Part shown: positions 1 to 64,000 of the stretch, one piece after another
Layout: every line of letters begins with the position of its first letter
Numbering within the stretch: position 1 is the first letter of the stretch
Assembly: GCF_023845585.1 (NCBI RefSeq)
Contig: NZ_JAMQHS010000007.1
Coordinates: 124,001 to 188,000 of the forward strand
From: Clostridium sp. CMCC3677
GTDB taxonomy: Bacteria; Bacillota; Clostridia; Clostridiales; Clostridiaceae
Direction: 5' to 3'
DNA length: 64,000 bases
Program-made: the position numbers and the translations under genes
The notes under the pieces: generated by a model
Database searches by the model: none
What the model was told of the DNA's origin: nothing
Seen by the model: the letters and a program-made list of their open reading frames with translations, nothing else

Positions 1-723
1 ATGTAATCCAAAGAACCATAGTAATTGAGATACAAAAATTATAAGTAATACTCCACCTAAACTACCTGCAACACCTTGTAGTGGTTTTTGTAGTGCTAAG
101 AATAATGCCTGATGAACATCTGGTATATTTATAACTATTAATAATTCCTTAACTCCAGCTGTTAAAGCTAAAACTATAATTGATGGCAATAAAGCTGCAA
201 AAGATTTAGAAACTGCTGGTGGAACTCCCTCGGGCATCTTTATAATTAATTTAGGATTTCCTGATAACTTAACAAAAATTTCTGTAACAACTAATGCTAC
301 TATTATAGATATAAATAGTCCTTGAGCTCCTAAGAAAGTAAATGGTAATGCACCTTCAGCATTTGTTGCATATAAAAGCATTGCAGATCCTAATGATAAT
401 ATACCTGCTGCTAATGGATCCTTATCATATCCTTTTGCCAAATGATAAGATATTGTAAATACTATTAATATTGACATAACACCAAAAGAACCATTAGAAA
501 TAGCTACACCCCAAGCTTTCCATCCCACTGGTAATAGCCAATCCAGAAAGTTTTGATACCATTTAAAACCTAAATTATTAAATAATACTGCAAATGCTCC
601 TGCCATAATTAATGGTGTTATTGTTGCAAACCCATCACGTATTGCTACTAAATGCCTTTGAGCACCTATTTTAGCTGCGATAGGTACAAAATGCTCTTCC
701 ATCCAATCAAAAAATTTTTTCAT
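1..723 (-). CDS. PTS cellobiose/beta-glucoside-type EIIC (partial)
   Basis: Membrane channel subunit of a lactose/cellobiose-family phosphotransferase system, moving a beta-glucoside-type sugar across the membrane for phosphorylation by the IIB encoded upstream. The frame begins with ATG after AAGGAGG and stays open to the window edge (241 codons, about half of a normal 430-450 residue IIC). The N-terminus MKKFFDWMEEHFVPIAAKIG followed by RHLVAIRDGFATITPLIMAG is typical of CelB/LicC proteins; several hydrophobic segments follow, including one with GVPPAVSKSFAALLPS. It is the last visible gene of the IIB-IIA-MupG-like-IIC operon. The exact sugar cannot be deduced; C-terminus is outside the window. 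Confidence 0.93.
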   Translation of the reverse strand, partial: MKKFFDWMEEHFVPIAAKIGAQRHLVAIRDGFATITPLIMAGAFAVLFNNLGFKWYQNFLDWLLPVGWKAWGVAISNGSFGVMSILIVFTISYHLAKGYDKDPLAAGILSLGSAMLLYATNAEGALPFTFLGAQGLFISIIVALVVTEIFVKLSGNPKLIIKMPEGVPPAVSKSFAALLPSIIVLALTAGVKELLIVINIPDVHQALFLALQKPLQGVAGSLGGVLLIIFVSQLLWFFGLH

Positions 724-770
724 AGACCTTTTCCTCCTTACTTAGGTATATTTTTTTATTCTTATAACTT

Positions 771-1865
771 TTAACCTTTTACTTCTCTAAAACAAAAACT
801 TGTCCAAGGTTCTATATAATTTAATAAAAATACTTCTTCATCAACTACCTTTCCAACCACATTTGTTTTTCCACTATTTTTCATATCCTTTAATGCAACT
901 TGAAGTTCACCTGCATATCTAGTGTATAAATCCGAATCTATTAATAAATCTCCTCTTTTTATATTTGGAGTATTAACTGCTGGAAAGCGCTTATCTTTAT
1001 ATTTAACTCTACTTTGCGTAGACCTTATCATGTATTCTGATACATCACCTCTATTGTAATGAAATTCTTCAAGAACTATCTTTTTATCAAGTTCTGTTGC
1101 AGTTTCATCAAATTCAATATTAAGCATTAATTTTTCTTTATTTATTTCACTTAATATCTTTAATTCCTGTTCTGATGCAAAAGAATTTGCTATTATTACA
1201 TCATCTATAAGTCCTGTTGCTAAAAAATGTTTAGCTTGTACATCTATTGGTAAGTTTCTATGCATTTCTAAAGTACATAACCCTTCTGATACAGGCCAAG
1301 GTCCATACTTGGCTTCTTTAGAATTTACAAAGGCGGCTGTTCTTAATCCAAGTTCCTTAAATTGTTTTGAACACTTAATAAAATGTTCAAGTGAAAGACC
1401 TGTATATTTATGAGGATAGAAATTATGACATCCATATAGATTATCAATATTGGATTTGTAAGATAAAATATTATCTATATACTTAGTCCCATTGCTCATA
1501 TTAAGTTCTATTTTTAATCCATACTCATTAAAACTCATGATAGATTCCTCTAATCCACTAAAGCCTAAGTCTAGCCTTATTCCATCTAATCCAATATCTT
1601 TAAACACTTTTAGGTCATATATAGATGCCCCTAAACTTTTAAATACACTTGGATCTAAATCTGCAATCACCTCCATATTTTCTTCTTTAGCTGCACATAA
1701 CATAGTTTTGAAATCACTAATTACATCTTCAGTGTTTTTATCAGCTACAGAAATTAAGCATGTAAAGATTCTTTTAAATCCATATTTGCCAGCTAAATGT
1801 ATATACTTCACAATTTCATTTATATCTGCATGATTAGGATAAACTGAAATCCCGAGTCCTATCAT
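771..1865 (-). CDS. DUF871 / MupG-like 6-phospho-sugar glycosidase
   Basis: TIM-barrel plus small C-terminal beta-domain protein of the DUF871 family, to which the Staphylococcus aureus 6-phospho-N-acetylmuramidase MupG (GH170) belongs. Family features seen: N-terminal GLGISVYPNH, central HNFYPHKYTGLS, and C-terminal NTPNIKRGDLLIDSDLYTRY. Likely cytoplasmic, hydrolysing a phosphorylated disaccharide imported by the PTS. I place the start at the second ATG (364 residues) because GGGGG sits about 8 nt before it, whereas the first ATG (position 1880) lacks a well-spaced site. It sits between IIA and IIC, so it shares the sigma-54 operon. The substrate could be MurNAc-GlcNAc-6P-like or another 6-phospho-disaccharide; the companion GH4 enzyme suggests beta-glucosides. 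Confidence 0.8.
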   Translation of the reverse strand: MIGLGISVYPNHADINEIVKYIHLAGKYGFKRIFTCLISVADKNTEDVISDFKTMLCAAKEENMEVIADLDPSVFKSLGASIYDLKVFKDIGLDGIRLDLGFSGLEESIMSFNEYGLKIELNMSNGTKYIDNILSYKSNIDNLYGCHNFYPHKYTGLSLEHFIKCSKQFKELGLRTAAFVNSKEAKYGPWPVSEGLCTLEMHRNLPIDVQAKHFLATGLIDDVIIANSFASEQELKILSEINKEKLMLNIEFDETATELDKKIVLEEFHYNRGDVSEYMIRSTQSRVKYKDKRFPAVNTPNIKRGDLLIDSDLYTRYAGELQVALKDMKNSGKTNVVGKVVDEEVFLLNYIEPWTSFCFREVKG

Positions 1866-1933
1866 TCTTTCATCCCCCATTCCATATAATAAGCTCCTAT
1901 TGTTGGAGATACTTCTTCATCTAATTAACTTTA

Positions 1934-2248
1934 TTACTTATTTAGCTTATCATCAAATTTCTCATACATATCTATGAATTCAATAGCAAGAGATTTTACT
2001 GTCATGCTTGTCATCAAATGATCTTGAGCATGTACCATAAGCAATGACACCTCTATTTTTTCTCCACCAGCTTCTTTTTGTATTAAAGATGATTGAACAT
2101 TATGAGCTTTTGACATTTCTTCATCAGCTTTTTCTATCAATTCCCTAGCTTTATTTAAATCTCCCTTTTTAGCACATTGAATTGCTTCCATTGAATAACT
2201 TCTAACTTCCCCACTATGAACTATAAGATTCATTATTATTTCTTCCAT
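1934..2248 (-). CDS. PTS lactose/cellobiose-type EIIA
   Basis: Small three-helix IIA subunit (104 residues, normal size) that passes phosphate from HPr to the IIB protein. The active-site histidine is visible as His73 in VHAQDHLM, and Asp76 would be the metal-coordinating partner; both match the lactose/cellobiose IIA signature. The start ATG follows GGGGAGAAACT. It lies 22 bp downstream of the IIB gene and about 70 bp upstream of the MupG-like gene, in one operon. Confidence 0.93.
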   Translation of the reverse strand: MEEIIMNLIVHSGEVRSYSMEAIQCAKKGDLNKARELIEKADEEMSKAHNVQSSLIQKEAGGEKIEVSLLMVHAQDHLMTSMTVKSLAIEFIDMYEKFDDKLNK

Positions 2249-2270
2249 ATAGTTTCTCCCCTTTTTTTGA

Positions 2271-2582
2271 TTATTTATTATCTATAAGTTCTAAAGCCCT
2301 TGCTAGTACTTTCTTTCCATTCATTGTTCCATAATCAATAGTGTTTATAACTTCTACTGGCACATTCTTATCAGCTAGGCTTTTTTGAAATTGTTTTAAT
2401 AAAAATCTAACTTGTGGCCCTAATAATAAAATATCAATATTATCTATATGATCTTTAACTTGTGCTTCTCCTGTTGCTTCTATACTACATTCAATTCCCT
2501 TCTCTTTTGCTGCTGCTTGCATTTTTGAAACTAATAAACTAGTAGACATTCCTGCACAACAAACTAACAATATCTTTTTCAC
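2271..2582 (-). CDS. PTS cellobiose-type EIIB
   Basis: IIB subunit of a cellobiose/lichenan-family PTS, receiving phosphate from IIA on a cysteine and transferring it to sugar bound in IIC. The N-terminal CCAGMSTSLLVSKMQ aligns with ChbB CSAGMSTSLLVSKM, making Cys8 the phospho-acceptor; LLLGPQVRF and the C-terminal helix are also typical. The start codon is GTG, preceded by AGGAGG at 7 nt. It is the first gene of the operon and follows a sigma-54 type promoter about 100 bp upstream. Confidence 0.94.
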   Translation of the reverse strand: MKKILLVCCAGMSTSLLVSKMQAAAKEKGIECSIEATGEAQVKDHIDNIDILLLGPQVRFLLKQFQKSLADKNVPVEVINTIDYGTMNGKKVLARALELIDNK

Positions 2583-2601
2583 TTAAAATCCTCCTTTAAA
2601 T

Positions 2602-2640
2602 TTACAGTTTTATGTTACAGTTTTATATTACAGTTTTAAA
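2602..2640. repeat. Three tandem 13-bp repeats in IIB leader
   Basis: Three head-to-tail copies of TTACAGTTTTATR (2602-2614, 2615-2627, 2628-2640; the last diverges at its end) lie between the sigma-54 promoter and the IIB ribosome-binding site. Function unknown; they would be in the 5' untranslated RNA. Confidence 0.85.
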
Positions 2641-2685
2641 ACATATTCATTCTTGTTTATTATTTTTACCTTACACCTATATACT

Positions 2686-2703
2686 AAGCAATAACCATGC
2701 CAA
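2686..2703 (-). promoter_or_regulatory. Sigma-54 (-24/-12) promoter of the PTS operon
   Basis: On the minus strand the sequence reads TTGGCAT, 5 nt, TTGCTT, matching the sigma-54 consensus TGGCAC-N5-TTGCW closely with correct GG/GC spacing. It lies about 105 nt before the IIB start, and the neighbouring regulator has a GAFTGA-containing AAA+ domain that would activate such a promoter. Confidence 0.88.
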
Positions 2704-2785
2704 AATTTATATTAAAGAAATTTTTCTTTAAAATCATGTTTTTCCTATGTTTATAGTCTATTCTCATATTGTAAAAATCTCAAAA

Positions 2786-2813
2786 AAAGTGTGTAAAATC
2801 AATTACACACTTT
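2786..2813 (-). terminator. Intrinsic terminator of the LevR-type gene
   Basis: Perfect 11-bp inverted repeat (AAAGTGTGTAA / TTACACACTTT, 6-nt loop) followed on the minus strand by a run of T. It lies 70 bp after the regulator stop codon. Confidence 0.8.
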
Positions 2814-2881
2814 CTTATTTTTACACTCTATATAAAGTTAACTCCTTATATCACAATCTACAGTTAAGTTATAACTAATAT

Positions 2882-5623
2882 TTACACTATATTTTCTACA
2901 ACCATTCTAACTATATAAGCTAATTCATCATCACCAATTTCAATATTATAATTATTTTCTAAAATGCCTAAACTTTTTCTAATAATCAAAAACTCCTTTA
3001 AATACTTGTATCTATATTCTTCTAATTCATTAAACTTAGTCTGATTCATTCCATGTTTTAGTTTGTCTATAAGAAAGCTTATATGAATTAGAATTCCAAT
3101 TTGTATATCATGTTGAATTTTAACATTCAAACTTTCTTCTATATCTCTTATAATATTTCTAATGTCACTAATTAAAGCCATACAATTAATTTCTGTTATT
3201 TCATTTTCTAATGCTTTTCTTACTTTTAAGAAATTACTCTCTATTTCAATTAAATCATCTAATTGCTTTACTCCATATTCCATAAAAACATCCTGTGCAG
3301 ATACAAATGGTACTCCTTCAATAAATATATTTACAGTTCCAACCACAGCTAATATTATATATTTTTCTTTCAATGTACTTACCTTTTTTAAGAAATCTTC
3401 TTTATCTAATATATCAATAGAAATAATGCTAACCTTTTCTATGTTTTTCAAACTACAACTTATTCTTGTTTTTATTCTTTCCGCTGCACCTTCTCCTGTA
3501 AAACAAGTTGTAATTATTATAAATTCTTTATGGTGGCTATAATATTCCTTAGACATTTGTATTGAAGTTCTTCCTATTTCTTGACATGAACTATAAATAG
3601 AATCTAAACTTCTTCCATTTATTGCTTTCCTTCCTGCCTCTATAACAGTTAATGTTGTTACCATGTCCACTGTCTTAACTTTAATACCTAATTCATCACT
3701 AATGATACTTCCAAAATTAATCAATGATCCCATATCCACCAATATTAATAATCCTTTTTTAGTATTCATTTCTTTAATTTTTTCTTTAGCCTTTTTAAAC
3801 ATAACCTCTGCCTTCATTGTTAACGGCATATCTAATGATTGTATATATTCTTCCCCTATAAGTATATTAGCTACTTCAGTAATGCTGCTGGCCGTACTTC
3901 TTCCATGCATCATAACAAGGACACTAACTTTTTCTTCTACGTATTCACGAGCTTCATCATCACATGCAGATAAAAACATAGTTACATATCCAATCTCATC
4001 TAAAGGAACATCTACATTAAATTCTTTTTCAATAATTTTAACTATCTCCATGGCTACATTGAATTCTTCTCTATATTGAACTCTAATAATATTAAGTTTA
4101 GGATGATATATCTTTTTTCCACAAGTAATTCTCTCAATACTCCCTTGTAAATGTAGTGAAAGTCCAAAATAAACTCTTTGATTAAATTCTCTGTTTAATC
4201 TTTTAGAAGCTATAGATAACATATTTTCAACAACTCTTATTATTTTTAATCCAACAATCTTAGAAATTTCTTCTTTTTTTAAATTTGTATTTATTGTATT
4301 TATATACTTTTTAAAATACTCTTCAAAATCAATATTTAAAATATTATTAATACTTTCTTCATCAATTCCTTGATTCTTTAATAATTCTACCTTATTTTCT
4401 ATAATTGAATAAAAGCTCTTATTTTTAACATTATTAGATTCACCAAATTCTAATTCAAAATTTCTTTGAAAATTATCTTTACTTGAAAATCTTAAAATAT
4501 CAGTAATATTTTTAACTATAACCTCTATTTCTTCCCTATGTTCTTGAATTTTCATTATTCCTTTTTGAACTCTAGGCTGTAATTCTTTTTGATCTACTAA
4601 AATATAATTGCTCTTATTTATTTTATAATTTAAAAATGCCTTAGCACACGAAAGTTGAACATCACTTTTTAATTGTCCTATATTGTTAGGACAATCATAT
4701 AGCAAAAAGGATATTATTGAATTTTTACTTACATATATACTTTTACCAAGTCTTAATGATTCCGCTATTATAAATTCACTTAACAGCCTATATCTTTCTT
4801 CTAGCATTCTCTCTCTAAGTGGTGGTAATACTATTGTCATTGGAATTCTTCTAGTAAATGTCTTTAATAAAAATGATTCAGGTGATTCTGTGGTTGCTGC
4901 TATAATTTGTACTTCTGCTCTTATTTTCTTTTCTGTATCACCTAAAGCTCTAAAATATCCTTTATCAATAAAAGTAAATAGCATTTCTTGTCCTTGTGGA
5001 GACAATCTATGTATCTCATCCAAGAAAAATATTCCACCATCTGCTTTTTTTAATAAACCTTCTTTATCACTATCAGCACCAGTAAATGCTCCTTTTTTTA
5101 TTCCAAATATTTGCCCAATAACTAATTGAGGGTTATCAGCATAATCTGCACAATTAAACCTGACAAATGGTGCATCATTCAATATCATATTAGACTCTTT
5201 TGCAAAGTAATACATAACTTCAGCAAATAATGATTTTCCAACACCAGTTTCACCTAATATTAAAGTGTGAAGTCCTCTAGGTGGATATAATATAGCTGCT
5301 TTTGCTTGTTGTATTGGCAATTTTAGTGAATGTTTTGAACCAACAAGCATCTCTAAACTATCTTTTTTATTAACTGTTCGCTCTTTACTATTTTCGCTTA
5401 AATTATTATTTTGTTTTATTTTTATACTACTATATACAACTGGTCTTCCATCCTTTTTATCCAATCTTTTATCTTTATACAGTTCATTTAGATATCTACT
5501 TACATTAGTACGATCTAATTTCATATATAAACTTAATTGAGTAGCTGTTACTCCTTTTTCACTTTTACTTTCAAGCTCTAGTAGTTTTTTCATAACCTCT
5601 TCTTTTCTAGTTATGTTAACCAT
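2882..5623 (-). CDS. LevR/CelR-type sigma-54 transcriptional activator with PRDs
   Basis: Large regulator (913 residues, normal for LevR/ManR/CelR types) activating a sigma-54 PTS promoter in response to sugar through PTS phosphorylation. Order seen: N-terminal winged helix (about 1-60); AAA+ domain with Walker A GETGVGKS, sigma-54 contact motif GAFTGA and Walker B GGIFFLDEIHRL (about 85-350); first PRD (about 430-540, conserved HL.. and .DEIGYVTMFL); an EIIA-Man-like domain containing MMHGRSTASS (about 555-680); a IIB-like stretch and second PRD to the C-terminus (EIGDDELAYIVRMV). It is monocistronic: a terminator follows and its target promoter lies 180 bp downstream. The GH4 gene upstream may be co-regulated. 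Confidence 0.94.
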   Translation of the reverse strand: MVNITRKEEVMKKLLELESKSEKGVTATQLSLYMKLDRTNVSRYLNELYKDKRLDKKDGRPVVYSSIKIKQNNNLSENSKERTVNKKDSLEMLVGSKHSLKLPIQQAKAAILYPPRGLHTLILGETGVGKSLFAEVMYYFAKESNMILNDAPFVRFNCADYADNPQLVIGQIFGIKKGAFTGADSDKEGLLKKADGGIFFLDEIHRLSPQGQEMLFTFIDKGYFRALGDTEKKIRAEVQIIAATTESPESFLLKTFTRRIPMTIVLPPLRERMLEERYRLLSEFIIAESLRLGKSIYVSKNSIISFLLYDCPNNIGQLKSDVQLSCAKAFLNYKINKSNYILVDQKELQPRVQKGIMKIQEHREEIEVIVKNITDILRFSSKDNFQRNFELEFGESNNVKNKSFYSIIENKVELLKNQGIDEESINNILNIDFEEYFKKYINTINTNLKKEEISKIVGLKIIRVVENMLSIASKRLNREFNQRVYFGLSLHLQGSIERITCGKKIYHPKLNIIRVQYREEFNVAMEIVKIIEKEFNVDVPLDEIGYVTMFLSACDDEAREYVEEKVSVLVMMHGRSTASSITEVANILIGEEYIQSLDMPLTMKAEVMFKKAKEKIKEMNTKKGLLILVDMGSLINFGSIISDELGIKVKTVDMVTTLTVIEAGRKAINGRSLDSIYSSCQEIGRTSIQMSKEYYSHHKEFIIITTCFTGEGAAERIKTRISCSLKNIEKVSIISIDILDKEDFLKKVSTLKEKYIILAVVGTVNIFIEGVPFVSAQDVFMEYGVKQLDDLIEIESNFLKVRKALENEITEINCMALISDIRNIIRDIEESLNVKIQHDIQIGILIHISFLIDKLKHGMNQTKFNELEEYRYKYLKEFLIIRKSLGILENNYNIEIGDDELAYIVRMVVENIV

Positions 5624-5733
5624 TATAATCCCCCCTTCCTATATAAAAGTTAGTTTCTTAATATTAGACTTTATTTTAATATAATCCCTATATTAATACA
5701 CAAAATTGAACAAAATACTTGACTTCATACATA

Positions 5734-5772
5734 AAAAACTATTCAAAATGTTTTTTATTCTGAATAGTTTTT
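5734..5772 (-). terminator. Terminator after GH4 gene
   Basis: 12-bp inverted repeat AAAAACTATTCA / TGAATAGTTTTT, 170 bp beyond the GH4 stop and before the LevR-type gene; it has A/T runs on both sides so can act either way. The rest of 5624-5941 shows no gene. Confidence 0.7.
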
Positions 5773-5941
5773 CATTGTCAATTAAACAAAACATGTTATC
5801 TATAAGCTTTTATACAATCTAACTATGCTCTGTACTATACATAATCCTTACAGACTCATTGATAACAAATTTATAACCATTAGTTTTTATAAGCTCTATC
5901 TAAATATAATAATTATGCTTGTACTAAAATACCACTAGTTC

Positions 5942-7288
5942 TTAAAGTATAGCGTCTCCTTTAAATTGAGGTAAATACTTTTTATGTGCTAAAAGTAATT
6001 CATCTAATACTGTCTTTGCAACATTACCACTTGGAACTAATGGATTTATTATAAAAGCTTGTAATGCTTTATTATAATCACCACTAATTGCTGCTAAAAT
6101 GGTTTCTTGTTCCATAGATTTCATTAATTGAAGCATTCCCCTTGATGATGCATCTAATTGTCCAAAACATATTGGTTCTGGACCATGTGATGTTATTATA
6201 CTTGAAACTTCTGCAACAGAATCATATGGAAGATCTATAATTGCTCCTTTGTTTAAAGTGCTCACCACCATAATATTTCTTTTATCGTTAAATATTGAAC
6301 TTATAACTTCACATGCTGAATCGCTATAATAAGCTCCACCTCTTTTAGTTAATTGTTCTGGTTTATAATCTAAATTAACATCTTTGTATAATTCAAACAA
6401 TTCCTCTTCTGTTTTTTTAACAACCTCAGCTCTTGTTTCTCCCTTTGAAAAACCTTCCAGTTCTTCATTTAGCATATCATCTGTAGCATAATAGTAATTA
6501 TGGTATGGACACGGTAATAATCCTAAATCTTTTATTTGTTCATATATAAATTTTGATTCTTTAATATTTGCTACTACCGCTTCATTATTTGAATTTTCAT
6601 TAATTGGATTATATAATAATTCTATTAATTCTTTTGTTCTTTCATTTCCACAACTATCCCATACCCTATGATAGTGAAAATGATTTATTCCTCCAAACTT
6701 AAAAAATAAATCTTCTTCTTCAAGTTCTAATGCTTTACTATCTTGTTTTATACAATTGATTGGAACATTACATAATCCTATAGTTTTATTCCATTCTCCA
6801 TATTTAATAGCTGCTTCAGTTATCATACCTGCTGGATTTGTAAAATTTATAAGCCATGCATTTGGACATAATTCTTTTATATCTTCAATTATTTCTAAAA
6901 TAACTGGAATTGTCCTAAAGGCTTTAAACATTCCACCTGCACCATTGGTTTCTTGTCCCATTAGTCCATGGCTTAAAGGAATTCTTTCATCCTTTATTCT
7001 CGCATCCAAAAGGCCTACTCTAAATTGAGTTGTTACAAAGTCAGCATCCTTTAATGCCTCTCTTCTATTTAAAGTTAAATTAATTTTCCAATTTAATTTA
7101 GCTGCCTTAATCATTCTTTTAGCCATAGCACCAACAATTTCTAGTTTTTCTTTTCCATCTTCAATATCTACAAGCCAAATTTCTTTAATTGGAAGTTCAT
7201 TACTACGCTTTATAAATCCTTCAATTAATTCAGGAGTATAACTTGAACCCCCTCCAATAGTAACTATTTTTATTTCTTTTTTATCCAT
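5942..7288 (-). CDS. GH4 6-phospho-beta-glucosidase (CelF/LicH-like)
   Basis: NAD- and Mn-dependent glycoside hydrolase family 4 enzyme, cleaving phosphorylated disaccharides delivered by the PTS. N-terminal Rossmann motif IVTIGGGSSYTPELIEGF, then GQETNGAGGMFKAFRTIP, INFTNPAGMITEA, and the metal-binding Cys in GLCNVPINC with GGINHFHY downstream are all GH4 hallmarks. 448 residues, the usual size. I start it at the second ATG because GGAGG lies 8 nt before it; an upstream in-frame ATG (7303) overlaps that site. It has its own terminator, so it is probably a single-gene unit of the adjacent sugar regulon. Beta- versus alpha-specificity is inferred from the cellobiose-type PTS. Confidence 0.9.
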   Translation of the reverse strand: MDKKEIKIVTIGGGSSYTPELIEGFIKRSNELPIKEIWLVDIEDGKEKLEIVGAMAKRMIKAAKLNWKINLTLNRREALKDADFVTTQFRVGLLDARIKDERIPLSHGLMGQETNGAGGMFKAFRTIPVILEIIEDIKELCPNAWLINFTNPAGMITEAAIKYGEWNKTIGLCNVPINCIKQDSKALELEEEDLFFKFGGINHFHYHRVWDSCGNERTKELIELLYNPINENSNNEAVVANIKESKFIYEQIKDLGLLPCPYHNYYYATDDMLNEELEGFSKGETRAEVVKKTEEELFELYKDVNLDYKPEQLTKRGGAYYSDSACEVISSIFNDKRNIMVVSTLNKGAIIDLPYDSVAEVSSIITSHGPEPICFGQLDASSRGMLQLMKSMEQETILAAISGDYNKALQAFIINPLVPSGNVAKTVLDELLLAHKKYLPQFKGDAIL

Positions 7289-7426
7289 ATTTTTAACCTC
7301 CATAAAAATTATTTGTTAAACAATATGAATATGTTTACACAATTGCTGAATTAGCATTTTAAAACATAAAATACTACTATTTATTTAAAATATTTTGTAA
7401 GGTATATTTTTAATCATTCATTAAAT

Positions 7427-8008
7427 TCAGCAATCTTTTAGTAAAACTGTATGTATTATTAAAATTAATGTTTTTTTAATTTTATTTCTAACTTCATCAG
7501 GCAATTCACACTTTAATGTTCTTTCTAATAATCCCTTATTTTTTATTCCATTTGATATTAGATAGTCCTCTATGAAATTCACTTTTTTCTCTCTATTTGG
7601 AATTAACTGATATATAACGTACCAATCCTCTAAAGAAGTTAATGGTATATTTACTCCATTTATATTCTTAAATTCTGAAATTGACTTATTATCAAAAGTA
7701 TATTTAAATACTCCACCATTATAGTTAATGTTTAATCCAGCCATGACATCAATATCAATTCCATTCACAACATATTCATAAAAGTATTTTGTAGAATATG
7801 TCTTTGACTCTTTTCTTTCTTTCTTTTCTCCAATACTTTTTAAAATTTTATCGACTCTTTCAATATCATTTGTGTCTACTAAAACATCAATATCATTAGG
7901 ATGATCTGCAAGTCCATAACTATTTAATAAAATAGATGCTCCTACAGCCCACACTACTCCACTATCATTTAATTTTTCTCCTATGTAACTTAAAGTCTTA
8001 AAAATCAT
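7427..8008 (-). CDS. Nucleotidyltransferase-like protein
   Basis: 193-residue protein with the minimal nucleotidyltransferase signature: VGASILLNSYGL followed by DIDVLVDTND, then a second acidic stretch GIDIDVMAGL. This resembles uncharacterised members of the aminoglycoside/antitoxin-type nucleotidyltransferase fold; the substrate is unknown. The start at 8008 is chosen because GAGGTGG stands directly before it; an earlier ATG (8020) overlaps that ribosome site. It stands alone, with no HEPN partner visible, which weighs against a MNT/HEPN toxin pair. Confidence 0.7.
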   Translation of the reverse strand: MIFKTLSYIGEKLNDSGVVWAVGASILLNSYGLADHPNDIDVLVDTNDIERVDKILKSIGEKKERKESKTYSTKYFYEYVVNGIDIDVMAGLNINYNGGVFKYTFDNKSISEFKNINGVNIPLTSLEDWYVIYQLIPNREKKVNFIEDYLISNGIKNKGLLERTLKCELPDEVRNKIKKTLILIIHTVLLKDC

Positions 8009-8253
8009 TGTCCACCTCATAAGTTGATTTTTTTATTGTTAATCTCTTATTATTATATTAATAATATCTTTTTATATATACAAAGCAAAGGAGTTATTGA
8101 AATAATAATACATAGCCATAATGCATATAAGTTTCTCCCCCTATGTATCTTAAATTCTTCTATATTATAATATCTTTTGTTAAATTATAACATATTTATC
8201 TGTTTGTGTTATAATTTAGCAAAAGATTAAATTTATATTTAGGAGTAATAATT

Positions 8254-8304
8254 ATGAAATTTAATGCTACTTATATTAAACTTTCACGTGGTAATTTAAT
8301 ATAA
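8254..8304 (+). CDS. Possible 16-residue peptide gene
   Basis: ATG after TTTAGGAGTAATAATT opens a 16-codon frame (MKFNATYIKLSRGNLI) ending at TAA and directly followed by a strong terminator. A TATAAT box lies at 8210-8215. The compact arrangement of -10 box, ribosome site, short frame and terminator suggests a real small transcript, but the frame is too short to judge coding by composition. It could instead be a small RNA. The rest of 8021-8444 holds no other gene. Confidence 0.4.
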   Translation: MKFNATYIKLSRGNLI

Positions 8305-8305
8305 T

Positions 8306-8351
8306 AAAAAAAGAACTCCTTGCTTATAATGATTAAGCAAAGAATTTTTTT
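8306..8351 (+). terminator. Intrinsic terminator
   Basis: Hairpin with TTGCTTA / TAAGCAA core extended by AAAGAA..TTCTTT-type pairing and followed by seven T; A-rich on the other side, so it may work in both directions. Confidence 0.8.
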
Positions 8352-8444
8352 ATCTGTATTAACTTAATTAAACTAATATTTATTTTTAGAATTTTAAATT
8401 AAATTTCCTATTTTATAAACTTCATATTAAAATACAAACATAAT

Positions 8445-9152
8445 CTAAAATAGCAATCCTCTACTTATTAAAACTATAATAATTAGATGAATGGGATAAA
8501 TTACATAAAACATCCATTTACTAAATTTATTACGCAAACCTAATTTTCCATTATACATAAGTATTAATATTATTGAAAATACCATCATCCATTGATAATC
8601 CCAAATAAATATTGATTCCATAAAATATTCTCCAAGACTTAATGATGATAAAATAGGTGATATACTAAATAGTATATATGCTATGGACATTAATATCTTC
8701 TTTTCTTTTAAGAAATAAAATATTAATGTCATTCCCAAACCATATACAGATGCTTCTGTAAAAATCATCAATATTCCAATTACCACACTACACAATATTC
8801 CAATCCAATAATCCTTACCTTCTTGTTTACACTTTTTAGTGTACTCTATCATATTCATAAGCGCTACTGCTAATCCTAATGATAAAAATATATTGTTATG
8901 GATATTAAATGTAATATCAACAAAAATCATTATAATTCCAAATACAAATAGTCTTTTCATATAACTAATTCTACTCTTAGTCTTAAAAAATCCTTCTACT
9001 ATTAAATAAAAGAATACTGGTGCTGCAAGTTTTCCTAAATATCCAAACCATATAGGAATATTTACTCCACTTACTGGTCCCATATAAGTATAAATGTGAT
9101 CTAATATCATAAATATTAAAGCTATTACTTTTAATTGAAATGAGTTAAACAT
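8445..9152 (-). CDS. TraX family membrane protein
   Basis: 235-residue polytopic membrane protein with the TraX-family N-terminus FQLKVIALIFMILDHI and the motif YLGKLAAPVFFYLIVEGFFKT. About seven hydrophobic segments. F-plasmid TraX acetylates pilin, but chromosomal Firmicute homologues are of unknown function and are probably membrane acyltransferases. No conjugation genes lie nearby, so a chromosomal housekeeping role is likely. Monocistronic. Confidence 0.85.
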   Translation of the reverse strand: MFNSFQLKVIALIFMILDHIYTYMGPVSGVNIPIWFGYLGKLAAPVFFYLIVEGFFKTKSRISYMKRLFVFGIIMIFVDITFNIHNNIFLSLGLAVALMNMIEYTKKCKQEGKDYWIGILCSVVIGILMIFTEASVYGLGMTLIFYFLKEKKILMSIAYILFSISPILSSLSLGEYFMESIFIWDYQWMMVFSIILILMYNGKLGLRNKFSKWMFYVIYPIHLIIIVLISRGLLF

Positions 9153-9397
9153 AAATCATCTTCTCCTTTGTTATATTCTACATAAATTATTCTATACTAA
9201 CTTAATAGAATCACATATTTAAATATCTTTCATTTACATTACATTTTTGTAAGATAAATTTCTATTAAATCTGCATATATTTCTATTAATTGCTCATATT
9301 CTAAAATATATCTTATTATTTTTGGATTTTAGTCATTGAATACCTGAAAGATGAATATATATTTAATAAATTATAATTAGAGAGGATTTATTATATT

Positions 9398-9580
9398 ATG
9401 AGTAAACATTGTTTTAATTTTGATAATTTAACCGATAAGTTAGTTCACATTTTATATGTAGCAAAAGTAGAAAATGCTTTAGGATTAGTTATTGTTGAGT
9501 TAATAAACTATTATGGAGAAAATACTGTTAAAGACTGTATCAATATATGTAAAAGCCGATATCCTTATATATTTAATTAA
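9398..9580 (+). CDS. Small protein of unknown function
   Basis: 60-residue frame beginning MSKHCFNFDNLTDKLVHIL and ending KSRYPYIFN. The ribosome site (AGAGAGG) is about 13 nt before the ATG, longer than ideal. No signal peptide or recognised domain; predicted mostly helical, with Cys residues at about 5, 47 and 51. It is isolated and followed by a strong hairpin, which supports a separate transcript. I do not recognise a family. Confidence 0.55.
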   Translation: MSKHCFNFDNLTDKLVHILYVAKVENALGLVIVELINYYGENTVKDCINICKSRYPYIFN

Positions 9581-9631
9581 ATCTCTTCCTTATAATAAAA
9601 TTAAATCCTCTCATATAATATATAAAAATTT

Positions 9632-9674
9632 GGGCTACATCTTAAAAATATGAAATATTCTTAAGATGTAGCCC
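9632..9674. terminator. Strong hairpin after the 60-residue gene
   Basis: 14-bp perfect stem GGGCTACATCTTAA / TTAAGATGTAGCCC. The T-run is weak, so it may be a processing or stability hairpin rather than a classic terminator. Confidence 0.55.
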
Positions 9675-9803
9675 GCATTCGTAATTTTAATTAATAACCT
9701 GCCATTTCATTATACACTTTTTAACTAACCACGTACAATAGTATATTTATAAAATATTTGCTTATTATAGTTATACAACAAAATTTTAAGTTGTATGGTA
9801 AAT

Positions 9804-12164
9804 TTATGATTCAAGTTCTAATAATTTAAATGCTTTTTCTTCCTCTACTGGTTTAGAAAATAAAAATCCTTGAACATAATCTACATTCATTTTATTTAAT
9901 TTTGCTAATTGTTCTTCTGTTTCTACGCCTTCAGCTACTATTGGTAAATTTAAAGAATGAGCTGATGCAATAATTAATCTTAAAAGCTTTATATATTCTT
10001 TTTTTACATTCATTCCGCTAATAAAACTCTTATCTATCTTTATTAATGATAAAGGCATATTTACAATATAATTAAGAGATGAATAGCCTGTACCAAAATC
10101 ATCTAAACTAATTATAATTCCCATATCCTTTAATTCTTTAATCTTCATTATATTTTCTTCTATATTTTTAACTAATATTGTTTCTGTTATTTCTATTCCA
10201 ATACAATTAATAGATACACCGGTCTTATTAATTATTGATTTTACCTTTTTTATAAAATCTTTTTCCATTATTTGAATAGCAGATATGTTTATTGAAACTA
10301 CTATCTTCGCTTTTCTATTTACATTTATTTTTTTTGCAAATTTACAAGCTTCACGCATTATATAATAGCCCATATCTATTATTAAGTTTGTGCTTTCCAT
10401 AACTTCTATTATTTTTATAACAGGAACACTAGCATATTTTTTACTTTGCCATCTAAATAACGCTTCAAATCCTTTTAGTTTTCTATCTATTGTATACTGT
10501 GGTTGATAAAATACCTTTACTTCATTTTTGGCTATTGCATACTTTAAATCTTTTTCTATATTTAAAGTTAAGTTTTTTTCTGCTTCTAATTCTTTAGTAT
10601 ATGTCATAAATCTATTTTTACCTAATTCTTTAGATTTGTACATTGCAAGGTCTACCTTTACAAGCAACCTATTTATATCTGATATATTATCTCCCATTGC
10701 AATACCTATACTAACAGAAAAATCATGCTCTTTATACAAACGTATTTTTTCTAATATTTTTTCAGCTTGATTACTTATAACATCTTCATTTTCTACATCT
10801 TTAAAAACAATCAAAAATTCATCTCCGCCAAATCTACATATAAAAGCATCGTTACAGATTTCCTTAAGTTCATTTGCTACATGTACAATTACTTTATCAC
10901 CAAAGTTGTGACCATAATAATCATTAATATCTTTAAAGTTATCAATATCTATAAGCATCATACCTATTTTACTATAATCATTTTCATCTTTCATATAATC
11001 ATATAATGCAGTTCTATTTGATATTTGAGTTAAAGCATCTGTAAAAGCTTGTTTCTTTATTTTTCTTTGTGCTTCTTTAATCTCTGTAATATCTATAAGA
11101 GCACTAGTGATACCAATAACCTTATTTCCTATATCAAAAACTGGAGTTTTATATATTTCTACATTTCTAATTTCACCTTTAATTTTAATATCAGACTCAA
11201 ATTTTCTAGTCTCTTTGGATTCCATTACTTCATTATTTTCATCATGAATATTTTCTACAACATCTTCTCCAAAAAATTCATGTGGGACTTTTCCTATTAA
11301 TTCATCTATGTTTACATTAAAATAATCTGAAAATTTATTGTTTCCATTAACGTATCTTGCTTTCGTATCAGTTAACCATACTGGAAATGGTAAATTATTC
11401 ATGAGTATTTGTAATTTTGCATCTTTATTTTTTAAATCAGTAATATCTCTTGCAATACCTATAGTACCTATTACTTCATCAAATTCATTTAATACTGGTG
11501 CCTTATACATGTTAAATTGCTTAAATCCCTTCGCTCCAGGAATTATCTCATCAAAAACTACTTGTGTTCTTTTATTCATTACTTCTAAATCAAACTGTCT
11601 ACACCTATCTCCTACCATTCCACTCCATACATAATGATCACCTTTACCTTTTATTTGCTTCATGGTTTTTCCACTATGTTCCATGAATTCATTGTTTACC
11701 TTAATATAATTACTGTCTTTGTCCTTAAACCAAGCCATAAAAGGAGTGTTATTTAATAATGCATCAAACTGAATATCTTTTATCTTAGAATTTGTTTCTG
11801 CTTTCATTAACTTAATTTGATTACTAATTCTTAAATCTATTTCTTCAAAGCTAAATGGTTTTAATATATAATCATCTGCTCCAATTTTTATGTACTCTTT
11901 TAAACTCTCAATATTCTCTTTATCTATACATATTATAATTCCTAATTTAACTTTTAAAAATTCATTCTTTAGTTTTTTTATAGTTCTAATAACTTCTTCA
12001 TTACCTACATTAGTGTCTATTATTATTAAATTTTCATCTAACTTAATAACTTCATCTATGCTTTCATGTATTGAAAATTCAAATTTATTATTTTTAGCTT
12101 TATTAGATACTTCTAAAAATTTTTTTGCATTACTAGAGATTATAACTAGTTGCCTTTTATCCAT
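9804..12164 (-). CDS. REC-PAS-PAS-GGDEF-EAL cyclic-di-GMP signalling protein
   Basis: Cytoplasmic 786-residue protein that may both make and break cyclic-di-GMP. Domains in order: response-regulator receiver (1-120; probable phospho-Asp in LIIIDTN, Lys in ILKPF); two PAS domains (about 130-250 and 250-370); GGDEF (about 375-530) with intact FGGDEF; and EAL (about 545-786) with EALFRW, EITET, DDFGTGYSS and VAEGVET all present. Both catalytic centres look intact, so the net activity is not predictable. Start: ATG with GGAGG about 10 nt before. No partner histidine kinase is encoded nearby. No transmembrane segment. Confidence 0.92.
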   Translation of the reverse strand: MDKRQLVIISSNAKKFLEVSNKAKNNKFEFSIHESIDEVIKLDENLIIIDTNVGNEEVIRTIKKLKNEFLKVKLGIIICIDKENIESLKEYIKIGADDYILKPFSFEEIDLRISNQIKLMKAETNSKIKDIQFDALLNNTPFMAWFKDKDSNYIKVNNEFMEHSGKTMKQIKGKGDHYVWSGMVGDRCRQFDLEVMNKRTQVVFDEIIPGAKGFKQFNMYKAPVLNEFDEVIGTIGIARDITDLKNKDAKLQILMNNLPFPVWLTDTKARYVNGNNKFSDYFNVNIDELIGKVPHEFFGEDVVENIHDENNEVMESKETRKFESDIKIKGEIRNVEIYKTPVFDIGNKVIGITSALIDITEIKEAQRKIKKQAFTDALTQISNRTALYDYMKDENDYSKIGMMLIDIDNFKDINDYYGHNFGDKVIVHVANELKEICNDAFICRFGGDEFLIVFKDVENEDVISNQAEKILEKIRLYKEHDFSVSIGIAMGDNISDINRLLVKVDLAMYKSKELGKNRFMTYTKELEAEKNLTLNIEKDLKYAIAKNEVKVFYQPQYTIDRKLKGFEALFRWQSKKYASVPVIKIIEVMESTNLIIDMGYYIMREACKFAKKINVNRKAKIVVSINISAIQIMEKDFIKKVKSIINKTGVSINCIGIEITETILVKNIEENIMKIKELKDMGIIISLDDFGTGYSSLNYIVNMPLSLIKIDKSFISGMNVKKEYIKLLRLIIASAHSLNLPIVAEGVETEEQLAKLNKMNVDYVQGFLFSKPVEEEKAFKLLELES

Positions 12165-12266
12165 CCGTGAATTGCCTCCTAATATATCCTATAATCAGTA
12201 GTATAGCATAATGAAATAAAATATTCCTTAATATCTTGTTTTTTCTTACTCTATAATAAAAATATT

Positions 12267-12330
12267 GGCTATGTTTTATAGTAGAGTGTTGATATATACA
12301 TAAGTAAAATGGACTGAGTAATTGAACTTC
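12267..12330. repeat. Left-end relic of the 23.5-kb MITE
   Basis: Begins GGCTATGTTTTA and continues AGAGTGTTGATATA and ATAAGTAAAATGG to TGAACTT, colinear with the left end of the element at 23458 for about 60 bases. No matching right end is found before the next gene, so this is a truncated copy. It fills much of the 12165-12371 gap. Confidence 0.75.
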
Positions 12331-12371
12331 TCCTAACCAGTTATTTTTTGCTAATTACTTTGAAATTTTCT

Positions 12372-13058
12372 TTAATCTATTATATTGTTAATCTTTTCTG
12401 CTTCATATTCAGCATTATCATTTATTTCATTTGATATTGTAGATATTGAATTAGATATCTCACTAGTTTTATTTAATAAGATTGCATCCAATTTATCTGC
12501 TAACTCCCTACTTTCTAAAAACTTTTTATCTACTACTTCAATTAATTTTCTATTCCAGATAGTAATACAGTAAATTAAAATTGTGATTCCATTTAAAATA
12601 ACAAAAAAATTTAACATATTTGAGTATGAAAAATTTTCCCCTAAAAGACTTCTAGGATTAAACAAAAATAAGATTGCAATGCATATATCTAAAACAAATG
12701 CATCTATAATTAATACTTTTTTACTAAAATATAATGCACCACATACAATACCTGCTTCAAAAACTAATGCATCCGATGCAGTAGTTTGTTCATTAAAGTT
12801 TGCAAATAAAAGATATCCAAAATTTGAGAGTATTATACTTAAGCTAAAAGATATAGCTTTTATGAAATCATTTATATTTGAAAAAAATATTATAATTGAA
12901 ACTATTATTGTTATTATGAATGGTAATAAATCATTAATACGTAGTTTAAAATTAAGCATTGACATAGTAGTTAAACTCATAAGTAAACTTATAACAATTA
13001 TAGTTATATAATTTACTTTATGTATAATTTTAATATCAAAACTCCAATCGTTTTCCAT
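12372..13058 (-). pseudogene. Truncated tandem copy of the methyl-accepting protein
   Basis: 228-residue frame whose first about 190 residues (multi-TM membrane region, e.g. [36 protein letters not shown]) closely match the neighbouring methyl-accepting protein. After the membrane part it jumps from LDAILLN straight to KTSEISNSISTISNEIND, skipping roughly 80 residues present in the paralogue, then stops before the signalling hairpin. The junction lies at a short TTNAATA-type microhomology present at both paralogue sites. It lacks the kinase-control tip, so cannot signal normally. Start chosen by alignment with the paralogue and an AGGAG site. It might still make a membrane protein. Confidence 0.72.
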
Positions 13059-13194
13059 TTTAATACATCTCCTAATCAAATTAATTTCCAATTCCATTAT
13101 ATATTATCGATATTAATACATTTAACTTTAGTAATCGTTGTCATTTTTGTTTATATTTTGAATATATTAATACATTAATTTATTGAAATTAACA

Positions 13195-13225
13195 AAAATG
13201 CATACTAATTTACAGTATGCATTTT
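13195..13225 (-). terminator. Terminator of the methyl-accepting protein gene
   Basis: 12-bp stem AAAATGCATACT / AGTATGCATTTT with T5 on the minus strand, about 85 bp after the stop codon. Confidence 0.8.
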
Positions 13226-13308
13226 AACTTGTATTTAAAATATTAAATTTCTTTTTCACTAAATAAATGTTAACGTACTGCTTTCTCTCTATGTTTTTTA
13301 ATTACTAT

Positions 13309-14802
13309 CTATCTAGAAGAAAGTTTCTTTAAATTTTTACTTAATTCGCTAATTTCTTCTATAGATAAAGTCATTGAGTTAATTTTCTTGCTTTGCTCAT
13401 TGATTGTTCTATCAATTTCTTCTGTAGATGCTGAATGTTCTTCAGTAATACTTCCTATCCCTTCAATCTCTATTTTTATAGGTATAAAATTATCCACTAC
13501 ATTTTTAATAAGAGTATGTTCTTCTCCTATATACTCATTCATTGTTTTAAAATATTCTTCAATGTTATTGAAAGAACTACACACATCATTAACAACTTTA
13601 ATTCCATCATCTGCTGAAGTGTTTCCTTCAGAAACCTTAACAACTGCATCATTAGTAATTAAATTTATTTCAGTAATTATTTCATAAATATTTTTTACTA
13701 TCTTAGTACTTTGATCAGCAAGTTCTTTAACTTCTTCTGCAACTATAGCAAATCCCTTTCCATGTTCTCCAGCTCTAGCTGCTTCAATGCTTGCATTTAA
13801 TGATAATAAATTAGTTTGAGATGAAATCTCATAAATACTATTAATTTCAGAATTTATTTTATCAATGCTATTTTTTAGAGTGTTAACTGTATCCAAAGAT
13901 ATTTCTACAGCTGATTTAATTGTCTCCATAGTACTATTCATAGAATTGATTTTTTCTGATCCATCTTTAACATTATCATTCATCTCATTTGCTATCATAG
14001 ATATTGAATTAGATATGTCACTAGTTTTATTCAATGAATCAGTTGAGTTATTTATTCTTAAGTTTATATCTGACATACTCCTTACTATTTCTTGAACTCC
14101 AATATTTATTTGTTCCATAGACTCATTTATATCTTTACTAGTACCATTAACAAGTTTAATATCTTCAGAAAAATTTTCGATGTTACCATCTAAGTCATTA
14201 GTAACACTTTTAATATTTAATAACAGTTCATCTAATTTATCTATTAAATTTTTACTTTCTGAAGATTTTTTATTTGCTGCTTCAATAAGCTGTCCCCCCC
14301 AAATAGTAAGACAATAGATTAAAATTATAATTCCATTTAAAATTACAAAAAAATTTAGCATATTAGAATATGAAAAACTTTTTCCTAAAATACTTCCTGG
14401 ATTAACCCAAAATAATATTGCAATACATATATCCAAAATAAGTGCATTAGTAACCAATAATTTTTTGCTAAAATATAATGCTGCACATACTATTCCTGCT
14501 ACAAAAACTAATGTATCAGAAGCTATGGTTTGTTCATTAAAATTCGCAGATAAAAAATACCCAAAATTTGAAAGTATTATAGCTAAACTAAATGCTATAG
14601 CTTTTATCATATCCTTTATATTCGCAAAGTATATGATAGTTGAACCTATTAATATTATTATGAATGGTAATAAGTCTTCCATACTTACTTTAAAGTTAAG
14701 CATTGACATAGTAGTTACACTCATAAGTAAACATATAACAATTATAGTTATATAATTTACCTTATGTATCTTTTTTACATCGAACCCCCAGTTATTTCCC
14801 AC
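13309..14802 (-). CDS. Methyl-accepting chemotaxis-type protein, multi-TM sensor
   Basis: 497-residue receptor. N-terminal region (about 1-185) has five to six membrane segments and no large extracytoplasmic domain; the rest is a long coiled coil. The conserved signalling tip is clear: [32 protein letters not shown] split over about 340-380. No HAMP domain. It probably senses a membrane or energy state and signals to CheA/CheW. The start is set to a GTG: AAGGAG directly abuts an upstream ATG, while the GTG has 9-nt spacing and lines up with the ATG of the truncated paralogue. Followed by a terminator; no other che genes nearby. Confidence 0.9.
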
Positions 14803-14993
14803 CTTATACATCTCCTTCTTATATCTAGTGTACTAAAATTTTATAGTATCTTGTAAATTAGATTCTTTATTAAATTAAATTGCAATTTCATTATATATTA
14901 TCGATATTAATCTATTTTGCTTTAATAAGATTTCAACATGTTGTTTAAAACTTCATATATATTAATGTATTAATTTATTCATATCAATAAAAA

Positions 14994-15018
14994 AAGATCT
15001 AGATTAAATCTAAATCTT
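14994..15018 (-). terminator. Terminator of the RlmI-like gene
   Basis: AAGAT-TAGAT / ATCTA-ATCTT hairpin with T7 on the minus strand. Confidence 0.7.
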
Positions 15019-15070
15019 AATTTTAAACACTATTTAACAATGCTTTATTCTATATTTATTGTTTATAATC

Positions 15071-16294
15071 TTAGTTCATATTTTCAATTTCATTCATTAA
15101 TTTATCACAGTATACTTTAACAAAAACTACCTTAAGATAATCGCCTTCAGGATATTTATCTGAAACCGCAAAATCCTCTGGTAATGTATGTTCCTCAAGA
15201 ATAAAATACTTCTTATTACTTTCTACAAATGCTTTATCAATAAACTTCTTAAATTTATCCATATTAAATGTAGAACAATTAGTAGAACAAACTATTACTC
15301 CCTCATCTTCAGTAACATCAATAGCACTCTTAACTAAATCTTTGTAATTACTTGCTGCACTAAATGTATTATCTTTAGAAGTAGCGTAACTTGGAGGATC
15401 TAATATAACTAAATCAAATTTCTTATTATCTTTTTTAGCTTCCTTAAAGTAATGGAATATGTCTTCTACAATAATTTCATGATTATTTGGATCAATCTTA
15501 TTTAATTCAAAATTTTCAATAGTCTTTTTTAAACTTCTACCTGCCAAATCCACACTAGTAGTTATAGCACCACCCATTGCTGCTGCCATTGAGAATGCTC
15601 CTGTATATGAAAAAGTGTTTAATACTCTCTTACCATTAGAATAAGTATTCTTTATAGATTTTCTAACATCCTTTTGATCTAAGAATACCCCAACCATAGC
15701 ACCATCATTTAAATAAATGGCAAAATTCACGTTGTTTTCTTTAACAACTAAAGGTTCTGGTGCTTTTTGACCACAGTAATAGCTATCTTCATCTACAACC
15801 ATTCCATTGTCTTCAAATCTCTTCTTTTCATATATTCCTTCAAATGAAACTAAAGATTTTATAGATTTTATTATATACTCCTTGAATGCATAAATACCTT
15901 TGCTATACCAGGTTATAAGATAATATTCATCAAAATAATCTATAGTTAATCCACCAATTCCATCACCGCTGCCATTAAATACTCTAAAAGCATTTGTATC
16001 TTTAGAATGGTATAATTTCATTCTTTTTGAAAAAGCATTTCTTAACTTATCATAGAAAAACTTATTATCAAAATTACACTTTTTACTATTACTTAAAACC
16101 CAACCACAACCCTTGTTTTGCTTTCCATAATAGCCTTTACCTAAAAATTGTTGCTTCTTATCTACTAATGTAATAATATCTCCTTCATTTTTTAACACCT
16201 GTGGATTTTCTAATGTTTCCGCTGATATTAATGCATATTTATTGCTATATTTTTTTACATATTCATTTTTCACTATAACTTTTAATTCTTTCAT
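15071..16294 (-). CDS. RlmI-like class I rRNA methyltransferase
   Basis: 407-residue PUA-plus-methyltransferase protein of the RlmI/YwbD family, likely modifying a cytosine in 23S rRNA with S-adenosylmethionine. N-terminal PUA-like region (about 1-85), central EEHTS-like region (SFEGIYEKKR, VFLDQKDVR), Rossmann motif VLNTFSYTGAFSMAAAMGGA, and the catalytic DPPSYA in LVILDPPSYA. The motif VCSTNCS provides the cysteine expected in m5C enzymes. Stand-alone gene with its own terminator; exact target base is inferred from family. Confidence 0.87.
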   Translation of the reverse strand: MKELKVIVKNEYVKKYSNKYALISAETLENPQVLKNEGDIITLVDKKQQFLGKGYYGKQNKGCGWVLSNSKKCNFDNKFFYDKLRNAFSKRMKLYHSKDTNAFRVFNGSGDGIGGLTIDYFDEYYLITWYSKGIYAFKEYIIKSIKSLVSFEGIYEKKRFEDNGMVVDEDSYYCGQKAPEPLVVKENNVNFAIYLNDGAMVGVFLDQKDVRKSIKNTYSNGKRVLNTFSYTGAFSMAAAMGGAITTSVDLAGRSLKKTIENFELNKIDPNNHEIIVEDIFHYFKEAKKDNKKFDLVILDPPSYATSKDNTFSAASNYKDLVKSAIDVTEDEGVIVCSTNCSTFNMDKFKKFIDKAFVESNKKYFILEEHTLPEDFAVSDKYPEGDYLKVVFVKVYCDKLMNEIENMN

Positions 16295-16517
16295 TTGTTA
16301 TCCCTACCTTAAATTAATACTTATATTATATATTTATCTCAATTATATAGCAAAGATTTTTAATTTATGTAATTAATAAAATGGTTAAATTAACATATCC
16401 TAATACTATTGACTCTAAGGCAACACTATGTTTTATTATAAATAGTATGAATTTTAAAATTATATTAAGATATAAATAAGAATACTCTTATTTTGATTAA
16501 TAAAAGGGGTTAATAAA

Positions 16518-17537
16518 ATGGTAGAAACGCATAGGAATTATTTAATTGATAATAGTAAAGGTATATTAATTTTTCTAGTAGTCTTAGGACATAGCTTAGA
16601 ATTCTTACGAAAGGATTATGATATTGTTAGAATTATGTATACCTTTGTTTATCTTTTTCATATGCCAGTATTCATCTTTATATCAGGTTATCTTTCTAAA
16701 AATATAGAAAAAGGACGTAAAAATGCAGTAAAAAATTTATTTATACCATTTCTATTTTTCAACATAATATGGAATATAATTGAGATGTATTCTAGATATT
16801 TTCTAGGAAATAATGCTGTTGAAATTACAAGTATAACTGTATTTTCATTTTTTACTCCTGGGTGGGCATTATGGTATATATTTTCAATGTTCCTTTGGAA
16901 AATATTTTTACCAGATCTTTTAAAAATTAGAAATATATTTATGATCAGTATCATTGTAGGAATAGCTGCTAGACTTTTTAGTGAATTAGGTACATTCATG
17001 TCGCTTTCACGTACTCTTGCATTTACTCCATTCTTTCTAGCTGGATATTATACAAGTGAAAAAAAATTACATGAATTAAGAAAATTTGGACAAGTCCCTT
17101 CTATATTAATTACTGGTATAGGTATTACACTTGCAATTCTATTTGTTAAGCTTTTTAATATTCCAGGAGAATTTTTATGGGCTGATCGTTCTTATAATCA
17201 TTTTGAAATAGGTATGATAAAAAGTATTATTCTTGCTACACTAAACTACGGAATTGGTTTTCTATTTATATATGTATTTGCAAATTTGGTAACTAAAAAG
17301 GAAACTTTTTTATGCAAATTGGGTAGAAATACTTTATCGGTATATTTACTACATACTTATTTTATTGGTGTTGTGTTGGGCATATGTTCTCTTATACCAA
17401 GTGATATTGTTAAATTTATAATCATTATAATAGGTACTTTTATTATTACATTTTTACTTTCACGAGATGTTGTAGCTATTAAATTTAATTGTTTCTTAAA
17501 TGGTCTTAATAAAAAAATATTTGCTAAGGAAAAGTAA
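16518..17537 (+). CDS. Acyltransferase family 3 membrane protein
   Basis: 339-residue integral membrane acyltransferase (acyltransferase_3). The signature NYLIDNSKGILIFLVVLGHS carries the catalytic-type His, followed by FHMPVFIFISGYL and about ten membrane segments. Members O-acetylate sugars in exopolysaccharide, peptidoglycan or secondary wall polymers. Start ATG after AAAGGGG. Not clustered with polysaccharide genes; substrate unknown. Confidence 0.85.
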   Translation: MVETHRNYLIDNSKGILIFLVVLGHSLEFLRKDYDIVRIMYTFVYLFHMPVFIFISGYLSKNIEKGRKNAVKNLFIPFLFFNIIWNIIEMYSRYFLGNNAVEITSITVFSFFTPGWALWYIFSMFLWKIFLPDLLKIRNIFMISIIVGIAARLFSELGTFMSLSRTLAFTPFFLAGYYTSEKKLHELRKFGQVPSILITGIGITLAILFVKLFNIPGEFLWADRSYNHFEIGMIKSIILATLNYGIGFLFIYVFANLVTKKETFLCKLGRNTLSVYLLHTYFIGVVLGICSLIPSDIVKFIIIIIGTFIITFLLSRDVVAIKFNCFLNGLNKKIFAKEK

Positions 17538-17543
17538 ATCTTA

Positions 17544-17619
17544 AAAAGGTTGTTACAAAATAAAATGAACTGCTCCCTGTCTGCTTAACAGGGAGCAGTT
17601 CAAAATGTAACAACCTTTT
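17544..17619. terminator. Nested double hairpin between convergent genes
   Basis: Outer 14-bp stem AAAAGGTTGTTACA / TGTAACAACCTTTT encloses a perfect 15-bp stem TGAACTGCTCCCTGT / ACAGGGAGCAGTTCA. It serves as a bidirectional terminator for the genes ending at 17537 and 17632. The inner arm resembles the TGAACTGCNCCC tips of some IS3-family elements. Confidence 0.85.
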
Positions 17620-17631
17620 ATATTTAGTTAC

Positions 17632-18825
17632 TTAAAAAACTCTATAATCAGCTCTAACATTAAATGCTAAAGAAGTCATACATAAACTCTCCATTTTACT
17701 CCCATTATTTAAAGCTTTATTAATTGCATTAAATAATGAACTTTTAAAAACAATATTCATTATCTCACTATTTTCATAGTATCCACTTTTAATAGTTCTT
17801 TCAATAATATCATATATTAAATTATAAGACATAATTTGTTCTTTAAATAATTGAATCTTTTCATTTCCTTTTAGTAATATAATTTCATCTGAATACTTTA
17901 CCTCTGGGAATATAAACTCACAAAAAATTTCTGGTATAAAGCAAAATAATTCAGTAGTTAAAGTGTTATCAGCACAGAAATTAAAAATTTGAGTATATAA
18001 ATTATTGTATTTTTCTGCTGAATCACATTGTTTGTATAAATCCAATGCTTTCATAGTAATATTACTAATATGTATTGGGGTAAAATTATATGGTACATAT
18101 GTATTTTTTCCTTGAATTAAAACAAAAATTTGTTTTTCGGAATACAATGCTTCTTCTATTTTCCACACTTTAATATGTTCATTAATAATCTTACTTATGC
18201 TAATATTAACTGTTCCATTTATTCTACATTCGCAGTTTGTTGAATTACCAGTTTTAGATGCATATATCTTTATATAATAAACCCTTTTATTTCCTAAGCG
18301 CTTTTTTATTTCTTCCCCCAATAGTTCCCAATAATCTATTTTTTTACCTTCCAACTTTTTTCCTTGAGCTGTTAAACAGCTTTTATAGAGCGTAAACTCA
18401 TTTATTTTATCATAATATTTTATTTTTAATTTATGACCTTCTTCATTTCTTAATGCATGTGTTATTCCACATAATGATGATAAAGAAAAACTAGATACTG
18501 CATGTTCAATAGCTGAATTAATATTACTTCCAACTCCTGCTACACATTCAAGTAAATCTTCATCAAAAATCTCATGCTTAAGTACAAATATAACTTGAAT
18601 AAATCCTTTATTTATTTGTGATACATGTGCTTCTATTCTTAATTCTATGTCTTTAATATATAAATTTTCATTTTTTATTTCACTTCCTTTTATTACATTG
18701 TTTAGTACTCTAATAACTTTTTGATCATTAGTTAAATTTACATTACTTTTCATATCTTCCTTATTGGTTTCTATATCTTTTATATTTTTACTTTTTCTAT
18801 TAAATATCTTGTTAAATATTCTCAT
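17632..18825 (-). CDS. Uncharacterised protein, DUF6348-like
   Basis: 397-residue soluble protein. A basic, Asn/Lys-rich N-terminus (about 1-35) precedes a mixed alpha/beta body with EAHVSQINKGFIQVIFVLKH and CVAGVGSNINSAIEHAVSSF, which remind me of DUF6348 proteins; the match is from memory and uncertain. No signal peptide, membrane segment or catalytic motif is evident. Monocistronic, sharing the double-hairpin terminator with the acyltransferase gene. Confidence 0.65.
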   Translation of the reverse strand: MRIFNKIFNRKSKNIKDIETNKEDMKSNVNLTNDQKVIRVLNNVIKGSEIKNENLYIKDIELRIEAHVSQINKGFIQVIFVLKHEIFDEDLLECVAGVGSNINSAIEHAVSSFSLSSLCGITHALRNEEGHKLKIKYYDKINEFTLYKSCLTAQGKKLEGKKIDYWELLGEEIKKRLGNKRVYYIKIYASKTGNSTNCECRINGTVNISISKIINEHIKVWKIEEALYSEKQIFVLIQGKNTYVPYNFTPIHISNITMKALDLYKQCDSAEKYNNLYTQIFNFCADNTLTTELFCFIPEIFCEFIFPEVKYSDEIILLKGNEKIQLFKEQIMSYNLIYDIIERTIKSGYYENSEIMNIVFKSSLFNAINKALNNGSKMESLCMTSLAFNVRADYRVF

Positions 18826-19180
18826 TTGATTATTTTTCCTTTTAATTTGATTTTTAGTAATTTACTTAACCTCTTTAACATATAAAAACCTATTAGTTAA
18901 GTTACACTTTAATATCGGATTATTTTTCCATTACTTTATATTTATCCCTATTTTTATACTTAAAGTTTTTAATAGAATATATATTTATTTTATAAAAAAC
19001 AAAAAAAATCCTAAAGATTAGCAATATTATCTATAAGAATTTTACATATTTATAATATTTCTTTTAATTATATATTAATATTTCTTTTATTAATTCTCTA
19101 TCATAAACAATATTTAGCAGTATTTAATCAATGAATTCTCCTCAAAACTCGTATTAATTATACATATTATGGTATGAGCC

Positions 19181-19208
19181 TTGACATTTTATAAAAATTT
19201 ATTATAAG
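19181..19208 (+). promoter_or_regulatory. Promoter of a possible small RNA
   Basis: Consensus TTGACA, 16 nt, TATAAG. No coding frame with a ribosome site follows before the terminator at 19241-19293. Confidence 0.55.
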
Positions 19209-19214
19209 CATACT

Positions 19215-19293
19215 TATACACTCATAATAAATTAATTTCTAGAAGCCAGTAAGTTAAGCCTTCAATAAATTTTGCCTACTGGTTCTTATTTTT
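19215..19293 (+). ncRNA. Candidate small RNA
   Basis: About 80-nt segment between the promoter at 19181 and a hairpin AGAA(G)CCAGTA / TACTGGTTCT that ends in a T-rich tract. No frame with a ribosome site. Apart from this and the zinc-ribbon gene, 18826-19822 shows no gene. Confidence 0.4.
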
Positions 19294-19316
19294 ATTAATA
19301 AATCTTTATAACAAAA

Positions 19317-19342
19317 AAGACTGTAGTTTAAACTACAGTCTT
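19317..19342 (-). terminator. Terminator of the zinc-ribbon gene
   Basis: Perfect palindrome AAGACTGTAG..CTACAGTCTT, T-rich on the minus side. Confidence 0.8.
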
Positions 19343-19360
19343 ATTTATAACAATATAAAA

Positions 19361-19513
19361 TTATCTTCTATTTTGTTCTTTTTTAGCTCTTCTACAAGCT
19401 GCACATCTTGTTGGTTCATTATCGAATCCTTTTTCTTTGTAGAATTCTTGTTCTCCTACTGAAAATATGAATTCACTACCGCAATCTCTGCATACTATTG
19501 TCTTATCTGTCAT
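19361..19513 (-). CDS. Small zinc-ribbon protein
   Basis: 50-residue protein MTDKTIVCRDCGSEF...PTRCAACRRAKKEQNRR with two CxxC pairs (Cys8/Cys11 and about Cys37/Cys40), the hallmark of the short clostridial zinc-ribbon (probable zinc-ribbon domain) family. The strongly basic C-terminus suggests nucleic-acid or ribosome contact. ATG follows TAGGGAGGAATTATT. It has its own terminator. Function of the family is unknown. Confidence 0.88.
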   Translation of the reverse strand: MTDKTIVCRDCGSEFIFSVGEQEFYKEKGFDNEPTRCAACRRAKKEQNRR

Positions 19514-19822
19514 AATAATTCCTCCCTAATTTAAAGATCTTAATTCATTAATAATCTCCATTTACGAGAAACTATTTATCAAATACAAGTCTTTATTTTA
19601 GTAACATTTCTGCTACTCATTTATAATAACACATAACTTTATTTATTACAAGGTAATTTTATTATTTTATATATTTAATCTATACTTTCATATATACAAT
19701 ACAATTAACTTATATTTTAATTTGTTAAACATTTTTATTGATAATATCTAAAAATATGTTCTCTGAAGTTATATCCTTTCTTAAAATTTTCTATGCTACC
19801 ATATAATTGATATTTAACAAGC

Positions 19823-20704
19823 TTATCCTTCAATTATTTCTACAAATTTAGTTGAAGCTAATGAAAGTGGAACTCTTTTTAAATAACACACCCCTATATT
19901 TCTTTTAGGAATTTCCTCTACTGTTTTTACTTCATATATTAAACCTTTATTTAAATATTCCTTTGCAAATTCCTTAACTACACATGCTATTCCTAAATTT
20001 ATTTTTGCAAATTCTAAGAGCAAATCATATGAACCGAGTTCAAACTCTGGTGATATTTTTATACCTTTTGAAATCATAAAATTTTCCACATATTTTCTTG
20101 AATTTGATGTTTGTTCTAAAAATATTAACGGCAAATTAGCCACATCGTCAAGTGACATATTATCATTTAATAAATACTTGTACTTCTCTCCACAAACGAA
20201 AATATCTTGTACTTCTACACATGGTCTTAATTCTAAAGATGGGTCATCTATTGGAAAATTACATATTGCTATGTCTATCTCACCACCTTTTATAAGTGTG
20301 CACAGCTCTAATGTTGTACTATTAATGATTTTAAACTTAATATTAGGATACATATTATGAAACTTCTCCAAATAAGGCATTAAATAATATTTTGAAATTG
20401 TATCACACACACCAATTTTAAGTTCTCCTACAGATAAATTGTGAAATTCTAAAATCTTTTCTTCTCCAGCTTCTATTAAACCTATAGCTGAATCTACATA
20501 TTCAAAGAGATGTTTTCCTTCATTAGTTAATGATACTCCCTTAGGTGTTCTATTAAAAAGACGAGTGTCTAATTCTCTTTCAAGCTGCATTATAGATTGA
20601 CTTATAGCTGGTTGTGTCATATAAAGTTCCTCTGCCGCCTTTGAAAAGCTCTTACTTTTTCCTACTTGACGAAAAATTTTATATAGATCTAATTTACTTA
20701 TCAT
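19823..20704 (-). CDS. LysR-family transcriptional regulator
   Basis: 293-residue LysR regulator: winged helix-turn-helix (SFSKAAEELYMTQPAISQSIMQLERELDTRLF split over about 18-50) and a type 2 periplasmic-binding-like effector domain (about 90-290; GELKIGVCDTISKYYLMPYL). Divergent from the CofE-like gene 115 bp away, so it probably controls that gene and itself. The effector is unknown. Confidence 0.92.
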   Translation of the reverse strand: MISKLDLYKIFRQVGKSKSFSKAAEELYMTQPAISQSIMQLERELDTRLFNRTPKGVSLTNEGKHLFEYVDSAIGLIEAGEEKILEFHNLSVGELKIGVCDTISKYYLMPYLEKFHNMYPNIKFKIINSTTLELCTLIKGGEIDIAICNFPIDDPSLELRPCVEVQDIFVCGEKYKYLLNDNMSLDDVANLPLIFLEQTSNSRKYVENFMISKGIKISPEFELGSYDLLLEFAKINLGIACVVKEFAKEYLNKGLIYEVKTVEEIPKRNIGVCYLKRVPLSLASTKFVEIIEG

Positions 20705-20819
20705 ATAAGCTCTCCTTATATTAGATATATTTACTATTTATTTTACTTATATCATTAATTGGAGTATATTACAAGTATAAACCATATTATTTTGAATTTA
20801 TTTTAAGGGAGAGATTATT

Positions 20820-22013
20820 GTGGAAAGAGTTATCGGAACAGTTGTTAGAGGACTTCGTTGTCCAATTATAAAAGAAGGAGACAAAATTGAAGAAATCGTA
20901 GTTGATAGCGTATTAAGAGCTTCAGCATCTGAAGGAATTTCTATTAATGATAAAGATATAGTTACTGTAACTGAATCAGTTGTTGCACGTGCTCAAGGAA
21001 ACTATGCTTCAATAGATAACATAGCTACAGATGTTAAATCTAAGTTTGGTGATGATACAATTGGTGTTATATTCCCTATCTTAAGCCGTAACCGTTTTGC
21101 TATTTGTTTACGTGGTATTGCTAAAGGAGCTACTAAGAAAATAGTTTTAATGTTAAGCTATCCATCAGATGAAGTTGGAAATCACTTAGTAGATTTAGAT
21201 CTTTTAGATGAAAAAGGTGTTAATCCTTGGACAGATGTTTTAACTGAAGCAAAATTCCGTGAATTATTTGGATATAACAAGCATCCTTTCACAGGAGTTG
21301 ATTATATCGACTACTATAAATCTTTAATAGAAGAATACGGTATAGAATGTGAAGTTATCTTCTCAAATGATTGTAAGACTATTTTAAATTACACTAAGAG
21401 CGTTCTTACTTGTGATATACATACAAGATTTAGAACTAAGAGAATATTAAAAGCTAACGGTGGAGAAAAAGTATATAGCTTAGATAATATATTATCAGAA
21501 TCAATTGATGGAAGCGGATGCAATGAAGCTTATGGATTATTAGGTTCTAATAAATCAACTGAACAAACAGTGAAGTTATTCCCTCGTGATTGTCAACCAA
21601 TCGTAGATAATATACAAGCTTTACTTAAAGAAAAGACAGGTAAAAATGTTGAAGTTATGATTTACGGAGATGGCGCTTTCAAAGATCCAGTAGGTAAGAT
21701 TTGGGAACTTGCTGACCCAGTTGTTTCTCCAGCTTATACTCAAGGATTAGACGGAACTCCAAATGAAATTAAATTAAAATATCTTGCAGATAATGATTTT
21801 GCAGATTTAAAAGGTGAAGAATTAAAAACTGCAATTTCAAATTACATTAAGAATAAAGAGGCTGATTTAGTAGGTTCTATGGCTGCACAAGGTACAACAC
21901 CAAGAAGACTTACTGACCTTATTGGATCATTATCTGACTTAACTTCAGGTAGTGGAGATAAAGGAACACCAATAATCTTCATTCAAGGATATTTCGATAA
22001 CTACACAAAATAA
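20820..22013 (+). CDS. CofE-like (F420-0:gamma-glutamyl ligase family) protein
   Basis: 397-residue protein with family motifs RGLRCPIIKEGD near the start, VTESVVARAQG (about 48-58), LSRNRFAICLRGIAKG (about 89-104) and VMIYGDGAFKDPVGKIWELADPV split over about 280-302. CofE adds gamma-glutamate to coenzyme F420-0, but clostridia of this kind are not known to make F420, and no F420 genes are nearby. It may ligate glutamate to another acceptor. GTG start, preceded by AAGGGAGAG. A terminator at 22030 follows, so it is monocistronic and probably LysR-controlled. Its codon choice looks well adapted (frequent CGT, AAC, TTC compared with neighbours), suggesting good expression. Confidence 0.8.
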   Translation: MERVIGTVVRGLRCPIIKEGDKIEEIVVDSVLRASASEGISINDKDIVTVTESVVARAQGNYASIDNIATDVKSKFGDDTIGVIFPILSRNRFAICLRGIAKGATKKIVLMLSYPSDEVGNHLVDLDLLDEKGVNPWTDVLTEAKFRELFGYNKHPFTGVDYIDYYKSLIEEYGIECEVIFSNDCKTILNYTKSVLTCDIHTRFRTKRILKANGGEKVYSLDNILSESIDGSGCNEAYGLLGSNKSTEQTVKLFPRDCQPIVDNIQALLKEKTGKNVEVMIYGDGAFKDPVGKIWELADPVVSPAYTQGLDGTPNEIKLKYLADNDFADLKGEELKTAISNYIKNKEADLVGSMAAQGTTPRRLTDLIGSLSDLTSGSGDKGTPIIFIQGYFDNYTK

Positions 22014-22029
22014 TACTTAATTAAATATA

Positions 22030-22070
22030 ATAGCCACTTAGATAAATTAACTTCTAAGTGGCTATTTTTC
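22030..22070 (+). terminator. Terminator of the CofE-like gene
   Basis: 13-bp stem ATAGCCACTTAGA / TCTAAGTGGCTAT followed by T5. Confidence 0.88.
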
Positions 22071-22188
22071 ATATCAATATACTCTGGTTATCCAACCCTA
22101 TGTTATAAATCAAATTTCATTGACTACAATACTTTTAAGTGATATTATTTTACTAAAACAGTTATTATTTAAATATTGATTATTTGTA

Positions 22189-22230
22189 GAGCTTGGTTGT
22201 TTTTAACAGATACCAAGCCTTTATTTATTT
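22189..22230 (+). terminator. Hairpin upstream of the helicase gene
   Basis: GCTTGGT / ACCAAGC stem followed by a T-rich tract, 110 bp before the helicase start. No gene is seen between 22071 and 22188, so it may attenuate a helicase leader or end a short RNA. A further hairpin around 22243-22290 (AATAATAG / CTATTATT) lies in the same leader. Confidence 0.55.
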
Positions 22231-22336
22231 AATGGATATTCTAAGAAATAATAGTCTCATCTGCTAGTCTATTTTAGGCTATTATTTTCTTACATTTGCA
22301 TAATATTAAAATATACTAATTGAAAGGATAATAATT

Positions 22337-23440
22337 ATGAACTTTAAAACTTTAGGCATAAATGAAAATATAGTTAATGTACTAAACAAAAATGGAATTA
22401 AAACTCCAACTCCAATTCAGGAAGAAAGTATACCACAAATTTTATCAGGTAAAGATGTTATCGGAGAAGCAAAAACTGGAACTGGAAAAACTCTTGCTTT
22501 TCTTCTTCCCATTTTTCAAAACATATCACCTAATACTAATGGAACACAGGTGTTAATTCTGTCTCCTACTAGAGAATTAGCAATTCAAATAACAGAGGAA
22601 ACAAAAAAACTTAATGTAAATAATGATATTAATATATTAGCTGCATATGGTGGTAAGGATATTGGAAGTCAATTAAAAAAACTTAAACATAATATACATT
22701 TGGTTATTGCCACTCCTGGTAGACTGCTTGATCATATTGATAGAAAAACTATCGACTTATCAAAGCTAAAAACTATAGTTATAGATGAAGCTGACCAAAT
22801 GTTATTAATGGGATTTAAAAATGATATTGAAAAAATTATGAAAGCAGCTTCAAAAAAGCACCAAACACTTTGTTTTTCCGCTACTATGGATTCACAAGTA
22901 AAAAAACTTGCCTATAGATATATGATTGATCCATTATTTATAGACATAAAATCACCAACTATAGCTGTTGATAAAATCAAACAGCAAGTTGTAGAAACCA
23001 CTGATAGATGGAAACAAGATGCCCTTTGTACTACTTTGCAAGAAGATAATCCATTTATGGCAATGATATTTTGTAGAACTAAACGCAGAGCTGATGTCCT
23101 TGAGATTGCACTTCATCAAAAAGGTCTTAATTGTCAAAAAATACATAGCGATGTTCCTCAGTCTAAGCGTGAAAGAATAATGAAATCTTTTAGAAATGCT
23201 GATATTCAATATTTAATAGCAACAGATGTAGCTGCAAGAGGAATAGATATTTCTGGTGTTTCACATATTTATAATTATGATGCTCCAGAAACTCCAGAAA
23301 GCTATATTCATCGTATAGGAAGAACAGGACGTGCAGGTGAAAATGGTTATACCTGTATGTTCATTGCACCAAAAGATTCTTATCATCTAAATGCAATAGA
23401 AAAAAAATTAGGATTTACAATACCTAGACGTGAAATTTAA
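22337..23440 (+). CDS. DEAD-box RNA helicase
   Basis: 367-residue ATP-dependent RNA helicase with all core motifs: Q motif ([14 protein letters not shown]), I AKTGTGKT, Ia PTRELA, II DEAD in [15 protein letters not shown], and [15 protein letters not shown]. It ends soon after the helicase core, lacking the C-terminal RNA-binding extension of DbpA/CshA, so it is a minimal helicase. Likely helps RNA folding, decay or ribosome assembly, often in the cold. The two leader hairpins suggest leader-level control. A MITE lies 17 bp after the stop. Confidence 0.93.
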
Positions 23441-23457
23441 AAGATTTCTTTTATTTA

Positions 23458-23674
23458 GGCTATGTTTTAGCAGAGTGTTGATATATGCATAAGCAAAGTG
23501 GGTGGAGTAAATGAACTTAAGAACACTAAAATGATTATAGTCCCATTTTAGCTTGCTCCCAATATAAAATTAGGACAAGCAGTAAATGTGACAATACTCA
23601 TTAAGGGTTCTAAAAGTCCATTTACAATGCCACTTTACCTATTGCATATATCAACACACATTTAAAACATAGCC
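23458..23674. mobile_element. 217-bp MITE with 8-bp target duplication
   Basis: Terminal inverted repeats of about 40 bp: the left begins GGCTATGTTTTAG and runs through GTGTTGATATATGCA; the right is its reverse complement ending in AGCC. The element is flanked on both sides by TTTATTTA, a perfect 8-bp direct repeat, and contains no transposase frame. Interior includes a further hairpin. 8-bp duplications and GGC termini fit IS families such as IS1595 or ISL3, but the parent is not identifiable here. Inserted between convergent genes. Confidence 0.88.
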
Positions 23675-23691
23675 TTTATTTAAAATATAAT

Positions 23692-25386
23692 TTAGTATTT
23701 TTTTACTTCTTTACAGTGTTGTGCTATTGAATTAGCAACATTCATCCCACTATTTAAAGCCCCTTGCATCCACCCATGTTTATTTGAAGCATGTTCACCT
23801 GCAAAATACACTTTATCTTTATATTCTGATTTTGTCATTGAATATAAAAAGTTAGTATGTTGATTAGGTGTAAAATAACAGAACGCGCCTAAAATTCCAG
23901 GTTCATTATTCCAATTTATTGTTTTAAAATCCATTACTATTTTATCAAGATATTTACTTGGGAGACCATTCACCTTCTCAACTTGTCTTTTTATCGTTTC
24001 AAAACGCACATCATTATTTAAGTTTCCTAAACGTATAGCATCTTGTCCAAGATTATATGAAGCTAAAAGTACTCCATAATTATTATATTTACTATGTTTT
24101 TTTATATTATAATTATAATATGGATACCATATACTTTGAATTGGCAAATCGGTGTAAGATCCACCCCCTAATATTTTTTCATTATCATTACCTTTTTCCC
24201 AAAAACGTTCATTACACATAAAAAGTGTTTTTTGAGATGATGAATAATTTACTTCTTTTATTGCTTGCATTTTTTCAGTACTAAACATTGGAAATATATT
24301 CATATTTCTAAGACTAGAGAGAGGAATTGCACAAATAACATAATCAAAACTTCTACTGAAATTTTTTGAAAAATTTTTATATTTATACTCAAGTATAACT
24401 TTATTATTCTTATTATCATTAAATATACTAGTTACTGTTTTTCCATTTTCTAAAGTCACTTTTCCTAAATTCTTTTTTTCTATGTTAGTATATTCTTTAG
24501 GATTTTTAGAAATTAATGAATTATAAAAAGCAAGAGGTAAATTAACTGAACCACCAACTATTTCATATCTATAAGCATAATCTACACTATAGTCTTCTTG
24601 CAAATTTTCTAAATAGCTATTATCATAAAAAGCACCAAGAAAAGGAGCAACACATGATATGAGTTCTATAGCACCTTCACTTAAGTTCATTTTTTTTAAT
24701 TCATCTCTTATACTTAAATTGTCTAAAGATTGAATTAGAACTGAATATTGCTTTTTTATATGTAATAGTTCATTTCTTATAGATGGATTTATCTTTAAAA
24801 GATTATCTGCTAGAGCATAATCTATAAGTTTTTGCCAAGAGGTATTTTTTTCTTCAGGAGTTAGATTAAATTCAGGATAAATTTTTTCCATTACATTTTT
24901 ACCTTCAGAATCATTTCTTACACGTTTATTTCTTATGTACATAAATGCATTTTCATTTGTTTGGATAAATGGTCTTGTTTGTAAATTAAAAGTATTTATA
25001 TAATGCCATGTACTTTCATGACTTATTGGTATACGCATAGCTCCAAGTTCACCATAAAAATTTTTATTTTTATCAAAATAATGTGTATAGACTCTACCAC
25101 CAATACGGTTGCTTTGCATTTCAAAGATTGTAACATCAAAACCTAACTTTCTAAGTTCAAAAGCAGAAGATACGCCCGCAAGACCACCACCTATTATACC
25201 AACTTTAATTTCTTTACAATCTTTTGGAGAGGCAATTGTTGTAATATCATTTGGTGGAGCAAGTGCTGATATTATATCATCAAAATCTTCAATACGATTG
25301 GATTTTTCTAAAGCAGTTTTTAACATTTTATATCTTTCTTCATTGGATGGATTGAGTGATTGTATATATCTAAATTCTGCATTCAT
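23692..25386 (-). CDS. FAD-dependent amine/amino-acid oxidase
   Basis: 564-residue flavin monoamine oxidase family protein. FAD-binding Rossmann motif VGIIGGGLAGVSSAFELRKLG (about residues 62-82) continues to the family motif GGRVYTH; the C-terminal VYFAGEHASNKHGWMQGALN contacts the flavin. It likely oxidises an amino acid or amine (L-amino-acid oxidase or tryptophan monooxygenase type). The N-terminus before the flavin fold is long (about 60 residues) and without a signal peptide, so cytoplasmic. An O2-using oxidase is unusual for a strict anaerobe; it could use another acceptor. Confidence 0.85.
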   Translation of the reverse strand: MNAEFRYIQSLNPSNEERYKMLKTALEKSNRIEDFDDIISALAPPNDITTIASPKDCKEIKVGIIGGGLAGVSSAFELRKLGFDVTIFEMQSNRIGGRVYTHYFDKNKNFYGELGAMRIPISHESTWHYINTFNLQTRPFIQTNENAFMYIRNKRVRNDSEGKNVMEKIYPEFNLTPEEKNTSWQKLIDYALADNLLKINPSIRNELLHIKKQYSVLIQSLDNLSIRDELKKMNLSEGAIELISCVAPFLGAFYDNSYLENLQEDYSVDYAYRYEIVGGSVNLPLAFYNSLISKNPKEYTNIEKKNLGKVTLENGKTVTSIFNDNKNNKVILEYKYKNFSKNFSRSFDYVICAIPLSSLRNMNIFPMFSTEKMQAIKEVNYSSSQKTLFMCNERFWEKGNDNEKILGGGSYTDLPIQSIWYPYYNYNIKKHSKYNNYGVLLASYNLGQDAIRLGNLNNDVRFETIKRQVEKVNGLPSKYLDKIVMDFKTINWNNEPGILGAFCYFTPNQHTNFLYSMTKSEYKDKVYFAGEHASNKHGWMQGALNSGMNVANSIAQHCKEVKKY

Positions 25387-25536
25387 CTAAATTCAACTCC
25401 ATTTTATAATGATATATTTAAGTTATATATTAAATATATTACTTTTTAAAAATAACATACCAATTATTTTTTAGATTAAAATTCATTAAATAAAGTATCT
25501 ACATAAAAAATAAATAGAATTTATTACTCTAAACAT

Positions 25537-25578
25537 AAAAATCCTTAACAGTACATTCCGGTATTGTCAAGGATTTTT
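25537..25578. terminator. Bidirectional hairpin
   Basis: AAAAATCCTT / AAGGATTTTT stem flanked by A and T runs, between the oxidase start and the hemerythrin gene. Confidence 0.7.
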
Positions 25579-26063
25579 CCTTTGATGAAAATTAATTCAA
25601 CATATCATTTAATCGGGCATTAATATGAATCTAATTGTAAATAATATCGCAAATATGTATGAAAGTTCATGTACTTCTTTTCCTCTTCCAGTTGATACTT
25701 TCATGATAGGGTAAAATATTGTTTAGTTATAAAAGAATGTGTCCCTTATGGGAAATAACAAAAGATATTAATATAGATTTAGAATAGATATATTGTGAAT
25801 TTTATAAAGGAAGATATGAAATCCTTATGCTTATAAATGCTCGAATTGCTATTTAGTTGTTTGAAAAATTTGTATAGTGATAATTCATCTGATATAATTG
25901 AGTTCATAAACATTTATACATATCTCCAAGTTGTATTTTGTGTAGGAACTTAATTATAATAAGGATTTTGTATAAATGTTTTTTATTCAATTGTAAAAAT
26001 TATTGAAATGTTTTTTGCACTATCATAATTATATACATATCTTAATTTTGCATAAAAGTATAA
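25579..26063. other. 485-bp gap without a supported gene
   Basis: Only very short open frames are present on either strand, none with convincing ribosome sites; it might hold decayed coding sequence. One structured element is visible: AACATTTATACA (25909-25920) and TGTATAAATGTT (25969-25980) form a 12-bp inverted repeat followed by T-rich sequence on the plus strand. Confidence 0.5.
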
Positions 26064-26453
26064 TTATTTTCCTATAAGTTTATCATTTGAATAGATATGT
26101 CCTGTTAACCAATCATTTAGAAGTTGCAATATACTGACTATATATTCATCTTGATCCTCATCAATCTTTGAAAAATCTACATCTTTAATTCTTTTTATAA
26201 ACGCATCATGCTCAACTTTCTGAGTAAACATTCTTTTATAATTAATACTTTTCATGTATTCTTCTTCAGCATTAAAATGAAAAACAGTGTAGTCTTGAAG
26301 TTCTTTTATTAAATCTACTACTTTATCATATTTATCAATTGTAAGATCATTTTTTAATAAAGCATAAGTTCTATCAGCTATTTCAAAAAGAACTTTATGC
26401 TGTTCATCAATAAAATCTATTCCAGTCTTATATTCTTCTTTAAATTCATACAT
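26064..26453 (-). CDS. Bacteriohemerythrin
   Basis: 129-residue four-helix di-iron oxygen-binding protein. Ligand motifs visible: His19 in DEQHKVLFE, His59 and Glu63 in HFNAEEEYM, His82 in VEHDAFI, and the C-terminal His/Asp of GHIYSND. The position four residues before His82, normally His in HxxxH, is Gln78 (codon CAG), so one iron ligand is missing or replaced. Probably carries or scavenges O2/NO for the adjoining detoxification enzymes. A PerR-box-like sequence lies 30 bp upstream. Confidence 0.9.
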   Translation of the reverse strand: MYEFKEEYKTGIDFIDEQHKVLFEIADRTYALLKNDLTIDKYDKVVDLIKELQDYTVFHFNAEEEYMKSINYKRMFTQKVEHDAFIKRIKDVDFSKIDEDQDEYIVSILQLLNDWLTGHIYSNDKLIGK

Positions 26454-26483
26454 TAAACACTACCTTCTTTCAATCTTTATATT

Positions 26484-26498
26484 TTGTAATTATTATAC
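26484..26498 (-). promoter_or_regulatory. PerR-box-like site upstream of hemerythrin
   Basis: TTGTAATTATTATAC matches the PerR box TTATAATNATTATAA at 12 of 14 specified positions and is placed just upstream of the hemerythrin gene. AT-rich background lowers certainty. Confidence 0.45.
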
Positions 26499-26627
26499 AC
26501 CCAATAATATATTTTATCAATTAATAATTATTACACATTAAAGCAAACTCCTAATTTAATAAAAGTAAAATAATGTGCAACAAAGTTTTATTGTACGCTA
26601 TTTTACTTTTTAATATCATTTCTATTG

Positions 26628-27269
26628 TTACTTTTTAAATACTGATTTTTTCTGACCACATATTGGACAAATATAATCATCTGGTAATTCTTCAAATGGA
26701 ATGTCTCCTGAATACTCATATCCACATACACTGCATACATATTTTTCACTCTTGTTTTCTACTTTTGTATCTTCTGCAATATAAGTTGGAGCATTTTTAG
26801 GGCTTTTTCCTTTTACAACTTTATGATAATAGGAATATGTCATAGCATCATCCTTTGAAAGAACATCTCCATCTATTACTTTACCTAAGAAAACAGTATG
26901 TGTATCTGTTTCCATCTTATTAACTACCTCACAGGTAATATAAGCACATCCTTCCGTTACAATTGGCATATTCCCTTTGATTTCATACTTTACTGAATCA
27001 AATTTATTTACATTTTTTCCAGACTGAAATCCAAAAGTACCAATGATTGATGGATCTGAATTCTCTCCTAAAATTGAAATTGCAAATTTTCCTGTTTCTT
27101 TAATACACTGATTTGTATAGTTATCATGATTTATACTAATTGCAATTGTCGCAGGTTCTGATGTAATCTGCATAGCACTATTAGCTGTACAACCAGTTGG
27201 TCTTCCTTCATCCCATACAGAAATTATATAAACTCCATATGATAGGTTTCTAAATGCGTTGTTATTCAT
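26628..27269 (-). CDS. hrb: High-molecular-weight rubredoxin (flavin reductase-rubredoxin)
   Basis: 213-residue two-domain redox protein. Residues 1-155 form an FMN-binding flavin-reductase split barrel ([36 protein letters not shown]); residues about 170-213 form a rubredoxin with paired CxxC motifs in [12 protein letters not shown] and ICPICGQ. Hrb passes electrons from NADH-linked reductases to flavodiiron proteins, reducing O2 or NO. Lies 50 bp downstream of rubrerythrin and probably cotranscribed; the FprA partner is divergently encoded nearby. Confidence 0.92.
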
Positions 27270-27319
27270 AATTGTTGCCTTCTTTCATATATAAAATTTA
27301 TAATTCTCTAATTTTAAAA

Positions 27320-27856
27320 TTAATAATTCTCTGCTTTTATTTCAAAATAGCTTTGTGGATGTGAACATACAGGACAAACTTCTGGAGCCTTCTTCCCAAT
27401 ACATATGTGTCCACAATTAGAACATTTCCAAATTACATCTCCATCCTTTGAAAATACTAAATCATCTTCAATATTAGCAAGTAATTTTTTATATCTTTCC
27501 TCATGCTCCTTTTCAATCTTAGCAACCTCTTCAAATAAATATGCAATCTTATCAAATCCTTCTTCTTTTGCTTCTTTTGCAAAGTTTACATACATATCTG
27601 TCCACTCGTAATTTTCGCCTTCAGCAGCTGACTTTAAATTATCAGAGGTATTGCCAATTCCATTTAAAAGTTTAAACCACATTTTAGCATGTTCTTTTTC
27701 ATTATTAGCTGTTTCCTCGAAAATAGATGCTATTTGTACAAATCCATCTTTTTTAGCTTTTGATGCAAAATAAGTATACTTATTTCTTGCTTGAGACTCT
27801 CCTGCAAATGCAGCCCATAAATTAGCTTCTGTCTTTGTTCCTTTTAAATTACTCAT
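27320..27856 (-). CDS. rbr: Rubrerythrin
   Basis: 178-residue peroxide-scavenging protein. Di-iron helical domain (about 1-135) with [18 protein letters not shown] and [14 protein letters not shown] supplying the carboxylate/His ligands, then a C-terminal rubredoxin domain with WKCSNCGH and [11 protein letters not shown]. Reduces hydrogen peroxide with electrons from rubredoxin. First gene of the rbr-hrb pair; divergent from fprA across 352 bp of AT-rich sequence in which I see no convincing operator. Confidence 0.95.
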
Positions 27857-28208
27857 AAATCATCTCTCCTTATAATATACATTAGTTAACTATTTTTATT
27901 TGTTAATTATTTTTATTTGTATATGTAATATTATATCATTATGCATATTAAATTCCAATTTTTTTAACAAATTTTGATGTTATATATAATAAAAATTTAA
28001 AGTCTGATCAATAACTATCCTTTTATTTACGCCTCTTTATTTGCATATTTTAAGTTCGATATTAAATATTTTACTAAATACTATTTTTGTATTTAATTCT
28101 TTTACTAATAAGTGAGATGACTCTGACTCTATACTGTCCTGTAAAATCTATATTCATTTTTTCTTAATTATGGTATATAATAAAAAAAAGAAAGAGGAGG
28201 TTATTTAG

Positions 28209-29396
28209 ATGAGTTTTAAAATAAATGATACTGTAACTTGGGTTGGAAAAATCGATTGGGAATTAAAACAATTCCATGGAAATGAATTGTCTACAGATAA
28301 AGGTTCCTCATACAATTCATATTTAATCAAAGATGAAAAGACAGTATTAATAGATACTGTTTGGACACCATTTACTACAGAATTTATTACTAATTTAAAA
28401 AAAGAAGTAGATATACAAAAAATTGATTATATAGTTATGAACCATTCTGAAGTTGATCATAGTGGTGCCTTAGTAGAACTTATGAAAGAAATACCTAACA
28501 CTCCAATTTATTGTGCTAAAAATGGGGTTAGAATATTAAAAGGACTTTATCATCAAGATTGGAACTTTGTGGAAGTGAAAACTGGAGATACATTAGATAT
28601 CGGTAAGCATAAACTTACTTTTATAGAAGCTCCAATGCTTCATTGGCCAGACACTATGTTTACATATTTATCAGGTGAAAATATATTATTTAGTAATGAT
28701 GGTTTTGGTCAACATTATGCTTCAGAGCTTATGTATAATGATAAAGTTGATCAATCAGAACTATATCATGAAGCACTAAAATATTATGCAAATATTTTAG
28801 CTCCATTTAACAGACAAGTTGCAAAGAAAATTGAAGAAATATTAAACCTTAACTTACCAATTGATATGATTTGTCCAAGTCACGGTATAATATGGAGAGA
28901 TAATCCAATGCAAATAATAAATAAGTATGCAGAATGGGCAAATGAATATGCAGAAAACCAAATAACAATAATATATGATAGTATGTGGAATGCAACAAGA
29001 AGAATGGCAGAATGCATAACAGAAGGAATAACAAGTAATAATAAAGATGTTGTAGTAAAAATTATTAATTCAGGTAAGACTGATAAGAATGATGTAATTG
29101 TTGAAGCATTCAAGTCAAAGATAATTCTTTTAGGTTCCTCAACTATAAATAATGGTATTTTGGCTTCAACAGCTTCAATTCTAGAAATGATAAAAGGTTT
29201 TAAATTTAAAGGCAAAAAAGGAGCAGCTTTTGGTAGTTATGGTTGGAGTGGCGAATCTATAAAATTAATTACAGAAGAATTAGAAAAAGCTGGAATTAAG
29301 ACAATTAATTCAGGAATAAGAGAATTATGGACTCCTGATGAAGAAGCATTAGAGAGATGTAGAGAGTTTGGAAAAAATATTGCAGAAGAGCTTTAA
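28209..29396 (+). CDS. fprA: Flavodiiron protein (A-type flavoprotein)
   Basis: 395-residue O2/NO reductase. N-terminal metallo-beta-lactamase-like domain with di-iron ligands in NHSEVDHSGAL (HxExDH), HWPDTMFTY, SNDGFG and CPSHGIIWR; C-terminal flavodoxin domain (about 250-395) starting ITIIYDSMWNATRRMAE, where FMN binds. Electrons arrive through rubredoxin or Hrb, both encoded next door. ATG with AGAGGAGG at good spacing. Confidence 0.95.
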   Translation: MSFKINDTVTWVGKIDWELKQFHGNELSTDKGSSYNSYLIKDEKTVLIDTVWTPFTTEFITNLKKEVDIQKIDYIVMNHSEVDHSGALVELMKEIPNTPIYCAKNGVRILKGLYHQDWNFVEVKTGDTLDIGKHKLTFIEAPMLHWPDTMFTYLSGENILFSNDGFGQHYASELMYNDKVDQSELYHEALKYYANILAPFNRQVAKKIEEILNLNLPIDMICPSHGIIWRDNPMQIINKYAEWANEYAENQITIIYDSMWNATRRMAECITEGITSNNKDVVVKIINSGKTDKNDVIVEAFKSKIILLGSSTINNGILASTASILEMIKGFKFKGKKGAAFGSYGWSGESIKLITEELEKAGIKTINSGIRELWTPDEEALERCREFGKNIAEEL

Positions 29397-29502
29397 TTAT
29401 ATACATATTTACAATTAATAATTTGCTTTATATAAAGGAAATTATTATTCTTATAATATGTATATTTAATTAATATTACTAATTCAAAGGAGGATTTATA
29501 TT

Positions 29503-29664
29503 ATGGAAAAATACGTTTGTACAGTATGTGGTTATATTTATGATGAAGCAGCAGGTGATCCAGATAATGGTGTTGCATCTGGAACAAAATTTCAAGATAT
29601 TCCAGAAGATTGGGTTTGCCCATTATGTGGAGTTCCAAAATCAGATTTTGAAAAAGAAAACTAG
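29503..29664 (+). CDS. Rubredoxin
   Basis: 53-residue single-iron electron carrier: [20 protein letters not shown] and [12 protein letters not shown] hold the four cysteine ligands. Strong AAAGGAGG ribosome site. Follows fprA by 106 bp in the same direction and likely delivers electrons to FprA and rubrerythrin. Confidence 0.96.
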
Positions 29665-29691
29665 TATAAATTTTAATTAATATAATAAATA

Positions 29692-29732
29692 ACATATAAT
29701 GCACAATGTTTTTGTCTATGTGCATTATATGT
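29692..29732 (+). terminator. Hairpin after rubredoxin
   Basis: Perfect 14-bp stem ACATATAATGCACA / TGTGCATTATATGT. T-run absent, so stability hairpin or weak terminator. A further AATGTG / CACATT hairpin with T7 lies near 29850-29880. Confidence 0.6.
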
Positions 29733-29968
29733 ACCTCTTCTATATAACATATATAGTAATGTATGTATCATCATTACATCTTTTACAGCAGCATTGCAGG
29801 TTTTCTTTTACGTCTTTTCCTAATCCTGATTTATATTAATTATACAATGAATGTGGGTTCTTCAGAATTCACATTTTTTTATTCTTTAGGAATTTATATT
29901 ATTAAAAAATTTGTGGATAACTTTTAAAATAATGTGTTTTAAAGGTATTATGAGTACCCCTAAAGAAT

Positions 29969-30066
29969 AAAAAATAATCATATGCCGCACCATTATTCCT
30001 GCACTGCGTTTGGAAAGGGCGCATGGCTAAAAAAATCCACGGCTCCAAAGTCGCCTTAGCGATTTT
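29969..30066 (-). repeat. Dispersed intergenic repeat, copy A
   Basis: About 98 bp matching, in inverted orientation, the element at 60147-60247, including a 25-base identical core from 29988 to 30012 and a shared GGCTAAAAAA. One end folds as AAAATC..GATTTT around a GTCGCCTT loop arm. Lies just after the cut operon's last gene. Confidence 0.85.
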
Positions 30067-30086
30067 GTTCTTTTTACAACAAAATG

Positions 30087-30128
30087 GGCCGTTGCAAAAC
30101 TAAATTTTAAGTAAGTTTTGCAACAGCC
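30087..30128. terminator. Terminator at the end of the cut operon
   Basis: Stem GGCCGTTGCAAAACT / AGTTTTGCAACAGCC (one G.C/A mismatch) with a T-rich tract on the plus side and a weaker one on the minus side, 38 bp after the last cut gene. Confidence 0.7.
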
Positions 30129-30165
30129 ACAATTTTTATTATTTTATCTAATTTATGTTCTCTTA

Positions 30166-30456
30166 TTATTTTGCAGTTTCTTTAGTTGATGGAAGTATAA
30201 CTTCTACTTCTGAGTGTGGACGTGGGATAACGTGAACTGACACTAATTCTCCAACACGTTGTGCAGCAGCAGCTCCTGCATCAGTAGCAGCTTTTACAGC
30301 TCCTACGTCGCCTCTTACCATAACTGTTACAAGACCACCACCAATATATTCTTTACCTATTAAATAAACATTTGCAGCTTTCACCATAGCGTCTGCAGCC
30401 TCAATTGAACCAACTAATCCTTTTGTTTCTATCATTCCTAATGCATCAAATTTCAT
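30166..30456 (-). CDS. BMC-H hexameric shell protein
   Basis: 96-residue single BMC-domain protein ([20 protein letters not shown]; pore loop [25 protein letters not shown]) that tiles into hexagonal shell facets. C-terminal tail [16 protein letters not shown] is canonical. Last gene of the cut operon. Closely similar in type to the BMC domain of the 252-residue shell protein upstream. Confidence 0.95.
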
Positions 30457-30512
30457 TTTAAATTCCTCCTAATTTCTTCATTATTATTTTGTTATTTTTA
30501 TATTTTAATTTT

Positions 30513-31163
30513 TTATTTCACAATTTTAATTTTTGACTTTGAATTAACAATCATTGCATTTGCTTCATCTATATCAATATGGCATTCAAGTGCGCAATCA
30601 TCATTTGCTCTAATTGCTACATTATTGTAAATGCCACCTCTCAAACCATCAAATTGTATTGAAACTATCTGTCCATCTTCAACATCAAAATGCTTAGCAT
30701 CTTGTGGTGTCATGTGAATATGCCTTTGTGCAACAATCAAACCTTCTTGAAGCTGTACTGAACCTTTTGGACCAATTAAAGTAATTCCAGGTGTTCCACA
30801 TAAATTTCCAGATAACCTTGTATGTGGTGCAACACCAAGACTAAAACAATCTCCAGCTAATACTTCAACTTGTGTTTTACTTCTTATAGGTCCAAGTATT
30901 CTAACTTTTTCAATAGCACCTTTAGGACCACAAATGGTTAAAGTCTCCTTGCAGGCATACTGACCTGGCTGTGATAAATCTTTAATCTTTGTCATTTTAT
31001 AACCTTCACCAAACAAAATATCTAAATCTTTTTTTGAAAGATGTATATGTCTATTTGAAATACCTACTGGAATTTCCCATGAATCTTTTTTCGCTTCTCC
31101 ATTAGCTAAATTAGCTTGTAAAGTTTCCAGCAGAAGTTTCAACATAGCTTCACATTCATCCAT
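30513..31163 (-). CDS. cutH: Phosphotransacylase, PduL type
   Basis: 216-residue zinc enzyme converting acetyl-CoA and phosphate to acetyl phosphate and free CoA inside the compartment. Two His-rich metal motifs, SNRHIHLS and QRHIHMT, and the repeat-like GPKG segments mark the PduL fold, unrelated to Pta. The first about 20 residues (MLKLLLETLQANL) form an amphipathic helix typical of encapsulation peptides. Its start directly abuts the stop of cutF, implying tight cotranscription. No acetate kinase gene is nearby. Confidence 0.93.
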   Translation of the reverse strand: MDECEAMLKLLLETLQANLANGEAKKDSWEIPVGISNRHIHLSKKDLDILFGEGYKMTKIKDLSQPGQYACKETLTICGPKGAIEKVRILGPIRSKTQVEVLAGDCFSLGVAPHTRLSGNLCGTPGITLIGPKGSVQLQEGLIVAQRHIHMTPQDAKHFDVEDGQIVSIQFDGLRGGIYNNVAIRANDDCALECHIDIDEANAMIVNSKSKIKIVK

Positions 31164-32723
31164 CTATGCTTCCCCCTTCATCACCTTAACTAACTTATTA
31201 ATCATATCCAAAAGTTCTTCATTGTTAGCATTTTTAATATCATCAGTATTGATACACTTTGATGCAGCTGCATACTGATCAGGGCTCAAGCTTCCACATT
31301 GATTTTGTGTATGGTGACAATTATTTTCTGTTTTAATGTGATTAAAAGTTGGATCGTTAGAAGCTAATGTTGCACAATCCTTTAAACCATATGCAACTCT
31401 CTTGATGTTAATCAAGTGCATTGGGGTAACATTTTCAGAAACTGAACTACCGCCCCAAGTACCACAACCTAGTGTAAATGATGGTATAAGTCCTGTACTT
31501 GCACCTGTTCCACCTTGGCTACCACCAGTATTAACTAAAATACGTGATGCTGGCTTTCTAGCAAATTTCATTACTATATCTCTATCTTCAGTATGAATAC
31601 TCATTGTATGACCTATTCCATTTTGAAGTAATTCAATACTTAATTCACATGCTTCATGCCAATCCTTTACTGTATAGAATGCAAGTACTGTTGTAAGTTT
31701 TTCAAAAGATAATGGATAACCTTCACCAACACCCTTTTGTTCTCCTATAAGTACCTTTGTATCTTGTGGAATAGAAATTCCTGCTGAACTCGCTATAACT
31801 TGTGGAGATCTACCTACAAATTTAGCATTCATGCTATGCCCATTCTTAAACAACAGATTACAAACTTTATCTGTTTCTTCTGCTGTCATGAAATATCCGC
31901 CTTGTTTCTTTAATTCTGCAACTACTTCATCATGATTATATTCTTCACATATAATAGATTGTTCTGATGCACAGATTGTACCATTATCAAATGTTTTACT
32001 TGCAATAATATTTCTTATAGCTTTTTCAACATTTGCACTTCTTTCTATATATGCTGGAGAGTTTCCTGCCCCTACTCCAAGTGCTGGTTTTCCTGAACTA
32101 TAAGCAGCTTTTACCATTCCTGGACCACCTGTTGCTATTATTATAGCAACTTCTTTACTCTTCATTAATTCATTTGTAGCTCCAATTGTTGGAGTAGAAA
32201 CACAACCAATAATATTTTCTGGAGCTCCAGCTTCTATAGCTGCCTCATTCATCAATTTAGCTGCTTTTATTGTACATTGTGCTGCTGATGGATGTGGTGA
32301 AAATACTATTGCGTTACGAGATTTTATAGCAATCATTGCTTTAAAAATAGCTGTAGATGTTGGATTTGTTGAAGGTACTATTCCCATTACTAATCCAACT
32401 GGTTCAGCAAGTTCTATTAACTTATTAGCCTCATCTTCTTTAATAACACCAATAGTTTTCATATCTTTAATTGAATCATATAATATAGTAGATGCCATAT
32501 GATTCTTATAAGTTTTATCTTCAACCTTACCAAAACCAGTTTCTTCTACTGCCATTTGTGCTAAGCAAACAGCATTTTCTTCTGCAACCTTAACCATGTT
32601 GCATAAAATTTTATCAATTTGTTCTTCAGTATAATCAGCAATTTTTTCTGCCGCAACTTTTCCTAAGCGAGCAAGGTTTCTTGCTTCTTGTATTGAACAC
32701 AAATCTCTATCAAAATTCTCCAT
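31164..32723 (-). CDS. cutF: CoA-acylating acetaldehyde dehydrogenase
   Basis: 519-residue aldehyde dehydrogenase converting acetaldehyde from choline cleavage into acetyl-CoA with NAD+. Catalytic Cys is present in SKTFDNGTICASEQSI; IIATGGPGMVKAAYSSGKPA and the conserved STNPTSTAIFKAMIAIKSRN are typical of EutE/PduP/AdhE-type enzymes. A C-terminal extension after about 470 ends in the amphipathic helix NNEELLDMINKLVKVMKG, a probable encapsulation peptide as reported for glycyl-radical compartments. It is the catalytically intact partner of the CutB-like paralogue in this operon. Confidence 0.94.
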   Translation of the reverse strand: MENFDRDLCSIQEARNLARLGKVAAEKIADYTEEQIDKILCNMVKVAEENAVCLAQMAVEETGFGKVEDKTYKNHMASTILYDSIKDMKTIGVIKEDEANKLIELAEPVGLVMGIVPSTNPTSTAIFKAMIAIKSRNAIVFSPHPSAAQCTIKAAKLMNEAAIEAGAPENIIGCVSTPTIGATNELMKSKEVAIIIATGGPGMVKAAYSSGKPALGVGAGNSPAYIERSANVEKAIRNIIASKTFDNGTICASEQSIICEEYNHDEVVAELKKQGGYFMTAEETDKVCNLLFKNGHSMNAKFVGRSPQVIASSAGISIPQDTKVLIGEQKGVGEGYPLSFEKLTTVLAFYTVKDWHEACELSIELLQNGIGHTMSIHTEDRDIVMKFARKPASRILVNTGGSQGGTGASTGLIPSFTLGCGTWGGSSVSENVTPMHLINIKRVAYGLKDCATLASNDPTFNHIKTENNCHHTQNQCGSLSPDQYAAASKCINTDDIKNANNEELLDMINKLVKVMKGEA

Positions 32724-32761
32724 ATCAAATTACTCCTTTTTAACGTATTTGTGTATTAAAG

Positions 32762-33520
32762 TTACTCATAATATGCTCTAAATTTTGTTATTAATAGCTT
32801 TTTACTTGCTTTAGAAATTTTTCCTTCCGTAACTTTAAAATCTTTGTATTGACGAGCTAATTCTCTAAGTTTTGCTACTTTAACATTAGATAGTATCTTA
32901 AGAGTTTTTTCTATTCCACTTTCATTTACTAAATTATCTACAGTAGCTTTTTGTAAATTGTTTAAATCAATTTTTGAATCATTAGAATGTTCCTCTTTTA
33001 ACTTCTTAGGTAATGAATGATCTATTGTTAAATTTATTTTTTCAGACTTAGTATCTATACAGTCAATATTTTCATCTTTTTCTAAATTCGTTTCCTCAGA
33101 ATCATTGATTATACAATCAATGGTTTCTATTGTTTCTTCTTTTTTAGAAATTTCATTCTTAATAACCTCAACTTCAACAACCTCATTTAGGTTTTCACAA
33201 ATCTCATTTTCAGATTTAGACGAAACTTCTAACTTTTTTAAAGAACTTTTTATTCCAATTATATTATCTAATTCATCATGAGGACGAGGTATCACATGTT
33301 CTGAAATCAACAATTTACTATCTAGTTTTTTTACAGCTGCAACGCCAGCCTCTACAGCTGCTTTTACTGCGCCTACATCTCCAGTTACTGCGATTGAAAC
33401 AAGGCCTCCACCTACATAAGTTTTCTCCAAAATGCTAACATCTGCTGACTTAAGCATTGTGTCTGCACCTTCAATAGCTGCCAGTAATCCTCTTGTTTCT
33501 ATTAACCCAAGTGCTTGCAT
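32762..33520 (-). CDS. BMC-H shell protein with long C-terminal extension
   Basis: 252-residue protein: residues 1-90 are a standard BMC domain (ALGLIETRGLLAAIEGADTM, pore loop VGGGL); about 95-185 is an acidic, Lys/Glu/Asn-rich low-complexity linker; about 195-252 is a folded basic tail with KVAKLRELARQYKDFKV and a KASKKLLITKFRAYYE end. The tail is reminiscent of Rho-N/SAP-like or the EutK-type nucleic-acid-binding ends, by eye only. It could tether the shell to cargo, DNA or RNA, or to the cell interior. Positioned between EutQ-like and cutF. Confidence 0.88.
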   Translation of the reverse strand: MQALGLIETRGLLAAIEGADTMLKSADVSILEKTYVGGGLVSIAVTGDVGAVKAAVEAGVAAVKKLDSKLLISEHVIPRPHDELDNIIGIKSSLKKLEVSSKSENEICENLNEVVEVEVIKNEISKKEETIETIDCIINDSEETNLEKDENIDCIDTKSEKINLTIDHSLPKKLKEEHSNDSKIDLNNLQKATVDNLVNESGIEKTLKILSNVKVAKLRELARQYKDFKVTEGKISKASKKLLITKFRAYYE

Positions 33521-33542
33521 AGTTTATCCTCCCTAAAGTTTG

Positions 33543-34205
33543 CTATAAGAGATCTGCCCAATTGGCAGGATATGTTGAATAAAATACCCTTGCCTTATCA
33601 GGTGAACCCCAAACTACCTTAGAACCTGATGGTACAAATAATACATCTCCTGGATATGCAGTAAATGTCTTACCATTGATTTCAATTGTTAAGGTACCTT
33701 CAATAACATAATCAATTTCTTCATAAGTTAGCTCCCAATCAAATTTTGAATTTTCAATTACTAAAAATCCAGCACTCATTTTAGATTCATTTTTACTAAC
33801 TAATTCTTGATAATAAGCTTTTGCATTTGGATTTCCTGTATCAAATACATCCATTTTAACTGTATTGCCTCTAACAACTTTCAATCCACCAGAATCACAT
33901 TCTGAAACATATGGCATATTTTTATCTTTTTTTAAGCAATTAAGCATTTCCTGCAAGAGACCCTTTTCCATCATAGATTTAAAGAAGCTTAGAAGCATTT
34001 CACTGTCCATTCCATCGGCACAAACTTTTGGAATTTCCGAATGTTGTACTTCACACTTAGGCGCTTCTGTAGAAAATACTATACCATTAGCTTTTGCTAA
34101 ATCCTTAGCTGACGGTGTTATAATCACATTATCATCAACATAGAATTTAGTTTCACCTTGTTTTATCAAGGCTTCAATATCTTTTATACAAATCAATTTT
34201 TTCAT
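33543..34205 (-). CDS. EutQ-like cupin protein
   Basis: 220-residue EutQ homologue. N-terminal variable region (about 1-105), then a cupin barrel (about 110-220) with MDVFDTGNPNAKAYYQELVSK and YPGDVLFVPSGSKVVWGSP. Ethanolamine EutQ has been reported to have acetate kinase activity, so here it might turn acetyl phosphate into acetate and ATP at the compartment. Two possible starts 18 bp apart; I chose the inner one, which gives the usual EutQ N-terminus (MKKLI). Spacing of the ribosome site does not settle it. Confidence 0.85.
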   Translation of the reverse strand: MKKLICIKDIEALIKQGETKFYVDDNVIITPSAKDLAKANGIVFSTEAPKCEVQHSEIPKVCADGMDSEMLLSFFKSMMEKGLLQEMLNCLKKDKNMPYVSECDSGGLKVVRGNTVKMDVFDTGNPNAKAYYQELVSKNESKMSAGFLVIENSKFDWELTYEEIDYVIEGTLTIEINGKTFTAYPGDVLFVPSGSKVVWGSPDKARVFYSTYPANWADLL

Positions 34206-34261
34206 ATCCTCACATCCTTTCATTAATATACTTTTAGATAGTTATTAAATCTAAAACTTAT

Positions 34262-34810
34262 TTAAAGTAAAGACTGTAATAATCTATCAGATGGAGATGG
34301 TATAACCTCAGCATTAACTAATAAACCTTTTTCTTCTGCAATAGACTTTCCTGCATCAATACCAGCTTCAACTGCAGCTACATCACCGGTAAAAGTAAAG
34401 AATGATTTTCCTCCTAATCCAGTTCCAAGTCTTAGATCTAATGGTTCTAAATTAGCAGCCTTTAAAATAGCATCAGCAGCTATAACCATGGTTGCTAAAG
34501 AGAAAGACTCCATAATTCCTAATGCCTGTATACTATCAGGCATTGTTGCACCAGTAATTGCTGGAAAAACTAAAGGATTAACATTAGGTATAATAATTGA
34601 ATCTACCCAAAATTCTCCTGCTATTTTTTCCCCTACACTTACTGATTCTTTAACAGCTGCAACATCACCATTAACTATAGCTATATATTTTCCAGGACAA
34701 ACAGAATTAGCTGTAACTATTTCAACATCAGAAGTCTTTAACATTTGATCTGTTGCATAAATACCACGTGAAATACTTGTAAATTCAACCATTCCTATTG
34801 CATTGGCCAT
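34262..34810 (-). CDS. Tandem BMC-T shell protein, PduT-like
   Basis: 182-residue double BMC-domain protein forming trimers in the shell facet. First domain about 1-90 (AIGMVEFTSISRGIYATDQM), second about 92-182 (ALGIMESFSLATMVIAADAI). Cys38 in VCPGKY lies exactly where PduT holds the pore 4Fe-4S cluster, so this protein probably carries electrons across the shell. It directly follows the PduS-like flavoprotein gene with one base between, supporting a redox pair. Confidence 0.93.
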   Translation of the reverse strand: MANAIGMVEFTSISRGIYATDQMLKTSDVEIVTANSVCPGKYIAIVNGDVAAVKESVSVGEKIAGEFWVDSIIIPNVNPLVFPAITGATMPDSIQALGIMESFSLATMVIAADAILKAANLEPLDLRLGTGLGGKSFFTFTGDVAAVEAGIDAGKSIAEEKGLLVNAEVIPSPSDRLLQSLL

Positions 34811-34811
34811 A

Positions 34812-36140
34812 TTAATCCCTCCTTATGGCTACAAAACCATCTTCATTTTTAATTACAGTTCCTGAAATACTTGCATGAATTGTAGCACCTAAACTACCTT
34901 CTGGAATTTTACCAATTACTTCACCATTCTCAACATGTTGTCCTAGATGTACACAGGCAATTGAAGGTGCACCTACATGTTGTTGCATTGCAATATATAC
35001 AATTTCAGAATCTACTAAACCATCTATCATAGGAGCTGGTTTATCAAAATCTCGTAACCCTAATCTTGCTATAAGTCTCTTACTTGGTACTAAGCGATAC
35101 TCTCTAGCTTGTCTTGCTTCAAACTTATCTTGAACTGGCTTGTATCTAATATTTTGTTCTGCCAGCTTTTGTTTAAAATATAGATTTGATGATTTAGGAT
35201 ATAATCCTGCTGGACATGAAAATAGCTCACATAAATTACACTGACAACATAGTTGTGCAATTTTTTGTCCTTCAATATTATCCAAGTTGTAAGACATAGC
35301 TCTCATCATCTTGTGTGGTTGTGTATTATGTCCAAGTAGAAAACGTGGACACATATCTGTACACATACGACATTGCTCACAAGAAGATTTATTTATCTTT
35401 TTTGCTTGATCCATGGTAACAGATTTTTTACGAATCAGCGGATGATCATTTTTTAATATTACAAATCCTTTATTTTTCTTTGTAACATACCCGTCTAGAT
35501 TTTTCATAACTGGGCCCATCATAGGTCCACCATCAATGACTGAATACTTATCAAAATTTTCAATTCCACTAAGTTTTAACACATCTATAATAGGAATTCC
35601 TACTGGAACTTTTACAGTTTTTCTATTTGGTATATCCCCTGCAATGGTAATGTATTTTTCAGTAACTGATTTTCCCATAGAAGCATTATAAATGTTTAAT
35701 GCTGTTTCACTGTTTACTACTACACATCCAACTTGAATTGGTATACCAGCTTCTGGTACAACTCTTCCTGTTAATTCATAAACAAGAACTTGTTCATCTC
35801 CTGCAGGATAAATATCTGGAAGCTCTTTTACTTCTATTAAATCTCCTACATGTAATTCATTAATTCTATTTCTTAAAATAGATATTACTTCTTTATGCTT
35901 TCCTTTGATTCCTATAATACCTTTATTAGCGTTAACTATACTTCTTGCAGTTTCAAACCCTTTTATAACTTCATCCGGAAATAATTCCATTAACTGTTGA
36001 TCAACTCTTAAAAGGGGTTCACATTCAGCTCCATTAAGAAGTATATATTCAGCTTTTGATGCAAGTTTCGCATGTGTGGGAAATCCTGCTCCACCAGCAC
36101 CTATAACACCAGCATCTTTTACCATATCTAAAAGACTCAT
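34812..36140 (-). CDS. PduS/RnfC-like iron-sulfur flavoprotein
   Basis: 442-residue reductase resembling cobalamin reductase PduS and RnfC. GAGGAGFPTHAKL and NGAECEPLL near the N-terminus mark the FMN/NADH-binding domain; two 4Fe-4S motifs follow (CEQCRMCTDMCP at about 255-266 and CCQCNLCELFSCP at about 300-312); a biotinyl-like C-terminal domain ends it. In the B12 pathways PduS reduces cobalamin; choline cleavage needs no B12, so here it more likely shuttles electrons with the PduT-like protein. The start is fixed by AGGAGG 7 nt before ATG at 36140. Confidence 0.9.
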   Translation of the reverse strand: MSLLDMVKDAGVIGAGGAGFPTHAKLASKAEYILLNGAECEPLLRVDQQLMELFPDEVIKGFETARSIVNANKGIIGIKGKHKEVISILRNRINELHVGDLIEVKELPDIYPAGDEQVLVYELTGRVVPEAGIPIQVGCVVVNSETALNIYNASMGKSVTEKYITIAGDIPNRKTVKVPVGIPIIDVLKLSGIENFDKYSVIDGGPMMGPVMKNLDGYVTKKNKGFVILKNDHPLIRKKSVTMDQAKKINKSSCEQCRMCTDMCPRFLLGHNTQPHKMMRAMSYNLDNIEGQKIAQLCCQCNLCELFSCPAGLYPKSSNLYFKQKLAEQNIRYKPVQDKFEARQAREYRLVPSKRLIARLGLRDFDKPAPMIDGLVDSEIVYIAMQQHVGAPSIACVHLGQHVENGEVIGKIPEGSLGATIHASISGTVIKNEDGFVAIRRD

Positions 36141-36157
36141 CTTAATACCTCCTGAAT

Positions 36158-36421
36158 CTATACAAAATTGCAATCTTCATCTATTATTCCAACAACAACA
36201 GCATCTACCGGAATATCATCGCTTCCTAACATTCTTCGTGCTGAAGCTCCTGTACAAATAATTACTCTATCACCTATTCCTGCACTAATGATATCCACTA
36301 CTACTAGCCTTCTACCTTGTCTGCTTCCGCCAATTTCTTCAGCTAACATAAACTTAAAACCATTAAGTAATTCTGTCTTTCTGGTTGCCCATACATTATC
36401 AATTAATTTTGCTATTATCAT
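36158..36421 (-). CDS. BMC-P pentameric vertex protein (EutN/CcmL family)
   Basis: 87-residue EutN-type protein that caps the vertices of the polyhedral shell. MIIAKLIDNVWATRKTELLN, RQGRRLVVVDIISAGIGDRV and the C-terminal DAVVVGIID are diagnostic. It overlaps the upstream gene by 4 bases (ATGA), indicating translational coupling. It is the only vertex protein in the locus. Confidence 0.95.
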   Translation of the reverse strand: MIIAKLIDNVWATRKTELLNGFKFMLAEEIGGSRQGRRLVVVDIISAGIGDRVIICTGASARRMLGSDDIPVDAVVVGIIDEDCNFV

Positions 36422-36720
36422 AAACTCTTGCCTTCTTCCATCTTAAGTTTAATTTCTTTAACTGCAGATTCAACTGATGCTGTATCTCCAAAAATTCCAA
36501 TTAATATCATATGTTGAGGACAATTTCCTCTAATATCTTCAACTGTAACTCCAACAGCTTTTTCAGCGATATCAGCTGCAAAAATCATATCAATCATTCT
36601 ACCTTGTACAAGGCCTACTGCATCAATATCATTTAAATCTGTTTTACAATTCGCTCCCATACGCCGTCTAAGAATATCTATTGTACTCTCAGAAGGTGAT
36701 TTTATAATTCTAAAATCCAC
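36418..36720 (-). CDS. Divergent BMC-domain protein
   Basis: 100-residue protein with a poorly matching N-terminal extension (about 1-33, RIIKSPSESTIDILRRRMG) followed by a recognisable BMC core, AVGLVQGRMIDMIFAADIAEKA, and a domain end GDTASVESAVKEIKLKMEEG. The usual pore loop is replaced by RGNCPQHMILIGIFG. It may be a minor shell component or an assembly factor. Overlaps EutN by 4 bases. Confidence 0.75.
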   Translation of the reverse strand: MDFRIIKSPSESTIDILRRRMGANCKTDLNDIDAVGLVQGRMIDMIFAADIAEKAVGVTVEDIRGNCPQHMILIGIFGDTASVESAVKEIKLKMEEGKSL

Positions 36721-36735
36721 CTTTTAACACTCTCC

Positions 36736-37581
36736 TTATTCGATAATTTCTTTTGTACAGCTAAGAGCTATCCCTAATGGAGTAACGAACATAGGATTGT
36801 GGGGTTTATGAGTGTATATTCCTGTTTGTTTTTCTATAATTTTTTCTATACCTTCTAAGCAGCATGTACCACCTACTAAAGATATTTCCTTAACATCATG
36901 ACCATCTATATGCTTATTTATGATTGCAGCAACTTTTTCAACTACAGGCTTTAATATAGGCAATAATTCTTTATGCTTTTCACTGTCTCTTTTGTATTTA
37001 TCAGCGTCTCCAAAAGACATACCATATGCTCCTGAAATAACTAATGAAAAATGAGTTCCACCTGTAGGTTCATCAGCAACATATACAACTTTTCCATTTT
37101 TCAAAATAGAAATACCTGTTGTTCCACCACCAATATCTACAACTGCACCATTTTCTATTTTAAGTACTGCATTTGCAGCTGTAGGTTCATCTAATAGACT
37201 TGTTAATTCAAATCCAGCAGCTTGTACTACATTCTTAATTGCCCCTGAATCCAAAGCATCTGTTCCTGGTGGAATTGCTGCTGCTGCATAAAGTAATTCT
37301 GCACCTAATTTTTCCTCAAGTTCCTGCTTTAATTCTCTAACAATTCTTACTGCTCCAATATAATCAACAATCATACCGTCACGGACTACATCTGCATATC
37401 TGTATACACCTGCAACTGGTTTATAGTTTTCATCTAAAACTGCTAATACTATACAGGCAGTTCCAAGGTCAACACCTGTGTAATATGTAGATGTTTCACT
37501 TACAATGGTTTTATTTATAACTTCTTCAAAATCATGAACAAGATTATCACAGTATTCAAAATTTATGCTTTTCTCTGACAT
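36736..37581 (-). CDS. EutJ-like actin-fold chaperone
   Basis: 281-residue Hsp70/actin-like ATPase of the EutJ family, thought to aid microcompartment enzyme assembly. Phosphate-binding motifs GVDLGTACIVLAVLD and VVDIGGGTTGISIL are present, with ISLVGGTCCLEG near the end. I set the start to the ATG at 37581, preceded by GGAGGGGG at 6 nt, rather than an upstream ATG (37605); this gives a 19-base overlap with the EutT-like gene. Confidence 0.88.
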   Translation of the reverse strand: MSEKSINFEYCDNLVHDFEEVINKTIVSETSTYYTGVDLGTACIVLAVLDENYKPVAGVYRYADVVRDGMIVDYIGAVRIVRELKQELEEKLGAELLYAAAAIPPGTDALDSGAIKNVVQAAGFELTSLLDEPTAANAVLKIENGAVVDIGGGTTGISILKNGKVVYVADEPTGGTHFSLVISGAYGMSFGDADKYKRDSEKHKELLPILKPVVEKVAAIINKHIDGHDVKEISLVGGTCCLEGIEKIIEKQTGIYTHKPHNPMFVTPLGIALSCTKEIIE

Positions 37582-38234
37582 TTTCCCCCTCCAATAGTTA
37601 GACAAATCATTTGAGATAATGAATTAATAATTGCGTTAATATTTTTTATAATTTGATTTCCTACGTTATGATTGTCTCCATATACTTCAAACACAATTGG
37701 TTCTATTTCACGAATAGCACAACGTAGTGCATTTAACTTTAAAATTTCGTTGCTTTTTTCAAGTTGCATATGAAATTCTGTTATTTCACAACAATCATCA
37801 ATATCATCACAAAAATTCTCTGAATTTATTCCAGTACATTCTTTATGGCAAGGTTGTTCAATTGTACTTTTTCCTTCTATAAAATTTCTAATGTTTGAAA
37901 TTCTTTTTTCTAAATTAATAATACTTTGTGCTAAAATAATATCTTCCTTTATAATTTCACTACTAGTAACAAGGAATAATGCCTCTATAGATTTTAGTTT
38001 GAAGCAAATCTTCTTATTAAAATTTTTATTTTCCTTTGGCAATGCTTCTGATTGCTTTACTATAGGAATTTTATTATTTTTGCAAGAAGCATCATCCCAC
38101 ATCTTTATACCTTTATCTGACAGATATTGTCTTGCTCCAGGCGTAAGACGCTCTCCTTGATCTAATTCGTAAACACTAAAAGGTTCTTTCTTATATAAGG
38201 ATCGCAAATACTCTTCAGTAATAAATTTCATCAT
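37563..38234 (-). CDS. EutT-like protein (corrinoid adenosyltransferase family, degenerate)
   Basis: 223-residue protein. The N-terminus MKFITEEYLRSLY..RLTPGARQYLSDKGI matches the start of EutT, and the C-terminal helices with LNALRCAIREIE align with its adenosyltransferase part. In place of the EutT metal motif HxCCxxC it has HKECTG and DDCC segments. CutC does not use B12, so this is probably a repurposed homologue, perhaps for assembly or metal handling. Follows EutP, overlaps EutJ. Assignment by eye, moderately sure. Confidence 0.7.
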   Translation of the reverse strand: MMKFITEEYLRSLYKKEPFSVYELDQGERLTPGARQYLSDKGIKMWDDASCKNNKIPIVKQSEALPKENKNFNKKICFKLKSIEALFLVTSSEIIKEDIILAQSIINLEKRISNIRNFIEGKSTIEQPCHKECTGINSENFCDDIDDCCEITEFHMQLEKSNEILKLNALRCAIREIEPIVFEVYGDNHNVGNQIIKNINAIINSLSQMICLTIGGGKCQRKA

Positions 38235-38249
38235 TGCCCCCCTTTACTT

Positions 38250-38690
38250 TTACCTTTTTTCAAATAAATATTTTTTTAAATCATCAATACCCGTTTCATT
38301 TGGAAAACTAACATGAAAATATGGTTCTAAGACTCCTATCATTTTTAGCTGCCTTAAACATAACTTTTCATTTTCAGGCATCAAGTCGCTTTTTGTTATT
38401 ACACCAATTACAGGACATCTAAATGATTTCGCAAAGCCATGAGAATATACTTCTGTGCATCTAGATTGATCTACTAAAATCAAAATATGAGATGCATCCT
38501 GAGAAGTTGCAATTATGTGTTTATACATCCAAGCATTTTCTATATAGGAACCAGGGACATCTATAGTATTTTCACCATAAATAATTTCCTGTGTTCTTCT
38601 TACTTTTCCATCATAATTATTTAATGCATTAACCAATGTAGTTTTGCCACAATATGAAGGACCTATTACCATTATTCTCTTCTTTCTCAT
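38250..38690 (-). CDS. EutP/PduV-like small GTPase
   Basis: 146-residue P-loop protein: Walker [11 protein letters not shown] at residues 9-18, DVPGSYIEN switch region and TKSD specificity motif. EutP/PduV proteins associate with the compartment surface; some have acetate kinase or localisation roles. Overlaps the EutS-like gene by 4 bases. Confidence 0.92.
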
Positions 38691-39040
38691 GTTCTTGTAA
38701 TGGGAGCCTGAGTAAATCCAAGCAAGTTTTTCAATGTATCATTTACTGCATTTAGTGCTGTCTCAACACTTTCTACATCACCATTTATAACTACTGATCC
38801 TGTAAAACGATCTAAAAATCCGATTTCAACATCTGAAGCCTTTGCCGCAATATCAGCTGCAATAATAGCTGTTTCAAAAGGAGTCAAAGTTAAAATTCCT
38901 ATAGCTCCCTTTTCATCAATTCCTAGACGTTCATATATATCAGGCATTGGTGATGCAATAACATGAGCTATTGTAATTTGCTTTCCAGGTACTGACTCTT
39001 GTATAACACGCTCAATATTTCTTTCAAGAAATTCTCCCAT
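38687..39040 (-). CDS. Circularly permuted BMC-H shell protein (EutS/PduU type)
   Basis: 117-residue shell protein. [20 protein letters not shown] (beta-barrel part), [21 protein letters not shown] and [17 protein letters not shown] match EutS/PduU over their whole length. These form closed-pore hexamers with a barrel that may hold enzyme tails. Directly after cutD in the operon. Confidence 0.95.
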
Positions 39041-39079
39041 AACTCTTACCTTCCATTTTATTATCTATTTAAAAATTCT

Positions 39080-40033
39080 TTAGTGACGAATCACTTTAAC
39101 TGTTAAATCATATTTCTTAATCCAGCTTTCAATTTTATCTAAATCTTCATTATTTAAGCTTGGATCTCCTTCAATAGGATATTCAATTCCTAGTTGATTA
39201 TATTTATTTACCCCCATCTTATGATAAGGAAGCAAATCAATGCCTTTGAAGTTTTTATAATCCTTAAACTGAATTAAAAATTTCATAACATTTTCAATAT
39301 CTTCATTACTATCATTTACTCCTTTTAATAAAGGCATTCGAATCTTAACATTATATTTACGACGAATAAGTTCTTTTAAATTCTCTAAAATTTGTTCATT
39401 TCTCACTCCAGTTAATTGGAAGTGCCTGTCAGAATCAATATGCTTTATATCAAATAGGAACAAATCTGTGAACTCAGCAACCTTTAGCACTGATTCTAGC
39501 TTTGCATAACCGCAAGTTTCAATTGCAGTGTTTATTCCCTCTTGTTTACATGCCATAAGCAGGTTGCAAGCAGCTTCTGGTTGCATTAAAACTTCACCAC
39601 CACCTAATGTAACACCACCACCGGAAATATCATAAAATGCTCTATCTTCTTCTATAATCTCTAAAAGTTCAGAAATAGTTTTTACCTGTCCTACTATAGA
39701 TAATGAAGATTCAAGACAAGCATCAACACATTTCCCACATCCAAGGCAATCAATATTACGATTCACTTCGTGTTTTAGACTTTCCTTTGAAATAGTATGT
39801 ATTCCTACTGGACAAGCATCAACACAAGCACCACAATTAACACATGAATTATTTTTAAACATTACCCTATATTTTTTTATCATTCCTTCAGGATTAGCAC
39901 ACCATTTACAACGTAAAGGGCATCCTTGGAAAAATATAAGAGTTCTTATTCCTGGTCCATCATACATATTGTATTTTTGTATATTAAAAATTGTTGCTTT
40001 TCGTTCAATCATTCCTAAATTCATATTCCCCAT
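39080..40033 (-). CDS. cutD: Choline TMA-lyase activating enzyme (radical SAM)
   Basis: 317-residue glycyl-radical enzyme activase. Radical SAM motif CPLRCKWC (Cx3CxxC) binds the cluster that cleaves SAM; two ferredoxin-type clusters follow in CVNCGACVDACP and CLGCGKCVDACL (about 60-115). It abstracts a hydrogen from the CutC glycine. The start at 40033 has GGAG 10 nt upstream; a TTG three codons earlier is less likely. Separated from cutC by 167 bp containing a hairpin. Confidence 0.94.
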   Translation of the reverse strand: MGNMNLGMIERKATIFNIQKYNMYDGPGIRTLIFFQGCPLRCKWCANPEGMIKKYRVMFKNNSCVNCGACVDACPVGIHTISKESLKHEVNRNIDCLGCGKCVDACLESSLSIVGQVKTISELLEIIEEDRAFYDISGGGVTLGGGEVLMQPEAACNLLMACKQEGINTAIETCGYAKLESVLKVAEFTDLFLFDIKHIDSDRHFQLTGVRNEQILENLKELIRRKYNVKIRMPLLKGVNDSNEDIENVMKFLIQFKDYKNFKGIDLLPYHKMGVNKYNQLGIEYPIEGDPSLNNEDLDKIESWIKKYDLTVKVIRH

Positions 40034-40094
40034 AGTATTCAATCTCCAGTTTTATTTATCTTGATTTTAAATAATGTTTTAAATGTTCCTTGCA

Positions 40095-40122
40095 CACTAA
40101 CATGATTTAACTCATGTTAGTG
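40095..40122 (-). other. Intercistronic hairpin between cutC and cutD
   Basis: Perfect 11-bp stem CACTAACATGA / TCATGTTAGTG with a 6-nt loop and no following T-run. Likely an mRNA processing or stabilising structure. Confidence 0.75.
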
Positions 40123-40200
40123 ACAAGTTTTATAAAAATTAATTTAATGTCAAAATATACTTCTTTACTATCTGCAATTTGTAAAACAATTTACAGCATT

Positions 40201-42756
40201 TTAAAAGTGTGTAAGCATAGTTCTACTAATAATTTCATCTTGAACATCTTTGCATAATTCAACGAAGAATGCACTATATCCAGCAACACGTACAATTAAA
40301 TCACGATATTGTTCTGGATGTTTTTGCGCTTCAATTAACGTATCATTATCTAGGTAGTTAAACTGAACTTCACCAAGACCAAGAACACATGCACTACGCA
40401 ATAAAGTAATAATGCCATCTTCTCCTTCTTTGGTATCTAATAATCCAGATATAAGCTTAAAGTTATGAACCATACCTATATTCATACTGTCACAAGACAT
40501 TTTAGAAACTGATTTTATAATTGCAGTAGGGCCCTTATAGTCAGATCCTTGTGATGGACTTATACCATCAGATAACGGCATCCATGCTCTACGTCCGTTT
40601 GCTGTTGCTCCAGTTAACTGACCAAATGGAGTGTTATTAGATATTGATAAAGTACCATGACTAAGTACTGAATATAATGTCTTAAATTTACGATGTTCTA
40701 GTTCTGTAAAATTGATTAAATCAGCAGCAATATAATCTGCATAATCATCATCATTACCATACTTAGGTGCCTCTAAACAATCTTTTCTAAGTTTTTCATA
40801 TCCAACAAAATCAGCTTTTAATGCTTCATTTAATTCTTGCAATGTATATTTCTTTTCTTCAAATACTAACTTTTTAATAGCTGCCATAGAATCTGTATAA
40901 GTTGCAAGTCCACTCCATATTACTCCCGGCCCAAAGTTATACATAGCTCCGCCAGCTTCAACACCTCTACCATTATCCATACAACCTTCATACATAATAG
41001 ACATAAGAGGTTTTGGTGCAAGTTCTTTATGAACACGTTGTGAAATTACAGTAGCAACACTTGTCCACTTAGTAATGTATTTTATTTGTTCCTTAACAGC
41101 ACTTTCAAATTCCTCATAATTTTTAAAACTATTTATATCTCCCATATTAGGGCAAACTTGTTTTTCATACCAAAGAGGAATACCATTGTTAAGTACAAGT
41201 TCTATACATATAGGCCATTGAGTATATGCTGTAGATGTCCATTGATATAATCTTCCTGATTTTTGAGGTTCAACACATCCCATTAAGCAGTAATCTCTTG
41301 CATCCTCTATAGAAACACCTTTAGCAAGCATCATTTTTATATGCACATCATCAAAGTGACAAGCTGGGAATCCCATACCTGCACGAATTACATCCACAAT
41401 TTTCTTAAGGTACTTTTGTGGTGATTGGTTATGAATACGACAAGCTAATGATGGTTGATAAATTTTAACATGACGAACTGCATCCATAAGCAGATAAGTC
41501 AATTCATTTGTAGCATCTCGTCCTTGTCTATCAACACCACCAACACACATATTGACAAATGGTTGATAACCTGCGAAGAATTTAGAACCACCTTCACTTG
41601 TAATCCACATCATTTCAGACATTTTAATAAGCATACATCCTGATAATTCAAATGCCTCAAAATCATTCATACGACCACTTTCAATATCATTTTTATAATA
41701 TTCATACATGTATTGGTCAACACGTCCTATAGACATACCTGTTTGATTTTCTTCAACTACTAGTAAAGATTCAATAGTCCAAACAGCTTGAATCGCTTCC
41801 CAGAATGTACTTGGTTTATGTGCTGGTACTCTTGCATTAATTTCAGATATTTTTTGTAATTCTGCTTTACGCTTAGGATTTGTTTCTTTTTCGGCTAATT
41901 CAGCAGCATATTTAGATAAACGCTTAGCATAAATCATAACACCTTCAGTAGTATCAATAATTGCTTTATAGAAATAGATTTTTTCTATATGTTCTGGATT
42001 TTCATAATCAAGTTTTTCAAGATGTTCTTTTGCTTCTAATTGAATATCTAGCATACCCTTTTTCATTAGAATTACATCATATCCTGGATTTGAATCTCCT
42101 CCACCATTAATAGCATGATATGAACAATCTGAAACAAATGACTCTCCTGAAAGCTCCCATACTCCTGCTTCACGATATTGATTTTCACAATATTCATCAA
42201 CAGATTTACCTGCCCAATATGGGAACAATTCTTCACGCATAATCTTCTTATCTTCTTCAGAAATATAGAATGGATCTTGCGCTCTTGTACCTATAGTATC
42301 TATTTCATCAACCATCCATCTCCATGCAATATCTGGAGAAAAAGCGCCCGCACGAGGTGCACCACAAGGAGCTCCTACAATCAATTCATTATCTTGAATT
42401 ACTAATGGTGCAGTTTCACAGCAATATTTAAAACATTTAGCACGTAATAAAATCTTAGGCATGCCTGGATTTTCTTTAGCTATTTTAGTAATTGCCCTAG
42501 CACGATAAGTAGTTATTGATGGAACTTGTTTCAAATAATTTTCTTTTAATTTTAATAAACGTTGTGTTATTCCATCTGGAATTTTATCGCCTTCAGTACA
42601 TACTACATGTTCTAAAACAGGTTCTTCTTTTGTGATTTCTTTTGAAACACCCTCAAATATCTTCATTAAACATTCACGTTCTTCAGCAGACATGTTTTGA
42701 GTGGCTTCTACAAATTTGTTTGAAAATTCACGAATATCCAATTTTTTACCTCTCAT
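40201..42756 (-). CDS. cutC: Choline trimethylamine-lyase (glycyl radical enzyme)
   Basis: 851-residue glycyl-radical enzyme cleaving choline to trimethylamine and acetaldehyde. Key residues are all present and sit exactly 5 positions beyond those of the Desulfovibrio alaskensis enzyme as I recall them: Tyr213 and Asp221 ([10 protein letters not shown]), Phe400, Cys494 and Glu496 in GCVEPQ, and the radical Gly826 in RVAGYS. Length fits the short type I class. The N-terminal about 40 residues, with [16 protein letters not shown], may be an encapsulation helix. Activated by the CutD encoded just downstream; preceded by the CutB-like paralogue. Confidence 0.97.
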
Positions 42757-42796
42757 TCTTTAAATATATTTCAGACTTATAGCCTGATTGTTTAGT

Positions 42797-44287
42797 TTAT
42801 TTTAAGTCTTTAATAACTTCTTTTAAGATATTTTGTAGAAATTCTACGTTATCTATGTCACATACTTCTGATTTTTTTTCAATGTTATCACATAAACCTT
42901 TATCTGATAACACTGAATCAATAATCTCATTTGTTTTACGTACTCCATATCCAACCTTACGAATATATATTAAGTTCATTGGAGAAACGTTATCGGATGT
43001 CATTCCATGACCTGCTGATCCACTTCCTAACGTCATTGAAGGAAACAAATTAGTTGTCGCTCCCATACTTCCAAAAGAACCTGGAGTATTTACAAGTACT
43101 CTACCAACTGGTTTTTTTAAAGCAAATTGACGAATAACTTCTTCATCTTTTGAATGAATTATTAGTGTATGGCCATGTCTTTCACTAAGTAACAATTCAA
43201 TACACTTTTCACAAGCATGCATCCAATCATCCTCAATATAGTAAGATAAAACTGGACAAAGCTTTTCTCTAGAATAAGGATTGCCTTTTGACACATATTT
43301 TTGTTCTGAAATCAAAACCTTTACATCATTTGATACAATAAATCCTGCTCTTTTAGCTAAGTATTGAGGCGATTTGCCAACCACTTCAAAATCAACGCTT
43401 CCATCTGTATGATAAAAGATAGATCCAAGCTTTTCAGATTCATTTGCATCCATAAAGTAAGCTCCATTTTTTTGTAACTCTTTTTTCACTTCAGATGCAA
43501 TTGGACTATCTACAACTATCGACTGTTCAGCTGCAGAAACCACACCATTGTCAAATATCTTACTATCAATAATATCTTTTACAGCTTGTCTTATATCAGC
43601 TGTACGTTCTATAAAAGCAGGTCCATTACCTGTACCACCATAAATTACTGGTTTGCCTGATTTATATGATTCCTTTAACAAACCTGGAACTCCTGTGTTC
43701 ATTATTAAAGAAGTATCTCTATGATTCATTAATTCAGCAGTTCCACTAGGTGTTACATTATGGAGATATGCAAGTGCTCCTTCTGGTAAACCATATCCTT
43801 CAGCAGCTCTAATTAAAATATCAAGAGTTTTACTCATAGTATTTTTCGCTCTTGGATGAGGAGAAAATATAATAGCATTTCCTGATTTAATTGCAATTAA
43901 TGCTTTATATATTGTAGTAGAGACAGGACTAGTTGATGGGCAAAATGCTATGATTACACCCATAGGTACACCTACATCCATAGTCTTATTCTCTTTATCT
44001 TCATTAATTATACCTACACATTTCATGCCCTTTAATCTATTAAACAAATACTTGCAAACAAAACGATTTTTTATACATTTATCTTCCCATTTACCATAAT
44101 CTGTTTCATCACTAGACATCTTAGCAAGTTCTGAAATATGCTTTTTAATTTCCTCTATCATCCGTTCAACGATCTCATCAAGCTTTTCCTGTGAGAATGT
44201 TGCTAATTTTCTTTGTGCTTCTCGAGCATTTTCAACAAGAATTCGTGATTCTTGTATGGAGAGTAAATCATTATCAATAGTACTCAT
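42797..44287 (-). CDS. cutB: Aldehyde dehydrogenase paralogue lacking the catalytic Cys
   Basis: 496-residue homologue of CutF. N-terminal SIQESRILVENAREAQRKLA and the internal PSTSPVSTTIYKALIAIKSG are conserved, but the catalytic segment reads KIFDNGVVSAAEQS, with Ser (codon TCT) in place of the Cys in FDNGTICASEQ of CutF. It should not acylate CoA by the normal route. A C-terminal amphipathic helix (VEFLQNILKEVIKDL) resembles an encapsulation peptide. It may be structural, organising the enzyme core with CutC, or hydrolytic. Symbol by position next to cutC. Confidence 0.88.
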   Translation of the reverse strand: MSTIDNDLLSIQESRILVENAREAQRKLATFSQEKLDEIVERMIEEIKKHISELAKMSSDETDYGKWEDKCIKNRFVCKYLFNRLKGMKCVGIINEDKENKTMDVGVPMGVIIAFCPSTSPVSTTIYKALIAIKSGNAIIFSPHPRAKNTMSKTLDILIRAAEGYGLPEGALAYLHNVTPSGTAELMNHRDTSLIMNTGVPGLLKESYKSGKPVIYGGTGNGPAFIERTADIRQAVKDIIDSKIFDNGVVSAAEQSIVVDSPIASEVKKELQKNGAYFMDANESEKLGSIFYHTDGSVDFEVVGKSPQYLAKRAGFIVSNDVKVLISEQKYVSKGNPYSREKLCPVLSYYIEDDWMHACEKCIELLLSERHGHTLIIHSKDEEVIRQFALKKPVGRVLVNTPGSFGSMGATTNLFPSMTLGSGSAGHGMTSDNVSPMNLIYIRKVGYGVRKTNEIIDSVLSDKGLCDNIEKKSEVCDIDNVEFLQNILKEVIKDLK

Positions 44288-44362
44288 TTTCTTCTCTCCT
44301 TTTCATTAGAAATATTTTTTTAATTCCAACATATTCTACTTAATATGCATAAGTCTTCACCT

Positions 44363-44668
44363 TTATGGAAGTAAATTTTCAATCTTATAACGCGCAATAA
44401 TCTTTTCAAGATCCTGATGTGGACTTGCAATAACAACTGAGCTATAAACATTACCATTTTCCATATCATTAACAGCTTTTACGCCAGCTTCTACTGCCGC
44501 TTTACAGGCTCCTACATCTCCACGAACCAATACAGAAATGTAACCTGATGCAACATTTTCATAGCCTATAAGTTCAACATCTGCTGCCTTGCACATAGCA
44601 TCGGCTGCTTCTAAAACAAAAACTAGACCAAAAGTTTCAATTAATCCTAAAGCTTGATATCTTGCCAT
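44363..44668 (-). CDS. BMC-H hexameric shell protein
   Basis: 101-residue BMC-domain protein (ALGLIETFGLVFVLEAADAM; pore loop VASGY; VLVRGDVGACKAAVEAGVKA). The pore residues differ from the other BMC-H proteins here, suggesting a different permeability. Second shell gene of the operon. Confidence 0.95.
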   Translation of the reverse strand: MARYQALGLIETFGLVFVLEAADAMCKAADVELIGYENVASGYISVLVRGDVGACKAAVEAGVKAVNDMENGNVYSSVVIASPHQDLEKIIARYKIENLLP

Positions 44669-44694
44669 CTCTATATCCTCTCTCTTCCTTGTTT

Positions 44695-44991
44695 TTATGA
44701 ATCAACATCATGTACAGAAACAATATCTCCAACTTCTCTAATAGGACGTGGCATAACATTTTTTGCTGTTAATTTACCTATAGCAGCAGCAGCTTCAGCA
44801 CCTGCTTCTACAGCTGATGTAACTGCTGCTACATCACCCTTAATCATTATTGTAACAAGGGTTGATCCTACATTTTCATATGAAATCAACTCCACATTTG
44901 CAGCCTTTAACATTTTGTCTGCCGCTTCAATTGCTGGAACCATTCCTAATGTTTCTACAAGACCTAAAGCTTCTTCACCATAATATCTCAT
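44695..44991 (-). CDS. BMC-H hexameric shell protein
   Basis: 98-residue BMC-domain protein (ALGLVETLGMVPAIEAADKM; pore loop VGSTL; IMIKGDVAAVTSAVEAGAEA). C-terminal tail PRPIREVGDIVSVHDVDS. First shell gene after the transporter and small protein. Confidence 0.95.
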   Translation of the reverse strand: MRYYGEEALGLVETLGMVPAIEAADKMLKAANVELISYENVGSTLVTIMIKGDVAAVTSAVEAGAEAAAAIGKLTAKNVMPRPIREVGDIVSVHDVDS

Positions 44992-45015
44992 TTAGAATAC
45001 CTCCCTTCCTTGTTA

Positions 45016-45282
45016 TTAACCTTTAATATATTTATTAATTGTTTCTGCTCCTTCTTTGTGTGCATGATAATAAACCCTTAATTCACCATCATTGTCCAAA
45101 TCAAATCTTGTTTCTTCAAGAAGTCCATTAGCTTCAGCTGTCATTAATGCTGTTAATACATCTTTCTTGTTAAGAGCTTTAAAATTGCCATACTCATCTT
45201 TTAATGCATCTATAACATCATCAGTACACGCTTCTTTAACTTTAGTGAAATATTTTAGAATTGCATAATTAAGTGGTTTCAT
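45016..45282 (-). CDS. Small winged-helix-like protein of cut locus
   Basis: 88-residue protein: NYAILKYFTKVKEACTDDVI through LNKKDVLTALMTAEANGLLE suggests a small helix-rich winged-helix fold, followed by a beta hairpin FDLDNDGELRVYYHA. Its start overlaps the stop of the transporter gene by one base, so it is cotranslated. Could be a local regulator or an adaptor; function unknown. Confidence 0.75.
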   Translation of the reverse strand: MKPLNYAILKYFTKVKEACTDDVIDALKDEYGNFKALNKKDVLTALMTAEANGLLEETRFDLDNDGELRVYYHAHKEGAETINKYIKG

Positions 45283-46379
45283 TACTTAGCTTCCCCCTTT
45301 TTTCTAAATAAATCTAATGGGTTCATAGCTATTGTTAATATTCCAAATACCATTAACACAGCTGCAATCCAAACTATAGGAGGTAATGCCCATCCATCTA
45401 TTTTGCAAAATACTCCAAGTACAATCCAGCAACAGAATGGACCCCAGAATGAGAATGTACCATTACATGCCATACCAAGTGCAGCACCACACATACTATT
45501 ACCGTTATACCAACACATATAAGAAACGAATGCGAAAAGACCACTTAAAGCAAAGCAAATCATAGCAGGTCCGCTTGTAAATGCTTTACCAACTAAATTA
45601 GCTGAAAAACCAACACTTCCGCCAAAAATAATACCAAATATAGGTACTAAAATTATTAAGTTTGAAAGACCTGATGTTGCTTGACGTATAGTAATACCAA
45701 TCTCTGAATCAATCATGGATGTACCATAACCAGCTACGCAGCCTTCAAATCCCCATCCTAGAGCAGCGATAAATGCTATACAAATACCTAAAAACATCCC
45801 TTCTGGAGCATCTCCCCCAATACTTGTACTACCAATCATAAAACTAGATAAAACACAAATACCTATACCAAGCATCATACGTTTATTTAATTCTTGTTTA
45901 AATAAAACCCTACCTAAAATAGCACCAATAGCTGGACAAAGAGCAGTAATCGGAATAACAATTGAACCTGCCATTTGAAGACCAACAACATAAGCTGTGC
46001 TTGCAATAGGACCACCTATAAGAGCTGCCAAAATCATTACTCCACCCGGAGTAGTTTTAATACATCTAAAGAAATCTCCAATTTTCCCTTTTACTATTGC
46101 ATAAAGTATAGCCCAAACGGCACTACATGTATCATTTACCGCACTACCAAGTGCACCTAGTAAGTAAGTAATAACAAGCAATGATAAACCCGCTGTGTTT
46201 TCTCCATACCAATCTGCCCAAACTCCCTTAGTCATACCAAGTGTTAAAAATGCTGAATAAAATCCATACATTAATCCTGAAAATAAAGCAATTGAAATAC
46301 CTTTTTTAAGAAAGTTAGATGATAACTTCTTTTTAGCAGCAATTGCAGACAAATTATCTACACCTGACATTTCACTCAT
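45282..46379 (-). CDS. DMT-superfamily transporter heading the cut operon
   Basis: 365-residue membrane protein with about ten hydrophobic segments in two repeats (ISIALFSGLMYGFYSAFLTLG at the start; LGICIAFIAALGWGFEGCVAG at the second half), typical of the drug/metabolite transporter fold. As first gene of the operon, it most likely imports choline or exports trimethylamine; direction cannot be read from sequence. AAGGGG ribosome site. The leader from the MerR-type promoter is about 260 nt. Confidence 0.82.
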   Translation of the reverse strand: MSEMSGVDNLSAIAAKKKLSSNFLKKGISIALFSGLMYGFYSAFLTLGMTKGVWADWYGENTAGLSLLVITYLLGALGSAVNDTCSAVWAILYAIVKGKIGDFFRCIKTTPGGVMILAALIGGPIASTAYVVGLQMAGSIVIPITALCPAIGAILGRVLFKQELNKRMMLGIGICVLSSFMIGSTSIGGDAPEGMFLGICIAFIAALGWGFEGCVAGYGTSMIDSEIGITIRQATSGLSNLIILVPIFGIIFGGSVGFSANLVGKAFTSGPAMICFALSGLFAFVSYMCWYNGNSMCGAALGMACNGTFSFWGPFCCWIVLGVFCKIDGWALPPIVWIAAVLMVFGILTIAMNPLDLFRKKGEAK

Positions 46380-46645
46380 AAACTAAAACCCCTTTCATTC
46401 ATAAACATTAAATATATTGTTAAAAATATATTGTTAAATAAAAATTTATACTGACTATATTTGAAGCTAAGTAAACAATAAGATATCTAGTAAAGGTTTA
46501 CAAGAGCCATTTAGAATTTTATTCAAATACAGTCTCATAGGATTCACAATTGTTATAATTTTATTAACATCTATTATCTGATTTTGAAATTACAGAATAA
46601 CTTTTCATTTTTTATATCTTTGTAAGTATTTTTATCATTAATTAA

Positions 46646-46677
46646 ATTATAGTCCTTACCCCCTAGGGGAAAGTCAA
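46646..46677 (-). promoter_or_regulatory. MerR-type promoter of the cut operon
   Basis: Minus strand: TTGACT (-35), 20-bp spacer containing the palindrome CCCCTAGGGG at 46660-46669 within a wider CTTNCCCC/GGGGNNAAGG dyad, then TATAAT (-10). A long spacer with a central dyad is the hallmark of promoters remodelled by MerR-family activators. Confidence 0.8.
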
Positions 46678-46862
46678 TAGAATATTTTATATATGAATTT
46701 ACAAATTATTTTTAATTTATAAATTTATACAAATTAGAATTATATAACATTATTTAGGAAGTTAAAAATTATCTATACGCTAGGTTTAATCAATGTTTTA
46801 CTATAAGCAAATCTAAAAATATTATCACATTATTTTAAATAAATATTATGTACTTAAACTAA

Positions 46863-46903
46863 AAACAAGAATTCTTTTATTCTAAAAAAAAGAATTCTTG
46901 TTT
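46863..46903 (-). terminator. Terminator of the merR-type gene
   Basis: Perfect 16-bp stem AAACAAGAATTCTTTT / AAAAGAATTCTTGTTT with T-run. Separates the regulator from the cut operon. Confidence 0.85.
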
Positions 46904-46921
46904 AAAATACACTTATCTATC

Positions 46922-46954
46922 TCTTATACATTCCCCCTTAGGGCAACGTTTTCA
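46922..46954 (-). promoter_or_regulatory. Second CCC-TAA-GGG dyad near the regulator stop
   Basis: Minus strand GCCCTAAGGGGG about 20 nt before TATAAG resembles the cut promoter dyad, but the -35 (TGAAAA) is poor. Possibly an extra operator. Confidence 0.4.
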
Positions 46955-46962
46955 TTTAGTGG

Positions 46963-47799
46963 TTATTTCTTTTTTCTATTAACTTTAACCATTATTTCTG
47001 TTACAAATTTATCACTATTTTTAGTTGTCCAATAATCTGTAACATATCTTTCATATGATTTTTCTTCACATTTATAACCATTCTTACCTGCCCACACTTT
47101 TATCTTTTTATATGTTTCATCAATAGTCTCATGTGTTCCTATATGATAACAAGAAGCAACCATAAATCCTCCAAATCTAGTAGTTTCATTCTCCTTGCAT
47201 TTTAGAATTGTTTCCTGCATTATCTTCATTTTATTGCAATTGCCATTAATTTTTTCCTCGAATGAAGGAAATTCTATTATCACAGGACCTGTTATAGCAT
47301 TATCTATACTTTCTATGTAATTAGTAAACTCTATGTTTATTATGGAATCCATATAGTCATAATCAAAATCTTGATTTAAATAAACCATTGTACGAGCTTC
47401 AACATATTTTATAGATATATCTTTGATATCATTTTCAATTACCATCTGTGCCTCAATTATAAGATCATACCAGTCTTTTATTGATTTAAGTTTTAAATTA
47501 ATTTCATTTTCTATTTCTTTAAGTTCATCAATTTTTTGACCAAAGCTTTTTTCAAAAATCGAATAATTTGTTCCTTCAAGAAATTCCTTCATTTCTTCAA
47601 GTTTAAATCCACTCTGCTTATAATATTTTATCATTGGTACAGATAGTAACGTTTTTTTGCTATAATATCTATAACCATTTTCAGCAGATACTTTATCAGG
47701 GCTTAGTATTCCTTTTTTGTCATAATATCTAAGTGCTTTTTTAGATAAATTGCAGATTTTCTCAACTTGTCCTATACAATACAATTTATTTTCTCTCAT
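46963..47799 (-). CDS. MerR-family regulator, probable choline-locus activator
   Basis: 278-residue protein: N-terminal MerR helix-turn-helix (YCIGQVEKICNLSKKALRYYDKKGIL; RYYSKKTL), a coiled-coil dimer helix (about 80-125), and a GyrI/BmrR-like effector-binding domain (about 130-275; TRFGGFMVASCYHIGTHETI). Such domains bind small cationic or hydrophobic ligands, fitting choline or an amine. It lies directly upstream of the cut operon in the same direction, with a terminator between, and the operon promoter has MerR architecture. Regulatory link is inferred. Confidence 0.88.
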   Translation of the reverse strand: MRENKLYCIGQVEKICNLSKKALRYYDKKGILSPDKVSAENGYRYYSKKTLLSVPMIKYYKQSGFKLEEMKEFLEGTNYSIFEKSFGQKIDELKEIENEINLKLKSIKDWYDLIIEAQMVIENDIKDISIKYVEARTMVYLNQDFDYDYMDSIINIEFTNYIESIDNAITGPVIIEFPSFEEKINGNCNKMKIMQETILKCKENETTRFGGFMVASCYHIGTHETIDETYKKIKVWAGKNGYKCEEKSYERYVTDYWTTKNSDKFVTEIMVKVNRKKK

Positions 47800-47996
47800 A
47801 AAATACCCCCACTTATTTTCATACTAAAATTTAACTATAATACAACCGAATATAAGCTTTTCTTATATTATTTTATATAATTGTAAGATAATATTCAATA
47901 AGTAAATAATTCATTCACATTCTTAATATTATAAATAATTAAACCTAATATTACAAATTTATATCTAATTTCAAAAAAATGAACTAATGTAATAAA

Positions 47997-48022
47997 AAAA
48001 CCACTCATTTTTGAGTGGTTTT
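47997..48022 (-). terminator. Terminator of cutO
   Basis: AAAACCACTCA / TGAGTGGTTTT stem with T7 on the minus strand, 8 bp after the stop. Confidence 0.9.
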
Positions 48023-48029
48023 CATTAAA

Positions 48030-49178
48030 CTACTTGTTTCCTGTAACTTTATCTAAAATATTTAATAAATCTTCTTTTGTTGCTTCTCTAGGATTTGCAG
48101 TTGTACAAATATCCTTCATAGCGGCATTTAAAATATCTTCCTTAACTTGATCTAATAAACTTATGTCAGCTCCCTGTTCTTTTAATGTAGTAGGAATCAT
48201 TAATTTTTTTTGTAACTCAACAATATGTCTAATTAGATTATTAACTCCAATATTTACAGTAGATGCATGTAAATTTAATATTTTAGCAATTCTTTGATAT
48301 TTTTTAGCAGCTACTTCATACTCTTTATTATAAAAATTGTTATTAAGTTTAGCATTATATTCTATTATATGAGGCAGTAGTATTGCATTACTTCTTCCAT
48401 GAGATATATGTAGTTTACCACCTAATGCATGTGCTAAACTATGAGTAATACCAAGTCCTGCTGAATTAAACGCCATACCTGCTAAGCAAGATGCATTATG
48501 GATTTTTTCCCTTGCTAAAAGATTACCACCATTAGAAAAAGCTTCTGGTAAAAATCTAAAAGCTAAAGAAATCGCTTTTTCCGCCAAAGCATCTGAAAAA
48601 TCATTAGCATTTTTTGAAACATAAGCTTCAATAGCATGGGTAATTACATCCATTCCTGTATCTGCTGTAATAACTGGAGGTACAGAAGTTACAAGTTCAG
48701 GATCAAGTATTGCTACCATAGGAAGAAGTGCTTTATCTGCTAACGCATATTTTAATCCTTCTTGCTTGTTAGTTATTACTGCATATTCAGTTACTTCAGA
48801 TCCTGTACCGCTTGTAGTTGGTATTGCAAAACATTCTTCTATTTCATTGACTGATCCTAAAATTTGTTTTGAATACTCTCTTATTGCCTTAGCCGCATCA
48901 ATTGATGAGCCACCACCAAGGGCTATCATAATTTGTGCATTACAAACTTGTAATGTTTGAATTCCAGCAGCAATGATTTCTACTGGAGGATCAGGTATTA
49001 TATCACTAAATATTGTTACCTGACAATCAACTAACTTTTCCTGTACTTTTGCAGCCATTCCTGAAGATTCTATGAATTTATCACATACAATCAATACTCT
49101 TTTATTTTTTATTTCACTTAATCTACTTAAAGAACCTTTTCCAAAATAAACATTTGTACTAATACTAAATTCTTTCAT
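48030..49178 (-). CDS. cutO: Iron-type alcohol dehydrogenase (CutO/PduQ-like)
   Basis: 382-residue group III alcohol dehydrogenase reducing acetaldehyde to ethanol and regenerating NAD+ for CutF. NAD-binding [12 protein letters not shown] (about 88-99) and [11 protein letters not shown]; metal-binding Asp/His residues in [20 protein letters not shown] and [14 protein letters not shown]. Close in type to PduQ and EutG. It has its own terminator and lies upstream of the regulator, so it is a separate unit on the same strand; cut membership is from context. Confidence 0.88.
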
Positions 49179-49395
49179 ATATATTCTCTCCTAATTTTTA
49201 AGTTTATAAAATATGAATGATTTAGTTATTCTTTAATTTACAATACAAAGACTAGACTACAATGTTAAAATTATAACAATTTAAAGCAAATACCTATTAC
49301 CACATTATATCACGATAAAATGATAATAGGCAACATATTTATAAATAAATAATTTTATTAACTTCAGTATCAGAGATAGCTATTAATTGCTCTTT

Positions 49396-51000
49396 TTATC
49401 TCCCCCATATGTTACTATCTTTATAATAATTTATACCTTGATTTTTCATTCTTTCCCCCTGTTTCTCCAATCTGCTCTTATACTGATTCCAATCTCTATT
49501 TTCTTTTTGTGTCCATCCTATCTCAGCATAACCTAGTAACCTTGGATATATCATATAATCCATAGCTTTTGTATTAGTAATTGTCTCTGTCCATAATGGT
49601 GCTTCTATACCTAAAACCAATTCCTTTGGTGCATAATCAGTAGGATCCCATTGATATGCGGTTTCTACTGGAATGTAACCTGCCCATGTTAATCCATATG
49701 GCGTACTATCATCATATTTCATATCCAAATAAGCTTTTTGTGCAATTGAAACAATCATTTTCATTTCTTTTTTCCTAGCTGCTTCATTTGAATCTTTCCA
49801 ATTTTGTAATATTAAACTTGAATTTATTTCTGGAGATGTATCAATAGGATCCCAACCTATTGGAGTTTTCCCATACTTTTCAACTATTTTAGATACTCTA
49901 CCTACAAAATAATCATAATCTTCTTTTTTAGTACTATTAGCCTCATCTCCACCTATATGAATATATTTTGAAGGTGATATTTCTGAAACTTCTTTAATTA
50001 CATTATCTATAAATTCATATGTTTTTTCACTGTCTGTCATAAGAGAACTGAAACCCACCTCAGTTCCTGTATATAAAGGCTTCTTTTTACCATTTTTATT
50101 TAAAAATCCATAAGAAGCTAATGCAGCATTGCTATGGCCTGGCATATCAAATTCAGGAATTATTTCTACATATCTTTCTGCTGCATATTTAACTAAATCT
50201 TTAAACTCTTCTTGTTTATAATATCCACCTTTTCCTCCACCAACTTCTGTACTTCCACCGATTGTAGTTAAGTCAGGATATTTTTTTATTTCTAGACGCC
50301 ATCCTTGATCATCACTAAGATGTAAATGAACTCTATTTATTTTGTATTGAGCTGCATAATCTATCTGACGTTTAACTTCATCTATAGTAAAAAAGTGCCT
50401 AGCCACATCAATCATTATTCCTCTATAATTGTATTCAGGTTTATCGTCTATTATTGAAGCTGGAACACTCCATTCTACATCAGTAGCTATAGTATTTTTT
50501 TCAATGTCTGGTGGCAATAATTGTCTTAATGTTTGAACTCCTCTTGAAATACCTTCTGCCTTATATGCTAAAATTTTAACATTTTTAGGTGTAGTTACCA
50601 TTTCATAACCTTCATTACCTTGATTTTCTTCTGATCCTATAGTAGTTAAATAAATACTACCTGATTTACCTTCTTTTCCTTTAATAATATTTAATTCAAA
50701 TCCAGTTGAAGCCTTTAATTTTCCTCTTATAAACTCTGCAATTTTACTAATCTCTTCTGTTTCTTCTTTAGTATTTCCTTTTACATAAATTGAAGTATCT
50801 TTTGTAAGTATAAAATTTCCGTCACCTTTTTTATAATTTAGAGATCTTGGAATAATATCATTCTTACTATCTGCTGCTGAAAAAATCGCTTTTGATTCAT
50901 TATTTCCCTTGAAAATTATTCCAATAGAAACAGTTACTAATATCAGCATTAGCATAATTATAGATATGAACGTCCAATGCTTATTAGATGTATTCTTCAT
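49396..51000 (-). CDS. GH20 beta-N-acetylhexosaminidase, membrane-anchored
   Basis: 534-residue exo-beta-N-acetylglucosaminidase acting outside the membrane. One N-terminal hydrophobic segment (about 12-30, no lipobox) anchors or exports it; a GH20b domain (about 60-180) precedes the TIM barrel, with HLSDDQGWRLEI, PEFDMPGHSNA and the catalytic Asp-Glu pair in HIGGDEAN; substrate Trp in YGLTWAGYIP and late barrel. Likely trims mucin or chitin-like glycans. Start at 51000 chosen for its AAGGA site; an upstream ATG (51063) has none. Confidence 0.9.
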   Translation of the reverse strand: MKNTSNKHWTFISIIMLMLILVTVSIGIIFKGNNESKAIFSAADSKNDIIPRSLNYKKGDGNFILTKDTSIYVKGNTKEETEEISKIAEFIRGKLKASTGFELNIIKGKEGKSGSIYLTTIGSEENQGNEGYEMVTTPKNVKILAYKAEGISRGVQTLRQLLPPDIEKNTIATDVEWSVPASIIDDKPEYNYRGIMIDVARHFFTIDEVKRQIDYAAQYKINRVHLHLSDDQGWRLEIKKYPDLTTIGGSTEVGGGKGGYYKQEEFKDLVKYAAERYVEIIPEFDMPGHSNAALASYGFLNKNGKKKPLYTGTEVGFSSLMTDSEKTYEFIDNVIKEVSEISPSKYIHIGGDEANSTKKEDYDYFVGRVSKIVEKYGKTPIGWDPIDTSPEINSSLILQNWKDSNEAARKKEMKMIVSIAQKAYLDMKYDDSTPYGLTWAGYIPVETAYQWDPTDYAPKELVLGIEAPLWTETITNTKAMDYMIYPRLLGYAEIGWTQKENRDWNQYKSRLEKQGERMKNQGINYYKDSNIWGR

Positions 51001-51286
51001 TAACTCACCATCCTTAAATATTTTAAAATATATGATTTCTTTGTATATTATTATAGAAATCACTTTTAAACCTTCATTATTATTTTATAACCTAAGAGAG
51101 GCAAGTATATACTATGAAATCACTGACTTACTAATTTTTATTTCTTCCTACATATTTTATTTTTAATCATATTGTTTTATTATCTAAAATATCTAATAAA
51201 CTTCTTGCTATTAAAAAACTACTCTTAAAGGGTTATATTTACTCATACAAATTTTAGCAATAATATAATTTTACAGATAAACAATA

Positions 51287-52105
51287 TTAATTCACTTTAA
51301 TTTTTATAATTTTCATCATTCTTTTAAATCTTGGAATGCACCAAAGCAATCTCATGTTTTTCCATCTTTTGTTTCCAATATCAAAATGATACCATTCTTT
51401 TATAAAATTAAGTCTATCATCAAAACACTCAATCTCTTTTCCAGACTTAAACCCAGAATAAAATTCTGATTTTGTTTTTAGCTTGTTCACTGAATCATGA
51501 TGTTTGGCTTTTCCTACAGCCATAGGATCCATTGCTTCAAAAATAATATTTGAATTTGTAAAGTTATCTGCTAATTTCTTAAATAAATTTTTTAATTGTT
51601 TCATATCAAAGTACATAAAGATACCTTCTGCAATAATTAACACATTATCTTTTTTATCTATTAAATCAATCCATTCATAATCAAACACCGATTTTTCTAT
51701 AAATTTAAGTTTATCTGTTTCCTTTATGAATTTTCTTCTTATATTTATTCCTTCTGTTAAGTCTATATCATACCAGTGAATGTTTTTAATATCTATTCTA
51801 ATTGGTCTTGTATCTAAACCAGCGCCTATATTTATTATAGTTCCATTAGAATTTTTTTCTATATATTCTTTAGTTAAATCATCTAATATTTTAGTTCTTG
51901 CTGCAATACCAACTTGTGTTTTGTAAAACTTATCATATTCTCCAAATACAGAAAAATCGTAATCAATTCTTTCTACTATATCTAAAGCTTTAAAATCTTT
52001 TATAATACTATCTTCTCTTTTTGTTTCCTGTGCTCTTGCCCATATTGGTATAAGCATTGTTTCTGGAACTCCTGCTAATTTTGACTCATATTTTTGCATA
52101 TTCAT
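51287..52105 (-). CDS. LCMT/TcmP-like SAM methyltransferase
   Basis: 272-residue leucine-carboxyl-methyltransferase-family protein, SAM dependent: GIAARTKILDDL, INIGAGLDTRPIRI (SAM-binding) and IIAEGIFMYF are diagnostic. Such bacterial enzymes methylate carboxyl or hydroxyl groups of natural products. An inner ATG at 52099 has better ribosome spacing. Fur-box-like and consensus promoter sequences lie upstream, hinting at iron-linked expression. No biosynthetic cluster adjoins it. Confidence 0.85.
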   Translation of the reverse strand: MNMQKYESKLAGVPETMLIPIWARAQETKREDSIIKDFKALDIVERIDYDFSVFGEYDKFYKTQVGIAARTKILDDLTKEYIEKNSNGTIINIGAGLDTRPIRIDIKNIHWYDIDLTEGINIRRKFIKETDKLKFIEKSVFDYEWIDLIDKKDNVLIIAEGIFMYFDMKQLKNLFKKLADNFTNSNIIFEAMDPMAVGKAKHHDSVNKLKTKSEFYSGFKSGKEIECFDDRLNFIKEWYHFDIGNKRWKNMRLLWCIPRFKRMMKIIKIKVN

Positions 52106-52188
52106 TCATCCTTTCTTTATGTTTGAAATCTTTATTTTTATACTCTTATTAAATAACTCTTAATAAAATTTTATACGCCTTAAGATAT

Positions 52189-52203
52189 TGATACTCATTA
52201 TCA
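52189..52203 (-). promoter_or_regulatory. Fur-box-like operator upstream of LCMT-like gene
   Basis: TGATAATGAGTATCA matches the Fur 7-1-7 consensus TGATAATNATTATCA at all but one specified position, 84 bp before the gene. Confidence 0.65.
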
Positions 52204-52334
52204 GTATATTTCTAAAAAAATATGTATTCTATAAATACATAAGCATTAAATCTACCATTACTTTAATTCTTCTATTTTACTTGTCCTATTTGAATAGACA
52301 TTATTTTTATCAAAAATTTTTCTGTACAAACAAT

Positions 52335-52363
52335 ATTATATTCTAGCCTATTGTTAATGTCAA
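52335..52363 (-). promoter_or_regulatory. Consensus sigma-A promoter
   Basis: Minus strand TTGACA, 17-bp spacer, TATAAT, with a CCTAT/ATAGG dyad straddling the -35. It would give a leader of about 225 nt for the methyltransferase gene. The rest of 52106-52606 holds no gene. Confidence 0.65.
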
Positions 52364-52491
52364 TTATAGGAAATTTAATTTTATCTTTAGAATTAACTCT
52401 GAACATAAAACCCTGATTAATTAAACCAAATATCTATAGGCTATAGTTAACATAGTAAAACTACTAATTGTATTAATTTTGCTATTAACAA

Positions 52492-52520
52492 AAAGAGCTA
52501 ACTAATTTTGCTAGCTCTTT
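52492..52520 (-). terminator. Terminator of the M20 gene
   Basis: AAAGAGCTA / TAGCTCTTT stem with T5 on the minus strand. Confidence 0.8.
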
Positions 52521-52606
52521 CCTAAATATTAACATTTTATTATTGACTATTAATTGCTTATTAAAATAATTACATCAAAAATAGACTAACGTATATTTTT
52601 TTATAT

Positions 52607-53785
52607 CTATTTATTATTCTTTAACCATTCAAATGCACTATGTGCATAAACAGCTGCACCTACGTGTAAACAATCTTCATTAAATATAACCTTTGGGTTA
52701 TGTTGACCATACTTAAATCCTTCTTGTTCACTACCCCCTCCTAAAATAACCATAGTTCCAGGTACTTTATCTAATATTTGAGAGAAATCTTCAGAACCAC
52801 CTAAATTTATATCTATTTTAGATATATTGTTGCCTAATTCTTTTTTTAAATATTCACCAAATTCCTCAGATATTTTAGGTTCACAATATAAAGCAGGTGT
52901 AGAATCAATAATCTCTAGTTTAGCTTCTGCCTTAAAAGTTTTAGCAGTAAAATCTACTACTTCATTCAATCTTTCAAGTAATTTTTTTCTATTTTTCTTT
53001 GAAAAACTTCTCATAGTACCAGTTAAAGTAGCTTCTTCTGGTATAATATTAGCACTATCTCCTGAATTAAATGTTCCAATAGTAATTACAGCCATATCAT
53101 TTGGATCGCTTTCTCTACTTATTAATTCCTGTAATGCTAAATGTATATGTACACCTACATTTATAGGGTCTATTGTTTGATTTGGCATAGCCCCATGTCC
53201 ACCTTGCCCTTTAATAAAAATCTTAAAAATATCTGAAGAAGCTGCACAATATCCTGTGCTATAAGCTAAATATCCTGTTGGCATAATTTTAGATAATATA
53301 TGCATTCCAAATGCACTATCTACTTTAGGACTTTCTAATACTCCTGCATCTATCATTGCTTTTGCTCCTCCCAGACCTTCTTCGTCTGGTTGAAACATAA
53401 GTTTAACTGTTCCTTCTAGTTCATCTTCTTTTTCCTTTAATAACTTGGCAGCACCTAATAACATTGCTGTATGGGTGTCATGACCACAAGTATGAGCACA
53501 TTGTGTCTTTGAAGAAAATTTTAATCCACTTTCTTCTTTCATTGGCAAAGCATCCATATCAGCTCTTAACAATATTACTTTCCCGTTTCTTTTTCCTCCT
53601 ATTGTTGCCACTATTCCACTCTTGCATATTTCTTCTGGACTACATCCTATTTCTTTAAGTTTTTCTATTACATATTCTTTAGTTATAGGTAATTCATTTC
53701 CAAGTTCCGCATTTTCATGTAAAAACCTTCTATTTTTTATAATTTCTTCTTCAATTTCCTTTGATCTTTCAAAAAATCCACACAT
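52607..53785 (-). CDS. M20 family amidohydrolase
   Basis: 392-residue zinc amidohydrolase of the N-acyl-amino-acid/hippurate hydrolase group. Metal-binding motifs ADMDALPM, CGHDTHTAMLLGA and QPDEEGLGG; dimerisation domain (about 185-300) with GQGGHGAMPNQTIDP. Removes acyl groups from amino acids or cleaves peptide-like amides in the cytoplasm. Monocistronic. Confidence 0.92.
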   Translation of the reverse strand: MCGFFERSKEIEEEIIKNRRFLHENAELGNELPITKEYVIEKLKEIGCSPEEICKSGIVATIGGKRNGKVILLRADMDALPMKEESGLKFSSKTQCAHTCGHDTHTAMLLGAAKLLKEKEDELEGTVKLMFQPDEEGLGGAKAMIDAGVLESPKVDSAFGMHILSKIMPTGYLAYSTGYCAASSDIFKIFIKGQGGHGAMPNQTIDPINVGVHIHLALQELISRESDPNDMAVITIGTFNSGDSANIIPEEATLTGTMRSFSKKNRKKLLERLNEVVDFTAKTFKAEAKLEIIDSTPALYCEPKISEEFGEYLKKELGNNISKIDINLGGSEDFSQILDKVPGTMVILGGGSEQEGFKYGQHNPKVIFNEDCLHVGAAVYAHSAFEWLKNNK

Positions 53786-53988
53786 ATTTGTACACCTCTA
53801 CTACTTTATTATTTAAAAATTTAATCTTATTATATGTATTTTTATAATAAACTATATTAGTTTCTAATACTTTCTATAAATAAACCTTATGATAACATTA
53901 CGAAAGTATTATCATGTGATTTAAAGTTTCCACTTAACATACAATTTATCTAAATAAGTTTTATTAAAAATCTATTTATTATATACAT

Positions 53989-54453
53989 TTAAATATATTC
54001 TATATTATTTTTTTCACACCAATCAATAGCTAATTTGTATTCAGTATTTTCTCTATAATCATACCATTCACTAAGATGTTCAATATTTTCAATATATTCT
54101 CTTAGTTTACGTAATGAATATTTTTCTTGTAATTCTTCTAATTTCTTATCTTTAAAGTTTTCATCATCTAAAGACTTACAAAAATCTATCATCATTCCAT
54201 ATTCATTTATCTCATCTTCATTTGGTAATTGAATATAGTCTTCAAAGTTTTCCTTTAAATCATGCAAACAGATTATTAATTCCCTTTCCCACTCCTCAAA
54301 ATTTTCAAGATTGTTAATATCATCTGCTTTATAATTTGAAGTACTTTCATCTTCTAAATATATAATTACACCTGTTTTTTTATTGTAATAATGACTCAAT
54401 AATTCTCCTTCAAATTCTATTGCCTCTATTACATCACTTAAATTTACTTGCAT
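53989..54453 (-). CDS. UPF0158-family protein
   Basis: 154-residue acidic protein: N-terminal VIEAIEFEGELLSHYYNKKTGVIIYLED matches the UPF0158 start, and C-terminal LRKLREYIENIEHLSEWYDYREN resembles the family end. Very rich in Glu, Asp and Asn; no membrane segment. Function unknown. Monocistronic. Confidence 0.78.
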   Translation of the reverse strand: MQVNLSDVIEAIEFEGELLSHYYNKKTGVIIYLEDESTSNYKADDINNLENFEEWERELIICLHDLKENFEDYIQLPNEDEINEYGMMIDFCKSLDDENFKDKKLEELQEKYSLRKLREYIENIEHLSEWYDYRENTEYKLAIDWCEKNNIEYI

Positions 54454-54610
54454 GTTTTTACCTCTTCAATTATATTTTAAGTTAATACTTTTATGTAAAG
54501 TATATTATACTCTAGCTTGATTACATAAAACATTTATTATTATAATCATTACACTTTTGTTTGTAATTCATACCATTCTTCTTATTTAAGTTAAATTATT
54601 AATATAAGAA

Positions 54611-54642
54611 GATCTGCATCAAATTCATTTTGATACAGACCC
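54611..54642 (-). terminator. Terminator of the Cof-type gene
   Basis: ATCTGCATCAAA / TTTGATACAGAC hairpin (one G.T pair), 10 bp after the stop. Confidence 0.7.
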
Positions 54643-54652
54643 TAAATCAAAT

Positions 54653-55534
54653 CTATTTAATCATATTATCCATTTCATTATTAAGAACATTGTGAATAGC
54701 TTTTGCAACACCAAAATTATCATTACTATCTGTTATGTATTTAGCTATATCCTTAACTTCTGGTATTGCATTTTTCATAGCAACACTTTCTTCAAATATT
54801 TCAAACATTGAGTAGTCATTAAAACTATCTCCAAGAATCATAACATTCTTTATGTCTATATCCATTTTTTTAGCTACTTGTTCTAAAATGATTCCTTTTT
54901 GAGCATTTAAATCAGTTATTTCTATATTGTCATCAAATGATGATGATATTGCGAGTCCTTCAAGCTTTCCAATAGTCTTTTTCATTTTATCTATTAGCTC
55001 TACATCTTTATGAAATGCTACAAATTTTCTTACTTCTATTCCATCTTTAAAAAATTTTTCTACATCTTCAATATATTTTAAACTTGTAAAAAATCCTTCT
55101 TTTTCTGCCATTTTTCTAGCTTCATCTTCTGTTAAGTTAGGATTAAAAGTCAAAGTTCTAAACACAACCTCTTGAAGTGCCTCTTCTCTTGTAGATGTAG
55201 TAAATACACCTTTATCCGTAAATATACGCGCTGGTAATTTATTTTCATCTAATATCTCTATTATTTGTTTTACATACTTTTCGTTTATATTTATTACCTT
55301 TAAAATATTACCATCTTCATCTCTATACTCTGCTCCATTAGAAAGAATACATTGACATTTTATATTATGCTTATCTAATATGCCTTTAACACTATCGTAC
55401 TCTCTACCTGTAGATATTGTAAATATTATTCCAGCCTCTTCTGCTTTTCTAATTGCATCAACTGTTTCTTCATCTATATCATGGTTATTATTTAATAAAG
55501 TACCATCCATATCTGATGCTATAAGTTTTATCAT
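54653..55534 (-). CDS. Cof-type HAD phosphatase
   Basis: 293-residue haloacid-dehalogenase hydrolase with a C2B cap. Catalytic DMDGTLLN at 8-15, motif II STGR, Lys in motif III, and GDSFNDYSMFE in motif IV. Probably dephosphorylates sugar phosphates or a cofactor. ATG at 55534 has GGAG 8 nt upstream; a GTG three codons earlier is disfavoured. Confidence 0.92.
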   Translation of the reverse strand: MIKLIASDMDGTLLNNNHDIDEETVDAIRKAEEAGIIFTISTGREYDSVKGILDKHNIKCQCILSNGAEYRDEDGNILKVININEKYVKQIIEILDENKLPARIFTDKGVFTTSTREEALQEVVFRTLTFNPNLTEDEARKMAEKEGFFTSLKYIEDVEKFFKDGIEVRKFVAFHKDVELIDKMKKTIGKLEGLAISSSFDDNIEITDLNAQKGIILEQVAKKMDIDIKNVMILGDSFNDYSMFEIFEESVAMKNAIPEVKDIAKYITDSNDNFGVAKAIHNVLNNEMDNMIK

Positions 55535-55657
55535 TAGAATCACTCCATTCTCAATATAGTTTATTATCCTTAATATATAGTATCATGTATTCTGCATAAA
55601 ATTATATAATAATTAAAATTTTTCTTACTATATTAAAATTGTCTTCTAAATTTAAGT

Positions 55658-57418
55658 CTATTTAAGAGTCTTCTGTATATCTGATATTATTATCTCTTCA
55701 GTTAGGTGATAACGTTCATATAGCTCTTCTAATGGTACACTGTCAGTAAATTCTTTTGAAGCACCAAAGTTTAGTACTTTCATTTCTTTATCTCCATAGA
55801 ACCTTGAAATTTTTTCTCCAAATCCCCCATCAAGTATTCCATCTTCTAATGTTATTACTAGCTTATGATTATCTAATAATTCATTTAATAGATCTTTATC
55901 TATTCCACTTATGAATCTAGGATTAATTAATGTAGCATTTATTCCTGTTGATTCTTTTAATCTCTTTTGTACCTTTTCTCCAAGATCATAGAAACTTCCA
56001 AGAGCAATGATTGCTACTTCATTTCCATCTTTAACCTTCTTATAAGTGTTTAACTTATCAAAGTTAGGTTCAATTTTAACTCCGCTTGATACTACAGTCA
56101 TATTTGGAACACGTATTGCTACTGGATATTTATCTTGTTCTATTCCCCATTCCATCATTGCAATATATTCTTCTTTGTTTGTTGGTGCAAGATATACTAT
56201 ATTAGGAATATTAGATATTAATGGTATATCAAATATTCCAAGATGTGTTACATCTCCACCACTTATGCCTCCACCATGAACCATAATAAGTGCCGAATTA
56301 TTATTTATAGCAAGATCTTGAGATAATTGATCATAAGTTCTTTGGATAAATGAACTTACAAAAGATGCAACTGGCTTGCCTCCTTGTGATGCTATTCCTG
56401 ATGCCAGTGCTATAGCATGTTCCTCTGCTATTCCAACATCTATAAATTGATCTTTAAATTCATGTCTAAATGAACTTAAACCTACTGAAGCTGGGGTAGC
56501 AGCTGTTATTGCTACAATACTGCTATCTTTTCTTGCTTTTTGTGATAAAATTTCTCCTGCAATATTTCCATATGTCTCACTAGCACTTTTCACTAAAGAT
56601 TCTTTGGTTTTTAAGTCAAATGGCATTACCCAATGAAAAGCTTCTTTGTTTTGCATTGCATCTTCATATCCTTTTCCTTTAACTGTATGCATATGAACTA
56701 CAACTGGATGATCTATATCTTTAACTTTTGAAAATGTTTCAATTAATGATTCAATATCATTTCCATCTTTAACATAATGATAATCAAATCCTAAAGATTT
56801 AAAAAAATTATTTTCTGCTTTTCCATTAGTTTTACGAAGTAAAGCTAAATTTTGATAAAGTCCACCATAATTTTCTGCTATAGACATATCATTATCATTT
56901 ACAAGTATTATTATATTTTTTCCTGATGCAGATGCATTATTTAAGCCTTCATAAGCTTCTCCCCCACTTAAAGATCCATCACCTATAACAGCTATAATAT
57001 TTTCCGTATTTCCCTTTACATCACGTGCTTTTGCCAATCCACACGCTAAACTAATTGAAGTTGATGTATGCCCCACTGTAAAGAAATCATATTCACTTTC
57101 ATTTTGTGAAGTATATCCTGTAACACTTTTATATTCATCTGGATTTGTAAATGCATTTTTTCTTCCAGTTAAAATTTTATGTGTATATGATTGATGTGAA
57201 ACATCATAAACAATCTTATCTATTGGTGAATTAAATACACAATGAAGTGCTATTGTTGCTTCAACCATACCTAAGTTTGATCCAAAGTGTCCACCAGTCT
57301 TACTTACTCTTGTTATTAAAATTTCTCTTATTTCATTAGATAATAATTTTAATTCCTCATTATTAAGTCCTTTTAAGTCTTTTGGCTCATTAATTCTATT
57401 TAAAATATTCAATGACAT
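55658..57418 (-). CDS. DXS-like thiamine-diphosphate enzyme
   Basis: 586-residue 1-deoxy-D-xylulose-5-phosphate synthase homologue, shorter than typical DXS (about 620). TPP-binding GDGSLSGGEAYEGLNNAS..NDNDMSIAEN, transketolase domain DVGIAEEHAIALASG with the catalytic-type Glu, and C-terminal domain LEDGILDGGFGEKI. True DXS usually sits among housekeeping genes; this copy is divergent from a MerR gene and behind a MerR-type promoter, so it may be a specialised paralogue making DXP for thiamine/pyridoxal or another acyloin. Confidence 0.85.
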   Translation of the reverse strand: MSLNILNRINEPKDLKGLNNEELKLLSNEIREILITRVSKTGGHFGSNLGMVEATIALHCVFNSPIDKIVYDVSHQSYTHKILTGRKNAFTNPDEYKSVTGYTSQNESEYDFFTVGHTSTSISLACGLAKARDVKGNTENIIAVIGDGSLSGGEAYEGLNNASASGKNIIILVNDNDMSIAENYGGLYQNLALLRKTNGKAENNFFKSLGFDYHYVKDGNDIESLIETFSKVKDIDHPVVVHMHTVKGKGYEDAMQNKEAFHWVMPFDLKTKESLVKSASETYGNIAGEILSQKARKDSSIVAITAATPASVGLSSFRHEFKDQFIDVGIAEEHAIALASGIASQGGKPVASFVSSFIQRTYDQLSQDLAINNNSALIMVHGGGISGGDVTHLGIFDIPLISNIPNIVYLAPTNKEEYIAMMEWGIEQDKYPVAIRVPNMTVVSSGVKIEPNFDKLNTYKKVKDGNEVAIIALGSFYDLGEKVQKRLKESTGINATLINPRFISGIDKDLLNELLDNHKLVITLEDGILDGGFGEKISRFYGDKEMKVLNFGASKEFTDSVPLEELYERYHLTEEIIISDIQKTLK

Positions 57419-57474
57419 ACTAATGCCTCCTAATTTTTTTAAGTTTTAAAGCAGTAATGCTTGCTATGTTGATT

Positions 57475-57505
57475 AGTATAAAACTTAGAGTTAACTCTAA
57501 GTCAA
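57475..57505 (-). promoter_or_regulatory. MerR-type promoter of the DXS-like gene
   Basis: Minus strand TTGACT, 19-bp spacer holding the palindrome TAGAGTTAACTCTA, then TATACT. Nearly the same dyad recurs in the divergent regulator promoter. Confidence 0.85.
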
Positions 57506-57542
57506 TAGATAATTTCTAATAATTATTTTTTCTAACTTTTTC

Positions 57543-57573
57543 TTTACTTAGAGTTGACTCTAATTGGTATAAT
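57543..57573 (+). promoter_or_regulatory. MerR-type autoregulatory promoter
   Basis: TTTACT, 19-bp spacer with TAGAGTTGACTCTA, TATAAT, reading into the MerR-family gene at 57605. Confidence 0.85.
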
Positions 57574-57604
57574 ATAATATCACTTATTTTTAGGAGGTAA
57601 CATA

Positions 57605-57979
57605 ATGCCATATACTATTAAAGAAGTAGCTGAAAAATATAACTTATCAGTTCATACTCTTCGCTATTATGAAAAAGAAGGTTTACTTCCATTTATTGAA
57701 CGTAATAAACAGGGTAATAGAATTTTTAGTGATAAGGACTTGGAATGGCTTAATATAATATGTTGTTTAAAAAATACTAATATGCCAATAGCTAAAATCA
57801 AAGAATACGTTGATTTATGCATAGAAGGTCCTGAAACCATTTGTAAGCGTGAAGATATACTTTTAAGACATAAAAAATATATAGAAAGTGAAATAGAAAA
57901 TTTTAATTCATATCTTAGAGTTGTAGATAATAAGATAAATCATTATATTAAAGAACAAAAGTCTATAATTTGTAAGTAA
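57605..57979 (+). CDS. MerR-family regulator
   Basis: 124-residue MerR protein: N-terminal YTIKEVAEKYNLSVHTLRYYEKEGLLPF helix-turn-helix with RIFSDKDLEWL wing, then a dimer coiled coil; no separate effector domain, though Cys residues (two in the middle, ICCLKNT, plus Cys92-like and the C-terminal Cys) could sense redox or metal. Similar to YcgE/TipA-N short regulators acting on an adjacent oxidoreductase or, here, the divergent DXS-like gene. Strong TAGGAGG site. Confidence 0.92.
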   Translation: MPYTIKEVAEKYNLSVHTLRYYEKEGLLPFIERNKQGNRIFSDKDLEWLNIICCLKNTNMPIAKIKEYVDLCIEGPETICKREDILLRHKKYIESEIENFNSYLRVVDNKINHYIKEQKSIICK

Positions 57980-58048
57980 AAGTATAGATTTTTTTCTAAA
58001 TATAATTTAAATGTTAAAATTGAGAAAATAGTTTAATTATTAGTTTAG

Positions 58049-58098
58049 CTATAAAAATCCACGATAATATAATCAAAACATTACCGCGGATTTTATAG
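58049..58098. terminator. Terminator between convergent genes
   Basis: CTATAAAAATCC.CG.TAAT / ATTA.CG.GGATTTTATAG hairpin directly after the permease stop. Confidence 0.75.
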
Positions 58099-58099
58099 T

Positions 58100-59611
58100 T
58101 TATTCTAAAAAATCATCTTTATTTTTCTTTTCATAGCTGCCATACATTAACCACGCAACTACTGAGAAGATTAAGGGGCCAGCTACACTCCAAATTGTTG
58201 TTTGCATATCCCCTTCTATAGCTGGCTGTATTATACAAAATAAATTAGCGAGTCCTACTGTTAAAACAACTATACAAGTCCAAAAATTTGCAATTCCTTG
58301 AGTTTTGAACACTACGAATGGTTTATTGATTTCTGTTTTCTTCTTAAAATACGGGAATGCAAGAGCTATGAACACATATGGCAGTGTCATAGCTACGTTA
58401 GTCATGGAAACAAGTATATTGAAGAATGCAGCCATTGAGCTTCCTCCAAAAGCTACCAATCCTATCATTACACAAACTATGGTAGCTTGAATCCACATAG
58501 CATTAATAGGCAATCCGTGTTTAGTTTCTCCAATTTTTCCAGGCCATAATTTAGTAGGTGTGCCTTCAATTATCTGCTTTAATGGTGAATACATAAGTGT
58601 AAAAAATGCGCCGGATAATGCTAGAAACATTGAAAGTCCAACATATCTTGCAACCCCCTTACCTAAAACTATAGCCATGTTCTCGCTTGCTCCAAAAGCT
58701 GTACCAAGTGAATATCCCAGATTAGACATAACTATATAACTTGCATTTCCCAGATTAACTTCCTTAATCCCCATTACACTTTCCCAATTAGTAAATACAC
58801 CAATGAACAGTATTCCTAATGAATATCCTACTGAGATTATAGCTGCTGAAATAAGAATTCCTTTGGGAAAAATTTTTTCTGGCTTTTCAGTTTGATCAAC
58901 TAATCCACCCACAGCCTCTATTCCTCCATAAGCGAATAGAGCATATACTACAAATGCTAACGAAGCAATTATATCTCCAATATATTTAGGATTTGGCGTT
59001 TGTGTAAATGATTTAACTCCTTCAATTGGCTCAGCTAAATTTCCATGGTTCCCTAAAAATACTGCTATAGCACCAGTCCAAAGGAATATATTCAATAATA
59101 AAACTGCTGTTCCACCTAATGATGTTACTTTCTTTATCTTATCCATCCCTTTGGTTGATGTATAAGTTACTACTAGTATCCATATAATTCCTAAAACTCC
59201 CAAAACTTGTGGTCCTTGAATACCAAATAAAGCCCAGCTTTGTGTTGTATCTTTTCCGAATATAGCATTTGATACTGGAATCCACATACCAGATGCAACG
59301 TTAACCATCCAAGTTACATAAGAAAAATACCACATAAATGTTCCTATGAATGCGAATCTTGGTCCAATGGATTTCTTCATCCATGAATAGATTCCACCTT
59401 TTTCATCCTTAAAAGCAGAACCAAATTCAGCTACCATTAATGCAAACGGAACAAAAAAGGTTATTCCTGAAAAAATGTACCAAGGAATAGCTGCATAACC
59501 CATCTTGTAAAATGATCTTGGAATATTGTTAAATCCATAAACAGATGTAAAAATCATTAATATCAAAGGTACCAAGGTTAATTTTTTTGTTGATTTTACG
59601 CTTGACTTCAT
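58100..59611 (-). CDS. YjeM-like APC-family permease
   Basis: 503-residue amino-acid/polyamine permease with about 12-13 membrane segments. LVPLILMIFTSVYGFNNIPR at the start and LFAYGGIEAVGGLVDQTEKPEKIFPKG in the middle match YjeM and GadC-like antiporters. Substrate unknown; a glutamate/GABA-like or amine exchange is possible. AAGGAGG ribosome site. Divergent from lysP. Confidence 0.85.
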   Translation of the reverse strand: MKSSVKSTKKLTLVPLILMIFTSVYGFNNIPRSFYKMGYAAIPWYIFSGITFFVPFALMVAEFGSAFKDEKGGIYSWMKKSIGPRFAFIGTFMWYFSYVTWMVNVASGMWIPVSNAIFGKDTTQSWALFGIQGPQVLGVLGIIWILVVTYTSTKGMDKIKKVTSLGGTAVLLLNIFLWTGAIAVFLGNHGNLAEPIEGVKSFTQTPNPKYIGDIIASLAFVVYALFAYGGIEAVGGLVDQTEKPEKIFPKGILISAAIISVGYSLGILFIGVFTNWESVMGIKEVNLGNASYIVMSNLGYSLGTAFGASENMAIVLGKGVARYVGLSMFLALSGAFFTLMYSPLKQIIEGTPTKLWPGKIGETKHGLPINAMWIQATIVCVMIGLVAFGGSSMAAFFNILVSMTNVAMTLPYVFIALAFPYFKKKTEINKPFVVFKTQGIANFWTCIVVLTVGLANLFCIIQPAIEGDMQTTIWSVAGPLIFSVVAWLMYGSYEKKNKDDFLE

Positions 59612-59820
59612 TTTTTTCCTCCTTATTTTAAATTTGTTAAATATTTTCTTTCATATTTTCTAAACTGTTGTTTTATTTCAATTACAACAACAATACTTTT
59701 TCCATATTACATTATTTTTATGTATCAACTCTAATAACTAAATTGCACCACATAGAATTCATATAACTAAGAAGAAAAATCTCTCAATATTATTATATAA
59801 TGTAAATACATTATTTTTTA

Positions 59821-59849
59821 TTGACTTATTTATAATTTTACGCCATAAT
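59821..59849 (+). promoter_or_regulatory. Promoter of the lysine riboswitch/lysP unit
   Basis: TTGACT, 17-bp spacer, CATAAT; placed about 30 bp before the aptamer. Confidence 0.8.
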
Positions 59850-59877
59850 TATGTATGAATTAAAAAGTAAATAACTT

Positions 59878-60045
59878 AGATAGAGGCGCGAAATTTAATA
59901 GTAGTATTATGGAGGTAAGCTCAATGAAGTAATACGAAAGGAACTTTCGCCGAAGTAAATAGTTGATTGCTTTCATGCTATTTACTGGTCTTATGTAAAA
60001 TATATATAAGACTGTCACAAATTATTTTGTGGAGAGCTATTTTCA
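59878..60045 (+). ncRNA. Lysine riboswitch (L box)
   Basis: Conserved lysine-aptamer blocks occur in order: AGAGGCGCGAA, GGAGGTAAGCTC, GAAAGGAACTTTCGCCGAAG, a stem ending CTGG, ACTGTCA and TGTGGAGAGCTAT closing the basal stem. Highly similar to the Bacillus lysC aptamer layout. With lysine bound, a terminator downstream should form and shut off the permease gene. Confidence 0.94.
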
Positions 60046-60099
60046 ATGGAAATTTACGATATTGTAATATTTATTTAAATATACAACTTTCGTATTTAT

Positions 60100-60130
60100 G
60101 TCATGAGTATATGCTCATGGCATTTTTTAT
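60100..60130 (+). terminator. Riboswitch-controlled terminator
   Basis: GTCATGAG / CTCATGGC hairpin followed by T6, just after the lysine aptamer. Confidence 0.88.
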
Positions 60131-60146
60131 TGTTTAAAGCACATAA

Positions 60147-60247
60147 AAAAATCGCCAAGGCGACTGTGGAAACGTCGATTTTTTAGCCATGCACCCTTTC
60201 TAAACGCAGTGCAGGAATAATGGTGCAGCATTGGTCTATTATTTTTT
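60147..60247 (+). repeat. Dispersed intergenic repeat, copy B
   Basis: Reverse-oriented copy of the element at 29969-30066, sharing a 25-base identical block. At its left end AAAAATCG / CGATTTTTT can pair around an inner CGAC/GTCG, giving another terminator-like fold inside the lysP leader, between the riboswitch terminator and the gene. Confidence 0.85.
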
Positions 60248-60318
60248 CATGTGCCTAAATCTTTATATTATCTTAGTTACTTACTTATGGAAATTTAAAC
60301 CATAAGGAGGATAAAAAA

Positions 60319-61788
60319 ATGAGTGAAGAAAAAAATGAATTAAAAAGAAGTTTAAAAGCAAGACACTTAAACATGATAGCAATAGGTGGTTCTATTGGTA
60401 CTGGTATATTTCTTGCAATGGGTGATACCTTACATGTAGCTGGACCCGGCGGTGCATTGGTAGCTTATGGATTAGTTGGCATCATGGTATACTTTTTAAT
60501 AACTAGCTTGGGAGAAATGGCAACTTATATGCCAATTGCTGGCTCTTTTAGTTCCTATGCTAATAAATTTATTGATCCAGCACTTGGATTTGCCCTTGGA
60601 TGGAACTATTGGTACAACTGGGCTATAACAATAGCAGCAGAAATGGTTGCCGGTTCTTTAATTATGAAGTATTGGTTTCCAAATGTAAATGCATTATTCT
60701 GGAGTATATTATTTTTAACAATAATAGTAGGTTTAAACATTTTATCATCAAAAGCATATGGTGAATCAGAATTTTGGTTTGCTGGAGTTAAAGTAGTTAC
60801 AGTTCTTATATTTTTAGTAATAGGTGTTTTAATGATTTTAGGTATAATGGGTGGAAATGAAATAGGATTTCATAACTATACTATAGCTGATGGTCCATTT
60901 CATGGAGGTATTAAGTCTATATTTTCTATATTCTTAATTGCAGGTTTTTCTTTTCAAGGAACTGAACTTATAGGAGTTGCTGCTGGTGAAAGTGAAAATC
61001 CTGAAAAAACTATACCCAAAGCTATACATTCAATATTTTGGAGAATATTAATATTTTACTTAGGAACAATAATTGTCTTAGGTGCTATAATACCATTTAC
61101 TAGTGCAGGACTTGATACAAGTCCCTTTACAATGGTATTTGAAAGAGCTGGTATAGCAGGAGCAGCTTCCTTAATGAATGCAGTTATATTAACTTCTGTA
61201 TTATCTGCTGGTAACTCTGGCATGTATGCATCAAGTAGAATGCTTTTTTCCATGGCTAAAGAGGGTATGGCCCCTAAAATATTTGCTAAAACCAATAAAA
61301 AAGGAGTACCTGTAAATGCTGTACTTTTAACTACATTAATTGCTTCAGCTTGTTTTTTAACTGGTATATTTGCTGAAAGTACCGTTTATGTTTGGCTTGT
61401 TGCTGCATCTGGTCTTGCTGGATTTATAGCTTGGGTAGGTATAGCCATATGTCACTATAGATTTAGAAAAGCATTTATTCACCAAGGTAAGGATTTAAAA
61501 AGTTTAAAATACAAAGCTATATTATATCCATTTGGACCTATATTAGCTTTAATAATGTGTACAATCATAATGTTGGGACAAGGCTACTCATGTATAAAAC
61601 CCGATGGAATTGATTGGCAAGGTTTAATTGCATCTTATATAGGAATTCCCCTATTTCTTGCATTGTATATAGGTTATAAAATTAAACATAAAACTAAAGT
61701 TATTTCTTTAGATGATGTTAATTTAAATTTCTCTGAAAATAATAATGATTTAGAGGAAGTTAAATTCAAAACATCAGAATCAGTATAA
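60319..61788 (+). CDS. lysP: Lysine-type amino-acid permease
   Basis: 489-residue AAT-family permease with about 12 membrane segments. Starts LKARHLNMIAIGGSIGTGIFLAMGDTL and contains GFSFQGTELIGVAAGESENPEKTIPKAI, both standard for LysP-like proton symporters. The lysine riboswitch in its leader makes lysine the likely substrate. ATG after TAAGGAGG. Confidence 0.93.
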   Translation: MSEEKNELKRSLKARHLNMIAIGGSIGTGIFLAMGDTLHVAGPGGALVAYGLVGIMVYFLITSLGEMATYMPIAGSFSSYANKFIDPALGFALGWNYWYNWAITIAAEMVAGSLIMKYWFPNVNALFWSILFLTIIVGLNILSSKAYGESEFWFAGVKVVTVLIFLVIGVLMILGIMGGNEIGFHNYTIADGPFHGGIKSIFSIFLIAGFSFQGTELIGVAAGESENPEKTIPKAIHSIFWRILIFYLGTIIVLGAIIPFTSAGLDTSPFTMVFERAGIAGAASLMNAVILTSVLSAGNSGMYASSRMLFSMAKEGMAPKIFAKTNKKGVPVNAVLLTTLIASACFLTGIFAESTVYVWLVAASGLAGFIAWVGIAICHYRFRKAFIHQGKDLKSLKYKAILYPFGPILALIMCTIIMLGQGYSCIKPDGIDWQGLIASYIGIPLFLALYIGYKIKHKTKVISLDDVNLNFSENNNDLEEVKFKTSESV

Positions 61789-61813
61789 TTGACATAATAA
61801 AATTTAAATGTAA

Positions 61814-61915
61814 AAACCCACGGCTAAGTTTAATGAACTGCACCCTTTATAAAAACAGTTTTATTATTTTAACTGTCTACTATAAAGGAAGCATATCATA
61901 ATTAATCGTGGGTTT
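61814..61915 (+). terminator. Nested hairpin terminator after lysP
   Basis: Outer stem AAACCCACG / CGTGGGTTT encloses TTTATA / TATAAA and AACAGTT / AACTGT pairings beginning at TGAACTGCACCC, again like an IS3-type tip. T-rich end. Confidence 0.7.
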
Positions 61916-61997
61916 CTTGTTTGATGCCATCATGACCTTTAAAATCCATCACCAAATAAATCAATTGTATCTAATTCTATAAAATATCTGTTGAACT

Positions 61998-62834
61998 TTA
62001 ATGAGTATGCACTCCTGTAAATCCATCTTCATGTATATGATCTATTCCAAGTCCTTTAATATGTTCATGTGTGTGCATAAATGATACTTGTAATTTTTTA
62101 TTTACAGGGTTAACTCCCACATATGCGTTTACACCAAACACGTCTTTTAACATTTCAGAATTTATCACTTCTTCTACTGTTCCAAAATTCTTTATCCTTC
62201 CATCTTTCATTACAATTAAATAATCACAATACATAGATGCTAGATTCATATCATGTATAGCTGCTAACGTAGTTATATTAAGACTTTTAACTAAGTCCAT
62301 AATTTGTATCTGATATCCTATATCTAAATGATTTGTTGGTTCATCTAATATTAAAAATTTAGTATTTTGAACTAAAGCCCTTGCTATTAATGTTCTTTGT
62401 TTCTCTCCACCTGATAAATGAGAAAAACTCCTCTTACTATAGCTTTCTAAGCCTACCTTTTTTAGCATTTCTCGAACCATCTGTAAATCATCTTTAGAGT
62501 AATCTTCAAAAACAGATTTATATGGATATCTTCCCATCTTTACTATTTGCTCAACAGTAAAATCAAAGTGAGTATTACTTTCTTGAGCTAAAACTGCAAT
62601 TTCTTTTGCACAATCTTTATGTTTCATCTTATCTAATTCTTTATTATCTAATAATACACTTCCACTTGATGGTTTATAGAGTCTGTATATATTTTTAAGT
62701 ACTGTAGATTTTCCTGAACCATTAGGACCTATAATTCCTACAAATGAACCTTTTTTAATCTCAAAAGATATGTCTTTTAATATTTCTTTTTTCTCTATAT
62801 TAAACCTTAAATTTCTAACCTGTACTTTAAACAT
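61998..62834 (-). CDS. FecCD-type ABC transporter ATP-binding protein
   Basis: 278-residue ATPase energising uptake of an iron-siderophore, heme, cobalamin or similar. Walker A GPNGSGKST (37-45), signature HLSGGEKQR, Walker B FLILDEP, H-loop AAIHDMN. The C-terminus carries a His-rich tail, MHTHEHIKGLGIDHIHEDG followed by FTGVHTH, not typical of FhuC/FecE; it may bind a metal. Overlaps the permease gene by one base, so translationally coupled. Confidence 0.9.
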   Translation of the reverse strand: MFKVQVRNLRFNIEKKEILKDISFEIKKGSFVGIIGPNGSGKSTVLKNIYRLYKPSSGSVLLDNKELDKMKHKDCAKEIAVLAQESNTHFDFTVEQIVKMGRYPYKSVFEDYSKDDLQMVREMLKKVGLESYSKRSFSHLSGGEKQRTLIARALVQNTKFLILDEPTNHLDIGYQIQIMDLVKSLNITTLAAIHDMNLASMYCDYLIVMKDGRIKNFGTVEEVINSEMLKDVFGVNAYVGVNPVNKKLQVSFMHTHEHIKGLGIDHIHEDGFTGVHTH

Positions 62835-63916
62835 TACTCTTTTCCTCCAAACGAATAGTTTTTCTTAGAAATTAAGTATAAGAAAAATGGACCTCCAACT
62901 AATGAAGTTATTATTCCTATAGGTATTTCTATTGGTGGGAAAAGCCCTCTAGCTATAATATCTACTGTTATTAAAAATATAGCACCTATTAATGATGAAA
63001 GTATTATAAGTTTTTTATGATCACTTCCTACTATAGTTCTACATATATGCGGCACTACAAGTCCTATAAATCCTATTGCTCCAGTTATAGAAACTAATGA
63101 TGATGTAAGCAGTGTCGCTAATATTAAAATTATAGATTTTATAAGCTTTATATTTATTCCAAGTATTATTGCACTGTCATCACCAAGAAGTAATATATCT
63201 AGTGATTTAGATATCATTAACGCTATTATCATAACTACAACTAAAATAATAAATGGGAATAATAACACATCCCACTTCGCTCCCCCTAAGCTACCAACAG
63301 TCCAAAATAAAGCACTCTTTGCTTGATTTGAATTTTCTGCTGAATATATAATTAAGTTAGTAAGTGCCGAGAAAATTGTTGATATTGCCATCCCTGATAA
63401 TACTAATCTTGTTGTAGATGTTGCTTTTCCCATTTGAGTGCCTATAGCAAAAACTAACATTCCTGATATAAGAGAACCTAAAAAGGCTCCTGCTCTAATA
63501 CTATTTATTCCAAGTAATGACATACCACCTAAAACTATAACAAAAACAGCACCACAAGATGCCCCTGATGATATACCCAATATATATGGTTCAGCTATTG
63601 GATTTTTAGTGACACATTGCATAAGAACTCCACAAATTGCAAGTCCTGCTCCACATATAGCTCCAAGTAATACTCTAGGGAATCTTATTTCCCATATTAT
63701 ATTTTGTGTCATTATAGTTCCAATATCACTATAAACTATACCATTTGTTAATTTACTAAGCAGTACTTTATATACTTCTCCAGGTTCTATATATGTACTA
63801 CCTATTGCTATTGCTCCAACTGCTGCACCTGCTAATATTGCAGTTAAAGCTATAACCCAAAATAAAAAACCTTTCTTTTTAGAAAGGCTTTTTTTATCTT
63901 CTAAAGCTACCTGCAT
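62834..63916 (-). CDS. FecCD-family ABC permease
   Basis: 360-residue membrane permease with about ten helices; GAICGAGLAICGVLMQCVTKNPIAEPYILG-type region (quoted in part: MQCVTKNPIAEPYILGISSG) and GFIGLVVPHICR are diagnostic of the BtuC/FhuB/FecD group. N-terminal about 18 residues are basic and cytoplasmic. Starts by overlapping the stop of the upstream binding-protein gene (TAATG). Confidence 0.93.
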   Translation of the reverse strand: MQVALEDKKSLSKKKGFLFWVIALTAILAGAAVGAIAIGSTYIEPGEVYKVLLSKLTNGIVYSDIGTIMTQNIIWEIRFPRVLLGAICGAGLAICGVLMQCVTKNPIAEPYILGISSGASCGAVFVIVLGGMSLLGINSIRAGAFLGSLISGMLVFAIGTQMGKATSTTRLVLSGMAISTIFSALTNLIIYSAENSNQAKSALFWTVGSLGGAKWDVLLFPFIILVVVMIIALMISKSLDILLLGDDSAIILGINIKLIKSIILILATLLTSSLVSITGAIGFIGLVVPHICRTIVGSDHKKLIILSSLIGAIFLITVDIIARGLFPPIEIPIGIITSLVGGPFFLYLISKKNYSFGGKE

Positions 63917-64000
63917 TACTTATTTTGTCCAAAAAAATATCTGTACATTTGCTCGATAAGCTTCGGATTTCTAATACCTGGAGATAAATCAGCTAATCCT
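63916..64000 (-). CDS. ABC transporter substrate-binding protein (C-terminal fragment)
   Basis: The last 26 codons of a frame entering from the right edge: LADLSPGIRNPKLIEQMYRY followed by FFGQNK and TAA. The ending is typical of periplasmic-binding lipoproteins of FecCD systems. Overlaps the permease start by one base. Confidence 0.8.
   Translation of the reverse strand, partial: GLADLSPGIRNPKLIEQMYRYFFGQNK

Follow-up and report, generated by a model that had tools for sequence, protein, structure and literature searches.

CutB, an aldehyde dehydrogenase-like protein encoded between the shell genes and the choline lyase gene of a choline-degradation locus in Clostridium sp. CMCC3677, has lost the catalytic cysteine of its family. 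This residue is gone in every relative examined, yet the gene is kept in nearly every choline-degrading compartment, so that the protein probably helps to build or organise the compartment instead of catalysing a reaction. The explanation that we favour is that CutB serves the GRM1 choline microcompartment as a dedicated subunit without catalysis, probably with a structural part in core assembly. Throughout, the window refers to the whole 64,000-nucleotide stretch analysed.

The original prediction, made from the sequence of the window alone, had placed a Ser at the catalytic Cys of this reading frame. The codon TCT (Ser251) and the Cys of the paralogue CutF bear this out. Ser251 sits within IFDNGVVSAAEQS (the surrounding segment is also given as FDNGVVSAAEQS), the CutF segment with the catalytic Cys is FDNGTICASEQS, and CutB lacks the catalytic Cys of the FDNGxxC motif of acylating acetaldehyde dehydrogenases. 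Among 141 distinct CutB sequences from Bacillota and Desulfobacterota, residue 251 is Ser in 82, Pro in 48, Ala in 8 and Thr in 3, and never Cys, whereas all 45 aligned CutF/EutE paralogues have Cys at the equivalent position. The Ser is therefore no lesion or sequencing error confined to one strain and the feature is real; what is conserved across cut loci is the absence of Cys, not the Ser itself. The defect is already known. Axen et al. 2014 found that every GRM1 (choline) locus with two aldehyde dehydrogenases has one with Cys replaced by Ser or Pro, for which they suggested a scaffolding or regulatory role (PMC4207490), and Sutter et al. 2021 listed the second copy of GRM1A and GRM1B as putatively inactive (PMC8217296); the main point of the original prediction had thus been made before. 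Added here are the census of residue 251, with Ala and Thr as further replacements, the changed NAD turn, the dependence on a shell-bearing locus and the natural absences of the gene.

Table 1. Genes of the cut locus and features of CutB, with positions in the window.
Feature	Position	Strand	Basis
cutB, aldehyde dehydrogenase-fold pseudoenzyme, 496 aa	42797..44287	(-)	ATG start, AGGAGAG ribosome-binding site
cutC, choline trimethylamine-lyase, 40 bp downstream of cutB	40201..42756	(-)	TIGR04394 1641.9 bits, cut-off 1050
cutD, glycyl radical activating enzyme	39080..40042	(-)	position and conserved order
cutF, intact acylating aldehyde dehydrogenase	31164..32723	(-)	TIGR02518 score
BMC-H-like shell protein gene, immediately upstream of cutB	44363..44668	(-)	similarity to known shell proteins
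Second shell protein gene, upstream	44695..44991	(-)	locus order
Codon TCT, Ser251 replacing the catalytic Cys	43535..43537	(-)	read from codons, alignment
NAD-binding turn Thr-Gly-Val (198-200); TGG in active paralogues	43688..43696	(-)	alignment
Tyr216 for a Gly invariant in paralogues	43640..43642	(-)	alignment
Ser120 at the oxyanion-hole Asn position	43928..43930	(-)	alignment
CutB signature E352..W355..A358-C359-x-K361-C362-x-E364 and following helix	43181..43234	(-)	alignment, tree
Oligomerisation segment 1, residues 91-108	43964..44017	(-)	enriched in CutB-specific positions jointly with segment 2
Oligomerisation segment 2, residues 435-450	42938..42985	(-)	as for segment 1
C-terminal amphipathic helix 479-495, encapsulation-peptide-like	42803..42853	(-)	prediction

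Family, locus and occurrence of cutB

CutB, 44% identical to CutF, scores 604 bits against the TIGR02518 equivalog model, just under the cut-off of 620.1 bits for acylating acetaldehyde dehydrogenases; CutF reaches 825.2 bits. It is the second aldehyde dehydrogenase beside an intact, Cys-bearing one, in a locus that contains cutC, cutD and BMC shell genes like the GRM1 loci with an inactive copy, and the intact paralogue is encoded in cut loci wherever the flank is long enough. Orthologues came from whole-genome searches, which covered 99 related genomes, 399 from the phylum and 297 from Desulfovibrionia (the class to which a Halodesulfovibrio genome belongs), and from scanning GTDB contigs. 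In the phylogenetic tree they form one clade apart from CutF/EutE (SH-aLRT 100), with long branches in a few lineages, and cutB evolves under purifying selection (median dN/dS 0.14 over 20 pairs; 0.11 for cutF and 0.08 for cutC).

Gene order is fixed: in 140 of 141 loci cutB has a shell gene no more than 1.5 kb upstream, and in 138 it has cutC downstream, the exceptions to the shell-cutB-cutC order being at contig ends or at the ends of the stretch examined. RNA family and promoter scans near cutB gave nothing useful. Several other elements of these loci deserve mention. An alcohol dehydrogenase-like gene resembling that at 48030-49178 of the window lies between cutB and cutC in several lineages (L117, L122, L124, L107, L111 and L099). 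The interval between the gene of an EamA-like transporter and the shell genes encodes an 88-aa protein with no Pfam match (45016-45282, minus strand). In most of the cut loci inspected this small protein occurs along with the transporter, and in some the pair of the two is repeated. A conserved 223-aa locus protein (37563-38234, minus strand) also has no Pfam match, and its C. ljungdahlii counterpart is listed as EutT. Finally, a shell protein with a single BMC domain (32762-33520, minus strand) carries a long charged C-terminal extension of ~170 residues.

The distribution of cutB largely follows the compartment. Among the 99 related genomes, cutC exceeded the curated cut-off in 12, and the same 12 encode CutB. 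In the phylum sample, 14 genomes had cutC above the cut-off and 11 of them CutB; the other three are one with a hyperdivergent copy (G190) and two of a single Bacillota genus with none (G154 and G193). Full-scoring cutC occurred in 54 Desulfovibrionia genomes, 50 of them with CutB, which was found in all 50 genomes with the highest-scoring cutC versus none of the four with stand-alone cutCD. These four have cutC-cutD only, with no shell genes or cutF within ~9 kb on either side; the CutC proteins of their loci (L184-L187) are 76-79% identical to the compartment form. What CutB is linked to is thus a locus with shell genes, rather than cutC or choline cleavage alone. Of the three roles in the original prediction (a scaffold tying CutC to the shell, an esterase-like enzyme or an allosteric partner of CutF), the first is best supported by this linkage, and the second loses ground on the residue 251 data below.

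Two of the departures from this pattern are natural knock-outs. In G154 and G193 the shell locus is complete and includes both cutC and cutF, yet cutB is absent from the whole genome, so that the role of CutB is not strictly required; the gene is missing between the second shell gene and cutC (L125 8401-8759 and L127 8215-8574). The CutC of this genus has four unusual positions against a control median of three, without any co-variation signal. In the third departure, the G190 copy (L126 7075-8580), CutB is 44% identical on a branch of length about 3.5, with Pro251 and an NAD turn decayed to SCA; its ACEKCIELLL helix is intact, and its AF2 model is confident (pLDDT 89.8) and has the same order of elements as CutB.

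Conserved surfaces and a possible place in the enzyme core

One helix motif of CutB shows no variation. E352, W355, A358, C359, K361, C362 and E364 are invariant in 141 of 141 sequences, and the patterns of the GTDB contig scan ([NH]ACEKCIE and TTNLFP[AS][LMF]T) favour the ACEKC motif, which was rechecked and holds in 24 copies from the whole-genome search and the Desulfovibrionia set. Positions 352, 359, 361, 362 and 364 show zero changes on the CutB tree, and the AF2 model places a helix at residues 355-369. The model as a whole has the aldehyde dehydrogenase fold (pLDDT 90.7), with 3k9d as its best PDB match (TM 0.88 by query and 0.96 by target), in agreement with the original prediction that the rest of the fold is kept. 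The encapsulation-like C-terminal helix proposed at the same time also appears: it is predicted at 479-495 after a disordered linker, as in encapsulated cargo, and the tail exceeds its shuffled versions in amphipathicity (median z 2.3 in 100 CutB orthologues). The two oligomerisation segments contain 8 of the 38 CutB-specific positions where 2.9 are expected (p 0.004), a weak enrichment as the domain boundaries were transferred from one homologue and phylogeny was ignored.

These features suggest how a structural subunit might have arisen. One lineage of EutE/CutF-type dehydrogenases would have lost its catalytic Cys once and lost or altered its oxyanion Asn and NAD-binding turn, while keeping the fold, the oligomerisation surfaces and the C-terminal encapsulation-like helix. 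Oligomeric CutB would then bind the shell through this helix, use CutB-specific surfaces, namely helix 352-369 and the oligomerisation segments, to hold CutC and/or CutF, and so help to nucleate or order the enzyme core. The assembly role and the partners named here are those that we infer. In the related GRM2 system, larger assemblies form when CutF cross-links full-length CutC (PMC6971018), which offers a precedent, by analogy, for a dehydrogenase as core cross-linker.

The same surfaces could serve regulation. CutB might form mixed oligomers with CutF and tune its activity or its share of acetaldehyde, having no catalysis of its own; such regulation is a documented role of pseudoenzymes (PMC10650815), and it would fit the shared fold and conserved family residues, the CutB-specific residues enriched in the oligomerisation segments and the intact paralogue of the locus. 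However, CutB is tied to cutC and the shell genes and not to the position of cutF, and the changes at its oligomerisation positions could just as well be a sign that mixing with CutF has been lost. We consider a regulatory subunit unlikely, although it is the best of the alternatives to a structural one.

Altered and retained active-site positions

Besides the Cys, several positions that are invariant in the 45 paralogues differ in CutB. Residue 200, in the NAD-binding turn, is V in 136 of the 141 sequences, I in 2, A in 2 and R in 1, and never the G of all paralogues; residue 216, again G in all paralogues, is Y in 125, C in 8 and F in 6; and residue 120, at the oxyanion-hole position where all paralogues have N, is S in 114, N in 21 (mostly one early-branching Bacillota group) and G in 6. 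With TGV and Ser120, the CutB of the window has neither the TGG turn nor the oxyanion Asn of acylating acetaldehyde dehydrogenases. By alignment, residue 200 corresponds to Gly218 of Cphy1178, in the loop beside the NAD adenine; the NAD and CoA contacts of this enzyme are published, and its TGG-turn loop shifts against the adenine (PMC4762007). CutB therefore seems likely to bind NAD poorly, judging from these residues. In S. aureus BADH, replacement of Gly234 by Ser raised NAD affinity (PMC4427200); since our own alignment makes this residue homologous to position 200, the bulk of Val, rather than the change itself, would be expected to hinder binding. Only individual positions are striking: taken as a whole, the active-site pocket was not significantly enriched in lost or in CutB-specific residues (p 0.13 and 0.19). 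From its sequence, CutB would appear to have no enzymatic activity.

Other positions are retained. Glu341, His373 and Thr374 persist in most CutB proteins (for Glu341, a MAFFT gap was realigned by eye, with EELMMP of Cphy1178 matching REKLCP of CutB), and 137 of 141 retain H144, the counterpart of the CoA-phosphate-contacting His162 in Cphy1178. Some ligand binding could therefore persist, and CutB might sense or store CoA or aldehyde in the compartment. We regard this as improbable, as the adenine loop and the oxyanion position have been altered, Gln replaces His373 in 11 of 141 copies and in the most divergent copy not even TG is left of the turn.

An active enzyme with a new nucleophile, either an esterase-like Ser251 or a relocated Cys, is still harder to sustain. 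Ser is indeed the commonest residue at 251, with His373 and Glu341 remaining in most copies, but 59 of 141 sequences have Pro, Ala or Thr, and residue 251 switched at least 16 times inside the CutB clade (on a tree built without those columns), so that a Ser nucleophile is not what selection keeps and an esterase-like activity does not hold as the conserved function. One of the Pro251 proteins comes from a species in which the gene is choline-induced: in C. ljungdahlii grown on choline, the aldehyde dehydrogenase gene between the choline lyase gene and two shell genes is upregulated (log2 7.2) and polyhedral bodies appear (PMC12016505). Pro251 was read in the gene beside the choline lyase gene of the ERI-2 genome and, by extrapolation from it, would also be found in cutB of DSM 13528, presumably CLJU_RS19625. 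Nor does another Cys seem to rescue activity: C359 is shared with active paralogues, C362 belongs to the same helix and C344 is missing in 45 of 141 sequences. C344 had been a candidate relocated Cys, invariant in the first 17 sequences and present in 100 of 104, and was dropped once the Desulfovibrionia copies were added. Lastly, the reading of cutB as a decaying duplicate or a sequencing error, suggested by the lost catalytic residue, the genus without the gene and the few long branches, is refuted by orthologues in 141 loci of two phyla, dN/dS of about 0.14, fixed gene order and induction together with the locus.

Related systems and consequences for the choline compartment

CutB agrees with the second aldehyde dehydrogenase of GRM1A and GRM1B (PMC4207490, PMC8217296) in locus type, intact companion and replacement of Cys by Ser or Pro; nothing contradicts this identity, and Ala and Thr are found here in addition. 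With CutF/EutE (TIGR02518; PDB 3k9d) it shares the fold, the length and the C-terminal encapsulation-like helix. Unlike them, it lacks the catalytic Cys and mostly the oxyanion Asn, has TGV for TGG and Y216-G217 for G-V, and carries the conserved ACEKCxEL helix motif. Human ALDH16A1, of a different subfamily and domain layout, is not known to have a microcompartment or an encapsulation peptide. It is likewise an aldehyde dehydrogenase fold without catalytic residues, kept for a non-catalytic role (PMC10650815).

The N-terminal glycyl-radical-like extension of GRM2 CutC is, like CutB, a non-catalytic, enzyme-like part tied to core assembly, but the spare domain is fused to CutC (PMC6325248, PMC6971018); the Klebsiella GRM2 locus, as described, has one aldehyde dehydrogenase (CutF) and no CutB. 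A tentative extension, which we think rather doubtful, is that GRM1 and GRM2 build their cores with unrelated non-catalytic spares, a cofactor-blind CutB in one and a degenerate glycyl-radical domain fused to CutC in the other, with CutB tying CutC to the shell and to CutF through its ACEKC and C-terminal helices.

CutB is currently annotated and counted as a dehydrogenase. Thus, Price et al. 2014 placed Dde_3283 among acetaldehyde-processing genes (PMC4215793), and this is presumably CutB because it is numbered next to cutC, Dde_3282. Should CutB prove structural, it would belong in pathway models and rebuilt choline compartments as a component of the assembly and not among the enzymes. The conserved gene order, the dependence on the shell and the natural absences provide a clear set of strains for testing the role of a pseudoenzyme in a bacterial organelle.
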